Position numbers and translations under genes: made by a program. DNA of 64,000 nt, from contig NZ_JALKBF010000003.1 of the NCBI RefSeq assembly GCF_023016085.1, positions 1 to 64,000 of the forward strand. Direction: 5' to 3'. Shown piece by piece: positions 1 through 64,000 of the stretch. The notes below the pieces were generated by a model that made no database searches, was not told the DNA's origin, and saw only the letters and a program-made list of their open reading frames with translations. Source of the DNA: Aliiroseovarius sp. F47248L (GTDB taxonomy: Bacteria; Pseudomonadota; Alphaproteobacteria; Rhodobacterales; Rhodobacteraceae). The stretch's first letter is position 1; the number at the start of each line of letters is the position of its first letter.

Positions 1-186
1 CATGGGGTATCGAGGCCGGCATCTTCGACTTCAGCTTTCAAAGCGTGGTTCATCTCGTCCCGTATCCATGACCTGTCCTAACGAGAAACTGACCAAGTTT
101 GCAGATCAAGTCAATAAATAAATAAGAGTGAATTAATAATGCGGAAGGTGCCACACCGATCATTGACGGTTAGGAGGGTTACGACA
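1..186. other. Leading intergenic segment, no assignable gene
   Basis: This is the window edge upstream of the antiporter stop codon. A short minus-strand frame opens at an ATG at position 53 and runs off the window after about 17 codons, but the purine-rich stretch before it touches the start codon and the peptide is too short to recognise. The AT-rich part from about 100 to 140 looks non-coding. I see no feature that can be called here. Confidence 0.5.
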
Positions 187-1353
187 TCAGGATGAGATTT
201 CATGGCTGCGCTGCCGCTTAAGAGCCAGCAGCGTGGCAAGTGGGCCGACGATTTCGAAGAAGACTGTGGCCGCGATGGTCAGTGTCATGATCGGTGCAGC
301 CCAGTGTGGGAAGGTTTCGGCAGCAACCAACGCCATTCCGACCGCCACCCCTGCTTGTGGCAGAAGGGCAGGGCCATAGATATGTACCTGCGAAGGGGGG
401 ACGCCGCCAATTCGCGCACCGATCTCACCGCTGACCAGCCGTGCTGCGATACGAAGCACGACATATGCAAGGCTGATCCAGCCAAGCGTCCAAAGTGCAT
501 CCAGTTCAAGTGTCGCACCGGCGAGAAGAAAGAACAGCAGCATGAACGGCCATTCGATATATTCAATTTCGTGAAAAGCGTGGTCGTGATGGCGGGCCAA
601 ATTTGCGATCATCGCGCCTGCGGTCATCCCGGCCACGAGGAACGACACCTCCAGCCAGATCGCAAGACCCGCGGTCAGGAAGACGACGCCGATTGCTTCG
701 GTCTGAAGTGGTTCACCCTCTTTCAGGCGTCCTGTTAGGAAGGCCGACGGGATGCCGACACACGCACCAAGCAGAATGCCGCCACCAATATCGCGACCGG
801 CCCCCATGAGCGGGGCGGCCCATCCGCCGGACTGATCAACAAGCGCCAAGCAAAGGCTGAACATCAAAAGCCCCCAAACATCGTCAATCGCAACGATGCC
901 GCTGAGCGTTTCAGTGAACCCGTTGCGCACACCTGATTGCCGTATGACATCTGAAATTGCCGCCGGATCGGTCGCCGTGGCAATCGCCCCAAGCAAAAGC
1001 GCAAGGCCAGGATCAAGCCCCAAGGCTGTAAGACCGCCCCAGACAATTGCCGTCGTTCCGAAAACGATGCTGAGCGATATTGAGGAAATGGCACGGCCAT
1101 GGCGCAACATGTTTTCGCGGGTCAGTTCCCCGCCAAGCAGGAACGCCACCATGGTCAGCGCCACGACAGAAATCGGCTCGAACAAGTCGGTGACAGATCC
1201 GTGCAGAAGGTCCAGACCGGACGGCCCGACAAGAAGGCCAAGAAGCAACAGCATGGTGACACGCGGCAATCGCGTGATGTGGCCAACTTTATCTGCCAGC
1301 AAACTGCCAAGAAAAAGCACGCCAAGCGTGATCAGCAACAGCGCCTGTTCCAT
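187..1353 (-). CDS. Cation:proton antiporter, CPA family
   Basis: This is a 388-residue polytopic inner-membrane protein that should exchange H+ for Na+ or K+. Hydrophobic segments fill almost the whole length. The diagnostic motifs of monovalent cation/proton antiporters are visible: TATDPAA near residues 124-130 and AIDDVWG near residue 153. The paired aspartates (DD) in the second motif are typical of electrogenic exchangers of the CPA2 type. No C-terminal TrkA-N or other regulatory domain is present. It lies downstream of, and on the same strand as, the pentaheme cytochrome gene, with a strong hairpin between them. Next to an NQR-type pump, a Na+/H+ antiporter would make sense for sodium cycling, but the ion is not determined by sequence. 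The start at the ATG lacks a strong ribosome binding site. Confidence 0.85.
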   Translation of the reverse strand: MEQALLLITLGVLFLGSLLADKVGHITRLPRVTMLLLLGLLVGPSGLDLLHGSVTDLFEPISVVALTMVAFLLGGELTRENMLRHGRAISSISLSIVFGTTAIVWGGLTALGLDPGLALLLGAIATATDPAAISDVIRQSGVRNGFTETLSGIVAIDDVWGLLMFSLCLALVDQSGGWAAPLMGAGRDIGGGILLGACVGIPSAFLTGRLKEGEPLQTEAIGVVFLTAGLAIWLEVSFLVAGMTAGAMIANLARHHDHAFHEIEYIEWPFMLLFFLLAGATLELDALWTLGWISLAYVVLRIAARLVSGEIGARIGGVPPSQVHIYGPALLPQAGVAVGMALVAAETFPHWAAPIMTLTIAATVFFEIVGPLATLLALKRQRSHEISS

Positions 1354-1381
1354 CGCGTGCGGTCCCTCGTGTCACGTCGTG

Positions 1382-1409
1382 CCTTTGGCCCGGCGTACCG
1401 GGCCAAAGG
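1382..1409 (-). terminator. Perfect 12-bp hairpin after the cytochrome gene
   Basis: CCTTTGGCCCGG and its exact complement are separated by the 4-base loop CGTA. The hairpin begins 5 bases after the cytochrome c stop codon on the minus strand. No run of U follows, so it may be an attenuator or mRNA-stabilising stem that lowers read-through into the antiporter gene rather than a classical terminator. Confidence 0.65.
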
Positions 1410-1414
1410 GTTGA

Positions 1415-2593
1415 TTACCTCAGCAGATCGAGACTGCCCATATCAATACCCAACGGGCCGCTTAGATCCTCGATCGAGTCATAGAGGAGCTCGAGGGCGT
1501 AGTGTGGATTATGCGCATAGTTGCCCGGGTCCGATGTGACCAGTTTCCAGTTGTAAGCGGCGCGCAGGCTGCGCGGTGTCCAACCGTTATAGGCGACCGG
1601 CTTGCCTTCGGCCTGGTCGACGACGCCATCCCCGTTCGCATCCGTGAAGAAGTAAGGATACCGGTTCCCATCGTAAACCATCGGCACACCTGTCACGTCT
1701 TTTGCATAGGATTTGACCGTATCCAGCAAGAGCGCCGCGTTCGCCTGAATGTCAGAGCGGATACCAACCGAGGTGTCGCCAGTGCCGGAGTAGCTTTGGC
1801 GCGAGATACGGATGTCCTGCATGCTGTCAGCCTGGTGGCAGGTCAGGCAAGGCTCGAACGCGATTTCAAGTGTATGTGGCTCGTGGCAGGAGTTGCAGGT
1901 CGAAACCGGTCTGGCGTGGAAGAACCGGCCTGAATAGTCGCGCCCATCATAGTGATAACCTGCACCACCATATCCGCCCAGCCATGTCGCGGCAGCGGTG
2001 GCATAGTGTGGGTTGACGAAACGCAGCTCGGCGTTCGGAGTGTCTGTGTCCATATCGGCGATGGCCTTGCTGACGGTCACGCCTGCAGTTCGGCCTTGGT
2101 GACAGGTCATGCAGGAAGCCTCGACCCCTTGGACGGGATGCATCAGGCCGCTGGGGAACTGTACTTCGGTGATTTCGGCCAATCCGGCATTGTGGCAAGT
2201 GCCGCAATCCACGACGCCGCCAATGTCGATCGGGTTCTCAATGACGCCGGGTTTGCTGCCGTCCAGACCGTGAAATGCACGAAACCCCTCGCCCGCGTGG
2301 CAGGTGGCGCAGGCGGGTTGAATTTCTTCGTCCTCGTCCCAGTGGCGAAAGGCTTCGGCTGCGGCGTCGGCATGGCCTGATCGAAACCAGTTCGCAATCG
2401 CCTGGCTGTTTTCAACTTTGATATCGGCGGCGTTGAACGGCCCCGATTTTGGAAGCGCAAATGGAATGTCGGCTTCCTCTGCCGCAGGATCGCTATTCGT
2501 GGTTTGACCCAGCGCAACGTGGCTGCCTGCAAGGGTACTCAAAGCTACCAAGAATGCTGAAAAACATATGAGTGTTGGATATTTAGACCTCAT
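1415..2593 (-). CDS. Secreted pentaheme cytochrome c with EF-hand-like loop
   Basis: This 392-residue periplasmic c-type cytochrome starts at the ATG at 2593, where GGGGA lies about 8 bases upstream; a longer reading to 2632 would put a polar stretch ahead of the signal peptide. Residues 1-30 form a Sec signal peptide ending near ALGQ. Five CXXCH heme sites occur at residues 95-99, 130-134, 161-165, 233-237 and 249-253. Residues 318-329 read DANGDGVVDQAE, a canonical 12-residue Ca2+-binding EF-hand loop with D, N, D, G, D and E in the right places. I do not recognise a named enzyme. Its divergent position next to the nqr operon suggests that it exchanges electrons with that complex, as multiheme cytochromes encoded beside some Rnf operons do; that link is inference. 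Confidence 0.85.
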   Translation of the reverse strand: MRSKYPTLICFSAFLVALSTLAGSHVALGQTTNSDPAAEEADIPFALPKSGPFNAADIKVENSQAIANWFRSGHADAAAEAFRHWDEDEEIQPACATCHAGEGFRAFHGLDGSKPGVIENPIDIGGVVDCGTCHNAGLAEITEVQFPSGLMHPVQGVEASCMTCHQGRTAGVTVSKAIADMDTDTPNAELRFVNPHYATAAATWLGGYGGAGYHYDGRDYSGRFFHARPVSTCNSCHEPHTLEIAFEPCLTCHQADSMQDIRISRQSYSGTGDTSVGIRSDIQANAALLLDTVKSYAKDVTGVPMVYDGNRYPYFFTDANGDGVVDQAEGKPVAYNGWTPRSLRAAYNWKLVTSDPGNYAHNPHYALELLYDSIEDLSGPLGIDMGSLDLLR

Positions 2594-2723
2594 GACTGAT
2601 TCCCCGTTGTAATTGAAATGATCTTCTTTCAAGCTACTATGAGTATGCTATCGTCGCATTGATGTAAGTCAGAACTGGAAGTCGCGCTGTTTGTTCGCGC
2701 CCTTTCGACGCAGGAGAGAGGTC

Positions 2724-3995
2724 ATGAATGCTCTCAAGTTTGGGTCCGGCCTGACCCCGGCATTCCCATCGCCTCGGATCAGCGCGCTGGAACCAACAGA
2801 TGTGATCACTCAGGAGGCCGGGATACGGACGCCATCCGGCCTGTCGCTTCGTGTCAATCCGTTGGTGCGCGAAGGTGACATCGTTTCGCAGGGTGCGGCG
2901 GTTGCCTGTTTGCGTGACATCCCCGACGTTCAATTCGTGGCCCCTATGCCCGGACGCGTCGCCCGGATATCGCTTCGGCCCGGGCGCAAGTTGTCAGAAA
3001 TCGTATTGTTCCATGAAGCAGGCGGTGACGTGGTGCGACACAAATGCGCCGATGTGGATACAGAGGTAGGACTTCGCAAGCTCATGAAAGCCGCCGGTGT
3101 GTGGCCGTGGTTGCGGCGACGACCGTTTGGCGGCATGCCGCCAGCAGGTGAGCGACCTGCGGCGATTGTTGTGATGGCGATGGATACCCGACCTTTCGCC
3201 CCTGATCCGCGCCTAGCGCTGGAGGGGCGCGAGGGTGCCTTCGCACGCGGCCTTCAGGCATTGACGATGCTGTGCGACGGCCCCGTGTTTGTCTGTCAAA
3301 CTGCTGGACCTGCATTGTTTGAACAGGGGCTTAGCGGCGGGCAGGTGCGGTCCGTTGATGGCCACGCCCGCCATCCGCACGGATCGGCCGGTTTTCGGGT
3401 TCATGACCTTGCACCGGCCACGATTGAGACGCCCGTCTGGGATGTTCACGCCGAAGATGTTGCGGCACTGGGCGATCTTCTTGTGACTGGTGTCTTGCCG
3501 ATGTCTCGTCTTGTGCGAGTTGCCGGTGAGGGATTGCGCGAAAGTCGGTTGATCCGGACCCAGCCCGGCGCTGATCTGCGCGAACTGACGCTTCGCGCTC
3601 AGATCCCCGGCGCAAATGCTTTGCTGTCCGGGTCGCCGCTGGACGGACATGAGGCCCAGTGGCTAGCCCCGCGCCACAGGCAGGTGACGGTTCTGCCCCG
3701 CTCGCCCAAAGGTGCACCGCAACACTGGTTGGTCTCGGCGCTTACCCGGTCGGGCCTGCCCAAGCCGGTGATCCCGACCGCGGCATTGACGCAAGCGTTT
3801 GGCGCAGCCTTGCCAGCCGTTGCGATGGTGCGTGCGCTAAGTTCGGGTGACGACGAAATGGCGATGAAGCTCGGCGCGCTGTCGTTGCTGGAAGAGGATC
3901 TGGGGCTGGCCGATTACATCTTGGGAGGCGATGCCCACATGGCCAAATTGTTGCGTGGCATGTTGGATCGTGTCCAAACGGAGTTTGCGCCATGA
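2724..3995 (+). CDS. nqrA: NADH:quinone reductase (Na+-translocating type) subunit A, divergent
   Basis: This 423-residue protein resembles NqrA, the peripheral cytoplasmic subunit of Na+-NQR. The start at 2724 is chosen because AGGAGAG lies just upstream; an upstream in-frame start at 2691 lacks this. The N-terminal half has the biotinyl/RnfC-like signature (NPLVREGDIVSQG, then APMPGRV and a run ending LSEIVL). The C-terminus keeps the NqrA pattern of IPT, ALSSGD and LGALSLLEEDL. The usual FVCPGKYE-like segment after EEDL is replaced by ADYILGGD. The length is close to the family norm of about 445. The stop overlaps the next start (ATGA), so it is translationally coupled to nqrB. Family membership is secure; orthology to canonical NqrA is less so. 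Confidence 0.8.
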   Translation: MNALKFGSGLTPAFPSPRISALEPTDVITQEAGIRTPSGLSLRVNPLVREGDIVSQGAAVACLRDIPDVQFVAPMPGRVARISLRPGRKLSEIVLFHEAGGDVVRHKCADVDTEVGLRKLMKAAGVWPWLRRRPFGGMPPAGERPAAIVVMAMDTRPFAPDPRLALEGREGAFARGLQALTMLCDGPVFVCQTAGPALFEQGLSGGQVRSVDGHARHPHGSAGFRVHDLAPATIETPVWDVHAEDVAALGDLLVTGVLPMSRLVRVAGEGLRESRLIRTQPGADLRELTLRAQIPGANALLSGSPLDGHEAQWLAPRHRQVTVLPRSPKGAPQHWLVSALTRSGLPKPVIPTAALTQAFGAALPAVAMVRALSSGDDEMAMKLGALSLLEEDLGLADYILGGDAHMAKLLRGMLDRVQTEFAP

Positions 3996-4774
3996 TCAAA
4001 GGGTTGTGGGATCGCGAAACGGTTGCGCTGTTGCTGCTGGCGGCGGTTATGCCACTCGCGCTGTTCTGGCTTTGGTATGGTGGTGCACAAGCTTTGGCGG
4101 CGTTTGGGCTTGCCGCTCTCTGTCTTGCCGTTTGGAGCTTGGTGTTCATGCTCGCGCGGGCACAGCCGCCATCTTTTGCCTTTCTGGTGACGTCATTGGC
4201 CATCGCAATGCTGGCGCCCGAAAATTTGGGCGTGTTCCGGCTGGTGCTGGGGATCAGTTTCGGCGCCGTGATCGGTGAACTTGTCTTTGGCGGTTGGGGG
4301 CGAAATGTCGTCAACCCGGCGGCCGTCACGCTGTCATTTCTTGGCTTCGGCTTTCCCGGGTTTGCGTGGCCGGGCTTTGATGATCCCGTCATCTGGGCGT
4401 CAATCCCGGCGGCGCTGATTGGCGTTGCGACCGGCGTTATGCCCGCTGCTGTTTTTGGCGGTGCACTTTTGGTCTTAGGCGCTGCGGCGATGTTTGGTGC
4501 CCCTGTTGAAGCCGTATTGCCTTCAGCGGGTATCGTTCTTGTTCTTCTTGTCGCCGATCCGGTGACGAGTGCCACGACAACCATTGGCCGATGGTTGAAC
4601 GGCGCGCTTTATGGCGGCCTTGTGGTCATGTTTGCAGCCGGATGGAGCGGAGCAGCCCCCATACAGATGGCGGTCGCGGCGGCGCTTTTGACGTCGTTGG
4701 CTGCGCCACTTTTGGATGAAATCGCAATCTCGCTTTGGATCGCGCAACGCAGGAGGCGTCATGGCCGAAACTGA
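3992..4774 (+). CDS. nqrB: NqrB/RnfD-family membrane subunit, compact form
   Basis: This is a 260-residue polytopic membrane protein of the NqrB/RnfD family, placed between nqrA and nqrC as expected. Family landmarks are VNPAAVTL near residue 108 and ADPVTSATT near residue 189, corresponding to the conserved VNP and TDPVT segments. It is far shorter than canonical NqrB (about 410 residues) or RnfD (about 350). The usual flavinylation motif, [ST]GAT in the periplasmic loop between those landmarks, cannot be found; the loop reads IGVATGVMP instead. The subunit may therefore lack covalent FMN. It overlaps nqrA by 4 bases and nqrC by 14 bases. The reading frame is intact, so the shortness is not a frameshift. 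Confidence 0.78.
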   Translation: MIKGLWDRETVALLLLAAVMPLALFWLWYGGAQALAAFGLAALCLAVWSLVFMLARAQPPSFAFLVTSLAIAMLAPENLGVFRLVLGISFGAVIGELVFGGWGRNVVNPAAVTLSFLGFGFPGFAWPGFDDPVIWASIPAALIGVATGVMPAAVFGGALLVLGAAAMFGAPVEAVLPSAGIVLVLLVADPVTSATTTIGRWLNGALYGGLVVMFAAGWSGAAPIQMAVAAALLTSLAAPLLDEIAISLWIAQRRRRHGRN

Positions 4775-5555
4775 CTGGAACCCTTGGCGCCGTTTTCTTG
4801 CCTCGCCAAACGAAAGCCGAACCAAGACGATCATCGTGGCCTTCCTTGTGTCGGCAGTTTGCGCTGTTCTGGTCAGCGGTGCCACGGTTATTCTAAGGCC
4901 GATCCAGACGGCAAACCGTGCAGCGGAAGAGCAAGCGCGGATCAGCGATCTGGTGCGCGGCATTCCCGGTATGGCAGCCCTGCTTGAGACGTCGGGCGGC
5001 ACCCTGTCGACCGTCGTGATCGACCTTGAAACGGGCCGCGCCGCCGAAGGTGTCACGCGTGAAACGCTTGACACTGTGCTGGCCGATCAGGCCAACTGGA
5101 CCGCTTTGGATGCCAGTGCTGATCTTTCCGGGCTGGGCCAGCGGCCGAACTATGCACAGATTTTCCTGCTGCGAGACAGCGAAGGTGTTTCGCTGGTGTT
5201 GTTGCCGGTGACGGGTCAGGGCTATGGCGGTCGGATTGATGCGATTGTTGCCGTCCATGGGGACATGAATACGATAGCCGGCATGGCGATTACCCAGCAT
5301 TCAGAAACCCCGGGGCTGGGTGGCCGGATCGAGGATCGGTCATGGCTGGAAAGTTTCCCCGGCAAGTTGATCCGTGACGACAGCGGTGCAGTGCAGTTCA
5401 GTGTGGCCCGCGGCGATGCGGCGAACGAATATCAGGTTGACGGTATCACCGGCGCGACCCGCACCGGGGGAGGAATGACCCAGATGATGCGGTTCTGGAT
5501 GGGACCAGATGGCTACGGCCCGCTGCTGGACGCCATCGCACGGGGGGAGTTCTGA
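4761..5555 (+). CDS. nqrC: Na+-NQR subunit C, covalent FMN subunit
   Basis: This 264-residue protein starts at the ATG at 4761, preceded by AGGAGG inside the end of nqrB. One N-terminal membrane anchor spans residues 23-46 and the rest should face the periplasm. The FMN-binding domain carries DGITGAT at residues 227-233; Thr233 is the expected phosphoester-linked FMN site used by ApbE-type flavin transferases. HSETPGLGGRI at residues 180-190 matches the conserved NqrC/RnfG segment. Length agrees with the family. No apbE gene lies in the window, so the flavin transferase must be encoded elsewhere. Confidence 0.9.
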   Translation: MAETDWNPWRRFLASPNESRTKTIIVAFLVSAVCAVLVSGATVILRPIQTANRAAEEQARISDLVRGIPGMAALLETSGGTLSTVVIDLETGRAAEGVTRETLDTVLADQANWTALDASADLSGLGQRPNYAQIFLLRDSEGVSLVLLPVTGQGYGGRIDAIVAVHGDMNTIAGMAITQHSETPGLGGRIEDRSWLESFPGKLIRDDSGAVQFSVARGDAANEYQVDGITGATRTGGGMTQMMRFWMGPDGYGPLLDAIARGEF

Positions 5556-5558
5556 CCC

Positions 5559-6224
5559 ATGCCCACGCGCACCTCATTCTGGACCACGCTGACTGATCCG
5601 CTGATCCGGCAGAACCCGGTTACATTGCAGATCCTTGGGATCTGCTCGGCGCTTGCAGTCACGACATCGCTGGCCACGGCGTTGACAATGTCGGTGTCGC
5701 TGACCGTTGTGTTGACGCTGGCGGCAGGTGTGATCAGCGTAATCCGCCGGCACATCCCGGACACGATCCGCCTGATCGTCCAGATCGTGATTGTCGCCTC
5801 GCTGGTGATTGTGATTGACCAGATCCTGCAAGCCTATTTTGCCGAGATTAGCCGCGCGCTTTCGGTCTATGTCGGGCTGATCACCACGAACTGTCTGGTC
5901 CTTGGTCGCACCGAGGCCTACGCCCGCTATCACGCGCCACTGCCATCGATGGTCGATGCGTTTGGCAATGGGCTGGGATATTCTCTGGTCCTGATCATCA
6001 TCGGTGCGTTCCGCGAGCTTTTCGGGCGGGGACAGTTGTTCGGTCATCAGGTGCTACCGTTGGCCGATGACGGGGGCTGGTTCACACCGCTGAGTCTGAT
6101 GCTGCTCGCACCGTCTGCTTTCTTCCTGCTGGGGGGGCTGGTCTGGGCCGTGCGATCGGTGTGGACCGAACAGGCCGAACCGCCTGAGCATACGCCCCCC
6201 TTGCGACCGGAGATCGTGGAATGA
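5559..6224 (+). CDS. nqrD: Na+-NQR subunit D
   Basis: This 221-residue membrane subunit has six predicted hydrophobic segments. Cys29 (in LGICSAL) and Cys112 (in TTNCLVLGR) sit at the positions known in Vibrio NqrD to ligate the intramembrane iron centre with two cysteines of NqrE. NPVTLQILGICSALAVT near the N-terminus is a clear family signature. The gene follows nqrC by 3 bases and overlaps nqrE by 4 bases (ATGA). A hydrophilic tail after residue 200, rich in Glu and Pro, is the least conserved part. Confidence 0.92.
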   Translation: MPTRTSFWTTLTDPLIRQNPVTLQILGICSALAVTTSLATALTMSVSLTVVLTLAAGVISVIRRHIPDTIRLIVQIVIVASLVIVIDQILQAYFAEISRALSVYVGLITTNCLVLGRTEAYARYHAPLPSMVDAFGNGLGYSLVLIIIGAFRELFGRGQLFGHQVLPLADDGGWFTPLSLMLLAPSAFFLLGGLVWAVRSVWTEQAEPPEHTPPLRPEIVE

Positions 6225-6835
6225 GCGACGCCTGGTCCTTTTTCCTGTTCGCGGCGTTTGTCGACAACATGCCGCTGACCCTGTTTCTGGGGTTGTGCAC
6301 GTTCCTTGCCCTGTCGCGCCGCACTGAAAGCGCGATCGGGCTGGGCATCGCCATGACGGGTGTCTTGGGGGTGACGGTCCCTTTGAACAACCTGATCTAC
6401 AACGGGCTTCTTGCCCCCGGCGCATGGGGTTGGGTGGGGCAGCCTGACCTTGATCTGTCATATCTGGCGCTGATTGCCTTTATCGGCGTGATTGCAGCGA
6501 CGGTGCAGCTTTTGGAGATGTTGCTTGATCGGTTCTTTCCGACCATTCACGCCGCATTCGGTGTCTTCCTGCCGCTTCTGACCGTACAATGTGCGATCCT
6601 TGCGGGTAGCCTTTTCATGGTCGAACGCAACTATACCCTTGGTCAGTCGGCCATTTTCGGCGTGGGCAGCGGGTTTGGATTTGCTGTGGCCGTGGTCATG
6701 CTCAGCGCTATCCGCACACGCCTTTCCTATGCGGATCTGCCTGCGGGTCTGCGGGGGCTTGGCATCGCGTTTATTCTGACCGGGCTTATGTCGCTAGGCT
6801 TCGCCTCGTTCGCGCAAATGGCGGCAGCACCATGA
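6221..6835 (+). CDS. nqrE: Na+-NQR subunit E
   Basis: This 204-residue membrane subunit is homologous to NqrD with inverted topology. FVDNMPLTLFLGLC places Cys26 at the known iron-ligand position, and LTVQCAIL supplies the second ligand at Cys124, equivalent to Cys120 of Vibrio. The motif VPLNNLIYNGLL near residue 53 is typical of NqrE. It overlaps both neighbours by 4 bases (ATGA), so D, E and F are translationally coupled. Together with NqrD it should form the channel-like core containing the membrane iron-sulfur centre. Confidence 0.92.
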   Translation: MSDAWSFFLFAAFVDNMPLTLFLGLCTFLALSRRTESAIGLGIAMTGVLGVTVPLNNLIYNGLLAPGAWGWVGQPDLDLSYLALIAFIGVIAATVQLLEMLLDRFFPTIHAAFGVFLPLLTVQCAILAGSLFMVERNYTLGQSAIFGVGSGFGFAVAVVMLSAIRTRLSYADLPAGLRGLGIAFILTGLMSLGFASFAQMAAAP

Positions 6836-8055
6836 GCGAGATCGTCCTTGGCAGCTTGATCATCGCGGCCCTCGTGGTGGGGTTGGCAATCGGCCTTCTG
6901 GTCGCGCGCAGCAGGCTGGTGCCGAAGGGGGCCATCAATGTGACCGTCAACGGCGCGCGGCAGATTGCAGCGCAGCGGGGGGCCAAGCTGTTGGGCGTTC
7001 TGCATGGTGCGGACATTCGTATTCCGGCGGCCTGTGGCGGGTCGGGCACCTGCGGGCTTTGTCGTGTTACGGTCACGGGCGAAGGTGCCGGAGAGCCGCA
7101 GGCGACCGAACGCGGTGTTCTGTCGCCAAAAGAACGCCGCGCTCATATGCGCCTTGCCTGCCAGGCCACGCTGCGCGGCGACTGTGAAGTGAGCGTGCCT
7201 GACGACATCCTTAGCGCGGGGGGTGGTGTCGCGTGCAAGGTTTCCTCGACCCGAATGCTTGCCCCGCTTATTCGCGAGATCGTGCTGAATATACCCGACG
7301 ATCACCCGACGGCCTTTCGGGCAGGCGACTTCATGCAGATCACCGCGCCCGCCTATCAGCTCGATTTTACCGGGTTGGACGTGGCGCCACAGTTTCGCGA
7401 CGCATGGGAAATCAACGGGTGGGGCGGGTTGAACGTGGCGTCAGAAGTGGAAGTCACCCGGGCCTATTCGCTGGCCAGCCGGCCCAAGGATGTGGGGCGC
7501 GCAGTGTTCAATATCCGCCTAGCCGTGCCACCCGCCGGACGCGAAACCGAGGTTCCGCCGGGCATCGTATCGTCATGGCTGTTTTCACTGAAGCCGGGCG
7601 ATATGGTCGATGTGTCTGGCCCGTTCGGCGAGTTCCACGTTCAGCCGACCGACCGCGAGATGATTTTTATCGGGGGCGGGGTGGGTATGGCCCCGCTGCG
7701 CGCGATGATCCATCAGGAGCTGGGGCGCGGCACCACCCGGCGTCTTCGCTACTTTTATGGCGCGCGCACCGCTGCCGATCTGTTCTATTCTGATGAGTTC
7801 GAGGCATTGGCGGCGGAGTATGCCAATTTTAGCTGGACACCCGCCCTGTCAGACCCGGCGCCGGGGGACCGTTGGATGGGCAAGACGGGGTTCATACATG
7901 AGATGCTTAAAGCAGAGATGAGCACCCACACCGCTCCGGAAGACTGCGAATACTACCTATGCGGCCCACCAGTCATGATCTCGGCTGTACTTGGCACGCT
8001 GGAACGGTTGGGCGTTGAGCCGCGCTCAATCTTCTTCGATGATTTTGGAGGCTAG
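6832..8055 (+). CDS. nqrF: Na+-NQR subunit F, NADH-oxidising flavoprotein
   Basis: This 407-residue subunit takes electrons from NADH. It has an N-terminal membrane helix (residues 5-25), then a plant-type [2Fe-2S] ferredoxin domain with Cys68, Cys74, Cys77 and Cys110. A ferredoxin-reductase module follows: RAYSLAS binds FAD near residue 210, GGGVGMAPLR binds the NADH pyrophosphate near residue 281, and YYLCGPPVM lies near the C-terminus. Length equals canonical NqrF. Because the NADH entry site is fully conserved, the complex should be NADH-dependent despite the divergent A and B subunits. Confidence 0.93.
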   Translation: MSEIVLGSLIIAALVVGLAIGLLVARSRLVPKGAINVTVNGARQIAAQRGAKLLGVLHGADIRIPAACGGSGTCGLCRVTVTGEGAGEPQATERGVLSPKERRAHMRLACQATLRGDCEVSVPDDILSAGGGVACKVSSTRMLAPLIREIVLNIPDDHPTAFRAGDFMQITAPAYQLDFTGLDVAPQFRDAWEINGWGGLNVASEVEVTRAYSLASRPKDVGRAVFNIRLAVPPAGRETEVPPGIVSSWLFSLKPGDMVDVSGPFGEFHVQPTDREMIFIGGGVGMAPLRAMIHQELGRGTTRRLRYFYGARTAADLFYSDEFEALAAEYANFSWTPALSDPAPGDRWMGKTGFIHEMLKAEMSTHTAPEDCEYYLCGPPVMISAVLGTLERLGVEPRSIFFDDFGG

Positions 8056-8060
8056 GCAAT

Positions 8061-8079
8061 GCACAATCTAGTATTGTGC
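8061..8079 (+). repeat. 7-bp hairpin between nqrF and nqrM
   Basis: GCACAAT and ATTGTGC form a perfect inverted repeat around the 5-base loop CTAGT, 5 bases after the nqrF stop. No U-run follows, so it is more likely an mRNA processing or stabilising element than a terminator; nqrM lies 150 bases downstream on the same strand. Confidence 0.5.
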
Positions 8080-8229
8080 CCGAAACTTTGTATCGCCTTG
8101 GGCGTGATCGTTGCGGCTTGCGTGTTCAAACGGACTTTGCATGCCTTTGCCATGTGGGATTTGATAAGTATCAGGTCATTAGGACCGGTTGGATTGACAC
8201 ACGGCTGCTTTGAATAAGGAGCTACAGCT

Positions 8230-8409
8230 ATGGAAATCTTGTTTGCGATTGTCATCTTCGGCCTTGCGGCTGTTGGGTTGGGGCTGGGGCTTACCTTCGG
8301 ACGAGATCCAGTGCGCACCAGCTGCGGGGCGTCTGCCGGTCTGCGCGAAGGACGCTGTTCGGACTGTCCCTTGCGCCATCGCGCAGAGGCTGCGGAGTCA
8401 CAAGAATGA
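8230..8409 (+). CDS. nqrM: NqrM-like Na+-NQR maturation protein
   Basis: This 59-residue protein is too short for most gene-length cut-offs. One transmembrane helix covers roughly residues 3-23, followed by RTSCGAS and GRCSDCPLRH. The arrangement of a helix and then a Cys-Gly site and a C-x2-CP site matches NqrM, which is needed to assemble the iron centre of NqrD/NqrE; canonical NqrM has one more cysteine at the CP end, where this protein has LRHR. AAGGAG lies about 8 bases before the ATG. Its place directly after nqrF is the usual one. The stop overlaps the CBS gene start by 4 bases. Confidence 0.8.
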   Translation: MEILFAIVIFGLAAVGLGLGLTFGRDPVRTSCGASAGLREGRCSDCPLRHRAEAAESQE

Positions 8410-8798
8410 GCACGCATCGGGTTGCATCAATCATGCGCAGCGATGTCCCTATGCTTGCGCCTGACACACCGATCCGGCATGCGATTACCGTTCTGCTTGA
8501 TGCACGTGCCGCCGCCGCCCCCGTGATTGGGGTCGATGGTGGGCTTGTGGGGATCCTGACCCAGAAGGACTGTTTCCGACCAGCTCTGCATGCAAGTTAT
8601 CATCAGGAATGGACGGGTCGGGTGGCGGATCAAATGTCAGCAGATGTCATCAGCGTTGATGCCAGCGACGATATGATCCGTGTGGCAGAGATGTTCCTGA
8701 CTCACCCGTATCGCGTCTTTCCGGTTATGGACGGCGCAACCGTCGTCGGGCTGGTGAACCGCTCAGATGTCCTGTCCTTCCTGTTGCGCGCGGGCTGA
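8406..8798 (+). CDS. CBS-domain pair protein
   Basis: This 130-residue cytoplasmic protein consists almost only of two CBS motifs: residues 5-60 (IMRSDVPMLAPDTPIRHA ... GILTQKD) and 72-127 (QMSADVISVDASDDMIRVA ... GLVNRSDVL). Such Bateman modules bind adenine nucleotides and act as energy or redox-state sensors. It is coupled to nqrM by an ATGA overlap, so it is probably made with the NQR complex and may sense ATP/AMP or NAD(H) to tune it; that role is inference. No catalytic domain is attached. Confidence 0.85.
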   Translation: MSTHRVASIMRSDVPMLAPDTPIRHAITVLLDARAAAAPVIGVDGGLVGILTQKDCFRPALHASYHQEWTGRVADQMSADVISVDASDDMIRVAEMFLTHPYRVFPVMDGATVVGLVNRSDVLSFLLRAG

Positions 8799-8867
8799 GG
8801 TTGAGGAATTTGGCGTGAACCATGCCTTCCACAGGTGATGCGCCTCGTGCCGGGTCTCAGTTTTCGC

Positions 8868-8899
8868 TGGAAGGTCGTCCGATAGGGGCTTACCTTCCA
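8868..8899. promoter_or_regulatory. Inverted repeat upstream of the XRE-cupin gene
   Basis: TGGAAGGT (8868-8875) and ACCTTCCA (8892-8899) form a perfect 8-bp inverted repeat with a 16-base spacer, ending 7 bases before the regulator start codon. It could be an autoregulatory operator or a stem masking translation initiation. Confidence 0.35.
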
Positions 8900-8906
8900 A
8901 AATATC

Positions 8907-9464
8907 ATGGACAAGCCAGACTCGATCCTTTCCCTTCTTCCGGCCCGCTTGAAACAAGCGCGGCAAGCGCAGGGGTTGTCGCTGGACGCGGTGGCAAAAT
9001 TGTCGGGCGTGTCGCGCAGCATGGTCAGCCAGATCGAAAGGGGCGAATCTTCGCCCACGGTGTCGACCCTTTGGAACTTGACCCGTGCCTTGCAGGTGGA
9101 TTTCGCGGGGTTGTTAGAAGATCAGGCGCGCAGCCGGATCGAGGTGTTGCGTGTCGATGAAGTGCCGACAATCGAGAACCACGGGGATGGATGCACGATC
9201 CGTATCCTGTCACCGCCCGAAGACGCAGGGCGTCACGAGGTCTATGAGCTGCGCTTTGCTGATGGGGGTATGTTGGAGTCCGACCCCCATGCCTGTGGCA
9301 CGAAAGAGAATCTAACAGTGATCGAAGGTATTTTGACTGTGACAAGCGGCGAGGCATCGAACCGTTTGAACACTGGCGAAACCGCGCGCTATGCCGCGGA
9401 TGTGCCGCACCGATTGAAAGCAGATGGGCAGGCGCGGGCGTTTCTTGTTGTCAAAGGCGTTTGA
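8907..9464 (+). CDS. XRE-family regulator with C-terminal cupin domain
   Basis: This 185-residue transcription factor has an N-terminal Cro/C1-type helix-turn-helix (residues 11-66; SLDAVAKLSGVSRSMVSQIERGE carries the recognition helix) and a C-terminal cupin-2 barrel (about 105-183) of the kind that binds small ligands. It resembles the SutR/PuuR type of local metabolic regulators. It precedes kbl-tdh by 93 bases on the same strand, so control of threonine breakdown is plausible but not shown. An inverted repeat lies just before its start. Confidence 0.85.
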   Translation: MDKPDSILSLLPARLKQARQAQGLSLDAVAKLSGVSRSMVSQIERGESSPTVSTLWNLTRALQVDFAGLLEDQARSRIEVLRVDEVPTIENHGDGCTIRILSPPEDAGRHEVYELRFADGGMLESDPHACGTKENLTVIEGILTVTSGEASNRLNTGETARYAADVPHRLKADGQARAFLVVKGV

Positions 9465-9557
9465 CCGGGCCTGAGCCGGTGGCCATCTCTCGTTATCCCG
9501 TATTGCGGAATGTTATCCGCTATAGTAGCAAGGTCGCGCATATCAGAGGAGCACCCC

Positions 9558-10745
9558 ATGTCTGACCGTTTTCTCACCGATCTGGAATCCACGCTTGCCG
9601 GGATCGAGGCTGACGGCCTGATGAAGCGCGAGCGCCTGATCACGTCACCGCAAGGGGCTGAAATCTCGGTTGGTGACCGTGAGGTCATCAACCTGTGCGC
9701 CAACAATTATCTGGGACTGGCCGATCATCCTGACCTGATCCGTGCCGCACGCGATGTGATGGATGACAAAGGGTTCGGTATGGCATCGGTCCGGTTCATC
9801 TGCGGTACGCAGGATTTGCACCGCGAGCTGGAACAGAAGCTGGCGGCGTTTCTGGGGAAGGACGACTCAATTCTGTTTGCGGCGTGTTTCGATGCGAATG
9901 GCGGGTTGTTTGAACCGCTGCTGGGGCCAGAGGATGCGATTGTCTCGGACGCGCTGAACCATGCGTCGATCATCGACGGGATCAGGTTGTGCAAGGCGCG
10001 GCGCTTCCGTTACGCCAACAACGACATGGGCGATCTTGAGGCGAAGCTGAAAGAGGCGCGCGAAGGTGGCGCGCGGCATGTGATGATCGCGACGGATGGT
10101 GTGTTTTCGATGGATGGCTATCTGGCCAACCTGCCGGATATCACCCGGTTGGCAAAAGAATATGACGCGGTGGTGATGGTTGATGACTGCCACGCGACCG
10201 GTTTCATGGGGCCACACGGGGCAGGGACGCCGGATCACTTCGGCGTCGATGTGGATATCCTGACCGGCACGTTGGGCAAGGCGCTTGGCGGCGCGCTTGG
10301 CGGCTATATTGCCGGGCCGCAGCCGGTGATTGACCTGTTGCGCCAACGGGCGCGACCTTATCTGTTCTCGAACGCGCTCCCGCCCTCCATCGTCGCGGCC
10401 GGTCTAGAGGCGATCCGGTTGGTTGAGGAAGGCGCGGACCTTCGCACGAAGCTGTTTGAAAACGCGCGCTATTGGCGGGACGAGCTGAGTAAGCTGGGCT
10501 TCAAGCTGCTGGACGGCGAGCATCCGATCATTCCGGTGATGCTGGGTGATGCCTCCTTGGCACAGAAAATGGCGGCCGGGTTGTTTGACGAAGGCGTCTA
10601 TGTCTCGGGCTTCTTTTTCCCGGTCGTGCCGCATGGACAAGCGCGCATTCGCACGCAGATGAGCGCCGCTCTGACCACCGAGCAGCTAGACCGTGCGCTG
10701 GCTGCGTTCGACAAGGTGGGTCGTGATTTGGGAGTGATCAAATGA
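9558..10745 (+). CDS. kbl: Glycine C-acetyltransferase (2-amino-3-ketobutyrate CoA ligase)
   Basis: This 395-residue PLP enzyme cleaves 2-amino-3-oxobutanoate with CoA to glycine and acetyl-CoA, the second step of the threonine dehydrogenase pathway. The start at 9558 is supported by AGAGGAG about 10 bases upstream. The alpha-oxoamine synthase signatures are present: CANNYLGL at residues 47-54, [11 protein letters not shown] from 208, and the PLP lysine Lys241 in [10 protein letters not shown]. Length matches the family. It overlaps tdh by 4 bases, forming the standard kbl-tdh pair. Confidence 0.95.
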
Positions 10746-11788
10746 GCCTGCCAAACACCATGAAAGCGTTGGAAAAATCCAAGCCCGAAGAGGGGCTGTG
10801 GATGGTGCAGGCGCCGGTGCCTGAAATCGGTCCGGACGACGTGCTGATCCGTATCAATGCCACCGGTATTTGCGGCACCGACATCCACATCTGGAACTGG
10901 GATGACTGGGCTGCTGCCACGGTGCCGGTGCCGATGATCACAGGACACGAGTTTGCTGGCGAGATTGTCGAGCTTGGCCGCAATGTCACCGGGCTTGAAA
11001 TTGGTCAGCGCTGCTCGGGCGAGGGGCACGTGGTCGGAACGGAAAGCCGCCAGAGCCGGTCGGGAAAGTTCCATCTGGACCCGGGCACGCGGGGGATTGG
11101 TGTGAACGTGCAAGGGGCGTTTGCGGAATATCTGCGCCTGCCTGCGTTCAACGTTGTGCCGTTGCCCGATGATATCCCGGACGAGATCGGCGCAATCCTA
11201 GATCCCCTTGGCAACGCGGTGCACACGGCGCTGAGTTTCGATCTGTTGGGCGAAGATGTGTTGATCACCGGGGCCGGGCCGATTGGCATCATGGCGGCCG
11301 CTGTGGCACGTCATGCAGGTGCGCGTCATGTTGTGATCACTGATATCAACCCGGATCGCCTGAAGCTGGCCGAACATGTCTGTGCCAATATCCGTACGGT
11401 GGATGTGACCCGCGAAGACCTGCGCGATGTGATCAGAGAACTGAAGATGAAGCAGGGCTTTGATGTCGGGCTTGAAATGTCAGGCAGTCAGCAGGCGCTG
11501 GACCAGATGGTGGAGAGCCTGATCATGGGCGGCAAGATCGCGCTTCTGGGAATTCCGCCCGGCAAGTCCCCCGTCGACTGGTCGCACATCGTGTTCAAGG
11601 CGATCACCATCAAGGGCGTGTATGGCCGTGAGATGTTTGAGACCTGGTACAAGATGATCGCCATGTTGCAAAACGGGCTGGATGTGAGCCGGGTGATTAC
11701 CCACCGGATGCCTGTGGACGCGTTCAAGGAAGGGTTCGCCGCGATGAAATCCGGCCTGTCAGGCAAAGTGGTGCTGAACTGGCGCTAG
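10742..11788 (+). CDS. tdh: L-threonine 3-dehydrogenase, structural-zinc cysteines missing
   Basis: This 348-residue medium-chain dehydrogenase oxidises L-threonine to 2-amino-3-oxobutanoate with NAD+. The catalytic zinc ligands are visible as Cys44 (GICGTDIH) and His69-Glu70 (GHEFAG), and the Rossmann motif is GAGPIG. The segment 94-118, which in E. coli Tdh holds four cysteines binding the structural zinc, here reads [18 protein letters not shown] and has none. The flanking sequence (SGEGH and [13 protein letters not shown]) is well conserved, so this is a true loss of the lobe's cysteines, not misalignment. It is translationally coupled to kbl, which supports the assignment. Confidence 0.9.
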
Positions 11789-11797
11789 GGCCGCAGG

Positions 11798-12262
11798 CTA
11801 TCTGAGCGGGATGGGCCGCTGTTCCTCGATCGCTTCCATTGCAAAATAGGATGTGACGGTCTCAAGCTCAATATTCCCGATCAGGCGCTTATAAACATCG
11901 TCATACCCGGCCATGTTGCCGACGACGATTTTCAGCAGGTAATCGTATTCGCCACCGATACGGAAAAAGTCGATCACCTCGGGGATGGCTGACACATGGT
12001 TGCGGAACTGGCGCAGCCAATCGGATGAATGGTGTCGTGTCTTGATCAGAGAAAAGACGACAAAGCCACCGCCCAGTTTTTCACGGTCGATCACCACGGT
12101 GCGATTACGTATTGCGCCTTTGGCCTCCAACGCTTTGAGCCGCCGCCAGCAGGCGTTTTGCGACAGTCCAACCTTGTCGGCCAGCGCCCGTTGGGACTGT
12201 GCCGCGTCGCGCTGAAGCTCTTCAAGGATGCGATAGTCAAAATGATCGAATTTAGGGGTCAT
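11798..12262 (-). CDS. Lrp/AsnC-family transcriptional regulator
   Basis: This 154-residue regulator has an N-terminal winged helix (DYRILEELQRDAAQSQRALADKVGLSQNACWRRLKALEAKG, residues about 8-50) and a C-terminal RAM ligand-binding domain (GGEYDYLLKIVV in the middle). Members sense amino acids. It is divergent from the class V PLP enzyme and its long operon. The 101-base gap holds inverted ATGAC-type repeats that look like its operators. The most economical reading is that it controls itself and the operon to its right in response to an amino-acid-like substrate. It ends 9 bases from tdh, tail to tail. Confidence 0.9.
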   Translation of the reverse strand: MTPKFDHFDYRILEELQRDAAQSQRALADKVGLSQNACWRRLKALEAKGAIRNRTVVIDREKLGGGFVVFSLIKTRHHSSDWLRQFRNHVSAIPEVIDFFRIGGEYDYLLKIVVGNMAGYDDVYKRLIGNIELETVTSYFAMEAIEEQRPIPLR

Positions 12263-12278
12263 ATGGCGATTATATGAC
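12258..12278. promoter_or_regulatory. Putative Lrp operator overlapping its own start
   Basis: GTCATAT (12258-12264) and ATATGAC (12272-12278) form a perfect 7-bp inverted repeat with a 7-base spacer. The left arm covers the lrp-type start codon at 12262, consistent with autorepression. Confidence 0.5.
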
Positions 12279-12336
12279 CCAATAAATGAATTACAACAGT
12301 AAAGAACTGTGAAGAAATTTGAATTTATTGCGTCAT
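12274..12336. promoter_or_regulatory. Paired 14-bp inverted sites, putative Lrp-controlled promoter region
   Basis: ATGACCCAATAAAT (12274-12287) and ATTTATTGCGTCAT (12323-12336) match as inverted repeats at 13 of 14 positions, with 35 bases between them. They share the ATGAC core with the site over the regulator's own start. Phased, inverted half-sites across a divergent gap are typical of Lrp/AsnC octamer binding. The right site ends 27 bases before the start of the class V enzyme. Confidence 0.55.
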
Positions 12337-12363
12337 GATGGTTGGATAAAACTAGAGGATTAC

Positions 12364-13824
12364 ATGACCGCTCTCGACGATTTCAAGGTTGCGCTGAAGG
12401 GTGCTGACATCCACGAGCAGATCCGCAAAGGTCTGATCGGCGAGGATGTGCAAATTGACGGGCCCTTCGGGCCGAAGCCGCTGATCTATGCCGACTATGT
12501 GGCGTCCGGGCGGGCTCTGGCGCAGGTCGAGGATTTCATTCGCGACCGTGTGTTGCCCTATTATGCCAACACCCACACACAGGCGTCATTCTGCGGTGAA
12601 TACATGACCAAACTGCGCGAGGCTGCGCGGGCCGAGATTGCCCGCCTGACCGGCGCGGGGCAGGGGATGAGCGTGGTGTTTACCGGGGCCGGGTCAACTG
12701 CCGGGATCAACCGGATCGTCGGCCTGCTGGATCTGGCCGCGTTGGTGGCGGACGGGAAGAGGGTGGTGGTTCTGACCGGCCCGTACGAGCATCATTCCAA
12801 TATTCTGCCGTGGCGAGAAACCGGTGCCGAGGTGATTGAGGTTGCCGAGGCACAGGGTGGAGGCGTCGACATGAACGATCTGGCCCGCGCTTTGTGGGCG
12901 GCCAAAGGTGCGGTGCGGATTGTTGGCACCTTTTCGGCTGCGTCCAACGTGACCGGCATTCTGACCGATGCGGATGCGGTCACACGGATGTTGCGTGCCC
13001 ATGGTGCGCTGGCGGTGTGGGATTACGGTTGCGCTGGCCCTTACTGCGAGATGGATATGAAACAGGGCAGCGATGCCCAGAAAGACGCTATCGTGTTCTC
13101 GGTTCACAAGTTTCCCGGCGGTCCCGGATCCAGCGGCGTCGCCGTGATCCGTGACGGGATCGCCCGCCGTGCCACACCGACTCTTCCCGGAGGCGGCACG
13201 GTCAGTTTCGTGTCGCCGTGGGGGCACGTCTATTCCGACAGTCTTGCGGCGCGGGAAGAGGGCGGCACACCAAACGTGACCGGCGACATTCGCGCCGCAT
13301 TGGCAATGCTGGTGAAAGAGGCGCTGGGGCAGGATTGGCTGGACGGGCGGCAAGCCGAATTGCGGGCGCGCGCGATGAAGGTTTGGGCTGCCAACGACCG
13401 CATACAATTGCTGGGCAACCCCGAAGCAGACGCGCTGCCGATCTTTTCGTTTCGGGTGCGGGATGAGCAGGGAGCGCAGGTGCATCACCAGTTCTTTACC
13501 CGGCTTCTTAGTGACCTTACTGGTGTGCAGGCGCGTGGCGGCTGCGCCTGTGCTGGGCCTTACGGCCACCGTTTGCTGGGTCTGGGCAAGTCTGATTCGG
13601 ATGCCACCATGGCGGCGTTGGAACTGGGCCAGGAAACCGCCAAACCCGGCTGGGTGCGGTTGAACCTTTCTGCCCTGATGACGGACGAGAAGGCAGAAAT
13701 TATCATTCAGGCGGTGGACGATCTGGCGCGGATCGCCCAAGATTATGCGGCACAGTACAACGTCGATACCAGTACCGCCCGTTTCAAAGCCCAAGCCTTG
13801 CCCAAGGATACGCTTGCTTCATAA
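12364..13824 (+). CDS. Class V PLP-dependent aminotransferase/desulfurase-like enzyme
   Basis: This 486-residue fold-type I PLP enzyme starts at 12364, with AGAGGA about 6 bases upstream. The PLP lysine is Lys249 in FSVHKFPGG; VWDYGCAGPY near residue 219 provides the PLP aspartate. A C-terminal CXC (Cys395, Cys397 in RGGCACAGPYGH) sits where cysteine desulfurases carry their catalytic cysteine loop. It is longer than SufS-type enzymes (about 410). The exact reaction is unknown: aminotransferase, epimerase or C-S/C-N lyase are all possible. It is the first gene downstream of the putative Lrp operators and heads the unknown catabolic module. Confidence 0.75.
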   Translation: MTALDDFKVALKGADIHEQIRKGLIGEDVQIDGPFGPKPLIYADYVASGRALAQVEDFIRDRVLPYYANTHTQASFCGEYMTKLREAARAEIARLTGAGQGMSVVFTGAGSTAGINRIVGLLDLAALVADGKRVVVLTGPYEHHSNILPWRETGAEVIEVAEAQGGGVDMNDLARALWAAKGAVRIVGTFSAASNVTGILTDADAVTRMLRAHGALAVWDYGCAGPYCEMDMKQGSDAQKDAIVFSVHKFPGGPGSSGVAVIRDGIARRATPTLPGGGTVSFVSPWGHVYSDSLAAREEGGTPNVTGDIRAALAMLVKEALGQDWLDGRQAELRARAMKVWAANDRIQLLGNPEADALPIFSFRVRDEQGAQVHHQFFTRLLSDLTGVQARGGCACAGPYGHRLLGLGKSDSDATMAALELGQETAKPGWVRLNLSALMTDEKAEIIIQAVDDLARIAQDYAAQYNVDTSTARFKAQALPKDTLAS

Positions 13825-13898
13825 CAAAACTCTGGCCTGTCCGCATCCGCGCGGATTGATCAGGTGTGACGGACATCGACACTTGAAGGACAACCAAC

Positions 13899-15365
13899 AT
13901 GACACATGACACAGACTCCCCAATAGATGGCCAAGGGCTGCCTGCATTGGAGGCGCGACTGCGCGAGGATCTTAAGTTCCTGTGCTGGCCCGGAAAGGAC
14001 TGGGTGCCAACGCGTGACGGGGTCAGTGATGTGGTAATCATCGGAGGCGGCATGTGCGGCATGGTGGCGTGGCTGGCGCTGAAGACTGGTGGCATTCACA
14101 ACATGCGGGTGCTGGACCGCAGCCCCGAGGGGTTGGAAGGACCATGGCTGACCTATGCGCGGATGGAGACTTTGCGCTCGCCTAAAGAGTTGACCGGCCC
14201 GGCATTCGGCCATGGTGCGTTGAGTTTCCAAGCGTGGTATCGCGCGCAATTCGGTACAAAAGAATGGGATGCGCTGGACAAGATTCCGCGCCCGATGTGG
14301 ATGGAATACCTGCAATGGTATCGGCAGGTTTTGGACATCCCGACCGAGAACAACGTGGCCGTCGATCTGGTTGAACCAGAAGGGGATTTGTTGCGGCTGC
14401 ACCTGTCCGGCGCGAAGGAGAAATCAATCCTGTGCCGCAAACTGGTTTTTGCAACCGGGCGCGATGGCACCGGGCAACCCAATATCCCCGGCTTCGTGCA
14501 GGGTCTGGACCGCAAGTTCTGGGCGCACAGTGCCGACGAGATCGACTTTGCCAATCTGAAAGGCAAGCGCGTGGCGGTGGTGGGCGTGGGCGCGTCCGCC
14601 GTCGACAATGCCGCCGAAGCGTTGGAACACGGCGCGACCGAAGTCCGCCACCTGATCCGTCGCAAAGAAATGCCGACCATCAACAAGATGATGGGGATCG
14701 GGTCGTTCGGGTTCACCGTGGGTTATGCCAGCCTGCCGGATGAATGGCGTTGGCGCTTCATGCAGTATTCCTTCTCCACGCAAACGCCGCCGCCGCATGG
14801 CTCGACCAACCGGGTCAGCCGTCATCCGAACGCGTATTTTCATTTCGGCAAAGCGGTGCAAACGACGGTCGAAAAGAACGGTGCGGTCGAAGTGGGGTTC
14901 GCCGATGGCGCGGCGTATGAGGCGGATTTCGTGATCCTTGGCACCGGCTTCACCATCGACCCGCTGTCGCGGACCGAGTTCGGCAAGGCGGCAACCAATA
15001 TTCTGCTCTGGCAGGACGTCTACACTCCACCTGCGGATGAACCATCGCGCGATCTGGGGCGATTCCCGTATTTAAACGACGATTTCACCTTCCGTGAGAA
15101 GGTGCCGGGGACCGCAGCTTGGTTATCCAATGTCTATTGCTTCAACTACGGTGCGTCGGCCAGCCTGGGCAAGGTGTCGGGCGATATTCCGGGTATCTCG
15201 GAAGGCGCGAACTGGATGGCGCGCGAGATTGCAGCGAAGCTGTATGTCGAGGATGTATCCGAGCATTGGCAGGCGATGCTGGATTACGACAAGCCGGAAC
15301 TGGATGGTAGCGAATGGGAACCCGCCGACCTGATCACAGAAAGTGAAAAGGGGGAGGTTGCCTGA
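13899..15365 (+). CDS. FAD/NAD(P)-binding monooxygenase-like protein
   Basis: This 488-residue flavoprotein has two dinucleotide-binding motifs: GGGMCG at residues 49-54 for FAD and GVGASA from residue 229 for NAD(P)H. FATGRDGTGQPNIPGF near 184 and LGTGFTIDP further on match the flavin-containing and N-hydroxylating monooxygenase superfamily, as does the MRVLDRSPEG end of the first Rossmann unit. The likely role is oxygenation of an amine or thioether substrate. AAGGA lies about 10 bases before the ATG. It overlaps the next gene by one base (TGATG), so the two are coupled. Confidence 0.8.
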   Translation: MTHDTDSPIDGQGLPALEARLREDLKFLCWPGKDWVPTRDGVSDVVIIGGGMCGMVAWLALKTGGIHNMRVLDRSPEGLEGPWLTYARMETLRSPKELTGPAFGHGALSFQAWYRAQFGTKEWDALDKIPRPMWMEYLQWYRQVLDIPTENNVAVDLVEPEGDLLRLHLSGAKEKSILCRKLVFATGRDGTGQPNIPGFVQGLDRKFWAHSADEIDFANLKGKRVAVVGVGASAVDNAAEALEHGATEVRHLIRRKEMPTINKMMGIGSFGFTVGYASLPDEWRWRFMQYSFSTQTPPPHGSTNRVSRHPNAYFHFGKAVQTTVEKNGAVEVGFADGAAYEADFVILGTGFTIDPLSRTEFGKAATNILLWQDVYTPPADEPSRDLGRFPYLNDDFTFREKVPGTAAWLSNVYCFNYGASASLGKVSGDIPGISEGANWMAREIAAKLYVEDVSEHWQAMLDYDKPELDGSEWEPADLITESEKGEVA

Positions 15366-15844
15366 TGGCTTTAGATACGAACGCACTGCGACATGCAGGA
15401 ATCGCGCCTGATGGTGGTTCGGCGGCTGCCGTCGAAGGGCGTGCCGCGATCTTCGAGATGACGCAGGCTGCAGAAGACGCCGTGTTGCGTCCAAAGGACG
15501 AAGGCCCGTGGTCGCATGAGTTGCGGGTAGCGCTGGCAGCGCGGATCGCGACGTTGAACGGAGAAGCGGACCTTGCCGCGCAATATGCCGACGGGGCATG
15601 TGCGTTTGCCGATCTGGCTGACCCGCAAAATGACGGGGCAGCGCAGGGTTTGGCCGAGGTTGTGGCGTTCATGGACAAGGTCGCAATTGACACGCGCAAT
15701 GTTGTGGCGGCCGATATTTCGGGCCTGCAAGCGGCCGGGGTGGCGGATGCCGATATTGTGCGGCTGGCCGAATTGAACGCATTTCTGGCGTATCAGATCC
15801 GGGTGATTGCCGGGCTGCGGTTGATGAAGGGGGCGTTTGCATGA
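15365..15844 (+). CDS. CMD-like protein (Avi_7170-type), non-cysteine partner
   Basis: This 159-residue, mostly helical protein resembles the carboxymuconolactone decarboxylase-like proteins that occur paired with a peroxidase-related partner. WSHELRVALAARIATLNGEADLAAQYA in the middle is the recognisable segment, and the C-terminal FLAYQIRVIAGLRLMKG also fits. It lacks the CxxC pair of active AhpD-type proteins; its only cysteine is in the GACAF segment. It is coupled to both neighbours by overlaps (1 and 4 bases), so it probably forms a complex with the next protein. The family assignment is from memory of the domain pattern and is moderate. Confidence 0.6.
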   Translation: MALDTNALRHAGIAPDGGSAAAVEGRAAIFEMTQAAEDAVLRPKDEGPWSHELRVALAARIATLNGEADLAAQYADGACAFADLADPQNDGAAQGLAEVVAFMDKVAIDTRNVVAADISGLQAAGVADADIVRLAELNAFLAYQIRVIAGLRLMKGAFA

Positions 15845-16431
15845 CCAAGGTGATCACGAAATTCACCCGTAACCTCCCGCATTGGCAGCCGCGCGTGACG
15901 CCGGTTGACCTGAAAGAGGCCAGCGAAGAACAGTTGGACGCGCTGCAGGTCACGCCGTCGAACACCAAGGTATCGGAATATGTCCTGACCCTGGCACATG
16001 ACGTGGAAAGCCTGAAGGTGCGTTCGCCGCTGTTCAATGCCATTATGTATGACAAGGGCGGGATGAGCCGGGCTGAACGGGAGCTGGGTGCGCTGGGTGC
16101 GTCGATGGTCAATCATTGCATTTATTGCGCCGCCGTTCATGCCGCGCGTCACGCCCAACTTGAGAAATCGACCGACGTGACCGACAAGCTGTTTCGCGAT
16201 GGTGCCAAGGCAGATCTGAGCGAGCGCGACCGGGCAATCTTTGATTTTGCAGTGGCGCTGTCTGAGGCACCGTCACAAGCGGGGCCAGCGCATATGGACG
16301 CGCTGAAATCCGCCGGGTTGGACGAGGCCGAGGTGTTGGACCTGATTCTTTCTGCGGCGCTTTTTGGCTGGGCAAACCGGTTGATGCATGTGCTGGGAGA
16401 TCCGGTGCGGTTGCCGGAAGCAGCAGTATAA
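15841..16431 (+). CDS. Alkylhydroperoxidase/CMD-family peroxidase-related enzyme
   Basis: This 196-residue AhpD-like protein carries the redox motif CIYCAAVH near residues 97-104, with flanking residues expected for a CxxC...H proton relay. Family members use the cysteine pair for peroxide or thiol chemistry. The ATGA overlap with the preceding CMD-like gene and co-transcription with the monooxygenase suggest that it handles a reactive product of that enzyme, which is inference. No strong ribosome binding site is needed because of the coupling. Confidence 0.8.
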   Translation: MTKVITKFTRNLPHWQPRVTPVDLKEASEEQLDALQVTPSNTKVSEYVLTLAHDVESLKVRSPLFNAIMYDKGGMSRAERELGALGASMVNHCIYCAAVHAARHAQLEKSTDVTDKLFRDGAKADLSERDRAIFDFAVALSEAPSQAGPAHMDALKSAGLDEAEVLDLILSAALFGWANRLMHVLGDPVRLPEAAV

Positions 16432-16455
16432 ACATATCCATTATAACAGATATGT
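16432..16455. promoter_or_regulatory. AT-rich inverted repeat before the opine-dehydrogenase gene
   Basis: ACATATC (16432-16438) and GATATGT (16449-16455) are perfect inverted arms with a 10-base spacer, just after the preceding stop. The 82-base gap is strikingly AT-rich against its neighbours and probably holds a second promoter within the module, with this repeat as a regulator site. Confidence 0.4.
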
Positions 16456-16513
16456 ATCTAATATAATGGTGTAGTAGTATGAGAAAGTTCACAAGCGAAT
16501 CATTGGGGGTAAT

Positions 16514-17611
16514 GTGAGCAAGACAGTAGGACTGGCGGGCGCAGGCTCAATCGCATTTGGAACGGCGGCGTTGTTACGCAAAGCTGGCCATGATCCTATG
16601 CTGTGGTCGCCTTCGGGCAAGGGCACGGCAGAGCTTGCGACGGGTGCGGCACTGAACGCGGTTGGCGCGGTTGAAGTCACGCTGACGCCCCGCGTCGCCG
16701 ACAGTGCTGCGATGCTGGCGCGCGACAACGACGTCTTGATTATCGCGCTGCCCGGTTACGGTCATAAGGCCGTACTGGATGCGCTGGCCCCGCATATCGA
16801 ACCGCGCCATCAGGTGATCATCTCCTCCCATGCTTCATTGGGCGCGGTCTATCTGATGCAATTGCTGGCCGCGCGCGGTGTGCGCGTCCCGATCACCGCT
16901 TGGGGCACCACGATCTGCACCGGGCGACGGCAGTCGGGTACCGAGGTGAGGGTGAACACCGTGCGCAGCCGTGTCGATCTGTGCACCGTGCCGCAAGACC
17001 GGTCCGAAGAGGCGTTGAACCTGTGCCAGACTTTGTTCGGCGACCGGTTCCAGCCGCGTGATGGGCTTTTGGCCATCTCGTTGTCGAACTTGAACCCACA
17101 GAACCATATGGGGATCGCCTTGGGCAACATCACCCGGATGGAGCAGGGCGAAACGTGGTCGCAGGGTCAGAACGTCACCCCGAAAGTGGGCCGCCTGCTG
17201 GAAGAGCTGGACCGCGAACGGTTAGAGATCGCGAAGGCTCTGGGGCTGGAGGTGAAGACCATCTTCGAGCATTTCCACCTGTCGTTTCATGTGCCCGTCG
17301 CCTCGATTTCCGAGATGAACCAACAGATGCACGCGCAAGGCAATGGCGGTGTCGGCCCGGCCACCGCCGACAGCCGTTACGTGACCGAGGATGTGCCTTA
17401 CGGTCTGGTGCTGACGGCGGCGCTGGGGCGTCTGACCGGCCATCCGGCGAAGCTGCACGAGGCTGGCATTCAGATTTTTTCCGCCATGTATGGCCGGGAC
17501 TTCGAAGCAGAAAACGAAATTCTGAAGGCGCTGGACCTTGGCCGCTTTGACCTTGATGATCTGAAGCAGGCCGCACAAACCGGGTTGTTGCGCCAACCTG
17601 CCAGCGCCTGA
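16514..17611 (+). CDS. Octopine/nopaline (opine) dehydrogenase family protein
   Basis: This 365-residue NAD(P)-dependent enzyme starts at a GTG with GGGGGT just upstream. The N-terminal Rossmann motif is GLAGAGSIAFG (residues 5-15). The C-terminal helical domain carries LSNLNPQNHMGIALGN, with the Asn and His expected for the opine dehydrogenase active site. Known relatives reductively condense an amino acid with an alpha-keto acid, or run in reverse to break opines down. Next to a binding-protein ABC importer and amino acid chemistry genes, breakdown of an imported opine-like compound is plausible. Confidence 0.8.
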   Translation: MSKTVGLAGAGSIAFGTAALLRKAGHDPMLWSPSGKGTAELATGAALNAVGAVEVTLTPRVADSAAMLARDNDVLIIALPGYGHKAVLDALAPHIEPRHQVIISSHASLGAVYLMQLLAARGVRVPITAWGTTICTGRRQSGTEVRVNTVRSRVDLCTVPQDRSEEALNLCQTLFGDRFQPRDGLLAISLSNLNPQNHMGIALGNITRMEQGETWSQGQNVTPKVGRLLEELDRERLEIAKALGLEVKTIFEHFHLSFHVPVASISEMNQQMHAQGNGGVGPATADSRYVTEDVPYGLVLTAALGRLTGHPAKLHEAGIQIFSAMYGRDFEAENEILKALDLGRFDLDDLKQAAQTGLLRQPASA

Positions 17612-17666
17612 ACGACGATAAGTAACAACCAAGAAGAAGACCACTGAACCAACAAGGAGACCTACT

Positions 17667-18776
17667 ATGTCAAAACTGCTTTACAGCCGCCGCCGTTTTC
17701 TTGGCACTGCCGCCACCACCGGTGCGGCGTTGGCATCGCCCTTCTATCTGCGTCGCGCTGCGGCCCAGTCTGGTGGCGAGGTGAACATCTGGACCTACAA
17801 CGATTTCGTGCCCGAAGCGTTCAAGGAACAGTTCGAGGCCGAGACCGGCATCAAGGTCAATGTCCGTCTGGTCGATGACCAGGGCAAGCAGTTCAACCTG
17901 CTGGCCGCCGAACAGCCGAACCCGACCGTCGACATCATGACTGTCGCCGGTCACCGGTTCCTGCAGTTCATCGACAGCGACCTTCTAGCGCCTCTCGACA
18001 CAGACCGGCTGACCAACTGGGACAAAATCAACCCAACCTTCTCGGAAAGCGATTGGTCAACGATCAATGGCAACAAATGGGGCGCGCCGATCCTGTCGGG
18101 GATGGAAGTTCTGTCCTACAACACGGAACTGGTAAGCGAAGAAGAGGCGTTGACCTGGGACACGCTGTTTTCCGAGAAATACAGCGGCCAGACGGCCTAT
18201 ATCATTCAGGACATGATGTCGATTGTGATGCTGAAAATGGGCTATGACGGTAACATGGTCGAATATATGGATGACCCTGAGAAGGCCGCACAGATCGTCG
18301 AAGAGGCCAAGCAATTCCTGATCGAGAAGAAGCCGTTGGTGCGCAAGTATTACGACGGCGGGGCCGAGTTCCAGCAGATGATGGTCAATCAGGACATCGC
18401 GTTGGGCCATTCGTGGAACGGTCCGGCAGCCGCGCTGATCAATGATGGTTTCCCGCTGGCAATGACGATTCCGCGCGAAGGGTCGTATGGCTTTGTTTAC
18501 ACATACAACATCGCCAATAACGCACCGAATGCCGATAACGCTTACACCTTCCTTGATGCGATCCTTGCCTCTCCCGAGATCGGCGCAGCAATGACCAAGG
18601 CTTCTGGCTTCATCTCGACCTATAAGGACGCGTCGCAACACCTCAGCGACCTTGAGAAGAAATCGACCTCGTTCCCGGAAGAGCAACTGGCGAACCTGCA
18701 ATTCTTCCGCGCCGAGGCTAACGATCTGAAATACAGCCTTGTCGACCCAGCGGTCGAGGCAATCAAAGCCGCCTGA
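17667..18776 (+). CDS. ABC transporter substrate-binding protein, polyamine type, Tat-exported
   Basis: This 369-residue periplasmic binding protein belongs to the spermidine/putrescine (PotD/PotF) family. The N-terminus has a twin-arginine motif (SRRRFLG) followed by a hydrophobic stretch and a cleavage region near RRAAAQ, so it should fold before export. Family features include VNIWTYNDFVPEAF at the mature N-terminus. AAGGAG lies about 10 bases before the ATG. It is followed by a GC-rich hairpin, which usually raises binding-protein expression above that of the permeases. The ligand is unknown and need not be a polyamine. Confidence 0.85.
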   Translation: MSKLLYSRRRFLGTAATTGAALASPFYLRRAAAQSGGEVNIWTYNDFVPEAFKEQFEAETGIKVNVRLVDDQGKQFNLLAAEQPNPTVDIMTVAGHRFLQFIDSDLLAPLDTDRLTNWDKINPTFSESDWSTINGNKWGAPILSGMEVLSYNTELVSEEEALTWDTLFSEKYSGQTAYIIQDMMSIVMLKMGYDGNMVEYMDDPEKAAQIVEEAKQFLIEKKPLVRKYYDGGAEFQQMMVNQDIALGHSWNGPAAALINDGFPLAMTIPREGSYGFVYTYNIANNAPNADNAYTFLDAILASPEIGAAMTKASGFISTYKDASQHLSDLEKKSTSFPEEQLANLQFFRAEANDLKYSLVDPAVEAIKAA

Positions 18777-18796
18777 TAATACGTTAGGAAACCTGT

Positions 18797-18825
18797 TCCT
18801 GTCCCGCCTGTTGCGGGGCGGGGGC
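18797..18825 (+). terminator. GC-rich attenuator hairpin after the binding-protein gene
   Basis: CCCGCC and GGCGGG arms form a stem around a short loop about 30 bases after the binding-protein stop and ahead of the first permease. There is no U-run. Such stems between binding-protein and permease genes commonly give differential expression. Confidence 0.5.
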
Positions 18826-18849
18826 CCTGACCTTCCGAAAGACCATCGA

Positions 18850-19836
18850 ATGACCTATGACGCATCCTCGCAGCGGGGCAAGCGCACTGAAACGCATGAC
18901 ACTTCTGGCCGGACCTTCTGGGGCCGTCTGGTGGAGTGGGGTCCGTATCATACACTGATGCGGCTGGCGACAGCCTCGCCCCGCCGTCAGTTCCTGATCC
19001 TAGCCGCTTTTCCGATCCTCTGGGTTCTGACCCAGCACCTTGGCCCGATGTTGCAGATGTTGCGGGTGTCGCTGACCGATGCCTATCCGGTTGCACCGGG
19101 GGTCGAGCAACATTTTACGCTGGACAATTACGCGCGCTTCTTTGGCGACAGCATCTTCTGGATGCCGTTTTTCCGCACGCTGGCCTTTGCCGGGGTGTTT
19201 ACCTTCTGCACCCTGATCATCACTTATCCGGTGGCCTATTTTCTAGCCCGCCATGTCAGCCGCAAGAACCAGATGCTGTTCCTGCTGCTTCTGCTAATCC
19301 CGTTCTGGGTGGGTGAGATCGTGCGCACCTATGCGATCATGATCTTGTTGGGCAACACGGGTGCTGTGAACCTTGTGTTGAAATGGCTGGGTCTGATCGA
19401 CCGGCCCATTCCCTTCATGTACACCAGCTTCTCCATGGGCGTAGGCATCGTCTATCTGACTGCTCTATACATGCTGCTGCCGTTGTATTCTGCGCTGGAA
19501 AAACTGCCGCAAAGTATGAACGAAGCGGCGGCCGATCTGGGGGCAGGTGCTTGGACGCGGTTCCGCCGGGTGTCGCTGCCTTTGACCATCGAAGGTATCT
19601 CATCGGGCTGCACGTTGGTGTTCCTGATCTCGACCGGGTTTTATGCGACGCCGGTTCTTCTGGGCGGGCCGTCGACCACAGTGTTTGCCGAAACCATCGC
19701 GGGTTTCTTCCACGTCGCGGGCGACGAATGGCCCACCGGCGCGGCATTTGCCACGATCATGTTCATGGCGGCGCTTATCATTACGGCGACCTTCCAGAAA
19801 GTGATGAACTCGCTACGTAAAGGAGAGCAGAAATGA
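18850..19836 (+). CDS. ABC transporter permease, PotB/PotH type
   Basis: This is a 328-residue inner-membrane permease. The start at 18850 is preferred because upstream in-frame starts fall inside the preceding gene and the attenuator hairpin; the ribosome binding site is weak (AAAG). About 55 hydrophilic N-terminal residues precede six hydrophobic segments. The EAA loop that contacts the ATPase is MNEAAADLGAGAWTRFRRVSLPLT, near residue 218. It overlaps the second permease by 4 bases (ATGA). Confidence 0.88.
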   Translation: MTYDASSQRGKRTETHDTSGRTFWGRLVEWGPYHTLMRLATASPRRQFLILAAFPILWVLTQHLGPMLQMLRVSLTDAYPVAPGVEQHFTLDNYARFFGDSIFWMPFFRTLAFAGVFTFCTLIITYPVAYFLARHVSRKNQMLFLLLLLIPFWVGEIVRTYAIMILLGNTGAVNLVLKWLGLIDRPIPFMYTSFSMGVGIVYLTALYMLLPLYSALEKLPQSMNEAAADLGAGAWTRFRRVSLPLTIEGISSGCTLVFLISTGFYATPVLLGGPSTTVFAETIAGFFHVAGDEWPTGAAFATIMFMAALIITATFQKVMNSLRKGEQK

Positions 19837-20636
19837 ACGATCGTCCAGAGCTGTTCCGCGGCAACCGTATTTTCCTGAGCTGTGTCTATTGGGCCTTTGT
19901 CCTTTACGTCTTCGTGCCGCTGTTCCTGATGATCATCATGGGCTTCAAGGATTCGAAATTCATTGGCTTTCCAATCCGGTCTTGGACATTGGATTGGTAC
20001 ACGGGTGTCTTTGCCGATGCCGAGGTTCTATCGACCTTTGGGTACTCCATCGCCATCGCGGTTCTGTCGACGCTGATCTCTGTGATGGTTGGCACTTGGA
20101 TCGCGGTGCTGCTTGAGGGACGTAAATTCTTTGGTCGCACAGTGATTTTTGGAATGACCGTGCTGCCGGCGCTGGTGCCGGGTATTATCTCGGCCATCGC
20201 GTTCCGCATCTACGCCCGTTATCTGGGCATCGAGCCGGGCATGGGCGCGATTGTCTGGGCGCACGCGGTGCACAACGTGCCGTTCGTGGTGCTTGTGGTG
20301 ATGGCGCGGCTGTCGACCCTGCCCAAAAGCCAGATCGAGGCCGCCCGCGATCTTGGCGCTGACCCGCTGGTTACGTTCATCCGGATCACCTTGCCTTATC
20401 TGGTGCCCGCCATTCTGGGCGCGTCGATCTTCTGCCTGCTGTTGTCGTTTGACGATTTTGTCCGCTCGTTCTTCCTGGGTGGATACGAGCCGACACTGCC
20501 GGTGCTGATCTTTGCAAAACTTCGTTCGGGCATGAGCCCGGAAATTAACGCCATCGCAACTGTTGCGCTGATCTTGACCGCCGCCATCGGCATCTGGGCC
20601 GAGCGTTTCACCCGCCGCATGAACAAGGAAAGCTGA
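19833..20636 (+). CDS. ABC transporter permease, PotC/PotI type
   Basis: This 267-residue inner-membrane permease has six hydrophobic segments and the EAA loop IEAARDLGADPLVTFIRITLP near residues 169-189. It pairs with the preceding permease to form the translocation path. The start overlaps the upstream stop, and the ATPase gene follows after 3 bases, so the importer genes are one transcript. Confidence 0.92.
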   Translation: MNDRPELFRGNRIFLSCVYWAFVLYVFVPLFLMIIMGFKDSKFIGFPIRSWTLDWYTGVFADAEVLSTFGYSIAIAVLSTLISVMVGTWIAVLLEGRKFFGRTVIFGMTVLPALVPGIISAIAFRIYARYLGIEPGMGAIVWAHAVHNVPFVVLVVMARLSTLPKSQIEAARDLGADPLVTFIRITLPYLVPAILGASIFCLLLSFDDFVRSFFLGGYEPTLPVLIFAKLRSGMSPEINAIATVALILTAAIGIWAERFTRRMNKES

Positions 20637-20639
20637 GCC

Positions 20640-21725
20640 ATGACCGACCAGACACCACTCGTCCGCATCGAAGGGCTGTCGAAACATTTCGGCCCGACTG
20701 TCGCGCTGGACAATCTGACGCTGGACATCGCGCAGGGAGAGTTCGTGACTTTCCTTGGCCCGTCCGGTTGCGGCAAGTCCACCACACTGCGCATCCTTGG
20801 CGGGTTTGAACGCCCGACCACGGGTCGTGTGATCCTTGACGGTGAGGACGTGACCAACCAACCCCCCGAAAAGCGCCATGTAAACATGGTGTTTCAGGAT
20901 TACGCGCTGTTTCCACATATGACTGTGGCGCAGAACATTTCCTTCGGGCTGGAGTTGAAGGGCATGGGCAAGGCGGAAATCAAGCGCCGCTCGGACGAGA
21001 TCATGTCGTTTCTTGAACTCGACGCCTTTGGCGACCGCTATCCGGTGCAATTGTCGGGCGGTCAGCGGCAGCGTGTGGCGCTGGCCCGTGCTCTTGCGCC
21101 TGATCCAGCGCTGTTGTTGCTGGACGAACCGCTGGGCGCACTGGACGCCAAACTGCGCGGTCAGGTTCAACAGGAACTGAAATCGATCCAGCGGCGCACT
21201 CACAAGACCTTCTTCTTCGTGACCCATGATCAGGAAGAGGCGCTGACAATGTCCGACCGGATCGTGGTGATGAACCAGGGCCGGGTGGAACAGGATGGCA
21301 CACCGGAAGAGCTGTATTTCCGCCCTGCCAGCCGGTTCGTGGCCGAGTTCATCGGCGAGACCAACCTGTTGTCGGGTCAGATGCGCGGCATCGAAGGCGA
21401 CAAGGTTGTGATGGATTGGCACGGGGCAACCTTGATGGGCAAAGCGCCCGACAGGCTGCCCGGTGAGGGGCAGCCGATCACCGCCTCTGTGCGGTTGGAG
21501 AAACTGGGCTTTCATGCCGAACGCCCGCAGACCGGCAATGCGGTGCAGGGGCGCGTGGTGGGCAAGACCTTCCTTGGCTCGCGTATGGCGATGGAGATTG
21601 CGGTGGGCGACGGGGGCGATGCGCTGCTCAAGGCCTATGTGGATGCCGAAACCGGACAGTCCGTTGGAAGCGACCCGGTCTGGATCGGTTGGGAAGCGGA
21701 CAACATGGCGGTGTTGAACGACTGA
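20640..21725 (+). CDS. ABC transporter ATP-binding protein, PotA/PotG type
   Basis: This 361-residue ATPase has Walker A GPSGCGKST (residues 38-46), the signature LSGGQRQRVALARAL, Walker B LLLLDEPLGALD, and the switch histidine in FVTHDQEEA. Residues after about 245 form the C-terminal TOBE regulatory domain seen in PotA and MalK relatives. It is the last gene of the module; a long hairpin lies 68 bases downstream. Confidence 0.93.
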   Translation: MTDQTPLVRIEGLSKHFGPTVALDNLTLDIAQGEFVTFLGPSGCGKSTTLRILGGFERPTTGRVILDGEDVTNQPPEKRHVNMVFQDYALFPHMTVAQNISFGLELKGMGKAEIKRRSDEIMSFLELDAFGDRYPVQLSGGQRQRVALARALAPDPALLLLDEPLGALDAKLRGQVQQELKSIQRRTHKTFFFVTHDQEEALTMSDRIVVMNQGRVEQDGTPEELYFRPASRFVAEFIGETNLLSGQMRGIEGDKVVMDWHGATLMGKAPDRLPGEGQPITASVRLEKLGFHAERPQTGNAVQGRVVGKTFLGSRMAMEIAVGDGGDALLKAYVDAETGQSVGSDPVWIGWEADNMAVLND

Positions 21726-21792
21726 CGGCGTGATGTCCTCCAACTGCCTTTGGAGTATGCTTTAGTGCAAGGCAAAGTCTGTTCGACCATAA

Positions 21793-21831
21793 GGTCGCGT
21801 TGGCCGATGCAATCTGCATACCAACGCGACC
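21793..21831. terminator. Long compound hairpin between convergent operons
   Basis: GGTCGCGTTGG (21793-21803) pairs perfectly with CCAACGCGACC (21821-21831). The loop holds a second stem, ATGCA (21807-21811) with TGCAT (21815-21819), giving about 16 base pairs in all. It lies between the ABC ATPase gene and the convergent iolG gene, so it may end transcription from both sides, although neither side has a U-run. Confidence 0.6.
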
Positions 21832-21849
21832 GCTTGCGACGTGAAGGGA

Positions 21850-22839
21850 TCAGTCGATTTCGACGGGTCTTCCCGACGCAAGAGATTTGGTTGCTGCATC
21901 CGCCAATATCTGGGCGCGCAACCCGTCCGTGATGTTCGGGCTTACAGGGTTCCCGCCAACGACAGCGTCAACGAAGTGGGCCATTTCATTACGATAGGCC
22001 GCTTCGTAGCGTTCAAGGAAGAAGTATTGCGCCGGTGCTTTGCGAAACCCAGATGCGTTCGCGGCTTCGACCGTCGTTTCCAACATGTTTTCAGCGCGCA
22101 GCATTCCAGCGGATCCATGCACCTCTAACCGTTGATCATAACCATAGGTCGCCCGGCGTGAGTTGGAGATCTGGCAAATCTTCCCAGAAGCTGTGGCCAA
22201 GGTGACAGCAGCGGTATCAACATCTCCTGCTGCGCCGATGGCGGGGTCGACAAGGGCGGCGCCGACGGCATAGACGCTGATCGGTTCCTCTCCCAGAATA
22301 AAACGTGCCATATCAAGGTCATGGATCATCATGTCCCGAAACAACCCGCCCGAGCTTTCGATATAGCTGACAGGGGGCGGGGAGGGGTCGCGCGACATGA
22401 TTGTCACGATCTCGACGTCCCCAATCTCTCCCTGTTCAATACGGTACCGTATGTTGGCGAAGTTGGGGTCGAAGCGACGGTTGAACGCGGTCATGAACGG
22501 AACGCCTGCTGCATCGACTGCTTTGATGCAATCGCGGATGCGGTTGGCGGACATGTCCACGGGTTTTTCACAGAAGATCGCCTTGCCCGCGCGGGCAGCG
22601 GCATGGATCAGATCATAATGAGTGTCCGTCGGCGTTCCGATTACCACGGCTTCAACATCTACGCTGTTGATCAGCGCATCACTGTCCATGACCTTTGCGC
22701 CGGTTTTCGTTGCCAGAGCTTGGGCTGGCTCTGCAAATGCGTCCGAGACAGCAGCAACCCGGGCAGCTTCAATCTGGCCGATAGAGCGGGCGTGAACCTG
22801 CCCGATGCGGCCACAGCCCAGAAGTCCGATGTTCAACAT
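21850..22839 (-). CDS. iolG: myo-Inositol 2-dehydrogenase
   Basis: This 329-residue Gfo/Idh/MocA enzyme oxidises myo-inositol to 2-keto-myo-inositol with NAD+. The start at 22839 follows AAAGGAGA. The N-terminal NAD motif is GLLGCGRIGQVHA, the catalytic lysine is in FCEKPVD near residue 94, and GGLFRDMMIHDLDMARF supplies the inositol dehydrogenase Asp and His. It is the last gene of the minus-strand iol operon and begins one base after the aldolase stop. Confidence 0.9.
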   Translation of the reverse strand: MLNIGLLGCGRIGQVHARSIGQIEAARVAAVSDAFAEPAQALATKTGAKVMDSDALINSVDVEAVVIGTPTDTHYDLIHAAARAGKAIFCEKPVDMSANRIRDCIKAVDAAGVPFMTAFNRRFDPNFANIRYRIEQGEIGDVEIVTIMSRDPSPPPVSYIESSGGLFRDMMIHDLDMARFILGEEPISVYAVGAALVDPAIGAAGDVDTAAVTLATASGKICQISNSRRATYGYDQRLEVHGSAGMLRAENMLETTVEAANASGFRKAPAQYFFLERYEAAYRNEMAHFVDAVVGGNPVSPNITDGLRAQILADAATKSLASGRPVEID

Positions 22840-22840
22840 G

Positions 22841-23671
22841 TCATTCTCCTTTGAACGCGCGCAGCACCTGGCGCGTGGCATCCATGACGGGATCGTGAGT
22901 TTCTTTTAAGATCGACACCCGATCAAAGCGGGATGTGTCGCGGTTTACCGCCTCGCGCAATGCGTGCCCGAAGGCCATGCGCAGTTCGGTTCCGATGTTG
23001 AACTTGCAGATATTTGATCCCGTCGCCAGTAACCGCCTTTGTTCGACCGGCACGCCAGAGCCGCCATGAATGACAAGTGGCACTCTGGTTACGGCCTCAA
23101 TGGCGCGGATGCGGGGTATGTCCAGCCCGCCTACTTTGTCCTGCTGAAGGTGGACGTTGCCGACCGAGATTGCCATCGCATCCACGCCGGTTTCAGTGGC
23201 GAAGCGGGCCGCGTCGTCAGGGTCTGTGCCCGCTGATCCTTCGCCACCGGAATAGCCAACGAATCCAATTTCGCCTTCGCACGAGACACCCGCGGCATGG
23301 GCAAGGTCGGCGATGGTTCTGGTCTCGGCGATATTGTCCGCGATAGGTTTGCGCGACCCATCGAACATCACGGATGTGAACCCGCAGTCGATCGCTTCGC
23401 GACAGTCATCCATCGTGTATCCGTGATCAAGATGTGCGACCACCGGCACACTGGCACCTTCTGCCAGATGGCGGAACATTTTACCCAGCACCGGCAGCGG
23501 AGTGTGTTCCCGGCAAGATGGACCAGCTTGAAGGATCACCGGAACGCCTTCGGCTTCGGCGGCAGCGACATAGGCGCGCATTTCTTCCCAGCCCAGCGTG
23601 ACCAACCCGGCCACGGCGTAGCCTTGCTTCAGCGCAGGCTGAAGCACATCCGCAAGTGTTGCCAGTGTCAT
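22841..23671 (-). CDS. iolJ: Class II aldolase, IolJ-like
   Basis: This 276-residue protein belongs to the class II fructose-bisphosphate aldolase family. The zinc-binding segment HLDHGYTMDD lies near residues 80-89, CEGEIGFVG near 132 and VIHGGSGVP near 207. In inositol degradation this family cleaves 5-dehydro-2-deoxygluconate-6-phosphate to dihydroxyacetone phosphate and malonate semialdehyde. Context rather than specific residues points to that substrate. It overlaps iolB by 4 bases on the upstream side. Confidence 0.8.
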   Translation of the reverse strand: MTLATLADVLQPALKQGYAVAGLVTLGWEEMRAYVAAAEAEGVPVILQAGPSCREHTPLPVLGKMFRHLAEGASVPVVAHLDHGYTMDDCREAIDCGFTSVMFDGSRKPIADNIAETRTIADLAHAAGVSCEGEIGFVGYSGGEGSAGTDPDDAARFATETGVDAMAISVGNVHLQQDKVGGLDIPRIRAIEAVTRVPLVIHGGSGVPVEQRRLLATGSNICKFNIGTELRMAFGHALREAVNRDTSRFDRVSILKETHDPVMDATRQVLRAFKGE

Positions 23672-24510
23672 TTGAATTTCGCGATCATGTCTTTGATGCC
23701 GGGAATGGTTTCGATCTGGCCGGCATGAGTCGGCTGGAAATACTGCACCAGAGACCGCTGGCTGAGACCGCCCAGAATGGTGAAATAATACATTTCATAG
23801 CCGGGCAACACCGCGCAGGGGTGATAGCCCTTGTCCAGAACAATCGTGGACCCGTCTACGATGTGATAGGCATCCCCCGGCTTGTTGTCTTCGCGCTGCA
23901 ACATCTGCACCCCCGAGCCATAATTCGGGCGGAAGCGGAAGTTATAGGTTTCGTCATGCCGTGTCTCATCGGGCAGGCGATCGGTGTCATGCTTGTGTGA
24001 GGGGAAGCCGGACCAGCCGCCTTGACCGACGGTGTAAAGTTCGCTGACCAGCAGGCGACCCACTTTGTCGTGGTGTTTCTGCCCAAGGATATGCTTGATC
24101 TTGCGGTGCGTTTTCGTATCGTCCGACCCGTATTGCACAAGGTCAAGCTCATCCGCGCGAACGTCAAACGGGTCCAGCACCTTGTCGTATTTCGCCCCGG
24201 CGATGAAGGTTTCGGTGTCATTCGTAAGACAGGTGATCGTCACTTTTGCGCCAACCGGGACATAGACGCCTTCGGGTTCGCCATCCCAGACGTCGATGGT
24301 GCGATTGCCCAGAGACGTGAAGCTAACTCCTTCCACGTCGACATCCACGGTCCCGGTGGCCGGGACGACACAGGTTTCATAGCCGGGCACCTGATATTCG
24401 AACGCCTCACCTTTCTTCAGCTTGACGATGTTGAAATAGTTAAGCGGCACCAGATCGTGCTCGGCGTCGACGATGGGTTGGTTCTTGTTGTCGTAGGGGG
24501 CGATGTGCAT
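23668..24510 (-). CDS. iolB: 5-Deoxy-glucuronate isomerase
   Basis: This 280-residue cupin-type enzyme converts 5-deoxy-D-glucuronate to 5-dehydro-2-deoxygluconate. Family segments are visible: SGFPSHKHDTDR near residue 166 with two metal-ligand histidines, and the YHPCAVLPGYEMYYF stretch near residue 229. Length matches IolB (about 270). AAGGAT lies before the ATG. The gene follows iolC by 29 bases and overlaps the aldolase gene. Confidence 0.93.
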   Translation of the reverse strand: MHIAPYDNKNQPIVDAEHDLVPLNYFNIVKLKKGEAFEYQVPGYETCVVPATGTVDVDVEGVSFTSLGNRTIDVWDGEPEGVYVPVGAKVTITCLTNDTETFIAGAKYDKVLDPFDVRADELDLVQYGSDDTKTHRKIKHILGQKHHDKVGRLLVSELYTVGQGGWSGFPSHKHDTDRLPDETRHDETYNFRFRPNYGSGVQMLQREDNKPGDAYHIVDGSTIVLDKGYHPCAVLPGYEMYYFTILGGLSQRSLVQYFQPTHAGQIETIPGIKDMIAKFK

Positions 24511-24539
24511 CGGGTTTATCCTTGTAAAGGGCGGCGCGG

Positions 24540-25514
24540 TCAGGCAGCGCTGGCGCCGGGATGTTGGGCGAGGAAAGCATCGAGTTCGGGGGTGGTGGGC
24601 ATGGCAGGCGCACAGCCGGGTTGGCTGACCACAATGGACGCACAGGCTGATCCGCGCAGAACGGCATCCTGCAAGCTATGCCCATCTGCAATCGAGGCCA
24701 GAAGCCCGGCCATGAAACTGTCACCTGCTCCGTTGGGTTTGATGGCGGTGACGGGATAAATGCCGGTGCGGATCTCTTCCCCCTGCCAGAGGGTGATTGC
24801 GCCTTCATGGCCCATTTTATAGATGATCAACTTGCCTTGGGCGGCAAGTTCGCGTGCCATTTCAAGACCTTTCTCGATCCCACCAGCCATGAAGCCAAAC
24901 TCTTCATCATTGCCGACAATCATATCGCTGGCCGCACCGGCGCGCGACAGGATATCAGCGGCAACTGCCGCGGATGGCCAGCTGTAAGGTCGATAGTCAA
25001 TGTCGAAGATCACCGGCAACCCGGCAGCGCGGGCATGGTCCATGGCGCGAAGGGTCGAACCGCGCGATGGTTCGGCGGCAAATACGGTGCCTGCAGTGAT
25101 CAGCGCACCGAAGGCCTGATAGTCGACCTGATCGACATTTGCATCAGGCACCTGAAAATCTGCTGCTCCATTGCGATAGATCACGTTCTGAAAGTCCTCC
25201 AGAACGCTTTCATAGACAGCAAGCGATGTGCGTGCTTCACCTCCGACGGACTGAACAAAGCTGGTATCGACACCATAGTGCTGCAGGCGGTTGATACAGA
25301 ACCGCCCCACGGCGTCATCAGAAACTGAGGTGACCAAAGCGGCCTTTGCCCCCAGTTTCACCAGCCCGGCGCAGATATTTGCGGACGAGCCGCCAAGGTC
25401 AGCGTGAAACGTATCAGCATGTTCTGATTTGGTGCCAATGGGGTCCGCGTAAAGGTCCATCCCTGCGCGGCCAAAGACCACGAAATTGTTCTGTCTGATA
25501 CCGTCAAGGAGCAT
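24540..25514 (-). CDS. iolC: 5-Dehydro-2-deoxygluconokinase
   Basis: This 324-residue PfkB-family kinase phosphorylates 5-dehydro-2-deoxygluconate. The start at 25514 follows the iolD stop by 4 bases and has AAGGGGG upstream within the end of iolD. The N-terminal PfkB motif is GGSSANICAGLVKLGAKAALV near residue 41, and the catalytic signature is KPNGAGDSFMAGLL near residue 255, with the catalytic aspartate in GAGD. It is a single-domain IolC, without the C-terminal DUF2090 domain found in some relatives. Confidence 0.93.
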   Translation of the reverse strand: MLLDGIRQNNFVVFGRAGMDLYADPIGTKSEHADTFHADLGGSSANICAGLVKLGAKAALVTSVSDDAVGRFCINRLQHYGVDTSFVQSVGGEARTSLAVYESVLEDFQNVIYRNGAADFQVPDANVDQVDYQAFGALITAGTVFAAEPSRGSTLRAMDHARAAGLPVIFDIDYRPYSWPSAAVAADILSRAGAASDMIVGNDEEFGFMAGGIEKGLEMARELAAQGKLIIYKMGHEGAITLWQGEEIRTGIYPVTAIKPNGAGDSFMAGLLASIADGHSLQDAVLRGSACASIVVSQPGCAPAMPTTPELDAFLAQHPGASAA

Positions 25515-25518
25515 GAGT

Positions 25519-27387
25519 CTATACCCCCTTCCGCTGTTTCGGGCGGGAGCTTTCCCAATCTTTATGCGCCTCGCGCACCCGGTCGCTGTTGGTGATGTGT
25601 GGGGTGCCCACCTCCCACCAGGCGTGACCTTCGGTGGTCCAGCCTTCATAAGGGTCCACATCCATTACGATCACATAGGATCTGTCGGATGCCTTGGCGC
25701 GCTTGAACGCTTCGCCCAGCTCGGCCGGGTTTGACACTTTTTCGGCCTCTGCCCCCATCGACGCCGCGTGCGCCACGAAATCCACACCGAAGGGGTCGGG
25801 CACGGTCGGGCAATCGGCGATCAAGTTGTTAAAGCTCTCGTTTCCGGTGTTGTTTTGCAGCTTGTTGATGACGGCGAAACCACCATTGTCCAGCAGCATC
25901 ACAATCAGCTTCTTGCGGCTTAACACGCTGGAATAAATGTCTGAGTTCAACATCATATAAGAGCCGTCGCCGCAGAAGGTGATAACATCCTGATCCGGCT
26001 CGCGTTCCATCTGCGCAATGCGCGCGCCCCAGGCGCCTGCGATCTCGTACCCCATGCAGGAGAAGCCGAACTCTACATCTACGGTGCCGATATCCAGCGT
26101 GCGCCAGTTGGCTGTGACTTCTGCTGGCAGACCGCCTGCGGCAGCAACGATACGGTCGCGGGGATCGCACAACTCGTTCACAACACCGATGACTTGGGCA
26201 TAGGAGTTCGGGCGATTTCCATGGGATACGTTGTCAGCGACATAGGCATCCCACGTCTTGCGCTCGTCCTGAGCGGTTCGAACCCAATCAACGGGCGATT
26301 GATAGTCCAGCCTCGCCCCAAGGGCGGTCAAAGCCAGTTTGGCGTCGCCAACAACCGGCAGCGACATATGCTTGCCGGCATCGTGACGGGCCGCATTGAT
26401 CGAGATGAAACACGCGTCCTTGGAAAATGCAGTCCACGAACCGGTGGTGAAATCCTGAAGCCGTGTGCCCACGGCGACGACTACATCTGCCTTTTCAGCA
26501 ATCGCATTGGCGCTGTTAGATCCGGTGACACCAATCGGACCGATATTCAGTGGGTGGGTGGCCAGCATGTTGGCCCGGCCCGCAATGGTTTCAACCACAG
26601 GGATCTGGTGGGCTTCAGCAAAAGCAGTTAGTTCATCGACCGCACCGGAATACTGCACGCCACCCCCCGCAATGATCATCGGGCGCTTGGCTGTTTTCAG
26701 AAGTGCAACCGCATCGGCAACCTCATCCATATCGGGGGACTGGCGGCGAATGCGATGCACTTTCTTTTCGAAGAACACGTCCGGATAATCATAGGTCCAG
26801 CCCTGCACGTCTTGCGGCAGGCCAAGGAAAGCGGGGCCGCAATCGGCAGGGTCCAGCATGGTGGCGATGGCATTGGGCAGCGATTGGATGATCTGTGCCG
26901 GATGACTGATGCGATCCCAATAGCGCACGACGGGTTTGAACGCGTCATTCACACCAAAGGTCGGGTCGCCGTAATTCTCCATCTGCTGTAACACCGGGTC
27001 CGGCAGGCGGGTGATGAACGTGTCGCCACACAGAAGCAACATGGGCAGGCGGTTTGCGTGGGCCAACCCGGCAGCCGTCAAAAGGTTCGCTGTGCCCGGC
27101 CCGGCCGAAGCCGTGCAGAACATGAACCGCTGGCGCAGCCACGCTTTGGCATAGCCCGCCGCAGCGAACCCCATGCTTTGTTCATTCTGGCCGCGATAGA
27201 GCGGCAACTCGTCCTGCACATTGTAAAGCGCCTCACCAAGGCAGGTCACGTTGCCGTGGCCAAAAATGCCAAACCCTCCACCACACAGGCGCATTTCCTG
27301 CCCGTCGATCTGGATGAACTGATTTGACAGCCAACGGATGATGGCTTGGGCCGTGGTCAGGCGAACAGTGTCTTGTTGTTTCGTCAT
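25519..27387 (-). CDS. iolD: 3D-(3,5/4)-trihydroxycyclohexane-1,2-dione hydrolase
   Basis: This 622-residue thiamine-diphosphate enzyme opens the ring of trihydroxycyclohexanedione to 5-deoxyglucuronate. The ThDP motif GDGSYMMLNSDIYSS lies near residue 474. The N-terminal pyrimidine-binding domain has GGFGIFGHGNVTCLGEAL at residues 36-53, a sequence typical of IolD. Length matches the family. It is the first gene of the minus-strand iol operon and its start faces the LacI-type operator at 27465-27482. Confidence 0.95.
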   Translation of the reverse strand: MTKQQDTVRLTTAQAIIRWLSNQFIQIDGQEMRLCGGGFGIFGHGNVTCLGEALYNVQDELPLYRGQNEQSMGFAAAGYAKAWLRQRFMFCTASAGPGTANLLTAAGLAHANRLPMLLLCGDTFITRLPDPVLQQMENYGDPTFGVNDAFKPVVRYWDRISHPAQIIQSLPNAIATMLDPADCGPAFLGLPQDVQGWTYDYPDVFFEKKVHRIRRQSPDMDEVADAVALLKTAKRPMIIAGGGVQYSGAVDELTAFAEAHQIPVVETIAGRANMLATHPLNIGPIGVTGSNSANAIAEKADVVVAVGTRLQDFTTGSWTAFSKDACFISINAARHDAGKHMSLPVVGDAKLALTALGARLDYQSPVDWVRTAQDERKTWDAYVADNVSHGNRPNSYAQVIGVVNELCDPRDRIVAAAGGLPAEVTANWRTLDIGTVDVEFGFSCMGYEIAGAWGARIAQMEREPDQDVITFCGDGSYMMLNSDIYSSVLSRKKLIVMLLDNGGFAVINKLQNNTGNESFNNLIADCPTVPDPFGVDFVAHAASMGAEAEKVSNPAELGEAFKRAKASDRSYVIVMDVDPYEGWTTEGHAWWEVGTPHITNSDRVREAHKDWESSRPKQRKGV

Positions 27388-27464
27388 GTTGGCGTGAACC
27401 CTTCGAGAATTTTCGGCGTGTCACCGAATGCAGCTTGCGAGAATTTGATTCTTACGATACTAAA

Positions 27465-27482
27465 TTTGCAACCGGTTGCAAA
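27465..27482. promoter_or_regulatory. Palindromic LacI-family operator
   Basis: TTTGCAACCGGTTGCAAA is a perfect 18-bp palindrome with the central CG pair typical of LacI/GalR operators. It lies in the divergent gap between iolD and the plus-strand Gfo/Idh gene, placed to repress both. The same 16-bp core recurs at 31767. Confidence 0.85.
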
Positions 27483-27509
27483 CCGTATTTCAAGATGGAC
27501 CTCGAAAGC

Positions 27510-28613
27510 ATGACAGAGATCGGTATCGGAATCCTTGGCGGTGGCTATATGGGCAAAGCTCATGCGGTCGCCATGTCGTCCGTTGGGGCGGTGTTCAATA
27601 CAGCCTTGCGCCCGCGGCTTGAGATGGTGTGTGCGACAACACCCGAAAGTGCTGAACGGTATCGCAAGGCCTATGGGTTTCGCCGGGGCACCGATGATTG
27701 GCGCGTATTGGTCAATGATGACGCCATCGGGGCAATTGTGATTGCGTCACCACAAGAAACCCACCGCGAGGTGGCCGAGGCAGCGTTCGCCTTGGGAAAG
27801 CCTGTCTTTTGTGAAAAACCCCTTGGTGCGTCGATCGCGGACAGCGCGGCGATGACCGAAGCAGCAGAACGGACAGGGGCCATAAATATGGTCGGGTTCA
27901 ACTACATCCGCACGCCAGCCAGCCAATTTGCACGCCAGCTGATCGCAGAGGGTGCCATTGGCGACATCACGTGGTTTCGCGGCGAACATACCGAGGATTT
28001 TTTGGCCAATCCTCAAACGCCCGCAAATTGGCGCACGTCCGGCATGGCCAATGGAACGATGGGTGATTTGGCACCCCATATGATCAATGCGGCGCTTGCG
28101 CTGATGGGGCCGATCACCCGCGTTATGGCCGAAGTCGAGACCGTCCATAAAATTCGCCCCGGAGGCGAGGTGACGAATGATGACCATGGACAGATGATGT
28201 GTCGCTTTGGCAATGGGGCGATGGGCCAGATGTATTTCAGCCGCATCGCGACGGGGCGCAAGATGGGCTATGCTTATGAAATCACAGGCACAAAAGGCGC
28301 GATCCGATTTGATCAGGAAGATCAGAACGCGCTTTGGCTGTATCGCAGCGAAGGGCCGGATGCCACGCGCGGTTTCACCAAGATCCTGACCGGGCCGGAC
28401 CATCCCGACTATGAACCCTTCTGTCAGGGACCGGGGCATGGCACCGGGTATCAGGATCAGATCATCATAGAGGCGCGCGATTTTCTGACCGCCATCGAGA
28501 CCCAAGAAAACCGTTGGCCGACCTTTCGGGACGGGCACGAAGTTAACCGCGTGATCGCGGCGGCTTTGACCTCGGACCAGTCAGGCGGCTGGCAGGACAT
28601 CGACAACTTCTGA
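27510..28613 (+). CDS. Gfo/Idh/MocA-family oxidoreductase, inositol cluster
   Basis: This is a 367-residue NAD(P)-dependent dehydrogenase. The start at 27510 is chosen because the family's Rossmann motif (GIGILGGGYMGKAHA) begins right after it; starts at 27435 or 27495 would put coding sequence over or against the operator. The catalytic EKP triplet lies in FCEKPLGA near residue 96. In this cluster it may oxidise scyllo-inositol, another inositol isomer or an inositol derivative. The ribosome binding site is weak. It is 19 bases upstream of iolE. Confidence 0.8.
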   Translation: MTEIGIGILGGGYMGKAHAVAMSSVGAVFNTALRPRLEMVCATTPESAERYRKAYGFRRGTDDWRVLVNDDAIGAIVIASPQETHREVAEAAFALGKPVFCEKPLGASIADSAAMTEAAERTGAINMVGFNYIRTPASQFARQLIAEGAIGDITWFRGEHTEDFLANPQTPANWRTSGMANGTMGDLAPHMINAALALMGPITRVMAEVETVHKIRPGGEVTNDDHGQMMCRFGNGAMGQMYFSRIATGRKMGYAYEITGTKGAIRFDQEDQNALWLYRSEGPDATRGFTKILTGPDHPDYEPFCQGPGHGTGYQDQIIIEARDFLTAIETQENRWPTFRDGHEVNRVIAAALTSDQSGGWQDIDNF

Positions 28614-28632
28614 GCTTTGAAAGGCGACCCAA

Positions 28633-29526
28633 GTGACAATCAGAATTGGCAATGCTCCCTGTTCGTGGGGTGTGGAATTTGCGGATGATCCGCGCAATCC
28701 AACATGGCAATCCGTGCTGAAAGACTGCGCGGCGGCAGGATATAAGGGGATTGAGCTTGGCCCGGTCGGGTTCATGCCGGAAGACCCGGCGGTCTTGGCG
28801 GACGCGTTGGAAGAGAACGATCTGGAACTGATCGGTGGCGTTGTATTTCGCGCCTATCACGACCCGGACGCATGGGACGATGTGCTGGATGCCACACACC
28901 GCACCGCGCGCGCACTCAAGGCGCATGGAGCGCAGCATCTTGTGCTGATCGACTCGATCTCGCCCCGTCGTGCCCCCACAGCAGGGAGGGTGACCGAAGC
29001 CGAGCAGATGGATAAGGCGGAATGGACGGCCTATCGTGACCGGATCGTGGAAAGCGCGCGGATCGGGGCCGAGGAATACGGGCTGACCGTTGGCATTCAT
29101 GCCCACGCGGCGGGGTTCATGGATTTCGAGCCGGAACTGGAGCGTTTGCTGGATGAAGTGGATGAGAGGATCCTGAAGATCTGCTTTGATACTGGACACC
29201 ATTCCTATGCCGGTTTTGACCCGGTGACGTTCATGAAACGGCATATGGATCGGATTTCGTATATGCACTTCAAAGATATTGATCCGAAAGTCAAAGCCGA
29301 CGTGATCGAAAAGCGCACCGGGTTCTATGACGCCTGCGGGCAGGGTATTTTCTGCAATCTGGGTGACGGTGATGTCGATTTCCCAGCGGTTCGCCAAGTG
29401 CTGGTCGATGCTGGATTCAAAGGCTGGTGCACGGTCGAACAGGATTGCGATCCGACGCTTGACCCAGACCCTGTTGGGGACGCGCGTCTGAACCGTGAAT
29501 ATCTGGAAAGCATTGGCTTTAACTGA
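28633..29526 (+). CDS. iolE: 2-Keto-myo-inositol dehydratase (inosose dehydratase)
   Basis: This 297-residue TIM-barrel protein of the xylose isomerase-like/AP endonuclease 2 family dehydrates 2-keto-myo-inositol to the trihydroxycyclohexanedione used by IolD. NAPCSWGVEFADDP at the N-terminus is the IolE signature. Metal ligands are apparent in CFDTGHHSYAGFDP and MHFKDIDP. It starts with GTG, preceded by GAAAGG. It lies 13 bases before the next dehydrogenase gene on the same transcript. Confidence 0.93.
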   Translation: MTIRIGNAPCSWGVEFADDPRNPTWQSVLKDCAAAGYKGIELGPVGFMPEDPAVLADALEENDLELIGGVVFRAYHDPDAWDDVLDATHRTARALKAHGAQHLVLIDSISPRRAPTAGRVTEAEQMDKAEWTAYRDRIVESARIGAEEYGLTVGIHAHAAGFMDFEPELERLLDEVDERILKICFDTGHHSYAGFDPVTFMKRHMDRISYMHFKDIDPKVKADVIEKRTGFYDACGQGIFCNLGDGDVDFPAVRQVLVDAGFKGWCTVEQDCDPTLDPDPVGDARLNREYLESIGFN

Positions 29527-29539
29527 GGAGATACGAGCC

Positions 29540-30673
29540 ATGGCAAAACTGAAATGGGGCATGATCGGTGGCGGCGAAGGCAGTCAGATCGGCCCGGCGC
29601 ACCGCTTGGGTGCTTTGGCCGATGGGCAGTTTGAATTTGCAGCCGGTGCGCTGGACCATCGTCCGGACGTAGGGCGTGAATATGCTCAGCGTCTTGGGAT
29701 TGCTGAAGATCGCGCTTATGGGGATTGGACCGAGATGTTGGCCGGAGAAAAAGACCGCGCCGATAGGGTGGATCTGGTGACGGTTGCGACACCCAACTCG
29801 ACCCATTTTGAAATCACCAAGGCCTTTCTGGAAGCGGGTTTCAATGTGCTTTGCGAAAAGCCCATGACCATGACCGTGGAAGAGGGCGAAGAGATCGTGC
29901 GCGTGGCGGAGAAAACCGGCAAAATCTGCGCGGTCAACTACTGCTATTCGGCCTATCCGATTGTCCGTCAAGCGCGTGCCATGGTGCGCGCGGGCGAGAT
30001 CGGCAAGGTGCGACTTGTCGTCACGAATTTCAGCCACGGGCATCATGGTGATGCGACAGACGCAGACAATCCGCGCGTGCGCTGGCGCTATGACCCCGCG
30101 ATGGCAGGGGTGTCAGGACAGTTTGCAGATTGCGGTATACACGCGCTGCATATGGCGGGTTTCATTGCGGATGACGAGGTTAAGACCCTGTCCGCCGATT
30201 TCGCCTCGACCATCGCCAGCCGCGAGCTGGAAGATGACGCCATGGTGAATTTCCGCATGGAAGGCGGGGCCGTGGGGCGTCTTTGGACCTCGTCCGTTGC
30301 GATTGGTCGTCAGCATGGGTTCGACATTCAGGTGTTCGGTGAAACGGGTGGGCTTCGCTGGGCGTCAGAGCAGCCGAACCAGTTGATCTATACCCCTGTT
30401 GGCGGGCGCACGCAGGTCATCGAAAAAGGCGAAGGCGGTTTGCATGAAGACGCCCAGCGTCTGAGCCGGGTCGCCATCGCACATCCCGAGGGCTTTCCGC
30501 TGGCCGTCGCCAACGTCTATTGCGATCTGGCGGATGCGATCCGGGGCGAGAAACGCGATGGACTGCCCAATGCTGCAGACGGTGTGCGGTCGATGGCGGC
30601 GGTGCATATGGCGGTATCATCAGCCAAGGCTGGTGGCACATGGGTTGACGCGCGTCCGCCCATGTTTCGCTGA
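29540..30673 (+). CDS. Gfo/Idh/MocA-family oxidoreductase, inositol cluster
   Basis: This 377-residue dehydrogenase is the third Gfo/Idh/MocA enzyme of the cluster. The ATG at 29540 follows GAGGAG. The Rossmann motif is MIGGGEGSQIGPAHR, the catalytic EKP is in LCEKPMTM near residue 111, and DCGIHALHMAGF holds the expected Asp/His pair. The family pattern resembles enzymes acting on inositols or related sugars. It ends 9 bases from the convergent lacI-type gene. Confidence 0.8.
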   Translation: MAKLKWGMIGGGEGSQIGPAHRLGALADGQFEFAAGALDHRPDVGREYAQRLGIAEDRAYGDWTEMLAGEKDRADRVDLVTVATPNSTHFEITKAFLEAGFNVLCEKPMTMTVEEGEEIVRVAEKTGKICAVNYCYSAYPIVRQARAMVRAGEIGKVRLVVTNFSHGHHGDATDADNPRVRWRYDPAMAGVSGQFADCGIHALHMAGFIADDEVKTLSADFASTIASRELEDDAMVNFRMEGGAVGRLWTSSVAIGRQHGFDIQVFGETGGLRWASEQPNQLIYTPVGGRTQVIEKGEGGLHEDAQRLSRVAIAHPEGFPLAVANVYCDLADAIRGEKRDGLPNAADGVRSMAAVHMAVSSAKAGGTWVDARPPMFR

Positions 30674-30682
30674 TCTTTTGGG

Positions 30683-31684
30683 TTAGCTGCTGATCGGGCG
30701 CAAGGTTCCACGTTCGACAATCGAACATGGGAAAATGCGCGCTTCGGGATAGCGGTCTGGTTCGTCCAGCATCGCGACCATAAGCTCGATTGACGATGTG
30801 ACGATTTGGCGGATGGGTTGGTGGATGGTGGTGAGGTTGATGTTCTCCCACCCCGCCATTTCCATATCATTCAAACCCATCAGACCGATATCCTGTGGCA
30901 CCGACAGGCCGCTGTCTTGAATGGCAGACAGAACACCGATGGACAGCACGTCGTCGCCGCAAAAATAGGCTTCGGACGGGCTGCCTTCCAGCAATCGCAG
31001 CATTTCGCGTCGCCCTGCATCGAACGAATAGGCTTCGGCGTAAGAACAGGTGGCCGTGACGTTGGGGTGTTCGGCCATTTCGGCCATGAAGCCTTTGTGC
31101 CGATCTTGCGTTGATGTGGCGCTTTGGGGGCCACCCAGAAACGCGACGTTCTTGTAGCCACGCGCTACCAGCGTCCGGGCGGCCATGCGGCCACATTCGA
31201 CGTTGTCGATCCCGACCACATGGACCTGCGGCGTCGAAGAGTAACGTCCAAATGAATTCACCACCGGGACGCCCGCATCGCGGAACGCTTTTGAAAATCC
31301 AGGCGGCAAAGTGGACGAGGCGACGACAACGCCATCGACAGAATACTGCCGAAGCATCCGCACCGAGTTTTCCGGGTCGGTTTCATTGGTCAGATTGACC
31401 AGAAGCGGTCGCAATCCACGGTCTTGAAGGCCGCGGGTGAACAGGTCGAACACTTCCAGAAAGATCGGGTTGTGAAAGTTGTTCGAAACAAGACCGATCA
31501 ACTTGGTACGCCCTGTGGTCAAGGACGAGGCCAGCGCATTCGGGCTGTATCCAAGCTCGTCCGCGGCTTTTTCAACCTTTCGTCGTGTTTTGTCCGAAAC
31601 CGAAGCTCCAGGCGTAAAGGTGCGGGAAACAGCGGAGCGTGAAACCCCGGCGCGTTCTGCAACCTCTTTCAATGTTACTGCCAT
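30683..31684 (-). CDS. LacI-family repressor of the inositol genes
   Basis: This is a 333-residue regulator. The ATG at 31684 is preferred because the LacI helix-turn-helix (TLKEVAERAGVSRSAVSR) normally begins within a few residues of the start; a GTG at 31717 adds eleven unrelated residues and has no ribosome binding site. The hinge NALASSL and a periplasmic-binding-protein-like effector domain follow. Its divergent position beside the sugar ABC operon, with a palindromic operator in the gap and another at iolD, makes it the likely pathway-specific repressor; the inducer would be an inositol intermediate. Confidence 0.9.
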   Translation of the reverse strand: MAVTLKEVAERAGVSRSAVSRTFTPGASVSDKTRRKVEKAADELGYSPNALASSLTTGRTKLIGLVSNNFHNPIFLEVFDLFTRGLQDRGLRPLLVNLTNETDPENSVRMLRQYSVDGVVVASSTLPPGFSKAFRDAGVPVVNSFGRYSSTPQVHVVGIDNVECGRMAARTLVARGYKNVAFLGGPQSATSTQDRHKGFMAEMAEHPNVTATCSYAEAYSFDAGRREMLRLLEGSPSEAYFCGDDVLSIGVLSAIQDSGLSVPQDIGLMGLNDMEMAGWENINLTTIHQPIRQIVTSSIELMVAMLDEPDRYPEARIFPCSIVERGTLRPISS

Positions 31685-31766
31685 GTCAGTCTGACCCGGA
31701 ACTGCCTGTTTATCCACTTTTATAGCAGTTCTTTCATAAGGGCATCAAGAAAAGAACATGGGTGTA

Positions 31767-31782
31767 TTGCAACCGGTTGCAA
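31767..31782. promoter_or_regulatory. Second copy of the LacI-family operator
   Basis: TTGCAACCGGTTGCAA is a perfect 16-bp palindrome identical to the core of the site at 27465-27482. It lies between the repressor gene and the sugar-binding-protein gene, 92 bases before the latter's start, and should repress the transporter operon and perhaps the repressor itself. Confidence 0.85.
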
Positions 31783-31874
31783 AATTGCAGAGGATATGCT
31801 TAACTCCGACTCGGAGGTCGGGACCACCCGGTCTTAGAACAGATGCCAAAATGAGTGGATCTTGGGAGGATCAA

Positions 31875-32825
31875 ATGAAATCACTGATGAAAAATGTCGT
31901 ATTGGCCACGGCCGTCGCCGCAGCGCCGCTGATGGTTGGGACCGGCGCGATGGCCGAAGGCGAAAAGTACATTCTTGTCAGCCATGCCCCGGACAGCGAC
32001 AGCTGGTGGAACACGATCAAGAACGGTATCGCACTGGCGGGCGAGCAGGTTGGTGCCGAAGTTGAATATCGCAATCCGCCGACCGGTGACGTAGCCGATA
32101 TGGCGCGCATCATCGATCAGGCTGCGGCGTCAAGCCCGGACGGAATCATCACCACATTGGCCGACTTTGACGTTTTGAAAGGACCGATCAGCGCCGCCGT
32201 TGATCAAGGCATCGACGTCATCATCATGAACACAGGTACGCCCGAACAGGCACGCGAAGTTGGTGCACTGATGTATGTGGGTCAGCCTGAATATGACGCA
32301 GGTTTCGCCGCTGGGCAGCGCGCCAAAGGCGAAGGTGTGACCAAGTTCCTTTGTGTGAACCACGCCATTCAACAGCCCACTGTGGGCGAACGTTGCCGCG
32401 GTTACGCGGACGGCCTCGGCATTGAATTGGGCGATGCGATGATGGATTCGGGGACGGACCCGTCGGAAATCAAGAACAAGGTGCTGGCCTATCTGTCGGC
32501 AAACCCTGATGTTGACGGTATCCTGACCCTTGGTCCAGTGTCAGCAGACCCCACCATCGCTGCGTTGCAGGAAAGCGGAATGGCCGGGGATATCCACTTC
32601 GGCACATTCGATCTGGGTGAAGAGATTGTCAAAGGAATCAAGGACGGCGTGATCAACTGGGGCATCGACCAACAACCGTTCCTGCAGGCCTATATGCCAG
32701 TCATCATCCTGGCCAACTGGGATCGCTATGGCGTTCTGCCGGGCAACAACATCAACTCTGGCCCTGGCTTCGTGACCAAGGATGGCTTGGCTAAGGTTGA
32801 AGAGTTTGCGGGTGAATACCGCTAA
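31875..32825 (+). CDS. Sugar (probably inositol) ABC transporter binding protein
   Basis: This is a 316-residue periplasmic binding protein of the ribose/galactose type (peripla_BP_4). The ATG at 31875 has GGGAGGA just upstream. Residues 1-27 form a signal peptide ending GAMA. The mature protein begins with YILVSHAPDSDSWWNTIKNG, the pattern of sugar-binding members of this family. Operator sharing with the iol genes makes inositol the best guess for ligand. A terminator-like hairpin follows the gene. Confidence 0.88.
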   Translation: MKSLMKNVVLATAVAAAPLMVGTGAMAEGEKYILVSHAPDSDSWWNTIKNGIALAGEQVGAEVEYRNPPTGDVADMARIIDQAAASSPDGIITTLADFDVLKGPISAAVDQGIDVIIMNTGTPEQAREVGALMYVGQPEYDAGFAAGQRAKGEGVTKFLCVNHAIQQPTVGERCRGYADGLGIELGDAMMDSGTDPSEIKNKVLAYLSANPDVDGILTLGPVSADPTIAALQESGMAGDIHFGTFDLGEEIVKGIKDGVINWGIDQQPFLQAYMPVIILANWDRYGVLPGNNINSGPGFVTKDGLAKVEEFAGEYR

Positions 32826-32856
32826 CCTCTGCTTATTAGAAAATGAGCAATCAGTG

Positions 32857-32883
32857 CGGGCGGCCTTAAGCGCCGCCCGTTTC
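32857..32883 (+). terminator. Hairpin after the sugar-binding-protein gene
   Basis: CGGGCGGC and GCCGCCCG form an 8-bp perfect stem with loop CTTAAGC, followed by a short T run. It lies between the binding-protein and permease genes and probably acts as a partial terminator that favours binding-protein expression. Confidence 0.75.
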
Positions 32884-32922
32884 TCAACCATCTTCCGAAT
32901 TTGACTTAAGGAGGAGCCAGCT

Positions 32923-34035
32923 ATGGCTGAGACCACCCAATCTGACGAACGCGTAAAAGAGATATCCGCGTTTCGGCAGGCGCTTATTCGCCCCGAACTA
33001 GGCGGTATCGTAGGCACCGTCGCTGTGTTTACTCTGTTTCTTCTGTTTGCCTTTGACAGCGGTATGTTTGCCTCACAAGGGGTTCTGAACTGGTCCGTCG
33101 TATCCGCCCAGTTCATGATCATTGCCGTTGGTGCGTGTCTGTTGATGATCGCAGGAGAGTTTGATCTGTCGGTCGGTTCGATGATCGGTTTCGCCGGTAT
33201 GATGATCGCTGTGTTCGGCGTTGTCCTGGGCTGGCCCATGTGGATCGCAATTATTATCACGTTTGTGATTTGCAGTGCGCTTGGTGCGCTGAATGGCTGG
33301 ATCGTCGTCAAGACCGGCTTGCCCAGTTTCATTGTGACTCTGGCCTTTTTGTTCATTCTGCGTGGTTTCACCATCTACATTCCCCAAACGATCGAGCGTA
33401 AAACGATCATTGGCGGCATTCGTGACGCCGCAGAAGGGGATTGGCTGGCCCCGATCTTTGGCGGAAAAATCGGCGAATCTGTGTTCCAGTGGCTGGGGGA
33501 TATAGGTGTCATCACGGTGTTCGAGCGCGGTTCGCGTGAAGGACAACCGGTTGTTGACGGCATCCCCATGTTGATTGTCTGGGCAATTGTGTTGATCGTG
33601 CTTGGCCATATCCTTCTGACGCGCACACAATTCGGCAACTGGATCTTCGCATCTGGCGGCGACCCGGAAGCGGCGCGTAACTCGGGTGTTCCGGTGAACA
33701 AAGTCAAGATCCTGATGTTCACTCTCACGGCGTTCTGCGCAACGGTTCTTGCCGTTTGTCAGGTTATGGAATTCGGATCTGCCGGTGCGGATCGGGGTGT
33801 GTTGAAAGAGTTTGAAGCGATCATTGCCGTGGTCATTGGCGGCGCCTTGCTGACCGGTGGCTATGGCTCGGTTCTGGGCGCAGCCCTTGGTGCTCTGATT
33901 TTCGGTGTCGTTCAACAAGGTCTGTTTTTCGCAGGTGTCGAAAGCTCGTTGTTCCGGGTTTTCCTTGGGGTGATCCTTCTGTTTGCGGTCATTCTGAACA
34001 CCTATATCCGTCGCATCATCACAGGGGAGCGTTGA
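32923..34035 (+). CDS. Sugar ABC transporter permease, RbsC type
   Basis: This 370-residue inner-membrane permease belongs to the branched-chain/ribose (BPD_transp_2) family. About ten hydrophobic segments are visible. GEFDLSVGSMIGFAGM near residue 78 is the family's conserved segment, and SGVPVNKVKI near residue 247 lies in the ATPase-contacting region. AAGGAGG lies about 10 bases before the ATG. The ATPase gene begins one base after its stop. Confidence 0.9.
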   Translation: MAETTQSDERVKEISAFRQALIRPELGGIVGTVAVFTLFLLFAFDSGMFASQGVLNWSVVSAQFMIIAVGACLLMIAGEFDLSVGSMIGFAGMMIAVFGVVLGWPMWIAIIITFVICSALGALNGWIVVKTGLPSFIVTLAFLFILRGFTIYIPQTIERKTIIGGIRDAAEGDWLAPIFGGKIGESVFQWLGDIGVITVFERGSREGQPVVDGIPMLIVWAIVLIVLGHILLTRTQFGNWIFASGGDPEAARNSGVPVNKVKILMFTLTAFCATVLAVCQVMEFGSAGADRGVLKEFEAIIAVVIGGALLTGGYGSVLGAALGALIFGVVQQGLFFAGVESSLFRVFLGVILLFAVILNTYIRRIITGER

Positions 34036-34036
34036 T

Positions 34037-34825
34037 ATGAATCCGGAAAAAGCCCCAATCATTCAAATGAAGAATATCGAGAAACATTTTGGCAGCGTAA
34101 TCGCGCTGGCAGGTGTATCACTGGAAGTCTTCCCCGGGGAATGCCACTGCCTGTTGGGCGACAACGGCGCGGGCAAGTCGACCTTCATCAAGACGATGTC
34201 CGGTGTACACCAGCCCACCCGTGGCGAAATCTTCTTTGAAGGTAAACCGATGCAGTTTCACGATCCGCGCGATGCGATTTCGGCGGGTATCGCGACTGTG
34301 CACCAGCACCTTGCCATGATCCCCCTGATGTCGGTCAGCCGCAACTTCTTCATGGGCAATGAGCCCGTGAAAAAGGTCGGTCCGATGAAATTCTTCGACC
34401 ATGAGTATGCCAACAAAGTCACGATGGACGAAATGAGCAAGATGGGCATCAACCTGCGTGGCCCCGATCAGGCGGTCGGCACCCTGTCAGGGGGTGAGCG
34501 TCAGACCGTGGCCATCGCGCGCGCCGTGCATTTCGGTGCCAAGGTGTTGATCCTTGACGAACCGACTTCGGCGCTTGGCGTTCGACAGACGGCCAATGTT
34601 CTTGCGACAATTGACAAAGTTCGCAAGCAGGGGATCGCAGTTGTATTCATCACGCACAACGTGCGGCACGCGATGGCTGTGGGGGATCGGTTCACGGTGT
34701 TGAACCGCGGTCAGACTCTGGGCACCGCCCAACGTGGCCAGATCACACCTGACGAGTTGCAGGATATGATGGCGGGCGGGCAGGAGCTTGTCGCCTTGGA
34801 GGGCAGCTTGGGCGGCACGGTCTAG
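34037..34825 (+). CDS. Sugar ABC transporter ATPase, single-domain form
   Basis: This 262-residue ATPase has Walker A GDNGAGKST near residue 42, signature LSGGERQTVAIARA, Walker B VLILDEPTSALG and the switch histidine in FITHNVRHA. Ribose/xylose-type importers usually have a tandem ATPase of about 500 residues; this one has only one domain, so a homodimer is expected. It is close to FrcA-type single-domain ATPases. A strong terminator follows 20 bases after the stop. Confidence 0.92.
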   Translation: MNPEKAPIIQMKNIEKHFGSVIALAGVSLEVFPGECHCLLGDNGAGKSTFIKTMSGVHQPTRGEIFFEGKPMQFHDPRDAISAGIATVHQHLAMIPLMSVSRNFFMGNEPVKKVGPMKFFDHEYANKVTMDEMSKMGINLRGPDQAVGTLSGGERQTVAIARAVHFGAKVLILDEPTSALGVRQTANVLATIDKVRKQGIAVVFITHNVRHAMAVGDRFTVLNRGQTLGTAQRGQITPDELQDMMAGGQELVALEGSLGGTV

Positions 34826-34845
34826 GGTCGTATCATGTGAAAGGC

Positions 34846-34880
34846 AGCACCGCCGTCAGATCGATGGCGGTGCTTTTTTT
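34846..34880 (+). terminator. Rho-independent terminator of the sugar ABC operon
   Basis: AGCACCGCC and GGCGGTGCT form a 9-bp perfect stem with an 11-base loop, followed directly by seven T residues. This is the clearest classical terminator in the window. Confidence 0.92.
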
Positions 34881-34941
34881 GTTGCGGCGGTTATGGACGA
34901 ACCGTCTGGATAAAAGCGCCGCGCCTGACTAGTATCCAGGC

Positions 34942-35832
34942 ATGACATATGCCCAACCAAGCCACTGCGATGGTGCAGACACCGTCCCCCTGATGCCAGC
35001 ATGGGTGACAGCCGGTCGGCCGGAAACGTCTGAAGATGTTGCATTTTTATCGGGTGCCGCGTTGGCGCATCTACATTTTGCGGTATCTCAGGATGACGTA
35101 CCACAGGCATTGTTGCGCGCGCGGTTGGCGCTGTCTGCCGCTGAAGCCTGCGTCGTCTTGTCGGGTCGTCCTGAACGGGCATCAGATCTGCGGGATGCGC
35201 TGCATCTGATACGGCCCGGCGATCATCCGGGACCGGCCGGCGCGATCTATCACCAATGGTGGACAGCTGTGACGCGGCCGATCTCGGTTCCTGTGTTGAA
35301 ACGCGCAGTGCCGGATGGGTTGGAAACACATGTGCCAGTTTGGCTGGCGGCAGTGCAGGGGGGGCCGGTGCGTCAAGCTGCGGCGGTGTTAGAAGCGGTG
35401 TTGGCCGACCACCCGACCGAAGAGGCATCGGCGCTGATCATGGCTGATGCGGCACTGGCGCGTGGCGTAGGGTGGTCCCATCTGATGCCAATATTGGCAA
35501 TGGGATTGAAGCGGCGAGAGTTACGGCTTGCCGGTGCTGATCTGACAACGGCCTGCCATTCGGCTGTTACACGATCTTCGACGGACGCACTTCGTATTGC
35601 TGCTGATCTGACGCGCCGTGCCGCGTATCTTCGAGCTGTGACCCCGAAGCTGCGCGCCAAGGGGGCGAGTGCGGCGGTCGACATTTTCCTGACACGGGAT
35701 GCGGCAGCCCCTGCGGCGCTGACATCCTTGATGTCAGACCGGGCGGCACGGCGATTATGTGATCGGCTGGTCGATCTTGGCGCTGTGCGCGAGCTGACGG
35801 GGCGTGACACGTTTCGGCTTTACGGGGTGTGA
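34942..35832 (+). CDS. DUF1403-family protein
   Basis: This 296-residue protein matches my recollection of DUF1403, a family of unknown function found mainly in alphaproteobacteria. It is Ala/Arg rich and helical, with no signal peptide or membrane segment. Recognisable stretches include PAWVTAGRPETSEDVAFLSG at the N-terminus, with paired helices rich in Ala after it. Its stop lies 2 bases before the ScpB start, so the two are coupled. Pairing with a chromosome-segregation protein suggests a role in DNA maintenance, but no function is established. Confidence 0.7.
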   Translation: MTYAQPSHCDGADTVPLMPAWVTAGRPETSEDVAFLSGAALAHLHFAVSQDDVPQALLRARLALSAAEACVVLSGRPERASDLRDALHLIRPGDHPGPAGAIYHQWWTAVTRPISVPVLKRAVPDGLETHVPVWLAAVQGGPVRQAAAVLEAVLADHPTEEASALIMADAALARGVGWSHLMPILAMGLKRRELRLAGADLTTACHSAVTRSSTDALRIAADLTRRAAYLRAVTPKLRAKGASAAVDIFLTRDAAAPAALTSLMSDRAARRLCDRLVDLGAVRELTGRDTFRLYGV

Positions 35833-35834
35833 CC

Positions 35835-36455
35835 ATGAATGTGGCCGAGAACCGAACCGAGCCAGAGCTGGATCGCGAACTGCCTGATCTGCCACCTGAG
35901 CTGCGGTGGCGGGAATGGATGCGCCGGATCGAGGCGGTGTTGTTTGCAAGCCGCACCCCCCTTGCGCGCGAAGATCTGGCGCGTGTTGTGGGACGCGAAG
36001 TATCGGTTGATCTGCTGATCGACGACCTTGCAGACGATCTGGCCGGGCGATCGTTCGAAGTTACCAAGCGTGCGGATGGTTGGATGTTGCGCACCCGCCC
36101 CGCCTATGCGCCCGTGATCCGCGCCGCGGCGGATGTGGATGATCAGCTTTTGGATTTGAACCCGTTTGATATCGCGGTTCTGGCGGCCATCGCCTATCAC
36201 CAACCGATCACGCGTGACGGTCTTGCAGAGATTTTCGGCAAGGACATCAGCCGCGATTTGATCGGGCGGTTGCACGCCCGCACCCTGATTGCCACCGGTC
36301 CCCGCGCCCCCCGTCGCGGGGCACCCTACACCTTCGTCACCACCGACCAGTTCCTTGTCGCCTTCGATCTGACAAGCCTGCGCGACTTGCCGGATCGTGA
36401 GCAGATCGAGGATGCCGGAATAAGCCAGCCCTCACCGGGTTTGCTTGGGGAGTAA
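35835..36455 (+). CDS. scpB: SMC-Scp complex subunit ScpB homologue
   Basis: This 206-residue winged-helix protein carries the ScpB pattern: WMRRIEAVLFASRTPLAREDLARVVG at residues about 29-54 and FDIAVLAAIAYHQPITRDGLAEIFGKDIS near 110-135. ScpB normally dimerises and bridges ScpA on the SMC condensin. No scpA gene is adjacent, so this is probably an accessory copy. A GTG at 35829 is an alternative start overlapping the DUF1403 stop; the ATG at 35835 is used here. Confidence 0.85.
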   Translation: MNVAENRTEPELDRELPDLPPELRWREWMRRIEAVLFASRTPLAREDLARVVGREVSVDLLIDDLADDLAGRSFEVTKRADGWMLRTRPAYAPVIRAAADVDDQLLDLNPFDIAVLAAIAYHQPITRDGLAEIFGKDISRDLIGRLHARTLIATGPRAPRRGAPYTFVTTDQFLVAFDLTSLRDLPDREQIEDAGISQPSPGLLGE

Positions 36456-36609
36456 GGTTGACGGATTTGCCCGTGCCGTATCTGTCAGGTGGCAATGTGG
36501 ATCCCGACGAAACGGCCTTACAGACCGGATCACCCCATCAGGAATGTTCTTGCACTTGACCCCAACCGCCTTATGAGAGTGGGCAGAATGGCCGCAAGGG
36601 AAATCTTCA

Positions 36610-37296
36610 ATGCAAATGCTGGGTACTTTCATCAAACCGATGCACCCTGAAGGCATCAAGTTTGTCGCGGTGTTTGCCGGTGTTACAGCCCTGCTGTTCC
36701 TGATATCGCCGTTTCTGGGTTGGATCGGTGTCGGGTTGACTGTCTGGTGCTACTATTTCTTTCGTGACCCAAAACGGGTGACGCCTGATCGGCCAGGGGT
36801 GATTGTCAGTCCCGCAGACGGGGTGGTGTCATTGATCGAAGCCGCCGTTCCACCCGAGGAACTTGGCATGGCTGCCACGCCCTTGACCCGTGTCAGTGTG
36901 TTCATGAGCGTGTTCAACTGTCATGTAAACCGCACACCCATCGCCGGTGAGATCACCGCTGTGGCCTATCGCCCCGGAAAGTTTTTCAATGCATCGCTGG
37001 ATAAGGCCAGCGCGGATAATGAACGCAACAGCCTGTGTATTCGGATGGAGGACGGGCAGGATTTAGCTGTGGTCCAGATTGCCGGGCTGGTGGCCCGCCG
37101 CATCGTTTGTTTTGTAAAACCCGGTGCGCTGATGCAGACGGGCGAACGGTTCGGATTGATCCGGTTCGGGTCGCGTTTGGATGTTTATCTGCCCGAAGGA
37201 GTCACGCCGCTGGTCAGTATTGGTCAAACAATGGTTGCCGGTGAAACCGTGATTGCCGAGATGCACAGCAGCAGCGACGAGGTCAGCGTGTCGTGA
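36610..37296 (+). CDS. psd: Phosphatidylserine decarboxylase proenzyme
   Basis: This 228-residue short-form Psd makes phosphatidylethanolamine from phosphatidylserine. The self-cleavage site is RFGS with Gly187-Ser188; Ser188 becomes the pyruvoyl group. A hydrophobic hairpin at residues 17-50 should anchor it in the inner membrane. SPADGVV and [10 protein letters not shown] are conserved family segments. It overlaps pssA by 4 bases. The 154-base gap upstream holds no recognised site. Confidence 0.93.
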
Positions 37297-38057
37297 CCGG
37301 ACCTTCTGACAAGCCTGCATCTGAGTTTGCCCTGATTCAGTTGATCCCCAACATGCTCACTATCGCGGGCCTGTGTGCCGGTTTGTCCGCGATCCGCTAT
37401 GGTGTGCAGGGGGATTTCAGATTTGCGGTCCAGTTGATCCTTGTGGCCTGTGTTCTGGACGGTCTGGATGGGCGCATTGCCCGACTGATGAACAGCGGCA
37501 GCAAGATGGGGGCCGAATTGGACTCACTTGCTGACTTCGTGAATTTCGGCGTCGCGCCGCCCTTGGTCATCTACTACTGGGCTTTGCAGGACACGCGCAA
37601 TCTGGCGTGGATATCTGTGCTGGTCTATGCCGTCTGTTGCGTGCTGCGCCTTGCACGGTTCAATGTCAGCAGCAACGCCAGCAGCGAAAATGGCCAAAGC
37701 ACGCCAAGCGCGTTCTTCTCGGGCGTCCCGTCCCCAGCAGGTGCTATCTTGGTGCTTCTGCCGATGGCAACATCGTTTGCGTTTGACAGTATCCCGATGC
37801 CGCCCGACTTGGCGATTTGCGCCTATATGGTTGCGATCGGGATGTTGATGATCAGCCGCACGCCGATCTGGTCATTCAAGACAACGCGCATATCGCGAGA
37901 GAACGTTAAATTCTTTCTGGTCGGATTTGCGGTCGTCGGCGTTGCGGCGCTTAGTTTCGCCTGGGTCACTTTTTTGATGCTGGGCCTTAGCTATATTGTC
38001 ATGATCATCTGGTGTGGTGTCGCACATCGTTCGACGATTTCCGAAAGGAAAGGCTAA
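37293..38057 (+). CDS. pssA: CDP-diacylglycerol-serine O-phosphatidyltransferase
   Basis: This 254-residue membrane enzyme makes phosphatidylserine. It starts with GTG overlapping the psd stop. The CDP-alcohol phosphatidyltransferase motif is complete: DGLDGRIAR at residues 56-64, then Gly73, Asp77 and Asp81 (GAELDSLAD). About seven hydrophobic segments follow. It is the type II, integral-membrane form. pmtA begins one base after its stop. Confidence 0.93.
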
Positions 38058-38058
38058 G

Positions 38059-38682
38059 ATGGATATCGAAGCGGTTCAGTCCTCGTATGCCCGCTGGGCC
38101 CCGATCTATGACAAGACCTTCGGTGCTGTGACACATTCTGGCAGGCGGCGGGCGGTCAGCTATATCAACAGTCGGGACGGATCGGTTTTGGAGGTTGGTG
38201 TCGGCACTGGCCTGTCTTTGGAACATTACAATCCCGAATTGAAGGTGACTGGCATTGATTTCAGTGCGCAGATGCTGTCCAAGGCGCAGGCAAAAGTGCG
38301 CGAGCATGATCTGAGGCATGTTGTGGCGCTGCGGAAGATGGATGCCCGCGCGCTGGACTTTCCCGATCATAGTTTCGACACGATCGCTGCTATGCATGTG
38401 CTGTCCGTTGTACCGGAACCCGAACAGGTCATGTCCGAGATCGCACGCGTGTTGAAACCGGGCGGCAAGGTGGTCATCACCAATCATTTCGTGCGCACGC
38501 AGGGTATATTGGCGCTGTTGGAGCGCTTGTCTGCACCTTTTGCAAACACGATCGGTTGGCATTCCGATTTTCATATTGAAACGGTGTTACAAGAACGTGC
38601 GCTGGAGGTCGAAGAGCATAAGGCGTTGCCGCCGCTTGGATTGATGACTTTTCTTGTACTGACCAAAGCCGGTGCGGCGTAG
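38059..38682 (+). CDS. pmtA: Phosphatidylethanolamine N-methyltransferase
   Basis: This 207-residue class I SAM-dependent methyltransferase has motif I VLEVGVGTGLSL near residue 43 and MDARALDFPDHSFDTIAAMHVL near residue 94. YARWAPIYDKTFG near the N-terminus is typical of Rhodobacter-type PmtA, which methylates phosphatidylethanolamine three times to phosphatidylcholine. AAAGGAAAGG precedes the ATG at 38059. Position directly after psd-pssA supports the call and completes a PS-PE-PC operon. Confidence 0.9.
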   Translation: MDIEAVQSSYARWAPIYDKTFGAVTHSGRRRAVSYINSRDGSVLEVGVGTGLSLEHYNPELKVTGIDFSAQMLSKAQAKVREHDLRHVVALRKMDARALDFPDHSFDTIAAMHVLSVVPEPEQVMSEIARVLKPGGKVVITNHFVRTQGILALLERLSAPFANTIGWHSDFHIETVLQERALEVEEHKALPPLGLMTFLVLTKAGAA

Positions 38683-38771
38683 CGCCGTCCATCGACGCTA
38701 TCACGCGATGGGCTTTTCGTGCCATGCCCAGTGTGTTAGCCACTTAGCCAATTGAATTGGAGGCCTGCCCG

Positions 38772-39821
38772 TTGTTGGATCTTACCCATGTGCGTACTGT
38801 TCTGTCCGAGCACTACGACCTCACCCCTTCGGCCGATCTTGTCGACGAGATGCAGGAGATCTATGCCCGCATGGACCGGGTGGTAACCCCGCCGGACTTC
38901 GCGATCTACGCACCTTATATCAAGGCCGTCAACGCTTTGAAGAAAAAGCGCAATGCGGTAATCCTTGGCCACAACTATATGACGCCCGAGATCTTTCATG
39001 GCGTGTCCGACTTTGTGGGCGACAGTCTGCAACTGGCGATGAAGGCCAGCGATGTCGAAGCGGACGTGATTGTGCAGGCAGGTGTGCATTTCATGGCCGA
39101 GACCTCGAAAATCCTAAGCCCTGAGAAAACCGTGCTGATGCCGGATATTGAGGCCGGGTGTTCGCTGGCTGAAAGCATTACCGCCGATGGTATCGACGAA
39201 ATGCGCGCCAAATATCCCGGCGCGCCGGTTGTGTCCTATGTGAACACGACAGCCGAGGTGAAGGCGGCGTCCGACATCTGCTGCACCTCGTCCAACGCGG
39301 TTCAGATCGTGAACGCGATGGACAGCGATACTGTTATCATGACGCCGGATCAATATCTGGCGCAGAACGTCGCCAATGAAAGCCACAAGAATGTGGTTTA
39401 CTGGCCTGGATCGTGCATTGTGCACGAACAATACACCGCGCAGGATTTGCGCGATTTCCGTGAATGGAACCCGGGAACAAAGCTGATCGCACATCCCGAA
39501 TGCACACCCGAGGTGGTGGCCGAGGCAGATTTTTCCGGCTCAACCAGTGGTATCCTGAAATACGTGACCGACCAGAAACCCGAGAAGGCGATGCTGATCA
39601 CCGAATGCTCGATGGCGTCGAACATCGCGGACGAACTGCCCGAAGTCGAGTTCGTCGGTCCCTGCAACATGTGCCCCTACATGAAGAAGATCACGCTGGA
39701 GAAGATCTTGTATGTCCTTCACACGATGGAAGGCCAGGTTGAAGTTGATCCAGAGGTGGCGGAAAAAGCCCGTCATTCGGTTCAGGCGATGATCGATTTG
39801 TCTCGCAAGCTGGGCCTTTGA
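38772..39821 (+). CDS. nadA: Quinolinate synthase
   Basis: This 349-residue iron-sulfur enzyme condenses iminoaspartate with dihydroxyacetone phosphate. The start is taken as the TTG at 38772 because GGAGG lies 8 bases upstream; a TTG at 38757 overlaps that site and one at 38775 is also possible. Conserved segments include LGHNYMTPEI, CCTSSNAV, PGSCIVHEQ and GPCNMCPYM, which supply the cysteines for the [4Fe-4S] cluster. It is the first gene of nadA-nadB-nadC. Confidence 0.93.
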   Translation: MLDLTHVRTVLSEHYDLTPSADLVDEMQEIYARMDRVVTPPDFAIYAPYIKAVNALKKKRNAVILGHNYMTPEIFHGVSDFVGDSLQLAMKASDVEADVIVQAGVHFMAETSKILSPEKTVLMPDIEAGCSLAESITADGIDEMRAKYPGAPVVSYVNTTAEVKAASDICCTSSNAVQIVNAMDSDTVIMTPDQYLAQNVANESHKNVVYWPGSCIVHEQYTAQDLRDFREWNPGTKLIAHPECTPEVVAEADFSGSTSGILKYVTDQKPEKAMLITECSMASNIADELPEVEFVGPCNMCPYMKKITLEKILYVLHTMEGQVEVDPEVAEKARHSVQAMIDLSRKLGL

Positions 39822-39827
39822 CTCAAT

Positions 39828-41396
39828 ATGCAGGTCGTTGAAACGGATCGTGTCATCATCGTTGGGGCCGGTCTGGGCGCGCTTTACGCAGCGCTGAAGC
39901 TTGCCCCACACCCGGTCGTCATGATCTCGCCCGAAGTATTGGGCGAAGGGGCCAGTTCAGCTTGGGCGCAAGGTGGCGTCGCTGCCGCGATGGATTCGGC
40001 CGACAGCCCCGAAAGCCACGCCGCCGACACAGTGAAGGCCGGGGCAGGGACGGTGAACCCGACGGTTGCCGATCTGGTGACGCGGGAAGCCCGTGACTAC
40101 ATTCTTGACCTGACAACTATGGGCACGCCGTTCGACCGGACCGAGGATGGCGACTATGTCTTGTCACGCGAAGCAGCACATAGTTTCGCGCGGGTGGTGC
40201 GGGTGAAGGGCGATCAAGCCGGCGCGCAAATCATGGCGGCACTGATTGCGCAGGTGCGTGAAACCCCGTCCATTCAGGTGCTGGAAGGCACCATGGCCAG
40301 TGATCTTGAGCTGTCGCATGGGCGCGTCACCGGTGTAGTCATTCAGGAAGCGGATGATGGACGCTCCGGCCCGGTGCTCTTGCGCGGGGCAGCAGTGTTG
40401 CTGGCGGGCGGCGGGTCCGGCGGGCTTTACGCCCTAACCACCAACCCGCCGCGTATTCGCGGGCAGGTGATTGGTATGGCGGCGCGGGCCGGCGCATTGA
40501 TTGCCGATGCCGAGTTTGTGCAGTTCCACCCCACAGCGATGGATGTGGGCGAAGACCCGGCGCCACTGGCGACCGAGGCGTTGCGCGGAGAGGGGGCGAT
40601 CCTGATCAACAAGCACGGCGAACGGTTCATGCAAGCCATACACCCGGATGCCGAACTCGCGCCGCGCGATATTGTTGCCCGCGCGATCTATGCTGAGGTC
40701 AAGGCAGGCAACCGCCCGATGCTGGACACCCGCGAAGTGTTGGGCGAGGCGATCAAGGCGCGGTTTCCCGCCGTCGCTGAATACTGTGCCCGCAACGGAA
40801 TTGACCCGGCGGTTGACCCGATCCCTGTTGCCCCGGCGGCGCATTACCACATGGGCGGCATTGCGACCGACACGCAGGGATGTGCCACACTCAAGGGTCT
40901 TTGGGTCTGCGGTGAAGCCTCGTCAACGGGGCTGCATGGGGCGAACCGATTGGCGTCCAACGGGTTGTTAGAAGCGCTTGTCTTTGCCCGCATTTGTGCC
41001 CAAGGAATCGCGCAGTCCCTGACCGGCGTTGCCGACGCTGTGACTCTGAACATTACGTTTTCCAACGACGGCACTCCGCCTGCGCCCGAGGCCGTACAAG
41101 CCCTGCGTCAGACCATGACCCAGAATGTGGGCGTTGTGCGGGATCATGATGGACTGACCCATGCGCTTGTGACCATCGCCGCGCTGGAAGACGCCCATGG
41201 CGACAGTCCGTCCTTTCTGAACATGTGCGCCACCGCAACGCTGATCGCGGCGGGGGCTTTGGTTCGCCAAGAAAGTCGCGGGGCGCATGAACGTTCCGAT
41301 TTCCCAGACCCTGCCGACGGGCCGGGCCAGCGGTCTGAGATGTATCTGACCGATGCGCTCGCCGTTCGGGCGCAGGCTTGTAAGGAGCTGTCATGA
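39828..41396 (+). CDS. nadB: L-aspartate oxidase
   Basis: This 522-residue FAD enzyme oxidises L-aspartate to iminoaspartate for NAD synthesis. The N-terminal FAD motif is VIIVGAGLGALYAAL; SSAWAQGGVAAAM and the RLASNGLLEALVF segment near residue 376 are family signatures. Length is normal. It begins 6 bases after nadA and overlaps nadC by 4 bases (ATGA), so the three enzymes are translated together. Confidence 0.95.
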   Translation: MQVVETDRVIIVGAGLGALYAALKLAPHPVVMISPEVLGEGASSAWAQGGVAAAMDSADSPESHAADTVKAGAGTVNPTVADLVTREARDYILDLTTMGTPFDRTEDGDYVLSREAAHSFARVVRVKGDQAGAQIMAALIAQVRETPSIQVLEGTMASDLELSHGRVTGVVIQEADDGRSGPVLLRGAAVLLAGGGSGGLYALTTNPPRIRGQVIGMAARAGALIADAEFVQFHPTAMDVGEDPAPLATEALRGEGAILINKHGERFMQAIHPDAELAPRDIVARAIYAEVKAGNRPMLDTREVLGEAIKARFPAVAEYCARNGIDPAVDPIPVAPAAHYHMGGIATDTQGCATLKGLWVCGEASSTGLHGANRLASNGLLEALVFARICAQGIAQSLTGVADAVTLNITFSNDGTPPAPEAVQALRQTMTQNVGVVRDHDGLTHALVTIAALEDAHGDSPSFLNMCATATLIAAGALVRQESRGAHERSDFPDPADGPGQRSEMYLTDALAVRAQACKELS

Positions 41397-42241
41397 GCTT
41401 TTCCACTCTTCCCGATCTTGTTCTTGAGCCGATGATCCGCACCGCGTTGATGGAGGATCTGGGCAGCTATGGTGATGTCACCACACGCGCCGTCATTCCG
41501 GCGGACACCACGTATGACGCCCGGCTGAATGCGCGCGAAGATGCGGTCGTGTCGGGGATGCAGGTGGCCAAGATAGCCTTTCGACTGGTGGATCCCACAC
41601 TTGAGGTCATCACCCACATTGCGGACGGGCAGCCCTGCAAGAAGGGTGACACGTTGCTGACAATCAAGGGATCAGCGGCATCGATCCTGTCAAGCGAACG
41701 GGTGGCGCTGAACTTCGCGGGACGCCTGACCGGGATCGCCACCAAGACCGCTGGGTTCGTGGCCGAAACACACGGCTCCCATGCCCGCGTCACCTGCACC
41801 CGCAAGACCACACCGGGGCTGCGGCTGGTGGAAAAACTGGCAGTGCTGCATGGCGGCGGGTTTAATCATCGCTATTCCCTATCGGATGCGATCCTGATCA
41901 AGGACAACCATATCGCGGCGGCAGGCGGTGTGCGACAGGTGCTTGAGGCCTCCAAGGCCCATGCCAGCCACATGATGGCGGTCGAGATCGAGGTCGACCG
42001 GCTAGACCAACTGGCCGAAGTGCTTGAGGTCGGCGGCGCATCGGTCGTGCTGCTGGACAATATGGACAACGACACGCTGCGGCAGGCCGTGGCGATGGTC
42101 GATGGCGCGATGAAGACCGAAGCCAGTGGAAATGTAACGCTTGAGCGTATTGCCTCGATCGCGGCGACGGGGGTCGACTATATTTCATCCGGCGCGTTGA
42201 CCCATTCGGCGCGCACAGTCGATCTTGGGCTGGATTTCTGA
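41393..42241 (+). CDS. nadC: Nicotinate-nucleotide pyrophosphorylase (quinolinate phosphoribosyltransferase)
   Basis: This 282-residue enzyme converts quinolinate and PRPP to nicotinate mononucleotide. TRKTTPGLRLVEKLAVLHGGGFNHR near residue 137 contains the conserved Arg, Lys and His of the active site, and DAILIKDNHI follows. The C-terminal GVDYISSGALTHS is typical. It ends the nad operon, 49 bases from the convergent marR-type gene. Confidence 0.95.
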   Translation: MSFSTLPDLVLEPMIRTALMEDLGSYGDVTTRAVIPADTTYDARLNAREDAVVSGMQVAKIAFRLVDPTLEVITHIADGQPCKKGDTLLTIKGSAASILSSERVALNFAGRLTGIATKTAGFVAETHGSHARVTCTRKTTPGLRLVEKLAVLHGGGFNHRYSLSDAILIKDNHIAAAGGVRQVLEASKAHASHMMAVEIEVDRLDQLAEVLEVGGASVVLLDNMDNDTLRQAVAMVDGAMKTEASGNVTLERIASIAATGVDYISSGALTHSARTVDLGLDF

Positions 42242-42290
42242 CGCTCTGCTTTCTCGAGACCCGTGATCTGCGACTAGGCTTCTGAAGAAG

Positions 42291-42833
42291 TTACGCGAGT
42301 TCGTGCTCGTGGCAGATTTGCGCGGTTTCGGCAGGCTCAAGAGGTTGTTCAAGCAGGGTGCAATAGCCACCATTTTGGCGCGTTTGGAAATGACGACAGG
42401 TCCGGCAAATTCCAAACGGCTTAAAACTGTTCTGGCGCACCGCGACACGCAGCAAAGATTGCAACCCCTGATCCAGCTGCGCCCGTTCAGTCGGGTCGAT
42501 GTCCGGCAGGGCGCGTTCCAGCAGGCTTTGACCGTCAAGGCATCGACTGCCCGCTTCCGTCAGATTGTATGAGATCGACCGCTTGTCGGTTTGGGATCGA
42601 TGCTCGGACACATACCCCTTTCGCGCCAGCGCTTTGAAGGTTTGCGTCGTCGTGCCGCGCGTGGTGCCCAGATAGGCCGCGGCATGCGACGGTGAGCGTG
42701 AAAACCGATTGGCCTGCGCCAGGTAATCAAGCGCCGCACGTTGCGCGGGGTTCAGATCCGCCTCCCAACTTTCGCTGGCTTCGATGCGTGCAAGGCGCGT
42801 GATCAGATCTTTGATTTTGTCAGGGTGTCTCAT
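42291..42833 (-). CDS. MarR-family regulator with C-terminal cysteine cluster
   Basis: This is a 180-residue regulator. The winged helix spans about residues 28-95, with a recognition helix near GTTRGTTTQTFKALARKG and the wing HRSQTDKRSISY. Residues 140-180 form an extra tail with Cys143, Cys146, Cys158 and Cys174 plus His148, His175 and His177. Four well-spaced cysteines suggest a bound iron-sulfur cluster or zinc and hence redox or metal sensing; this is inference. It is divergent from a secreted protein gene, with AT-rich palindromes between them. Confidence 0.85.
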   Translation of the reverse strand: MRHPDKIKDLITRLARIEASESWEADLNPAQRAALDYLAQANRFSRSPSHAAAYLGTTRGTTTQTFKALARKGYVSEHRSQTDKRSISYNLTEAGSRCLDGQSLLERALPDIDPTERAQLDQGLQSLLRVAVRQNSFKPFGICRTCRHFQTRQNGGYCTLLEQPLEPAETAQICHEHELA

Positions 42834-42850
42834 GAAGTTTTTATAGCGAC

Positions 42851-42877
42851 TCGAAATTATAATTGCAATTGTTTCGA
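42851..42877. promoter_or_regulatory. Putative MarR operator region
   Basis: TCGAAA (42851-42856) and TTTCGA (42872-42877) bracket two overlapping perfect palindromes, AATTATAATT (42855-42864) and AATTGCAATT (42861-42870). The cluster lies 18 bases before the MarR-type gene start and 47 before the secreted protein start, where a dual-control operator would be expected. Confidence 0.5.
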
Positions 42878-42923
42878 CTCGCTACTAATGTGAGTGGCAC
42901 GCAATTCATCAAGGAGACCTAAA

Positions 42924-43673
42924 ATGCGATTGTTCCCACTTACATTTGCCACTGTCGGGCTAAGTGCCATTGCGGCTCATGCCGACAGCAATCATGCTGT
43001 TCAGCAACAAGGTGCGGTGATCTCACCGCCTGCTGAAACCATCACTGCGTCGTTTGATATTCTGGCCGCGCATGCCCATCGAAACGCCAATCAGGTCACG
43101 TTCCACATGACAACAAATGGTGTCGCAGGGGCCGAACAGCCGGACCCGAATGGCGCACTTGGCGGGGCGCCTGTCTGGTCCTATGTCTGGCCCACGTCGC
43201 TGGACCCCTCGGCTGTTGGGTTCGAGGAAGAGACTGGCATTCTGGCGCTGGCTGCCACCAGCCACCCGGATTTTGACGACACACCCCTTTTGGATGAAAA
43301 CCGGGACGGCGATCCAGCCAATGACGGGTTGATCTGGCACAGCCATTGGGTCGTGCTGACCCCAACCCCGGACTGCGGTGATGGCGCGTTGGCCGTGCGT
43401 GATATTCCCGAAGGCACGACCCCGAAGCTGCCTGCCACATGGCCCGGGCTTCCGATCTTTCTGGACAGCCCCGGTTTCACACCCCTGTTTGATGGGCCAG
43501 AGATCAGCGTGAATGTCGGGTTTGCCAGCGATGTCGATCTGGCAGAAATGTCATATGATGGGGTGACGGCGGCGCTGCGTGTCAACGCCAACATTCATGC
43601 GCCGCTTCTTTGTGTGACGGATGTGTTCGACGTGGCCTCGGGCGATCTATCATTGCCGGGTGCTTTGAATTGA
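42924..43673 (+). CDS. Secreted protein of unknown function
   Basis: This 249-residue protein has a signal peptide (residues 1-20, cleavage after AHA). The ATG at 42924 has AAGGAG about 8 bases upstream. I do not recognise a family. The mature part contains AAHAHRNANQVTFHM near the start, a Trp/His-rich HSHWVVL near residue 143, an acidic DENRDGDPANDG segment that may bind calcium, and two cysteines (CGDG and LLCVTD) that could form a disulfide. It is divergent from the cysteine-tailed MarR regulator and is probably its target. Confidence 0.75.
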   Translation: MRLFPLTFATVGLSAIAAHADSNHAVQQQGAVISPPAETITASFDILAAHAHRNANQVTFHMTTNGVAGAEQPDPNGALGGAPVWSYVWPTSLDPSAVGFEEETGILALAATSHPDFDDTPLLDENRDGDPANDGLIWHSHWVVLTPTPDCGDGALAVRDIPEGTTPKLPATWPGLPIFLDSPGFTPLFDGPEISVNVGFASDVDLAEMSYDGVTAALRVNANIHAPLLCVTDVFDVASGDLSLPGALN

Positions 43674-43715
43674 GCCAGCCCCGCCACGCGCTGCCCTTGT
43701 GCGCGGGTGGCGGGA

Positions 43716-44621
43716 TCAACGACGTCTGACGAGTGAGGGTTGCATGAACGCACCCAGAAGCACGCTGTCTTGTCCAAGCTGTGCGATACGAAGGTCAGTG
43801 CGAAACAACGCGGGTTCTTTCATAAGATGTCGCCCGACCCGGTCCGCAAACCCGTCGGCAAGTCCGATACTACCACCCAGAACTACGCGATCCGTGCCAA
43901 GGGTTGCGGTTAGATTTCCAAGAAGTTCAGCAATTGCCAGGGCGGCCGTGTCTATGATTTCGTCTGCCCATTCTACCCCGGCAGCGGCATGTTCAAACAC
44001 CTGTTTGGCGGTGGTGATGTCGTGCCCCTGTGCGGCAGCAATGGCCGCTATTGCCCGCCCGCCCGCGACGCTTTCGACGGTGCCCGTTCGTCCGCTTCCA
44101 CATTGCCGTTGGGATTGGCGCGAGGTTGTAAAACCGACATGTCCAGCCATACCGTTTGGTGATGCCAAGGGCTTGCCATCAATGATTAATCCACCACCCA
44201 CACCCGTTGAAACCGTAAGATATGCCATGGCGGAACTGCCCTGACCGGCACCTATCTTGTATTCAGCAATCGCAGCTGCAAGCGCGTCATTCACGATGGG
44301 AACAGGGCGGTCAAATGCGTGGCTGGCAAGCCTTATCAGATTGGCATCTTTCACATCGGTCAAAGTGCCCGCGTTCACCGCGTGCCACAGACCTTGCGCA
44401 TCAATGCGACCGGTGACCGCCATGCCGATCCTGTCTGCCTTGGCCAACCCCAGCTTCTGCGCCATTTCAAGCATGCGCGTTACATGCAGGGCAGGCGGGT
44501 CGTTGGGACTGGTCGGATGGACAACGCGTTTCATCACCCGTCCGTCTTGAATGCGCGCCGCTGCAATCTTGGTGCCACCCAAATCAAGGGCAATACCAGT
44601 GATGTCGTTGCGTATTGTCAT
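43716..44621 (-). CDS. nanK: N-acetylmannosamine kinase (ROK family)
   Basis: This is a 301-residue ROK-family sugar kinase. The start at 44621 overlaps the nanE stop by 4 bases (ATGA). The ATP motif is ALDLGGTKIAA near residue 11. The ROK zinc site is replaced: the segment after GHVGFTTSRQSQRQCGSGRTGTVE carries one cysteine instead of the usual CxCGxxGCxE. Loss of the structural zinc cysteines is also known in some NanK proteins. Context with nanE, nanA and a TRAP transporter supports ManNAc as substrate. Confidence 0.85.
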   Translation of the reverse strand: MTIRNDITGIALDLGGTKIAAARIQDGRVMKRVVHPTSPNDPPALHVTRMLEMAQKLGLAKADRIGMAVTGRIDAQGLWHAVNAGTLTDVKDANLIRLASHAFDRPVPIVNDALAAAIAEYKIGAGQGSSAMAYLTVSTGVGGGLIIDGKPLASPNGMAGHVGFTTSRQSQRQCGSGRTGTVESVAGGRAIAAIAAAQGHDITTAKQVFEHAAAGVEWADEIIDTAALAIAELLGNLTATLGTDRVVLGGSIGLADGFADRVGRHLMKEPALFRTDLRIAQLGQDSVLLGAFMQPSLVRRR

Positions 44622-45295
44622 TTCGCAGCACGTTTCACAGCGTCCGAGAACCACTGCGAGATATGTTCGATTCGGGTGATTGCGCTGCCGACTGTGACAC
44701 AATTCGCCCCAGCTTCGATGGCTCGGCGTGCAAGATCAGGGGCGTTGTAGCGCCCCTCCGCCATGACAAACCCGCCAAGCTTTGTGAACGCAGTGACAAG
44801 GGCAAAGTCCGGATCGGTTGCCTCTGTTTCTGTTTCGGCGGTGTAGCCCGACAATGTCGTGCCGATGATCGCCGTACCGATGTCCTGTGCCGCCTTGGCG
44901 TCCCGCAGGGTGGCGCAGTCGCCCATTGCCAGCGCCCCGGCTTCGAAAATGGCACGCACGATGTCGGACCTTGTGTCGCGAGAGGGCCGATCGGTCGCAT
45001 CGTAAGCTACGATGTCTGCCCCAGCCTCGATCAATTCAAGTGCGTCCGACACAAAGGGGGTTATGCGAACCGGCGTATCGGGCAAATCGCGTTTTACAAT
45101 GCCGATCAACGGCACCGAGACCGCCGCCCGCACCGCTCTCATATTGTTGACCCCTTCAATGCGTAGCCCATCCGCCCCGCCATCAACCGCCGCCCGTGCC
45201 ATCGCGACGATGATATCGGTCTGGTCCATCGGACCACCGGTCAACGGCTGGCACGAGACGACAAGGCCGCCTTTCAAGCTGTTCAGAATTGTCAT
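44618..45295 (-). CDS. nanE: N-acetylmannosamine-6-phosphate 2-epimerase
   Basis: This 225-residue TIM-barrel enzyme converts ManNAc-6-phosphate to GlcNAc-6-phosphate. VVSCQPLTGGPMD at the N-terminus, the catalytic lysine segment IGIVKRDLP near residue 64 and VAEGRYNAPDLARRAIEAGA (here beginning VMAEGR) near residue 178 are family signatures. It follows the TRAP large permease by 3 bases and is coupled to nanK. Confidence 0.93.
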   Translation of the reverse strand: MTILNSLKGGLVVSCQPLTGGPMDQTDIIVAMARAAVDGGADGLRIEGVNNMRAVRAAVSVPLIGIVKRDLPDTPVRITPFVSDALELIEAGADIVAYDATDRPSRDTRSDIVRAIFEAGALAMGDCATLRDAKAAQDIGTAIIGTTLSGYTAETETEATDPDFALVTAFTKLGGFVMAEGRYNAPDLARRAIEAGANCVTVGSAITRIEHISQWFSDAVKRAAK

Positions 45296-45298
45296 GAG

Positions 45299-46573
45299 TC
45301 ACTGCATCAAATTAGGAAGGCCAGTGGCCAGGATCGGAAAGACACAAACAAGCGCCAGCACGATAAGAGGTGGGATCAGCCACGGAAGGATGGCGCGGGC
45401 CAGCTTGTGATACTCAATTTCGCCAACCTGTGCGACGACGAACAAGGCCATGCCCATTGGGGGCGTCAGAGTCGAAATCATCAAGTTCAGAACCACGATG
45501 ATGCCGAAATGGACAGGGTCAATACCGAACCCCAATGCCAGCGGGATTAGCACCGGAACAACAATCAACAGAATGGCGAGGGATTCGATGAAGGCACCCA
45601 GCACAAAGATCATAAGGTTAACAGCAATCAGGAAGCTGATCGGATCGTCAACGAAAGACAGGAAGAAACTGGCGATCTGTTGCGGAGCTTGTTCGCGCGC
45701 CAAAACGAAACCCAGCACTGACACGCCCGCAATGATCGTTCCGATGGTGGCCGAGGTCACGGCGGTTTCATAGACGGCGTCGAAGAAACGACGAAACGTC
45801 AGCTCGCGGTAAAACACAAGGTCGATGATGATGGCATACAGCACAGTGACAGCGGCAGCTTCGGTTGGGGAAAACAGCCCGCTGAAAATTCCACCCACAA
45901 TGACCATGGGGGTCAGAAGAGCAGGGAAGGATTTGACGAACAGTCGTCCAACTTCGCCGCCCGTCTGCACCGGGTCTTTGGGATAGTTGCGGCGCTTGGC
46001 CAGTACGTAAACCATTGCCATCAAAGCTCCGGCACACAGGAAACCGGGCACGACTCCACCCAAAAATAGCTTGCCGATGGACGTGTTCGAAATCACGCCA
46101 TACAGAACCATGGTAATCGACGGCGGCACGAGCGGCCCGATCATCGACGATGCGGCCGTGACCGAGCCTGAAAACTCGTCATCATAGCCCGCGTCGCGCA
46201 TCGCCTTGATTTCCATTTTGCCAAGCCCACCAGCATCTGCAACCGCTGACCCGGACATGCCGGAAAAGAACAACGATGCCAGCACATTCACATGGCCAAG
46301 CCCACCGGTGAAGCGACCGACAAGCGCGCGCGCAAATCCGAACAGGTGATTGGTGATGCCTGCGGAATTCAGGATGGCGGCGGCCAGCAAAAACAGCGGC
46401 ACGGCCAGCATGGGAAAGCTGTTCAATCCGTCCACCATACGCTGAACCGCAAACGAGGCCCCCATACCAGTGTGATAAAAATAGCCCATGGACACCAGGA
46501 TCATCGCGATCCCAATCGGCACACCGCCGAATACCATGAACAACCAAACGGAACAGACAATAAGCAGGGTCAC
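45299..46573 (-). CDS. siaM: TRAP transporter large permease (sialic acid)
   Basis: This 424-residue membrane protein of the DctM/SiaM family has about twelve hydrophobic segments. FSGMSGSAVADAGGLGKMEIKAM near residue 108 is the conserved region of the family. It starts with a GTG overlapping the stop of the small permease gene (GTGA). It should couple sodium entry to substrate uptake. Sialic acid specificity is inferred from the flanking nan genes. Confidence 0.92.
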   Translation of the reverse strand: MTLLIVCSVWLFMVFGGVPIGIAMILVSMGYFYHTGMGASFAVQRMVDGLNSFPMLAVPLFLLAAAILNSAGITNHLFGFARALVGRFTGGLGHVNVLASLFFSGMSGSAVADAGGLGKMEIKAMRDAGYDDEFSGSVTAASSMIGPLVPPSITMVLYGVISNTSIGKLFLGGVVPGFLCAGALMAMVYVLAKRRNYPKDPVQTGGEVGRLFVKSFPALLTPMVIVGGIFSGLFSPTEAAAVTVLYAIIIDLVFYRELTFRRFFDAVYETAVTSATIGTIIAGVSVLGFVLAREQAPQQIASFFLSFVDDPISFLIAVNLMIFVLGAFIESLAILLIVVPVLIPLALGFGIDPVHFGIIVVLNLMISTLTPPMGMALFVVAQVGEIEYHKLARAILPWLIPPLIVLALVCVFPILATGLPNLMQ

Positions 46574-47061
46574 AGAACGTCCCCTCCGTTATGGACATAG
46601 GTGTTTTTATTGACCACCTGCCAGCGGATGCGATTTGTGACACGCCAGATCACAAACAACGCCGCAATGGGATAAGACGCATACAGCACTGCATCGGAAA
46701 ACGGCAACGTCACTGCTTCGTTGCTCCAAGTGCGCATGACCGTTTTGTAACCGATCCACAGCAGATGGCAGGTGACGGCCAGATAGATGATGTCGATCAG
46801 GGTAAACAGCGCAAAGCGTGCCTTGCCCAACAGGCTTTCCACCAGAATGCCCATGCGAAGCTGGACGTTTTGGCGTTCAGCTTCACCGGTGGCAATGAAA
46901 GCCATCCAGACCCAGATCCAGCGGGCCAATTCCTCGGTCCAGATGGGGGCAGAAAACAGGCTGGTGCGGCCGACGACCTGCAAAAGCACAATGAAGATCA
47001 ATCCAAGGAACAGCACTGTCGCGGCGTAACCCTCGATGCTGTATTTTCGATGCTTTTGCAT
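46570..47061 (-). CDS. siaQ: TRAP transporter small permease (sialic acid)
   Basis: This 163-residue membrane protein of the DctQ family has four hydrophobic segments. WTEELARWIWVWMAFIATGEAERQNVQLRM near residue 42 is the diagnostic stretch. AAGGCGGG lies before the ATG. The gene is separate from siaM, unlike the fused SiaQM of some bacteria, and the two overlap by 4 bases. Confidence 0.92.
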   Translation of the reverse strand: MQKHRKYSIEGYAATVLFLGLIFIVLLQVVGRTSLFSAPIWTEELARWIWVWMAFIATGEAERQNVQLRMGILVESLLGKARFALFTLIDIIYLAVTCHLLWIGYKTVMRTWSNEAVTLPFSDAVLYASYPIAALFVIWRVTNRIRWQVVNKNTYVHNGGDVL

Positions 47062-47119
47062 TTACCCGCCTTGCTATTAGGTGTCAGTGCGCGCGGGCGG
47101 ACCCGCACGCAACAACGGC

Positions 47120-48082
47120 TTACTTCTTGAACAGGGCGCTGATGCTGCCTTCACCAAACTCGGCTTCAAGTTCGTCATAGTATGGCTGCATCGCATCGCG
47201 GAACGGGCCTGTGTCGGGACGTGTGATGGTCAGGCCCTTGGCTTCAAATTCAGCGATCAGGCTTTCTTCCTTGTCCATTACGATCTTGTTGGCAACTTCG
47301 CCGCCTTTGATGATCGCTTCTTGCAGCCACCCTTTTTCCTGATCCGACAGGCTGTCCCAAGTGCCGGTGCCAACCTGAATGGCCGACGAAGCAATGAAGT
47401 GACCTGTCAGAGCGATGTGGTCTTGCACCTCGTAGAATTTCATCGCTTCAATCGTGGGCAGCGGGTTTTCTTCGGCGTCCACCTGATTGGTTTGCAGGGC
47501 CAAATAGACCTCGGCAAAGGCGACAGGTGCGGGCGACGCGCCAGTGTTTTCGGCATATGCGATCAGGAAGGGCACGTTCGGCGTGCGCAGACGCAAACCT
47601 TTCATATCCTCAAGCGAATTGATCGGGCGGTTTGAAGTCGTGTGACGTGTCCCCAGATACCAGACATCCAGAACCTTCACGCCTTGGGCGGTAAAGGCTG
47701 CGTCCATTTTCTGGCCGAATTCACCCGCGATCAGATCCTTCAGATGCCCGAAATCGGAAACCACGTAAGGCGCGCCGATCAGCTTCAGCTCGGGGATGAT
47801 ATAGCTCATATCCGGATATCCGGTCATGACCAGATCAAGCTCTCCGGCCTGAGTCTGTGCGACCATGGCCTTGAAGTCGCCCAAAGTTGAGGACGGGAAC
47901 AACTTCAAAGACATTTCACCGCCCGAAACTTCCTTGAGCGTGTCATTCATCGCCAACATGCCCTGATACATGGCCGAGGCTTCGTTTTCTTGCGTTCCGA
48001 AGGTTAGAACCTTTTCGGCGCTGGCCACTCCGGCCAGCATCAAGCTCGCAACTACGCCTCCAACAATCTTGTTCAGCATCAT
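47120..48082 (-). CDS. siaP: TRAP transporter substrate-binding protein (sialic acid)
   Basis: This 320-residue periplasmic protein belongs to the DctP/SiaP family. GAGGAG lies 5 bases before the first of two adjacent ATG codons, at 48082. Residues 1-23 form a signal peptide ending VASA. LRLRTPNVPFLIAY near residue 150 contains the Arg that binds the ligand carboxylate, and QTNQVDAEENPLPTI near residue 190 is a family signature. It is the first TRAP gene, 74 bases after the GntR regulator gene. Confidence 0.92.
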   Translation of the reverse strand: MMLNKIVGGVVASLMLAGVASAEKVLTFGTQENEASAMYQGMLAMNDTLKEVSGGEMSLKLFPSSTLGDFKAMVAQTQAGELDLVMTGYPDMSYIIPELKLIGAPYVVSDFGHLKDLIAGEFGQKMDAAFTAQGVKVLDVWYLGTRHTTSNRPINSLEDMKGLRLRTPNVPFLIAYAENTGASPAPVAFAEVYLALQTNQVDAEENPLPTIEAMKFYEVQDHIALTGHFIASSAIQVGTGTWDSLSDQEKGWLQEAIIKGGEVANKIVMDKEESLIAEFEAKGLTITRPDTGPFRDAMQPYYDELEAEFGEGSISALFKK

Positions 48083-48123
48083 AATTTCTCCTCGCTGCTG
48101 TCGTTCTTTCGTGGATGAAAGGA

Positions 48124-48149
48124 GCGCTGCCGTCCAAAGGACTAAGCGC
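48124..48149 (-). terminator. Compound hairpin between the GntR gene and siaP
   Basis: Two nested stems are present: GCGCT with AGCGC, and GTCC with GGAC around an AAA loop. No U-run follows. It may limit read-through from the regulator gene into the transporter genes or stabilise the siaP mRNA. Confidence 0.45.
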
Positions 48150-48156
48150 CGCCCCA

Positions 48157-48879
48157 CTATTTTGTAGCAACCCCTGACAATCGCGACCGATAGGACCGCA
48201 TCAGGTGTTGATCAGTCAGTTCCGCGGCCGACATGGCGTCGCCCGCGACAATGGCGTCAAAGATCGCCTTGTGTTCGTCAAAGGATGTTTGATCCGACCC
48301 GCCATATTTCGCCCGTGCAGGGCGATTGGCCAACATTGTGCTGACGAACATGTCGTGAAGACGCAGGATGATAGGATTTCCAACCACCGCGACCACCGCG
48401 CGATGAAACGCAATGTCGCTTTCGGCGAATTGATCCGTATCGATGTCTTGTTGATTGCGTTCAAGCGCTGATCGGATTTGGTGCAGCTGAATAGATGTGG
48501 CTTTGCCTGCCGCAATTCGCGCAGCAGCCGCTTCGATAAACTGACGCATCTGTTCCAGATGCGCGCCGCTTTCCGCATCCCCCAAAAGGCTCGAGATGTG
48601 GCCCGCTGCCGAGGTCAGAATGCCATCCAGCGTTGGTTTCGCGGCGCGTGGTCTGTGACCTGTTTCAAGACTGACATAGCCGCGTCCTTGCAACAGAAGC
48701 ATGGCTTCGCGCACCGTAGGGCGCGAGGTGGCAAACTCTTCGCACAAGGCGCGTTCAGTTGGCAGCGGATCACCAACGGTGATCTGCCCCGAATGGATGC
48801 GTGCCTCAAGTGAGGATGCGATTTCCTTTGCTGCGCCCTTTGTCTTGGCAAGCACCCGATCTGTTGCTTCTTGAATCAC
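48157..48879 (-). CDS. nanR: GntR/FadR-family regulator of sialic acid genes
   Basis: This is a 240-residue regulator. The GTG at 48879 is chosen because GGAGG lies 7 bases upstream; a start at 48921 would overlap the putative operator. The N-terminal winged helix holds LPTERALCEEFATSRPTVREAMLLLQGRGYV, and the C-terminal FCD domain binds the ligand with His residues in ESDIAFHRAVV and the LHDMFVSTM region. It is divergent from nanA and upstream of the TRAP-nanE-nanK genes, which suggests control by sialic acid or an amino sugar. The symbol is by analogy. Confidence 0.85.
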   Translation of the reverse strand: MIQEATDRVLAKTKGAAKEIASSLEARIHSGQITVGDPLPTERALCEEFATSRPTVREAMLLLQGRGYVSLETGHRPRAAKPTLDGILTSAAGHISSLLGDAESGAHLEQMRQFIEAAAARIAAGKATSIQLHQIRSALERNQQDIDTDQFAESDIAFHRAVVAVVGNPIILRLHDMFVSTMLANRPARAKYGGSDQTSFDEHKAIFDAIVAGDAMSAAELTDQHLMRSYRSRLSGVATK

Positions 48880-48909
48880 GTGGGTTCCTCCGATCCAGTG
48901 ATAGGGTTT

Positions 48910-48951
48910 TGGTAAAGCCAAACTAAAAAGCTGTCAAACCATACTTTACCA
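48910..48951. promoter_or_regulatory. Inverted TGGTAAAG sites between nanR and nanA
   Basis: TGGTAAAG (48910-48917) and CTTTACCA (48944-48951) form a perfect 8-bp inverted repeat with a 26-base spacer. The left copy also sits in the local palindrome TTTGGTAAAGCCAAA, close to the TGGT...ACCA form of FadR-type GntR operators. Confidence 0.55.
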
Positions 48952-49044
48952 GAACCCCCTTTTGCATTATTCAGATTTTTAGCTCTTACTGAAGAAATCG
49001 GTCCCTCAAAGGGTGTAACAGCCCAAAACTCTTAGGAAATTCAC

Positions 49045-49944
49045 ATGAACACCAAATTGAATGGTATGTATTCCGCACTTCTGACCGGATTTTCGGATCA
49101 AGAGGAATTGGACGAGGCGCGCCAACGGAACATCGTTGAATACAACCTTAGACAAGGGCTTGCTGGGCTCTATGTGGGCGGCAGCACGGGCGAATCCGGC
49201 TTGATGTCGACCGATGAGCTTTCTGAACAGCAAGGAATTGTGGCCGACGCAACGAAGGGTTCAGGCGCAAAGCTGATTGCACATGTGGGCCAGCCATCGC
49301 TGCGTGATTCCATTCGTCTTGCCAAGAACGCCGAACGTTTGGGGTATGACGCCTTGTCGGCCCTGCCGCCGCATTCTTACAAGTTCACGAGTGATGAGAT
49401 TTTCGAGTATTACAAGGCGCTTGCAGCGGCGACCGATCTGCCGCTGATCGTCTATGAAGTGCCGGGGCGTATTGGTCGTGAATCCACGGTCGAGGAGTTG
49501 TCGAAGATCCTTCAACTTTCCGGTGTCGCAGGGATCAAGTTTTCCAGCATGAACCTGTTTATCTTGTCTCAGCTTCGTAAATACCATCAAGACAAGGTGA
49601 TCTATTTTGGGTCGGACGAGACATTCATGACCGGTGCGCTGTCGGGCGCAGATGGGGGTATCGGGTCCACCTATAACGTCTTTGGCAAGCTATACGTGGC
49701 GTTGGATGACGCGGTCGCGTCCGGGGATATCGCCCTGACCCGCCGCTTGCAGCGTATCTCTCAGGACTATGTGGAAATTCTGTTCCGCACAGGTGTCATG
49801 CCGGGTGTGAAATTGTCATTGCAACATCTGGGCGTGGATTGCGGCCCGTGTCGCGCTCCGTTCCGTGTGCTGTCGGACACTGCAAAAGCAGACCTTCAAG
49901 TCTTTCTGGATGACCCGGAAATCAGATCATGGCTTGCAGCCTGA
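49045..49944 (+). CDS. nanA: N-acetylneuraminate lyase
   Basis: This 299-residue aldolase of the DapA/NanA family splits sialic acid to N-acetylmannosamine and pyruvate. GGSTGE at residues 45-50 binds the pyruvate carboxylate, Tyr137 lies in the YEVPGR segment, and the Schiff-base lysine is Lys165 in GIKFSSMN. Length is normal. It is transcribed away from nanR and the TRAP genes, so a single operator region can control both sides. Confidence 0.92.
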   Translation: MNTKLNGMYSALLTGFSDQEELDEARQRNIVEYNLRQGLAGLYVGGSTGESGLMSTDELSEQQGIVADATKGSGAKLIAHVGQPSLRDSIRLAKNAERLGYDALSALPPHSYKFTSDEIFEYYKALAAATDLPLIVYEVPGRIGRESTVEELSKILQLSGVAGIKFSSMNLFILSQLRKYHQDKVIYFGSDETFMTGALSGADGGIGSTYNVFGKLYVALDDAVASGDIALTRRLQRISQDYVEILFRTGVMPGVKLSLQHLGVDCGPCRAPFRVLSDTAKADLQVFLDDPEIRSWLAA

Positions 49945-49974
49945 TCAAGGTATTTCTGCGGGAAACTTGTATAT

Positions 49975-49989
49975 TGGCAATCTTTGCCA
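49975..49989. promoter_or_regulatory. Palindromic operator before parD
   Basis: TGGCAA and TTGCCA flank a TCT centre, forming a 15-bp palindrome 24 bases before the parD start. Position and symmetry suit autorepression by the antitoxin or by the ParDE complex. Confidence 0.5.
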
Positions 49990-50013
49990 TACATTCTGAA
50001 CAGGAGGCCCGCC

Positions 50014-50253
50014 ATGTCCACAATGAACATTTCCCTGCCCGAACAGATGAAAAGTTGGGTCGAGTCGCAGTCCCGATCCGGCCGGTTTGCCAATTCCAGC
50101 GACTATGTTCGCGATTTGATCCGGCGCGATCAGGAACGTGCCGCCGCAATTGCCGAGGTTCAAGCCGCGGTTGATGCCGCCCTTGCTTCCGGCCCCGCAA
50201 CCTCTTTTGATGCCGACGCATTCAAAGCCCGGATGCGTCAAGATGCCGGCTAG
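50014..50253 (+). CDS. parD: ParD-family antitoxin
   Basis: This is a 79-residue antitoxin with an N-terminal ribbon-helix-helix DNA-binding fold (MNISLPEQMKSWVESQ, then GRFANSSDYVRDLIRRD). The disordered, Ala-rich C-terminal part should wrap the toxin. The ATG at 50014 has AGGAGG 8 bases upstream. It overlaps parE by 11 bases, and a palindrome lies upstream. Confidence 0.92.
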   Translation: MSTMNISLPEQMKSWVESQSRSGRFANSSDYVRDLIRRDQERAAAIAEVQAAVDAALASGPATSFDADAFKARMRQDAG

Positions 50254-50548
50254 GGCGACCTATCGACTAACCCCTGCAGCAGAAAGCGATCTTACAGATA
50301 TTTGGCGATATGGCGCCCAGACATGGTCTGCCGATCAGGCGGATCGCTATCTTGATATATTGATTACAGGGTTCGAACTGATCACCGACCAGCCGGAAAT
50401 TTCACGCCTGCGGGCCGAGTTTTCGCCGCCCCTGCGTATCTTTCCAACCGGCTCTCACCTGGTTGTTTACACGGCAGACAATCAGGGCGTGACAGTCCTG
50501 CGCGTGCTTCATAACCGACGGGATCTTCTGGCGGCATTGGACAGCTAA
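50243..50548 (+). CDS. parE: ParE-family toxin
   Basis: This 101-residue toxin of the RelE/ParE superfamily starts at the ATG at 50243, inside the end of parD. YRLTPAAESDLTDIWRYGAQTW at the N-terminus and VLRVLHNRRDL at the C-terminus are ParE signatures. Chromosomal ParE proteins typically poison DNA gyrase. Both genes are intact, so the pair is likely active. It sits between unrelated operons, consistent with past mobility. Confidence 0.92.
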   Translation: MPARATYRLTPAAESDLTDIWRYGAQTWSADQADRYLDILITGFELITDQPEISRLRAEFSPPLRIFPTGSHLVVYTADNQGVTVLRVLHNRRDLLAALDS

Positions 50549-50595
50549 CCGCCCGCCTGTCTGGTCGCGCGGAATTTCACCAAGCCCAATGAAGG

Positions 50596-50627
50596 CTTTG
50601 TAATCTCAACCGTATTGCCCCATGATC
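50596..50627 (+). promoter_or_regulatory. Putative ECF-sigma promoter of the sigma-factor gene
   Basis: CTTTGTAATCTC (50596-50607) and CCATGATC (50620-50627) match a bipartite element found upstream of the fasciclin gene with identical spacing: 14 bases lie between GTAATC and the second box. The start codon of the sigma gene is 57 bases further on. This suggests autoregulation. Confidence 0.55.
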
Positions 50628-50684
50628 GACCGGCGCGCACCTTCGCCCGCCTTTGCTTTCTGTTGACGCGGATTTGGGATATTC

Positions 50685-51227
50685 ATGGCTGACCTGCACG
50701 AACTGGAAGACTGGATTGTCAGGACTGGCCTGGGCGACCGCGCGGCCTTTGATGCGCTTTATGATGCGACATCAGCGAAACTTTTTGGCGTTTGTTTGCG
50801 TGTCTTAAATAATCGGGCTGAGGCGGAAGAAGTGTTGCAGGATGCCTTTGTGCGCATCTGGCAGAACGCAAAACGCTTCAAGGCCAATGGATACAGCCCG
50901 ATGACATGGTTGATTACGGTGACACGCAATCAGGCGATCGACAGGCTGCGCACCCGCAAGGCCCCGACCGAAGATATCGCCGCGCGACAGGACATCGCCG
51001 ATGCGGGTCCAACGCCCGAAGATGCTGCACTGGCGTCATCAGAGCGGGACCGGATCAACACATGTCTGGACGAATTGGATGATCCCAAGGCGGGCGCAGT
51101 GCGCGGTGCCTACCTACTGGGCGAAACCTATGACGAGCTGGCCAGCCGATACGCGGTGCCGGTAAATACGATGCGAACCTGGCTGCGGCGCAGCTTGATG
51201 AAACTGAAAGAGTGTTTAACGCGATGA
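50685..51227 (+). CDS. ECF RNA polymerase sigma factor
   Basis: This is a 180-residue sigma-70-family extracytoplasmic-function factor. Region 2 covers about residues 22-90 (LRVLNNRAEAEEVLQDAFVRIWQN, then MTWLITVTRNQAIDRLR) and region 4 about residues 120-175 (YLLGETYDELASRYAVPVNTMRTWLRRSLMKLKE). It resembles the SigK type that pairs with RskA-like anti-sigma factors. It overlaps the anti-sigma gene by 4 bases (ATGA). Confidence 0.93.
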   Translation: MADLHELEDWIVRTGLGDRAAFDALYDATSAKLFGVCLRVLNNRAEAEEVLQDAFVRIWQNAKRFKANGYSPMTWLITVTRNQAIDRLRTRKAPTEDIAARQDIADAGPTPEDAALASSERDRINTCLDELDDPKAGAVRGAYLLGETYDELASRYAVPVNTMRTWLRRSLMKLKECLTR

Positions 51228-51919
51228 GCACGGCAGACATATATGACCGGGACGATGACGTCCTTGCGGCAGAATATGCCCTGCATCTGTTGTCGGCTGA
51301 AGATCGCAGCAAGTTCGAAGCCCGAATGCAGGATGATGCCCGGCTGAGGGAGCTTGTGCGCGACTGGGATCACCAGTTTCACGCCTTGTCGGAGGAGTTT
51401 GACAGCGTCGCACCACCCGCCCATGTGAAGGCAGCGATCCATGCGCGGGTCTTCGGGACCACGCAGAAGACATCACCCCTGAGCGGCGCGTTCGGCTGGC
51501 TTCTGGGCGGTGGCGTGGCGGCTGGACTGGCAATGGCCCTTGTCGCGGTTCTGCCCTTGATCACCGATCCTAAGACACCCGTCCCGACCCACACCGTTGA
51601 GATCAGTGCGCAGGATCAATCGCTGATCGTGGCTGCTGTATTCTCGGCGGACACCGGCGAATTTACGGTGCGTCGGGTGGCAGGTGGTCCCGCCAGCGGG
51701 CGCGATCTTGAGATGTGGCTGATCCCCGACGGGGCTGACGCGCCGATCTCGCTAGGTATCATGCCAGCCGAAGACGGCACCCGGATAACCCTTCCCGAAG
51801 AATTGCGCGTGCGTCTGACGGCAGCCACCTTTGCGATAAGTGATGAGCCAAAGGGCGGCTCACCCACTGGTCAACCCTCAGGCGCGGTGCTGGCTGCGGG
51901 TCCGATTCAAGTTTTGTAA
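51224..51919 (+). CDS. RskA-type membrane anti-sigma factor
   Basis: This is a 231-residue protein. The ATG at 51224 overlaps the sigma stop. The N-terminal cytoplasmic part (AAEYALHLLSAEDRSKFEARM) is the anti-sigma helical module, without a zinc-binding HxxxCxxC motif. One transmembrane helix lies near residues 92-112 (GWLLGGGVAAGLAMALVAVLPL). The periplasmic part, with FTVRRVAGGPASGRDLEMWLIPDG, is the RskA C-terminal domain. It should hold the sigma factor at the membrane until a signal causes its release. Confidence 0.9.
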   Translation: MSTADIYDRDDDVLAAEYALHLLSAEDRSKFEARMQDDARLRELVRDWDHQFHALSEEFDSVAPPAHVKAAIHARVFGTTQKTSPLSGAFGWLLGGGVAAGLAMALVAVLPLITDPKTPVPTHTVEISAQDQSLIVAAVFSADTGEFTVRRVAGGPASGRDLEMWLIPDGADAPISLGIMPAEDGTRITLPEELRVRLTAATFAISDEPKGGSPTGQPSGAVLAAGPIQVL

Positions 51920-51976
51920 AATAATCTCACTTCCAATGTGTTGATTATCATAGGTTTTCCAATTTTTTGAAAATTT

Positions 51977-52008
51977 CTTTGTAATCCCTGAAACTCTTTC
52001 CGACGGTC
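51977..52008 (+). promoter_or_regulatory. Putative ECF-sigma promoter of the fasciclin gene
   Basis: CTTTGTAATCCC (51977-51988) and CGACGGTC (52001-52008) repeat the bipartite element found upstream of the ECF sigma gene, with the same 14-base spacing after GTAATC and nearly the same distance (60 bases) to the start codon. Confidence 0.55.
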
Positions 52009-52068
52009 TTTCGTGGTTCCTAATGTCTCCGGGTAAGAAGCCCGGCTCAACAGGAAAGGAACCCTAAA

Positions 52069-52635
52069 ATGACCAAATTGAATGTTCTGAACACCGCTGC
52101 AGCCTTTGCACTTGTGGCAACCACCGCTTTCGCTGACGGCCATTCGCATGAAAATCCAATGGTGGGCGGCGCGGCAATGTTTGCCGATAAGAACATCGTC
52201 GAGAATGCCTTGAACTCTGCCGACCACACGACGCTGGTTGCGGCGGTCAAAGCCGCTGGTCTTGTCGAAACCCTGCAAGGCGACGGTCCGTTCACCGTGT
52301 TCGCCCCGGTCAATGCTGCCTTTGATGCTCTGCCTGAAGGCACAGTTGAAACGCTGCTGAAGCCCGAAAACAAAGAGATGCTGACCAAGGTTCTGACCTG
52401 TCACGTGGTTGCCGCCGATGCAATGTCGGAAGCCATTCGCGGCATGATTGATGATGATGGCGGCAAACACCCTGTGCCCACCGTGGGCGGCTGCACGTTG
52501 CAAGCCACCTATGACGGGGACAACATCTGGATCGAGGACGAGCAGGGCAACATGGCGACCGTAACCATTGCCGATGTGAAGCAGTCGAACGGTGTGATCC
52601 ATGTGATCGACAAGGTGCTTCTGCCCGCCATGTAA
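52069..52635 (+). CDS. Secreted fasciclin-domain protein
   Basis: This is a 188-residue protein with a signal peptide (residues 1-22, cleavage after AFA) and one fasciclin (FAS1) domain from about residue 45. Family motifs are LVAAVKAAGLVETLQGDGPFTVFAP and the closing NGVIHVIDKVLLP. AAAGGA lies before the ATG. Such proteins act in adhesion or on the cell surface. It is the probable target of the neighbouring ECF sigma factor, since the two share a promoter-like element. Confidence 0.92.
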   Translation: MTKLNVLNTAAAFALVATTAFADGHSHENPMVGGAAMFADKNIVENALNSADHTTLVAAVKAAGLVETLQGDGPFTVFAPVNAAFDALPEGTVETLLKPENKEMLTKVLTCHVVAADAMSEAIRGMIDDDGGKHPVPTVGGCTLQATYDGDNIWIEDEQGNMATVTIADVKQSNGVIHVIDKVLLPAM

Positions 52636-52752
52636 GCATCTGGTAGAGCCGGCGCCCTTTCCCAGTTGGGTGCTGGACCCGCTCGGCGAATGTGGCAACG
52701 CCAACCATAGTATGATTGTAAAGGTTGACCAGTCCCACGGCGTTCTCCACAC

Positions 52753-52778
52753 GGCCTGTCCATTTGTTTGGGCAGGCC
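52753..52778 (+). terminator. Hairpin in the gap after the fasciclin gene
   Basis: GGCCTG and CAGGCC, extended by a GU and two GC pairs, form a 9-bp stem with loop ATTTGTTT. It lies in the 237-base gap before the hydrolase gene, the longest gene-free stretch of the window. I see nothing else in that gap. The U-run is poor, so terminator function is uncertain. Confidence 0.4.
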
Positions 52779-52872
52779 ACTTTCATGTCTATCAGCTAAC
52801 AATCTGCTTGGTTGGCGTTGACGCGTCGGTTTGGTTCTGGGACCGTTGGTTCTACTGTCGTAGGGCTGGAAC

Positions 52873-54849
52873 ATGACCGAACCACATCTTCACGAGCTTA
52901 CCCATGATCGCGATCTAGGGATCACACTGCCGGACGGCACCCGTTTGTCGGCGCGTGTCTGGATGCCGGTGGATGCGTTGGTCCATCCCGTCCCGGCCAT
53001 TCTTGAATATCTGCCCTATCGCAAAACCGACGGCACAGCCGAACGGGATGCTGGGATGCACCCTTGGATCGCGCAGCGAGGCTATGCCTGCCTGCGGGTG
53101 GATCGGCGCGGATGCGGCGAAAGCGAAGGGTTGTTTGACGACGAATATTCGGAACAGGAGTTGCAGGACGGCGAAGACGTGATTGCTTGGATCGCACGCC
53201 AACCCTGGTGCACGGGGGCGGTTGGGATGCAAGGCATCTCTTGGGGCGGGTTCAACAGCTTACAGATCGCCGCGCGAGCGCCCGAGGCGCTAAAGGCTGT
53301 GATCACTATAGGGTCAACCGTCGACCGCTACGCGGACGATGTCCACTACAAAGGTGGTATTCAGCACTCTGACAATATCAGTTGGGCGGCGACGGTGTTG
53401 TCGTGGTTTTCGACGCCGCCCGACCCGGATCAGGTGGGCGACAGGTGGCGGGCGATGTGGCTTGAACGGTTGGAAAACACACCACCCTTGCCGCGCATCT
53501 GGACCGCGCATCTGGATCGCGATGCCTATTGGAAACACGGATCTGTGTGCGAGGATTACAGCACGATCAAAGCGGCGGTTCTGGCCTTTGGCGGGCTGCA
53601 TGATGGCTATCGCAATACCATGCGGCATCTGGTGGAAAACCTTGATGCGCCGGTAAAAGGCGTGGCCGGACCGTGGGGGCACAAATACCCGCATATCTCA
53701 CAAATCGGGCCTTCAATAGGGTATTTGCAAGAGGCGCTGCGCTGGTGGGATCGCTGGTTGAAAGGGGTCGACAACGGCGCTGCGCATGACCCGGCATGGC
53801 GTGCCTATGTCATGAACAGCGCGAAGCCAAATCCGATCGCAAGCCATCGTGACGGGCGTTGGGTTTGCGACCAAACTCTGCCCTCGGCCCATGTGCAGGT
53901 TCAGGATTTGACACTGGGAAAGGACTTGTCAGGCGATTTGCCTGTAACCGTAGCGCCAGACCTTCGTCACGGTGAACAATGCGGCGAGTTTTTCACCTTT
54001 GGCTTCGGGTCAGGCGAACTGCCAGATGATCAGCAGCCAGACGATGCCCGCAGCGCCTGTTTTGACAGTCAGGCGCTGGATCACGGGACCGACATCGTGG
54101 GACGCCCCACGGTGCGACTGCGCCTGTCCGCCGACCGCGCCCGCGCGCAACTTGTGGTGCGGCTGTGTGATCTCAGGCCCGATGGCACCTCGATGCTGAT
54201 CACTTTGGGACTGTTGGATCTGCGCAACCGTGAAGGGTTTGAGGCAAAACGCGACCTGATCCCTGATCAATGGGTCGAGGTGACGCTGGACCTTGATGAA
54301 ACCGCATATCATCTGCCGAAAGGTCATCGCTTGCAATTGGCGGTGGCGGGCAGTTACTGGCCTTACTCCTGGCCTGAACCCGATCCCGCGACCCTGACAC
54401 TTGAAGGCGGTCATATCGGTTTGCCGTTGCGCGCCCCGTTGGACGGCGATGAATGGACATTTCCACCCCCGATCTCGGCCCCGCCTCGGCGCACACGACT
54501 TCTGCGCAAGGGGCAGGATGAGAAGACGCGGCAGGTTGATCCGAAGTCCGGACGGGTCATTCTGACGATTGCGTCCGATCATGGCCGTATTGAGGATCTG
54601 GAAACAGGCATCATCACCGAAAGCACCGTGAAAGAAATCTGGTCGATTGACCCCGCCAACCCGGCCGATGCCCGTGCTCAGATCAAATGGACACGCAGCT
54701 TCGGGCGCGGCGACTGGTTTGTGTCCACCCGTGCTGACACAGAAATGCACGGCGCGCGGGATCTGTTCAAGATCACGCAGAGGCTTGTGGCCAGCGAAGG
54801 TAATGAAACATTATTCGATCAAACATGGACGCATCAGATCAAGCGTTAG
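52873..54849 (+). CDS. CocE/NonD-family (X-Pro dipeptidyl-peptidase S15-like) hydrolase
   Basis: This is a 658-residue alpha/beta hydrolase. The nucleophile is Ser123 in GISWGG; GPWGHKYPH near residue 263 supplies the expected catalytic histidine, and VDRRGCGESEG near residue 76 is a family signature. The C-terminal third is the jelly-roll X-Pro dipeptidyl-peptidase domain. No signal peptide is present, so it should be cytoplasmic. Substrates in the family include cocaine-like esters, cephalosporin esters and proline peptides; the substrate here is unknown. Confidence 0.88.
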   Translation: MTEPHLHELTHDRDLGITLPDGTRLSARVWMPVDALVHPVPAILEYLPYRKTDGTAERDAGMHPWIAQRGYACLRVDRRGCGESEGLFDDEYSEQELQDGEDVIAWIARQPWCTGAVGMQGISWGGFNSLQIAARAPEALKAVITIGSTVDRYADDVHYKGGIQHSDNISWAATVLSWFSTPPDPDQVGDRWRAMWLERLENTPPLPRIWTAHLDRDAYWKHGSVCEDYSTIKAAVLAFGGLHDGYRNTMRHLVENLDAPVKGVAGPWGHKYPHISQIGPSIGYLQEALRWWDRWLKGVDNGAAHDPAWRAYVMNSAKPNPIASHRDGRWVCDQTLPSAHVQVQDLTLGKDLSGDLPVTVAPDLRHGEQCGEFFTFGFGSGELPDDQQPDDARSACFDSQALDHGTDIVGRPTVRLRLSADRARAQLVVRLCDLRPDGTSMLITLGLLDLRNREGFEAKRDLIPDQWVEVTLDLDETAYHLPKGHRLQLAVAGSYWPYSWPEPDPATLTLEGGHIGLPLRAPLDGDEWTFPPPISAPPRRTRLLRKGQDEKTRQVDPKSGRVILTIASDHGRIEDLETGIITESTVKEIWSIDPANPADARAQIKWTRSFGRGDWFVSTRADTEMHGARDLFKITQRLVASEGNETLFDQTWTHQIKR

Positions 54850-54855
54850 ATGGCC

Positions 54856-55761
54856 TTAGCTCAAAAGATGGCCATCGGGCTGCACTTCAGGTGGAATATC
54901 TCTTCCCAGTGCGTCGCAAATGGTGCGTTCAATCACGCGGGTCATGGCGTCCAGCGGCAGGCCATTTGGCCGTGGTTCAAACGGGTGTTCCAGTTCGTTT
55001 GTAACCGCTTGCAGACCAAAGAAGACATAGGCCACGACGACGGCAAACACCGGTGCAAACCATTCAACCGAGCCAAGCAGTCCAAACGGCAACAGCGCGC
55101 AATAGAGATATGTCGTGCGGCGCACCAGAAGGGAATAGACGAAGGGCAGCGGCGTGGTCTGAATCCGCTCGCATCCCGTTTGCGAAATCGCCAACCGAGA
55201 AAGAGTATCAGCCAGCGATATCTGCGCGAAACCGTCCAACACGCCAGCACTTCGCAGCCTTGCAATCTGTTGTGCAATATCGCGAAGCGCCGCATCGGCG
55301 GGGTTGGCATGCGCCAATAACGCCTGCGCCTCTGTATCCCCGATCCATGCGGCAATATCATTCTGCACGTCACAGTGTCGCAAGCTGCCACGGTGGGCGT
55401 GGGTATAGGCCGCAAGCATATTTAACAAGGCGGGCCGGTCGCTGGGTGGAATGGCGAATAGTTCAAGTTGGCGGGCAATGGTGCGGGTATCAGCGATCAG
55501 GCCGCCCCAAAGCTGGCGCGCTTCCCACCAACGGTCATAGGCGGCATTGTTGCGAAAGCCCAGAAACAGTGACAAGGCGACGCCAAAGACGCTCATCGCG
55601 GCAAGTGATATACGGGGCAGGGGAATCAGCATTTCATCCACCAGCACGACCGTCAGGGTCAGCAGCAGGACTGCGACCATCTTACCGTAAACACGAGGCA
55701 CAACTGAGCCTTGCATGATGAAAAACAGGCGCAGCGCTGAGGGAGGCGATCGAACAATCAT
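54856..55761 (-). CDS. Bestrophin-like anion channel (RFP-TM family)
   Basis: This 301-residue membrane protein matches the bacterial bestrophin/YneE family. LFLGFRNNAAYDRWWEARQLWGGLIADTR near residue 66 is the strongly conserved segment, and NELEHPFEPRPNGLPLDAM near residue 256 is the second. About four hydrophobic segments are visible. Members form pentameric anion channels. It is convergent with the hydrolase gene (6 bases apart) and divergent from hutD. Confidence 0.9.
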   Translation of the reverse strand: MIVRSPPSALRLFFIMQGSVVPRVYGKMVAVLLLTLTVVLVDEMLIPLPRISLAAMSVFGVALSLFLGFRNNAAYDRWWEARQLWGGLIADTRTIARQLELFAIPPSDRPALLNMLAAYTHAHRGSLRHCDVQNDIAAWIGDTEAQALLAHANPADAALRDIAQQIARLRSAGVLDGFAQISLADTLSRLAISQTGCERIQTTPLPFVYSLLVRRTTYLYCALLPFGLLGSVEWFAPVFAVVVAYVFFGLQAVTNELEHPFEPRPNGLPLDAMTRVIERTICDALGRDIPPEVQPDGHLLS

Positions 55762-55825
55762 AACGCGGTTCTATCGTCAGGTGAGATCAGACATAAAGAG
55801 GCAGTTTTGGGATCTGGGGAAAGAC

Positions 55826-56374
55826 ATGCAGATAATCCGGCGACGTGATCTTGTAGAGACACCGTGGAAAAACGGCGGCGGTATCACCCGCAATATTGCC
55901 GAGGAACGCGACGACCGTGGCGCACTTTGGCGGCTGAGCATGGCGGATGTGGATGGGGACGGGACGTTTTCCAGCTTTCCCGGCCTGACGCGTATTCTGA
56001 CGGTGATCAAGGGCGACGGCATGGTGCTGCACGGGCCGGATGGCGATCTGCAGGCGGATTATGCCAACCCCGTGCGGTTCGATGGCGCAGCGCCGGTCAC
56101 GGCCACGCTGACCCAAGGCCCAATCCGTGATTTCAACCTGATGTTCGACACCGCGCGGTGTGCGGGGGATGCTCAGATCGTGCGCAATGCTGGCCCGCAT
56201 CAGGTCGGGCAGGCAGGGCAGACCGGCGTGCTGCACGTGATCGCTGGAACTGCGTCTGTGCACGGCGCAGATCTGGGCGTGGGCGACACGGCGATCAGCA
56301 CCGCCGCGCCGCTGCGTTTCGATCTGGTGCAGGATGCGGTCGCGCTGACCATCACCCTGCGCCCGCAAGGTTAA
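55826..56374 (+). CDS. hutD: HutD-family protein
   Basis: This is a 182-residue double-cupin protein. The ATG at 55826 has GGGGAAAG upstream. ETPWKNGGGITRNIA near the N-terminus is the HutD signature, and FSSFPGLTRILTVIKGDG follows. HutD proteins are found with histidine utilisation genes; they bind formylglutamate-like ligands and are thought to cap pathway activity rather than catalyse a step. The gene is tail to tail with hutF, with a 4-base overlap. Confidence 0.9.
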   Translation: MQIIRRRDLVETPWKNGGGITRNIAEERDDRGALWRLSMADVDGDGTFSSFPGLTRILTVIKGDGMVLHGPDGDLQADYANPVRFDGAAPVTATLTQGPIRDFNLMFDTARCAGDAQIVRNAGPHQVGQAGQTGVLHVIAGTASVHGADLGVGDTAISTAAPLRFDLVQDAVALTITLRPQG

Positions 56375-57729
56375 AGCGACGCCAGAAGATCCGTCACGGC
56401 GCGGCGATAACTTGAAACGACAGCGTCGCGCGCGATGTGCCGCCCGCCGGTGACGTTGTGACGTCCGGCAGACCACAGATCGGTAATCACATTGTCCTTC
56501 GCTGCAAAGGCTAGACCGTCAAGGATCTGGTCCGGCGTCAGCGCGCAGAGCGTCGGGTCAGTGCTGTCGATGGCGACCAGATCGGCAAGGCGGCCTTGAG
56601 CAATCTCGCCCGCGTCACGGCCCAAAGCTTGCGCCCCACCGCAGGCCGCGCCCGTGTAAAGCGTTGCCCCGACCGAGCCTTCGCCGACCACCATTACGTT
56701 ACGCGCCACGTCGCGCAGACGTTGGGAATACTCCAGCGTGCGCAGCTCTTCCGTCAGCGAGATATTGATGTTGCTGTCCGATCCGACGCCGAACGCGCCG
56801 CCTGCCTCAAGGAAGGTGGGGCCGTTGAAGGGGCCGTCGCCAAGGTTCGCCTCGGTGATCGGGCAGAGGCCGGCAACCGCACCTGATGCGGCCATCGCGC
56901 GGGTCTCGGTGTCGGTCATGTGGGTGGCATGGATCAGGCACCAGCCTTGATCGACGAGGGCGTTGGCCAACAGCCACTCGACCGGGCGTGCGCCCAGCCA
57001 AGTCTGGATGTCCTCGACCTCTTTCGGTTGTTCGGCGATGTGGATATGGATCGGCCCGCCCTGATGGTTCGCCAGCGCGCGGGTCAGGTCGTCGGGCGAG
57101 GTGGCGCGCAGGGAATGCGGGGCAATGCCGACGCGGGCGTCATCGGGCAAGCCCACAAGCGCGTCGCGCGCACCCTGCACCAGATCGGCGAATCGTTCGA
57201 CATCATTGCCAAAGCGCATCTGCCCTTCGGCCAGCGGCACCTTGCCCGCCCCGCCATAGGTATAAAGCACCGGCAGATGGGTCAGCCCGATGCCGGTTTC
57301 CCCCGCCGCTGCCATCACCCGCAGCGACAGTTCGGCCAGCGCATCATAGGGCGCGCCGCCGCGCTGGTGGTGGACATAGTGAAACTCGCCCACGCTGGCA
57401 TATCCGGCCTCTTGCATTTCGACGAAAACAAGCGCCGCGATGGCCTCGATCTGCTCGGGGGTCAGGCGGTCCATGAAGCGATACATCAGCTCGCGCCAGG
57501 TCCAGAAACTGTCGCGCCCGGCCTTGCGGACCTCGGTCATGCCAGCCATTGCGCGCTGGAATGTGTGCGAGTGCAGGTTGCCCAAAGCTGGCAGCAGGGT
57601 ATCGACGCGCGCGTCGCCCGGCTGGGCCTCCGTGCTGGGCGTGATCTGATCAATGCGGCCACCTTCAAGGGTGATGCGAACATCCTGCGCCCAACCGGAC
57701 GCGAGCAGGGCCTGACGGGCGTGGATCAT
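56371..57729 (-). CDS. hutF: Formimidoylglutamate deiminase
   Basis: This 452-residue amidohydrolase converts N-formimino-L-glutamate to N-formyl-L-glutamate and ammonia. The metal site begins with [13 protein letters not shown] (HxH) near residue 52; further ligands appear in FHYVHHQ, HIAEQ and [10 protein letters not shown]. Its presence with hutG shows the five-step (HutF-HutG) histidine pathway rather than the four-step HutG hydrolase route. It faces hutI across a short gap with a HutC-type operator. Confidence 0.95.
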
Positions 57730-57754
57730 GGTCTTTGTCCTGTGTATTTCATTT

Positions 57755-57768
57755 TATGTATAGACATA
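57755..57768. promoter_or_regulatory. Putative HutC operator
   Basis: TATGTATAGACATA is an inverted repeat that fits the HutC-subfamily GntR consensus NyGTMTAKACNy. It lies in the 93-base divergent gap between hutF and hutI and could repress both directions. The hutC gene itself lies at the window's right edge. Confidence 0.75.
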
Positions 57769-57822
57769 TTGCACATTAAATTATACCAGAAAAGGCGAAA
57801 CTTCGCGAAAAGGACCGATCTT

Positions 57823-59034
57823 ATGACTGCTATGCCTCAGCTTTTGACCGATCTGCACGCCGCGACAATGGCGCATGGCGATGCGCCCTATGGGATGATC
57901 CGAGACGCAGCGATTGCCATTCAGGATGGCAAGATCGCTTGGGTCGGGCCGCAGGCGGACGTGCCAGCCGATTTTGCCGGGCTGGATCAACGGTCGTTGG
58001 CTGGGCGTGTGGTGACGCCGGGCCTGATCGACTGCCACACCCATATCGTGCATGGTGGCGACCGCGCGGTGGAATTTGAAATGCGTTTGAACGGGGCCAG
58101 TTACGAAGAAGTCGCGCGTGCCGGTGGCGGGATCGTGTCGACGGTTAAAGCCACCCGCGCGGCCAGTGAGGACGAATTGCTGCAAGCGGCGCTGCGCCGC
58201 GTCGATGTCCTGATCGCCGAAGGCGTGACCACGATCGAGGTCAAGTCGGGCTATGGTCTGGACACGGACACCGAGCTTCGGATGCTGCGCACGGCCCGCG
58301 CGATTGCCGAGCAACGCCCCATTCGCGTCAAGACCACCTTCCTTGGCGCTCATGCCACGCCCGCCGAATATGCGGGTCGCGATGACGCCTATATCGACGA
58401 GGTGTGCATCCCCGCCCTACGCGCCGCCCACGCCGAAGGGCTGGTGGATGCGGTGGACGGGTTCTGCGAAGGCATCGCCTTTCAGCCCGACCAGATCGCC
58501 CGCGTCTTTGACGTCGCCCGCGAACTGGGCTTGCCCGTGAAGCTGCACGCCGAACAACTGTCCAATCTGGGTGGCGCGAAGCTGGCGGCAAGCTATGGTG
58601 CGCTGTCTGCCGATCATATCGAGTATCTGGACGAAGACGGCGTGCGTGCCATGGCGGACGCGGGCACGGTTGCCGTGATCCTGCCCGGCGCGTTCTATAC
58701 CCTGCGCGAGACGCAACAGCCGCCCATCGAGCTTTTGCGCAAGCACAATGTGCCGATGGCCTTGGCCACGGACATCAACCCCGGTTCGTCGCCGCTGAAT
58801 TCAATCCTGCTGACAATGAACATGGGCTGCACCCTGTTTCGTATGACACCCGAGGAATCGCTGCGCGGTGTCACGCAACACGCCGCCGCCGCGCTGGGTC
58901 TGGCGGATCTGGGCACAATCGCGCCGGGGCAGGCGGCTGATCTGGCGGTTTGGGACATCGCGGAACCGGCGGAACTGTCTTACCGCATCGGCTTCAACCC
59001 CCTTGCATTCCGCATCACAGGAGCGACCGCATGA
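57823..59034 (+). CDS. hutI: Imidazolonepropionase
   Basis: This 403-residue zinc amidohydrolase opens imidazolonepropionate to formiminoglutamate. The ATG at 57823 follows AAAAGGA; the open frame extends far upstream, but that part is only the antisense of hut[17 protein letters not shown] near residue 66 holds the HxH metal ligands, [12 protein letters not shown] is conserved, and [10 protein letters not shown] near residue 308 is the C-terminal signature. It overlaps hutH by 4 bases. Confidence 0.95.
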
Positions 59035-60569
59035 CCACTCTGACCCTGACCCCCGCTGAAACCACACTGGCTGATCTGGAAATGATCTGGCGCGACGGAC
59101 TTGCCGTGCGCCTTGATCCGGCCTGCCACGACGGCATCCAGGCCGCACAGGCGCGGATCTCCGACGCCGCCAACGGAACGGACGCGGTATATGGCGTGAA
59201 CACGGGCTTTGGAAAACTGGCTTCGGTCAAAATCGACCCCGCCGACACCGCCACCCTGCAACGCAACCTGATCCTGTCCCATTGCTGCGGTGTAGGTGAC
59301 GCGATCCCCGAACCCCATGCGCGCCTGATGATGGCGCTGAAACTTCTGTCGCTCGGGCGCGGTGCGTCCGGCGTGCGGATGGAGTTGATCGAGCTGCTGG
59401 AGCAGATGCTCGCGCGCGGCGTGACGCCCGTCATTCCCGTGCAAGGGTCAGTTGGCGCGTCCGGCGATCTGGCCCCGCTGGCGCATATGGCGGCCGCAAT
59501 GATCGGTCACGGCGAAGCCACGTTCGAAGGCAACGTGCTGCCCGGAGCCGAGGCTTTGCGCCGTGCGGGCCTGACCCCCGTCGTGCTCAGCGCGAAAGAG
59601 GGGCTGGCACTGATCAATGGCACCCAGTTCAGCACGGCCTATGCCCTGATCGGGCTGTTTGGCGCATGGCGGGCGATGTCCTCGGCTTTGGTCACATCTG
59701 CCATGTCGACCGATGCGATCATGGGATCGACCGCGCCGTTGCAGCCGGAAATTCATACTCTGCGCGGTCATGCGGGCCAGATCGAGGCCGCGGCGACCAT
59801 GCGTGCGCTGCTGGACGGGTCGATCATTCGTGAAAGCCACCGCGAAGGCGATACGCGCGTGCAGGACCCCTATTGCATCCGCTGCCAGCCGCAGGTGACA
59901 GGGGCCGCGATGGACATGTTGCGTATGGCCGCCCGCACGCTGCAGATCGAGGCGAACGCCGCCACCGACAACCCGCTTGTGCTCAGCGAGGCAGGGCTGA
60001 TTGTGTCAGGCGGAAACTTCCACGCCGAACCCGTGGGCTTTGCCGCCGACATGATCGCACTGGCGATTGCCGAGATCGGCGCGATTGCACAACGACGCAT
60101 CGCCCTGATTGTCGACCCGGTTCTCAGCCACGATCTGCCGCCGTTCCTGACGCCCAATCCGGGGCTGAACTCGGGCTATATGATCGCCGAAGTGACCACC
60201 GCCGCGTTGATGAGCGAGAATAAGCATTTGGCGAACCCTTGCGTGACGGATTCAACGCCGACCTCGGCCAACCAGGAAGACCACGTCAGCATGGCCGCCC
60301 ATGGCGCGGTGCGCCTGTCGCGCATGGTCGCCAATCTGGAGCGCATCCTTGGCGTCGAACTTCTGTGCGCCGCGCAAGGCATCGAATTCCGCGCACCGCT
60401 GACGACGAGCGCGCCGCTGGCGGCGGTGATTGCCGCCGTGCGCGAACAGGTCGAGACATTGCGTGACGACCGTTACCTTGCGCCTGACTTGGAAAAAGCA
60501 GCGTCGCTGATTGCGTCGAATGCCATCGTGGCCGCTACCAACACCCAAATGCCGGAGCTTCACCCATGA
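59031..60569 (+). CDS. hutH: Histidine ammonia-lyase
   Basis: This 512-residue enzyme deaminates histidine to trans-urocanate. The start at 59031 overlaps the hutI stop (ATGA). Ala143-Ser144-Gly145 in [12 protein letters not shown] form the self-made MIO cofactor. [11 protein letters not shown] at residues 54-64 and the [11 protein letters not shown] segment near 202 are family signatures. Length is normal. It overlaps hutG by 4 bases. Confidence 0.97.
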
Positions 60570-61366
60570 CCCCCGTTGAAATCCACCGGGGCGACAGCCC
60601 CATCGTGCTGGGCCTGCCCCATACGGGGACGTATGTTCCTGATGACATCAAGGCGTGTCTGAACGCGCGCGGGCAGGGGTTGGATGACACCGATTGGCAT
60701 ATCCACACACTGTATGACGGGTTGCTGCCCGGCGCGACGACGGTCCGCGCGACCTTCCATCGTTACGTGATCGACGCCAACCGCGACCCGTCAGGCCAGT
60801 CGCTTTACCCCGGCCAGAACACCACCGGGCTGGTGCCGCTGACCGATTTCGACGGGCAGGATATTTGGGACACCCCCCCCACAGACGCCGAGGTCGAGGC
60901 CCGACGCCAAGCCTTCCACGCCCCCTATCACGCCGCGCTGGAGGCCGAGCTTGAGCGGGTGCGCGACCAACACGGCATCGCGATCCTGTATGATTGCCAC
61001 TCGATCCGGTCGCGCATCCCGTTTCTGTTCGACGGCACCCTGCCCAATTTTAACATCGGCACCAATCTGGGCACCACCTGCGCCGCCCAGTTTGAGGCCG
61101 CCGTGCAAAGTCTGTGCCAGATGGCGGATGGCTATTCCAACGTCACGAACGGACGCTTCAAGGGCGGCTGGACCACGCGCCATTATGGCCGACCTGCTGA
61201 GGGGCTGCACGCGATCCAGATGGAACTGGCGCAAAGCACCTATCTGACGGACGAGGCCGCGCCCTGGACCTATGACGACGCGAAGGCCGCGCGTTTGCGC
61301 GGGCATCTGAAAACCATTCTGACAACCTTGGCCGACATGGCACCTGACCTGAAAGGAACATCATGA
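60566..61366 (+). CDS. hutG: N-formylglutamate deformylase
   Basis: This 266-residue enzyme of the N-formylglutamate amidohydrolase family yields glutamate and formate, the last step after Hut[15 protein letters not shown] near the N-terminus, [20 protein letters not shown] near residue 71 and [11 protein letters not shown] near residue 142 are the conserved segments. It overlaps hutH and hutU by 4 bases each, so translation of the hut enzymes is coupled. Confidence 0.95.
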
Positions 61367-63030
61367 GCGATCCGCGCAAAAACACCCGCGACATCTATCC
61401 CGCAACCGGCACCAAAATGACGGCCAAGCACTGGACGACCGAAGCGCCCCTGCGGATGTTGATGAACAACCTGCACCCCGACGTGGCTGAAAACCCGCAT
61501 GAACTGGTCGTCTATGGCGGCATCGGCCGCGCCGCACGCACATGGGACGATTTCGACAAGATGGTCGCCACCTTGCGCGATCTGGACGAGGACCAGACCC
61601 TGCTGGTGCAATCGGGCAAGCCCGTCGGCGTGTTCCAAACCCACAAAGACGCGCCGCGTGTGTTGATCGCGAACTCGAACCTCGTGCCACATTGGGCGAC
61701 CTGGGATCATTTCAACGAGCTGGATAAGAAAGGTCTGGCGATGTATGGCCAGATGACGGCCGGTTCGTGGATTTACATCGGGTCGCAGGGCATCGTGCAG
61801 GGCACCTATGAAACCTTTGTTGAAGCTGGGCGCCAGCATTACAGCGGCGACCTGACCGGCAAGTGGATCCTGACCGGTGGTCTGGGCGGTATGGGCGGTG
61901 CTCAGCCTTTGGCGGCCGTGATGGCCGGGGCCTGCTGTCTGGCGGTCGAATGCAACCCCGACAGCATCGATTTCCGCCTGCGCACCCGTTACGTGGACGA
62001 AAAAACCGACAGCCTTGATGAAGCGCTTGCGATGATCGAACGCTGGACCGCAGCCGGTGAGGCCAAGTCGGTCGCGCTCTTGGGCAATGCTGCCGACGTG
62101 TTCCCCGAACTGGTGAAACGCGGCATCCGCCCTGACATCGTCACCGACCAGACCAGCGCCCATGACCCCGTAAACGGCTATCTGCCGCAGGGCTGGACCA
62201 TGGCCGAATGGCGCGAGAAGCGCGAGAGCGACCCGAAAGCCGTCGAAAAAGCCGCCCGCGCGTCGATGAAGGTGCAGGTCAAGGCGATGGTCGATTTCCA
62301 CGCCGCCGGTATTCCGACCGTCGATTACGGCAACAACATCCGCCAGATGGCGCTGGAAGAAGGGTTGGAGAATGCGTTTGATTTCCCCGGCTTCGTGCCC
62401 GCCTATATCCGCCCGCTGTTCTGCCGTGGCATCGGCCCGTTCCGTTGGGCGGCGCTGTCGGGCGACCCGGAAGACATCTACAAGACCGACGCCAAGGTGA
62501 AGGAAATCCTGGCCGAGGACAGTCACCTGCACAATTGGCTAGACATGGCCCGCGAACGGATTGCATTCCAGGGCCTGCCCGCCCGCATCTGCTGGGTCGG
62601 TCTGGGCGTGCGTCACAAACTGGGGCTGGCATTCAACGAAATGGTGCGCAACGGCGAATTGAAAGCGCCGATCGTGATTGGACGTGACCATCTGGACAGT
62701 GGCTCGGTCGCATCGCCCAACCGCGAGACGGAAGCGATGATGGACGGTTCGGACGCCGTGTCGGACTGGCCGCTTTTGAACGCGCTTCTGAACACCGCGT
62801 CGGGCGCGACCTGGGTGTCGCTGCACCATGGTGGCGGGGTTGGCATGGGTTTCAGCCAGCACTCGGGCATGGTGATCTGCTGTGACGGCACCGAGGATGC
62901 AGACCGCCGGATCGAGCGTGTTCTGTGGAACGACCCGGCCACGGGCGTCATGCGTCACGCCGATGCAGGCTATGAGATCGCCAAGGACTGCGCCCGCGAG
63001 AACGGCTTGAACCTGCCGGGTATTCTGTAA
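61363..63030 (+). CDS. hutU: Urocanate hydratase
   Basis: This 555-residue enzyme hydrates urocanate to imidazolonepropionate using tightly bound NAD+ as an electrophile. The NAD motif [12 protein letters not shown] lies at residues 171-182, and ARICWVGLG near residue 407 carries the active-site cysteine. Length matches the family. It is the last core enzyme of the operon; a GC-rich hairpin follows 6 bases after the stop. Confidence 0.97.
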
Positions 63031-63036
63031 TGATCC

Positions 63037-63057
63037 GGGGGGCGACAAACGCCCCCC
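63037..63057 (+). repeat. 8-bp GC hairpin between hutU and the RidA gene
   Basis: GGGGGGCG and CGCCCCCC are perfect arms around loop ACAAA. No U-run follows, so read-through into the RidA gene is likely; the stem may protect the hutU mRNA end. Confidence 0.6.
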
Positions 63058-63080
63058 ATTCCAATGCAGGAGACGCAGAT

Positions 63081-63422
63081 ATGATCGAACGCATCGACAC
63101 CGGTATCCGGTCGTCAAAGATCGTGAAACACAATGGCGTTGCTTATCTGACCGGACAGGTCGGGGAAGGCGCGACCATTCAGGACCAGACTGCCGAGTGC
63201 CTGCGCCGCGTCGATGCGTTGCTGACACAGGCGGGATCGTCGCGCGAACATATGTTGCGGGCCACCATCTGGCTCGCAGACATGAGCGATTTCGACGGGC
63301 TGAACGAGGTCTGGAATGCCTGGGTGCCCGAGGGCCACGCCCCCGCCCGCGCCTGTGGCGAAGCCAAACTGGCTCGGCCCGAGCTGAAGGTCGAGATCAT
63401 CGTGGACGCGGCGTATAGCTGA
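63081..63422 (+). CDS. RidA/YjgF-family deaminase
   Basis: This is a 113-residue protein whose ATG at 63081 has GGAG about 14 bases upstream. VAYLTGQVG near residue 20 and RPELKVEIIVDAAY at the C-terminus match the family. The invariant arginine of active RidA proteins is present as part of PARACGEAKLARPE. Members hydrolyse reactive enamine/imine intermediates. Placement behind hutU suggests that it protects against such intermediates from amino acid breakdown, which is inference. Confidence 0.88.
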   Translation: MIERIDTGIRSSKIVKHNGVAYLTGQVGEGATIQDQTAECLRRVDALLTQAGSSREHMLRATIWLADMSDFDGLNEVWNAWVPEGHAPARACGEAKLARPELKVEIIVDAAYS

Positions 63423-63434
63423 TAACGAACCTTG

Positions 63435-63469
63435 AAAGGCCCGTGCGAATCATTCCGTGCGGGCCTTTT
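63435..63469. terminator. Bidirectional terminator between the RidA gene and hutC
   Basis: AAAGGCCCG and CGGGCCTTT form a 9-bp stem around a 16-base loop, with T residues on the plus side and a matching A-rich left arm that gives U residues on the minus side. It serves both convergent genes. Confidence 0.88.
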
Positions 63470-63480
63470 CTTATGCGCGG

Positions 63481-64000
63481 TCAGTATTGCATCGTCACGC
63501 GGTGGCCACGGCGATAGGTCAGTTGCACAAAGGTGATCGTCCGCCCCTCAAGCCAAGTTGTGCGCTCGGTCTGGAACAGGGCGTTGCCTTCGGTGCAATC
63601 CAGATATTCCGCGATGGTGGCGTCCGCCTGGACGGCGTGAAAGCTGATCTGCGCGTCGGTAAACGGCACGGTGGACACCAGCCATTCATTGGGGCCGACA
63701 TCTGAGAAATCGTGTTGCTCTGCTTCGGGCAGGGCCGAGAGGTTGATCCAGCGATCCTCGTGCTGATACGGCGCGCCGTCGGCGTAATGCATACAGGTCA
63801 GGTGAAGCACCCGGTCATCGCGCTGCAACGCCATGCGGGCGCGCAGCCAGTTGGGGGCGGGTTCGGCCTGACCATGCACCAGCGCATAGCGATAGGTGGC
63901 GCCCAGTTCCTCGATTTCCTGCCCAACGATGGGGATGTTCAGGCGCACCTGGCGGATTGGATTCTGGCGCACCCTTGTGCCAGCCTTGCGGCGGCGTTCG
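63481..64000 (-). CDS. hutC: Histidine utilisation repressor HutC (N-terminal part beyond window)
   Basis: The visible 172 codons encode the C-terminal UTRA effector domain of a GntR-family repressor. The frame stays open to the window edge, reading ERRRKAGTRVRQNP before the domain, so the DNA-binding part lies outside. ELGATYRYALVHGQAEPA and LHLTCMHYADGAPYQHEDRWINL are typical HutC UTRA segments, and the C-terminus (VQLTYRRGHRV) also fits. It is convergent with the hut operon. The ligand is expected to be urocanate. A HutC-type palindrome lies between hutF and hutI. Confidence 0.9.
   Translation of the reverse strand, partial: ERRRKAGTRVRQNPIRQVRLNIPIVGQEIEELGATYRYALVHGQAEPAPNWLRARMALQRDDRVLHLTCMHYADGAPYQHEDRWINLSALPEAEQHDFSDVGPNEWLVSTVPFTDAQISFHAVQADATIAEYLDCTEGNALFQTERTTWLEGRTITFVQLTYRRGHRVTMQY

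What the first reader, a model, noticed from the sequence alone, without database searches (positions are those of the whole stretch)
1415..8798. NQR-type sodium pump variant beside a pentaheme cytochrome c, NqrM and a CBS sensor
The operon has all six nqr genes with intact NADH site (NqrF cysteines and FAD/NADH motifs), intact membrane iron ligands (NqrD Cys29/Cys112, NqrE Cys26/Cys124) and NqrC flavin threonine, yet NqrA is divergent and NqrB is about 150 residues short. A divergently transcribed, secreted pentaheme cytochrome adjoins it. Multiheme cytochromes encoded beside Rnf operons of Desulfovibrio and Methanosarcina pass electrons to or from the complex. An NQR-like complex delivering to, or drawing from, a periplasmic cytochrome rather than only quinone would be a new variant.
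Basis: partly seen in the sequence, partly recalled or inferred. Interest (0 to 1): 0.7.

Follow-up and report, generated by a model that had tools for sequence, protein, structure and literature searches.

The report
Sodium-pump relative rewired to periplasmic cytochrome
Many marine bacteria of the Rhodobacter/Roseobacter group carry a relative of the NADH-driven sodium pump whose quinone-reducing half is missing and whose genes sit beside a secreted five-heme cytochrome, which suggests that it sends electrons out to the periplasm instead of into the membrane quinone pool.

Summary
The window has an intact nqrABCDEF operon with a divergent, secreted pentaheme cytochrome. Its 260-aa NqrB is the genome's only PF03116 protein and belongs to a conserved clade apart from canonical NqrB (100/100). 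In 79 type-I compact NqrBs, the flavinylated threonine (V. cholerae T236), its loop and the N-terminal helices that close over ubiquinone are absent; riboflavin-site residues mostly remain. The input half is complete: NqrF and NqrD/E cysteines are invariant in 77-78 rows; the NqrC flavin threonine is kept in 75 of 77. The cytochrome lies divergently upstream of nqrA in 78 of 78 loci with upstream sequence, two of them fragmentary, and beside 19 of 22 compact operons in 149 family genomes. Away from this operon, its homologs sit beside a ferric-reductase-type NAD(P)H membrane oxidoreductase in 6 of 9 loci.

Most likely it is an NADH:periplasmic-cytochrome oxidoreductase: NADH, FAD, two [2Fe-2S], FMN-NqrC, hemes; no quinone step. 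Electron direction, ion coupling and final acceptor are inferred. My paper searches found no description. New variant of a known kind.

The parts
1415..2593 (-). Secreted pentaheme c-type cytochrome, divergent from nqrA; proposed periplasmic electron acceptor of the complex
   Evidence: Five CxxCH in 77/77 aligned rows, and six further His conserved in 85-87 of 87 rows; PF14522/PF02085; divergent upstream of nqrA in 78 of 78 loci with upstream sequence, two fragmentary
2659..2672 (.). FNR/CRP-type dyad TTGATGTAAGTCAG in the divergent promoter (1 mismatch to TTGAY-N4-RTCAA, a recalled consensus)
   Evidence: found; <=2 mismatches in 41 of 77 intergenic regions of relatives against 7.8 expected from random windows of the same loci
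2724..3995 (+). nqrA, divergent (below equivalog cut-offs)
3992..4774 (+). compact nqrB (260 aa): FMN-Thr loop and N-terminal quinone-lid helices absent, riboflavin-site residues mostly kept
4761..5555 (+). nqrC with intact flavinylation motif TGAT
5559..6224 (+). nqrD, Cys29/Cys112 intact
6221..6835 (+). nqrE, Cys26/Cys124 intact
6832..8055 (+). nqrF: NADH/FAD domain and [2Fe-2S] ligands intact
   Evidence: TIGR01941 427 bits against cut-off 295; cysteines invariant
8230..8409 (+). NqrM-like 59-aa protein with three invariant Cys (assignment by position and cysteines; no Pfam match)
8406..8798 (+). two-CBS-domain protein, conserved part of the module
   Evidence: PF00571; downstream of nqrF in 73 of 74 loci with enough sequence
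187..1353 (-). NhaP-type cation/proton antiporter, frequent neighbour of the cytochrome
   Evidence: PF00999; next to the cytochrome in 28 of 76 loci with enough sequence

Best explanation
This is a rewired NQR complex that oxidises NADH in the cytosol and hands the electrons to a periplasmic pentaheme cytochrome, not to ubiquinone. The input path is that of Na+-NQR: NADH, FAD and [2Fe-2S] of NqrF, the intramembrane [2Fe-2S] of NqrD/E, then the covalent FMN of NqrC on the periplasmic side. The return path (FMN on NqrB, then riboflavin, then ubiquinone) is cut: compact NqrB has no FMN threonine and no N-terminal lid over the quinone site. The FMN of NqrC therefore most likely reduces the secreted pentaheme cytochrome encoded divergently. 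Shown: gene order, conservation, the losses in NqrB, the intact input cofactor motifs. Inferred: electron flow to the cytochrome, its direction, absence of quinone reduction, any ion coupling, and the final acceptor. Energetically (inference) one-way export of electrons would be helped by the membrane potential, so the complex may be non-pumping, or may export one cation per electron for charge balance.
For: (27 canonical, 79 type-I, 8 type-II compact NqrB): FMN Thr236 27/27 against 0/79 and 0/8; AH-II quinone-helix positions empty in 79/79; E157 (Na+ entry) 27/27 against 0/79; F342 (gate) 27/27 against Leu 77, Val 2; input-half cofactor ligands kept (cysteines in all rows, NqrC Thr in 75/77); compact NqrB is one clade, 100/100; cytochrome divergent beside nqrA in 78/78 testable loci, two fragmentary; cytochrome in 19/22 compact genomes, each within a few kb of nqrB by coordinates, against 8/127 others. 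Type-II operons, NqrB only 30-39% identical to the window's, keep the arrangement in 10 of 13 loci; cytochrome homologs away from NQR pair divergently with a PF01794+PF08022+PF00175 NAD(P)H membrane oxidoreductase in 6 of 9 loci, so two unrelated NAD(P)H transmembrane modules share one cytochrome family. ApbE, the flavinylating enzyme, follows nqrF in at least 61 of 74 loci and is present once in this genome. The host has complex I, so a quinone-reducing NADH dehydrogenase exists already.
Against: Riboflavin-site residues are largely kept in type I (N200 79/79, G198 79/79, D346 76/79), which would be odd if no electron ever enters NqrB. Some quinone contacts remain: G141 is Gly in 44/79 and Ala in 32/79, L138 stays hydrophobic, and the window itself keeps Phe at the F159 position. 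Three compact operons (G012, G108, G036), basal in the midpoint-rooted tree, lack this cytochrome (G108 has an EB_dh-type c-heme protein instead; for G012 only 1.6 kb upstream is held), so compaction may precede or not need the cytochrome. Three of the 9 cytochrome loci away from NQR have no ferric-reductase partner. No complex was modelled and no experiment exists.
Confidence: 0.64

Rival explanations
1. Same electron path run backwards: periplasmic donors reduce the pentaheme cytochrome, which drives electrons through FMN-NqrC, NqrD/E and NqrF to NAD+ at the cost of an ion gradient.
For: A cation/proton antiporter adjoins the cytochrome in 28 of 76 loci; the decaheme beside Desulfovibrio rnf was proposed to feed electrons into Rnf (PMC4841214, passages).
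Against: The partner shared by cytochrome relatives is a ferric-reductase-type NAD(P)H oxidoreductase, a family taken to run from NAD(P)H outward (recalled). NqrB gate and entry residues of the ion path are replaced. Pushing electrons inward against the membrane potential is costly (inference).
Confidence: 0.12
2. A compact NADH:quinone oxidoreductase: FMN-NqrC passes electrons straight to riboflavin in compact NqrB and on to quinone at an altered site; the cytochrome serves another purpose.
For: Riboflavin-site residues kept and G141 often Gly or Ala. A paper on two-subunit Nqr/Rnf-like complexes proposes that a covalent flavin of the outer subunit samples the non-covalent flavin site of a membrane subunit lacking the Thr (PMC11334425 section 9). 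Three basal compact operons lack the cytochrome.
Against: The quinone-lid helices are absent in 79/79. The cytochrome goes with the operon in all testable type-I loci and in 10 of 13 type-II loci. The genome already has complex I.
Confidence: 0.14
3. The pentaheme cytochrome replaces FMN-NqrB as a periplasmic bridge: FMN-NqrC to hemes to riboflavin in NqrB to quinone, keeping the semicircular path.
For: Explains why the riboflavin site persists while the FMN loop is gone.
Against: The cytochrome looks like a soluble secreted protein (no membrane anchor seen by eye), and the quinone lid is missing. Homologs sit beside a partner lacking any NqrB.
Confidence: 0.07
4. A decaying or non-functional nqr copy.
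For: NqrB shortened; some relatives do have broken modules: G013, with an in-frame TGA in the cytochrome and fragmented subunits, and the fragmentary L058 and L071.
Against: Length and residues conserved in a large family, input cysteines invariant, AF2 model a complete NqrB fold at pLDDT 90.7.
Confidence: 0.01

Closest known systems
[quoted passage not shown] cholerae structures such as 8a1x, 7xk3)
   Different: NqrB lacks FMN-Thr236 and its loop and the N-terminal quinone-lid helices; ion-path entry and gate residues replaced in type I; NqrA divergent; a divergent pentaheme cytochrome in all testable type-I loci
Two-subunit Nqr/Rnf-like complexes (PMC8238504 passages; PMC11334425 section 9)
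   Same: NqrB/RnfD-like membrane subunit without the flavinylated Thr, apparent non-covalent flavin site kept, proposed one-way NAD(P)H to outside electron flow
   Different: Those fuse NqrB to an NAD-binding domain and have only an NqrC-like partner; here all six subunits including the NqrD/E FeS relay remain, with a cytochrome beside them
Rnf plus MmcA of Methanosarcina acetivorans (PMC11024163 passages)
   Same: A multiheme c-type cytochrome encoded with the complex takes the electrons from it
   Different: Rnf uses ferredoxin, MmcA is a heptaheme related to OTR and reduces methanophenazine; loss of the FMN site in RnfD is not reported in the passages seen and was not tested here
Rnf plus DhcA decaheme of Desulfovibrio (PMC4841214 passages)
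   Same: Multiheme cytochrome gene adjoining an Rnf operon with an apbE-like gene
   Different: Decaheme cytochrome c3 family protein; mutants in it had no fitness effect on ethanol, formate or H2, according to that paper
NrfA/OcwA-type multiheme fold
   Different: Model confidence only 69; all five hemes are CxxCH; the NrfA CxxCK motif (recalled) is absent

Membership tests
Na+-NQR | operon nqrA-B-C-D-E-F | tested here: met
Na+-NQR | NqrF FAD/NADH domain and [2Fe-2S] cysteines | tested here: met
Na+-NQR | NqrD/NqrE cysteines for the intramembrane FeS centre | tested here: met
   77/77 and 78/78 rows
Na+-NQR | covalent FMN threonine in NqrC | tested here: met
   TGAT motif in the window; Thr in 75 of 77 rows; binding itself not tested
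Na+-NQR | covalent FMN threonine (T236) in NqrB | tested here: not met
   absent in 79/79 type I and 8/8 type II; present in 27/27 canonical
Na+-NQR | N-terminal amphipathic helices closing the ubiquinone site of NqrB | tested here: not met
   role of the helices from PMC10643135 section 10
Na+-NQR | curated equivalog cut-offs for NqrA and NqrB | tested here: not met
   NqrA 220/505 and 205/321; NqrB 78/414 and 68/350 bits
Na+-NQR | riboflavin site in NqrB (residues as in PMC10643135) | tested here: met
   residues kept in most type-I sequences, less so in type II; binding itself not tested
Na+-NQR | Na+ pumping coupled to quinone reduction | not testable with these tools
   needs biochemistry; gate and entry residues differ
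Rnf | Rnf-specific ferredoxin-side subunits (RnfB, RnfC; recalled) instead of NqrA and NqrF | tested here: not met
   operon proteins match NqrA and NqrF
Two-subunit Nqr/Rnf-like complex | NqrB-like membrane domain fused to NAD-binding domain, with only an NqrC-like partner | tested here: not met
   separate NqrB (260 aa) and NqrF (407 aa), D and E present
Two-subunit Nqr/Rnf-like complex | no flavinylated Thr in the NqrB-like part | tested here: met
NrfA-type pentaheme nitrite reductase (cytochrome) | CxxCK catalytic heme motif (recalled) | tested here: not met
   five CxxCH in all 77 rows
NrfA-type pentaheme nitrite reductase (cytochrome) | NrfA fold | tested here: inconclusive

The most novel reading that the evidence does not exclude
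A whole clade of NQR complexes has lost the quinone-reducing half and become a quinone-independent NADH:periplasmic-cytochrome c oxidoreductase, a one-way electron exporter in which a pentaheme cytochrome, from a family shared with a ferric-reductase-type NAD(P)H module, is the terminal partner. This would separate the input half of the NQR mechanism from the return half and its ion coupling in nature.
Probability: 0.6. Interest if true: 0.8.

Novelty: new variant of a known kind. Interest (0 to 1): 0.72.

Why it matters
How NQR couples electron transfer to Na+ movement is still argued; one model has the FMN-NqrC to FMN-NqrB to riboflavin steps open the ion path (PMC10643135, discussion passages). 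This family is a natural deletion within those later steps and keeps the earlier ones, so it can test which half does the pumping. It would also be an NADH exit to the periplasm that bypasses the quinone pool in widespread marine bacteria, in genes that sources now name NqrB, RnfD or 'cytochrome c3 family'.

Tried and rejected
Decayed copy: rejected for the window. Second canonical nqr or rnf in this genome: none found. Conserved terminal reductase near the module: flank clustering over 80 loci plus the window gave apbE (46 loci), the antiporter (29) and a long frame antisense to the apbE position (15); the next cluster held only 6 loci. OTR-type octaheme (PF11783) as acceptor: in 11 of 149 genomes, 3 of them with compact NqrB (G000, G012, G114), so no clear association. 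Fold of the cytochrome: Foldseek gave no match with E<=0.001 and VIA-align only weak NrfA/OcwA-type matches on a pLDDT-69 model; no family excluded. NqrD tree: uninformative, because the short loci of 21 canonical rows gave fragments under 150 aa that I dropped, leaving one canonical row; the NqrB tree replaced it. EB_dh (PF09459) as the alternative partner: found in 4 of the 6 genomes searched, adjacent to the operon by coordinates only in G108. Co-variation between cytochrome and NqrC and modelling of the assembly were not attempted; the prediction tool takes one chain.

Combinations of nqrB or Nqr with Rhodobacteraceae, Rhodobacterales or Roseobacter and with cytochrome c, of nqrABCDEF with multiheme cytochrome, and of pentaheme cytochrome with Na+-NQR listed no paper that describes this system. 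Two listings were capped (15 of 17 shown, 15 of 39), I saw titles and abstract starts except for the nine papers opened as passages or sections, and most subscription papers are not held.
Full report
What is in the window. The operon nqrA-nqrB-nqrC-nqrD-nqrE-nqrF (2724-8055, +) is followed by an NqrM-like small protein and a two-CBS-domain protein. A secreted five-heme cytochrome (1415-2593, -) is divergent from nqrA, and beyond it lies an NhaP-type antiporter (187-1353, -). NqrC, D, E and F look like ordinary NQR subunits; D, E and F pass their TIGRFAM equivalog cut-offs and NqrC falls just short (141 against 144 bits). NqrA and NqrB score far below theirs. The genome (3.5 Mb, 7 contigs, 99.99% complete) has one PF03116 protein and two PF02508 proteins, all in this operon, so there is no second nqr or rnf. 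It also has complex I and a single ApbE flavin transferase elsewhere.

The short NqrB is a family, not an accident. The 120 listed of 1006 homologs are all 258-265 aa. A scan of named genomes gave 80 loci (the best 80 of 116), mostly Rhodobacteraceae/Roseobacteraceae plus Martelella and Nitratireductor; two records labelled Granulosicoccus and Marinicella may be mislabelled. Among 149 family genomes, 50 have a PF03116 match. Of these, 27 carry a full-length match (26 NqrB-like by score and frame length; one, G051, probably Rnf, its subunits only 30-37% like NQR ones), 22 a compact one (G099 and G125 have both), and 3 match only with the C-terminal half (G004, G017, G054). Among 398 Pseudomonadota genomes, 85 match the compact profile at E<=1e-5, but only 4 over most of its length (G000, G462, G482, G246), all in this family. 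In a tree of 63 NqrB-type proteins the compact ones form one clade with support 100/100.

The input half is untouched. NqrF cysteines C68/C74/C77/C110 77/77, NqrD C29/C112 77/77, NqrE C26/C124 78/78. The NqrC flavin threonine is Thr in 75, Ser in 1 and Pro in 1 of 77 rows. ApbE, which would flavinylate NqrC, follows nqrF in 61 of 74 loci with enough sequence; this is a lower bound, since L050, the ApbE query itself, was counted a miss by the distance rule. The window is one of those without apbE in the operon.

The cytochrome belongs to the module. In 80 named loci, two contigs end inside nqrA. Of the other 78, 77 have the cytochrome divergent within 500 bp of nqrA, and the 78th (L058) has it slightly further off. 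In L058 and L071 the cytochrome is only a fragment in one frame, and other subunits are fragmentary there too. CBS follows in 73 of 74 loci, the antiporter adjoins in 28 of 76. In the 149 genomes, 19 of the 22 with compact NqrB have the cytochrome, all beside nqrB by coordinates, against 8 of the other 127. Type-II operons (NqrB 30-39% identical to the window's) keep the same layout: of the 14 loci printed, 13 are type II and 10 of these have the divergent pentaheme gene. The three without (G012, G108, G036) are the deepest branches of compact NqrB in the midpoint-rooted tree: G108 has a divergent EB_dh-family protein with one CxxCH, G036 a SelO gene, and G012 too short a contig to tell. The copy in G013 is broken. 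Roseivivax sediminis has two full modules, cytochromes 62% and NqrB 68% identical, each with its own cytochrome.

The partner swap. Nine cytochrome homologs lie away from compact NQR (eight genomes plus a second copy in G047). In six (G011, G037, G062, G070, G074, G047) the divergent neighbour is a membrane protein of about 500 aa with ferric-reductase transmembrane, FAD-binding and NAD-binding domains; five were scanned by Pfam, the sixth recognised by 61% identity. G087, G119 and G007 showed no such neighbour; G007 has a multiheme gene with the PF11783 domain. These six cytochromes form a 100/100 clade, within a set that also holds 8 of the 10 type-II NQR cytochromes (midpoint root). Two unrelated membrane modules that take electrons from NAD(P)H thus share one secreted cytochrome family. 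This is the best evidence for direction: NADH inside to heme outside.

The cytochrome itself. Five CxxCH in all 77 type-I rows (76 loci of the 78, L058 and L071 left out for length, plus the window). Outside these motifs, His 75, 197, 227 and 241 are invariant in all 87 rows, His 362 in 86 and His 85 in 85 of 87; His 153 is nearly invariant in type I only (76 of 77). Enough His exist for all five hemes to be bis-His, typical of electron carriers (inference). The model is weak (pLDDT 69) and resembles NrfA/OcwA only faintly.

Regulation. A TTGAY-N4-RTCAA-like dyad (recalled FNR/CRP consensus) with at most two mismatches is in 41 of 77 divergent promoters against 7.8 expected from random windows of the same loci; four control dyads gave 3 to 14. 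Related sequences are not independent, but a CRP/FNR-family regulator is likely.

Mechanism. Most likely the complex takes NADH electrons through NqrF and NqrD/E to FMN-NqrC, which reduces the pentaheme cytochrome; quinone is not reduced. Whether ions move is open. Retained riboflavin residues are the main unexplained point: the flavin may be structural, or NqrC's FMN may visit that site, as proposed for two-subunit Nqr/Rnf-like complexes (PMC11334425 section 9).

Known relatives. Na+-NQR, two-subunit Nqr/Rnf-like complexes (no FMN Thr in the membrane subunit, proposed one-way export), Rnf-MmcA and Desulfovibrio Rnf-DhcA each share part of this. None in the passages seen combines a six-subunit NQR, loss of the NqrB flavin and quinone parts, and a cytochrome. 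It fails three tested defining features of Na+-NQR (NqrB FMN threonine, quinone-lid helices, NqrA/NqrB equivalog cut-offs), so I call it a new variant of the NQR/Rnf kind rather than a Na+-NQR. Paper searches in the held library found no description (two listings capped). Papers were seen as passages (PMC8238504, PMC12174285, PMC4014512, PMC11024163, PMC4841214, PMC8547437), as passages plus one section (PMC10643135, PMC11334425), or opened without any matching passage (PMC9325719).

Noticed in passing
L091 (G007:C13), 5491-8549: A pentaheme cytochrome homolog lies beside a 9-CxxCH protein with the PF11783 domain, which I recall from octaheme tetrathionate reductases; this could point to a downstream partner.
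   Followed up: partly
L086 (G108:C41), 1370-2752 (-): A deep-branching compact NQR has, in place of the pentaheme gene, a divergent EB_dh-family protein with one CxxCH.
   Followed up: partly
window 2659-2672 and the divergent promoters of 77 relatives: FNR/CRP-type dyad enriched between the cytochrome and nqrA.
   Followed up: yes
L116, L132, L134: Canonical NqrBs whose T236 column is Thr but whose motif is not [ST]GA[ST], so the usual flavinylation motif search would miss them.
   Followed up: no
G000:C1:1410642-1411172 (-): This genome also encodes a PF11783 (OTR-like) multiheme protein, found in 11 of 149 family genomes.
   Followed up: partly
L100 (G013); L058; L071: Broken or fragmentary copies of the module: a stop codon inside the cytochrome frame and fragmented subunits in G013, several short frames in L058 and L071.
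   Followed up: no
L076, L071: Records titled Granulosicoccus (uncultured isolate) and Marinicella sp. W31 carry a Rhodobacteraceae-like module; either lateral transfer or mislabelled records.
   Followed up: no
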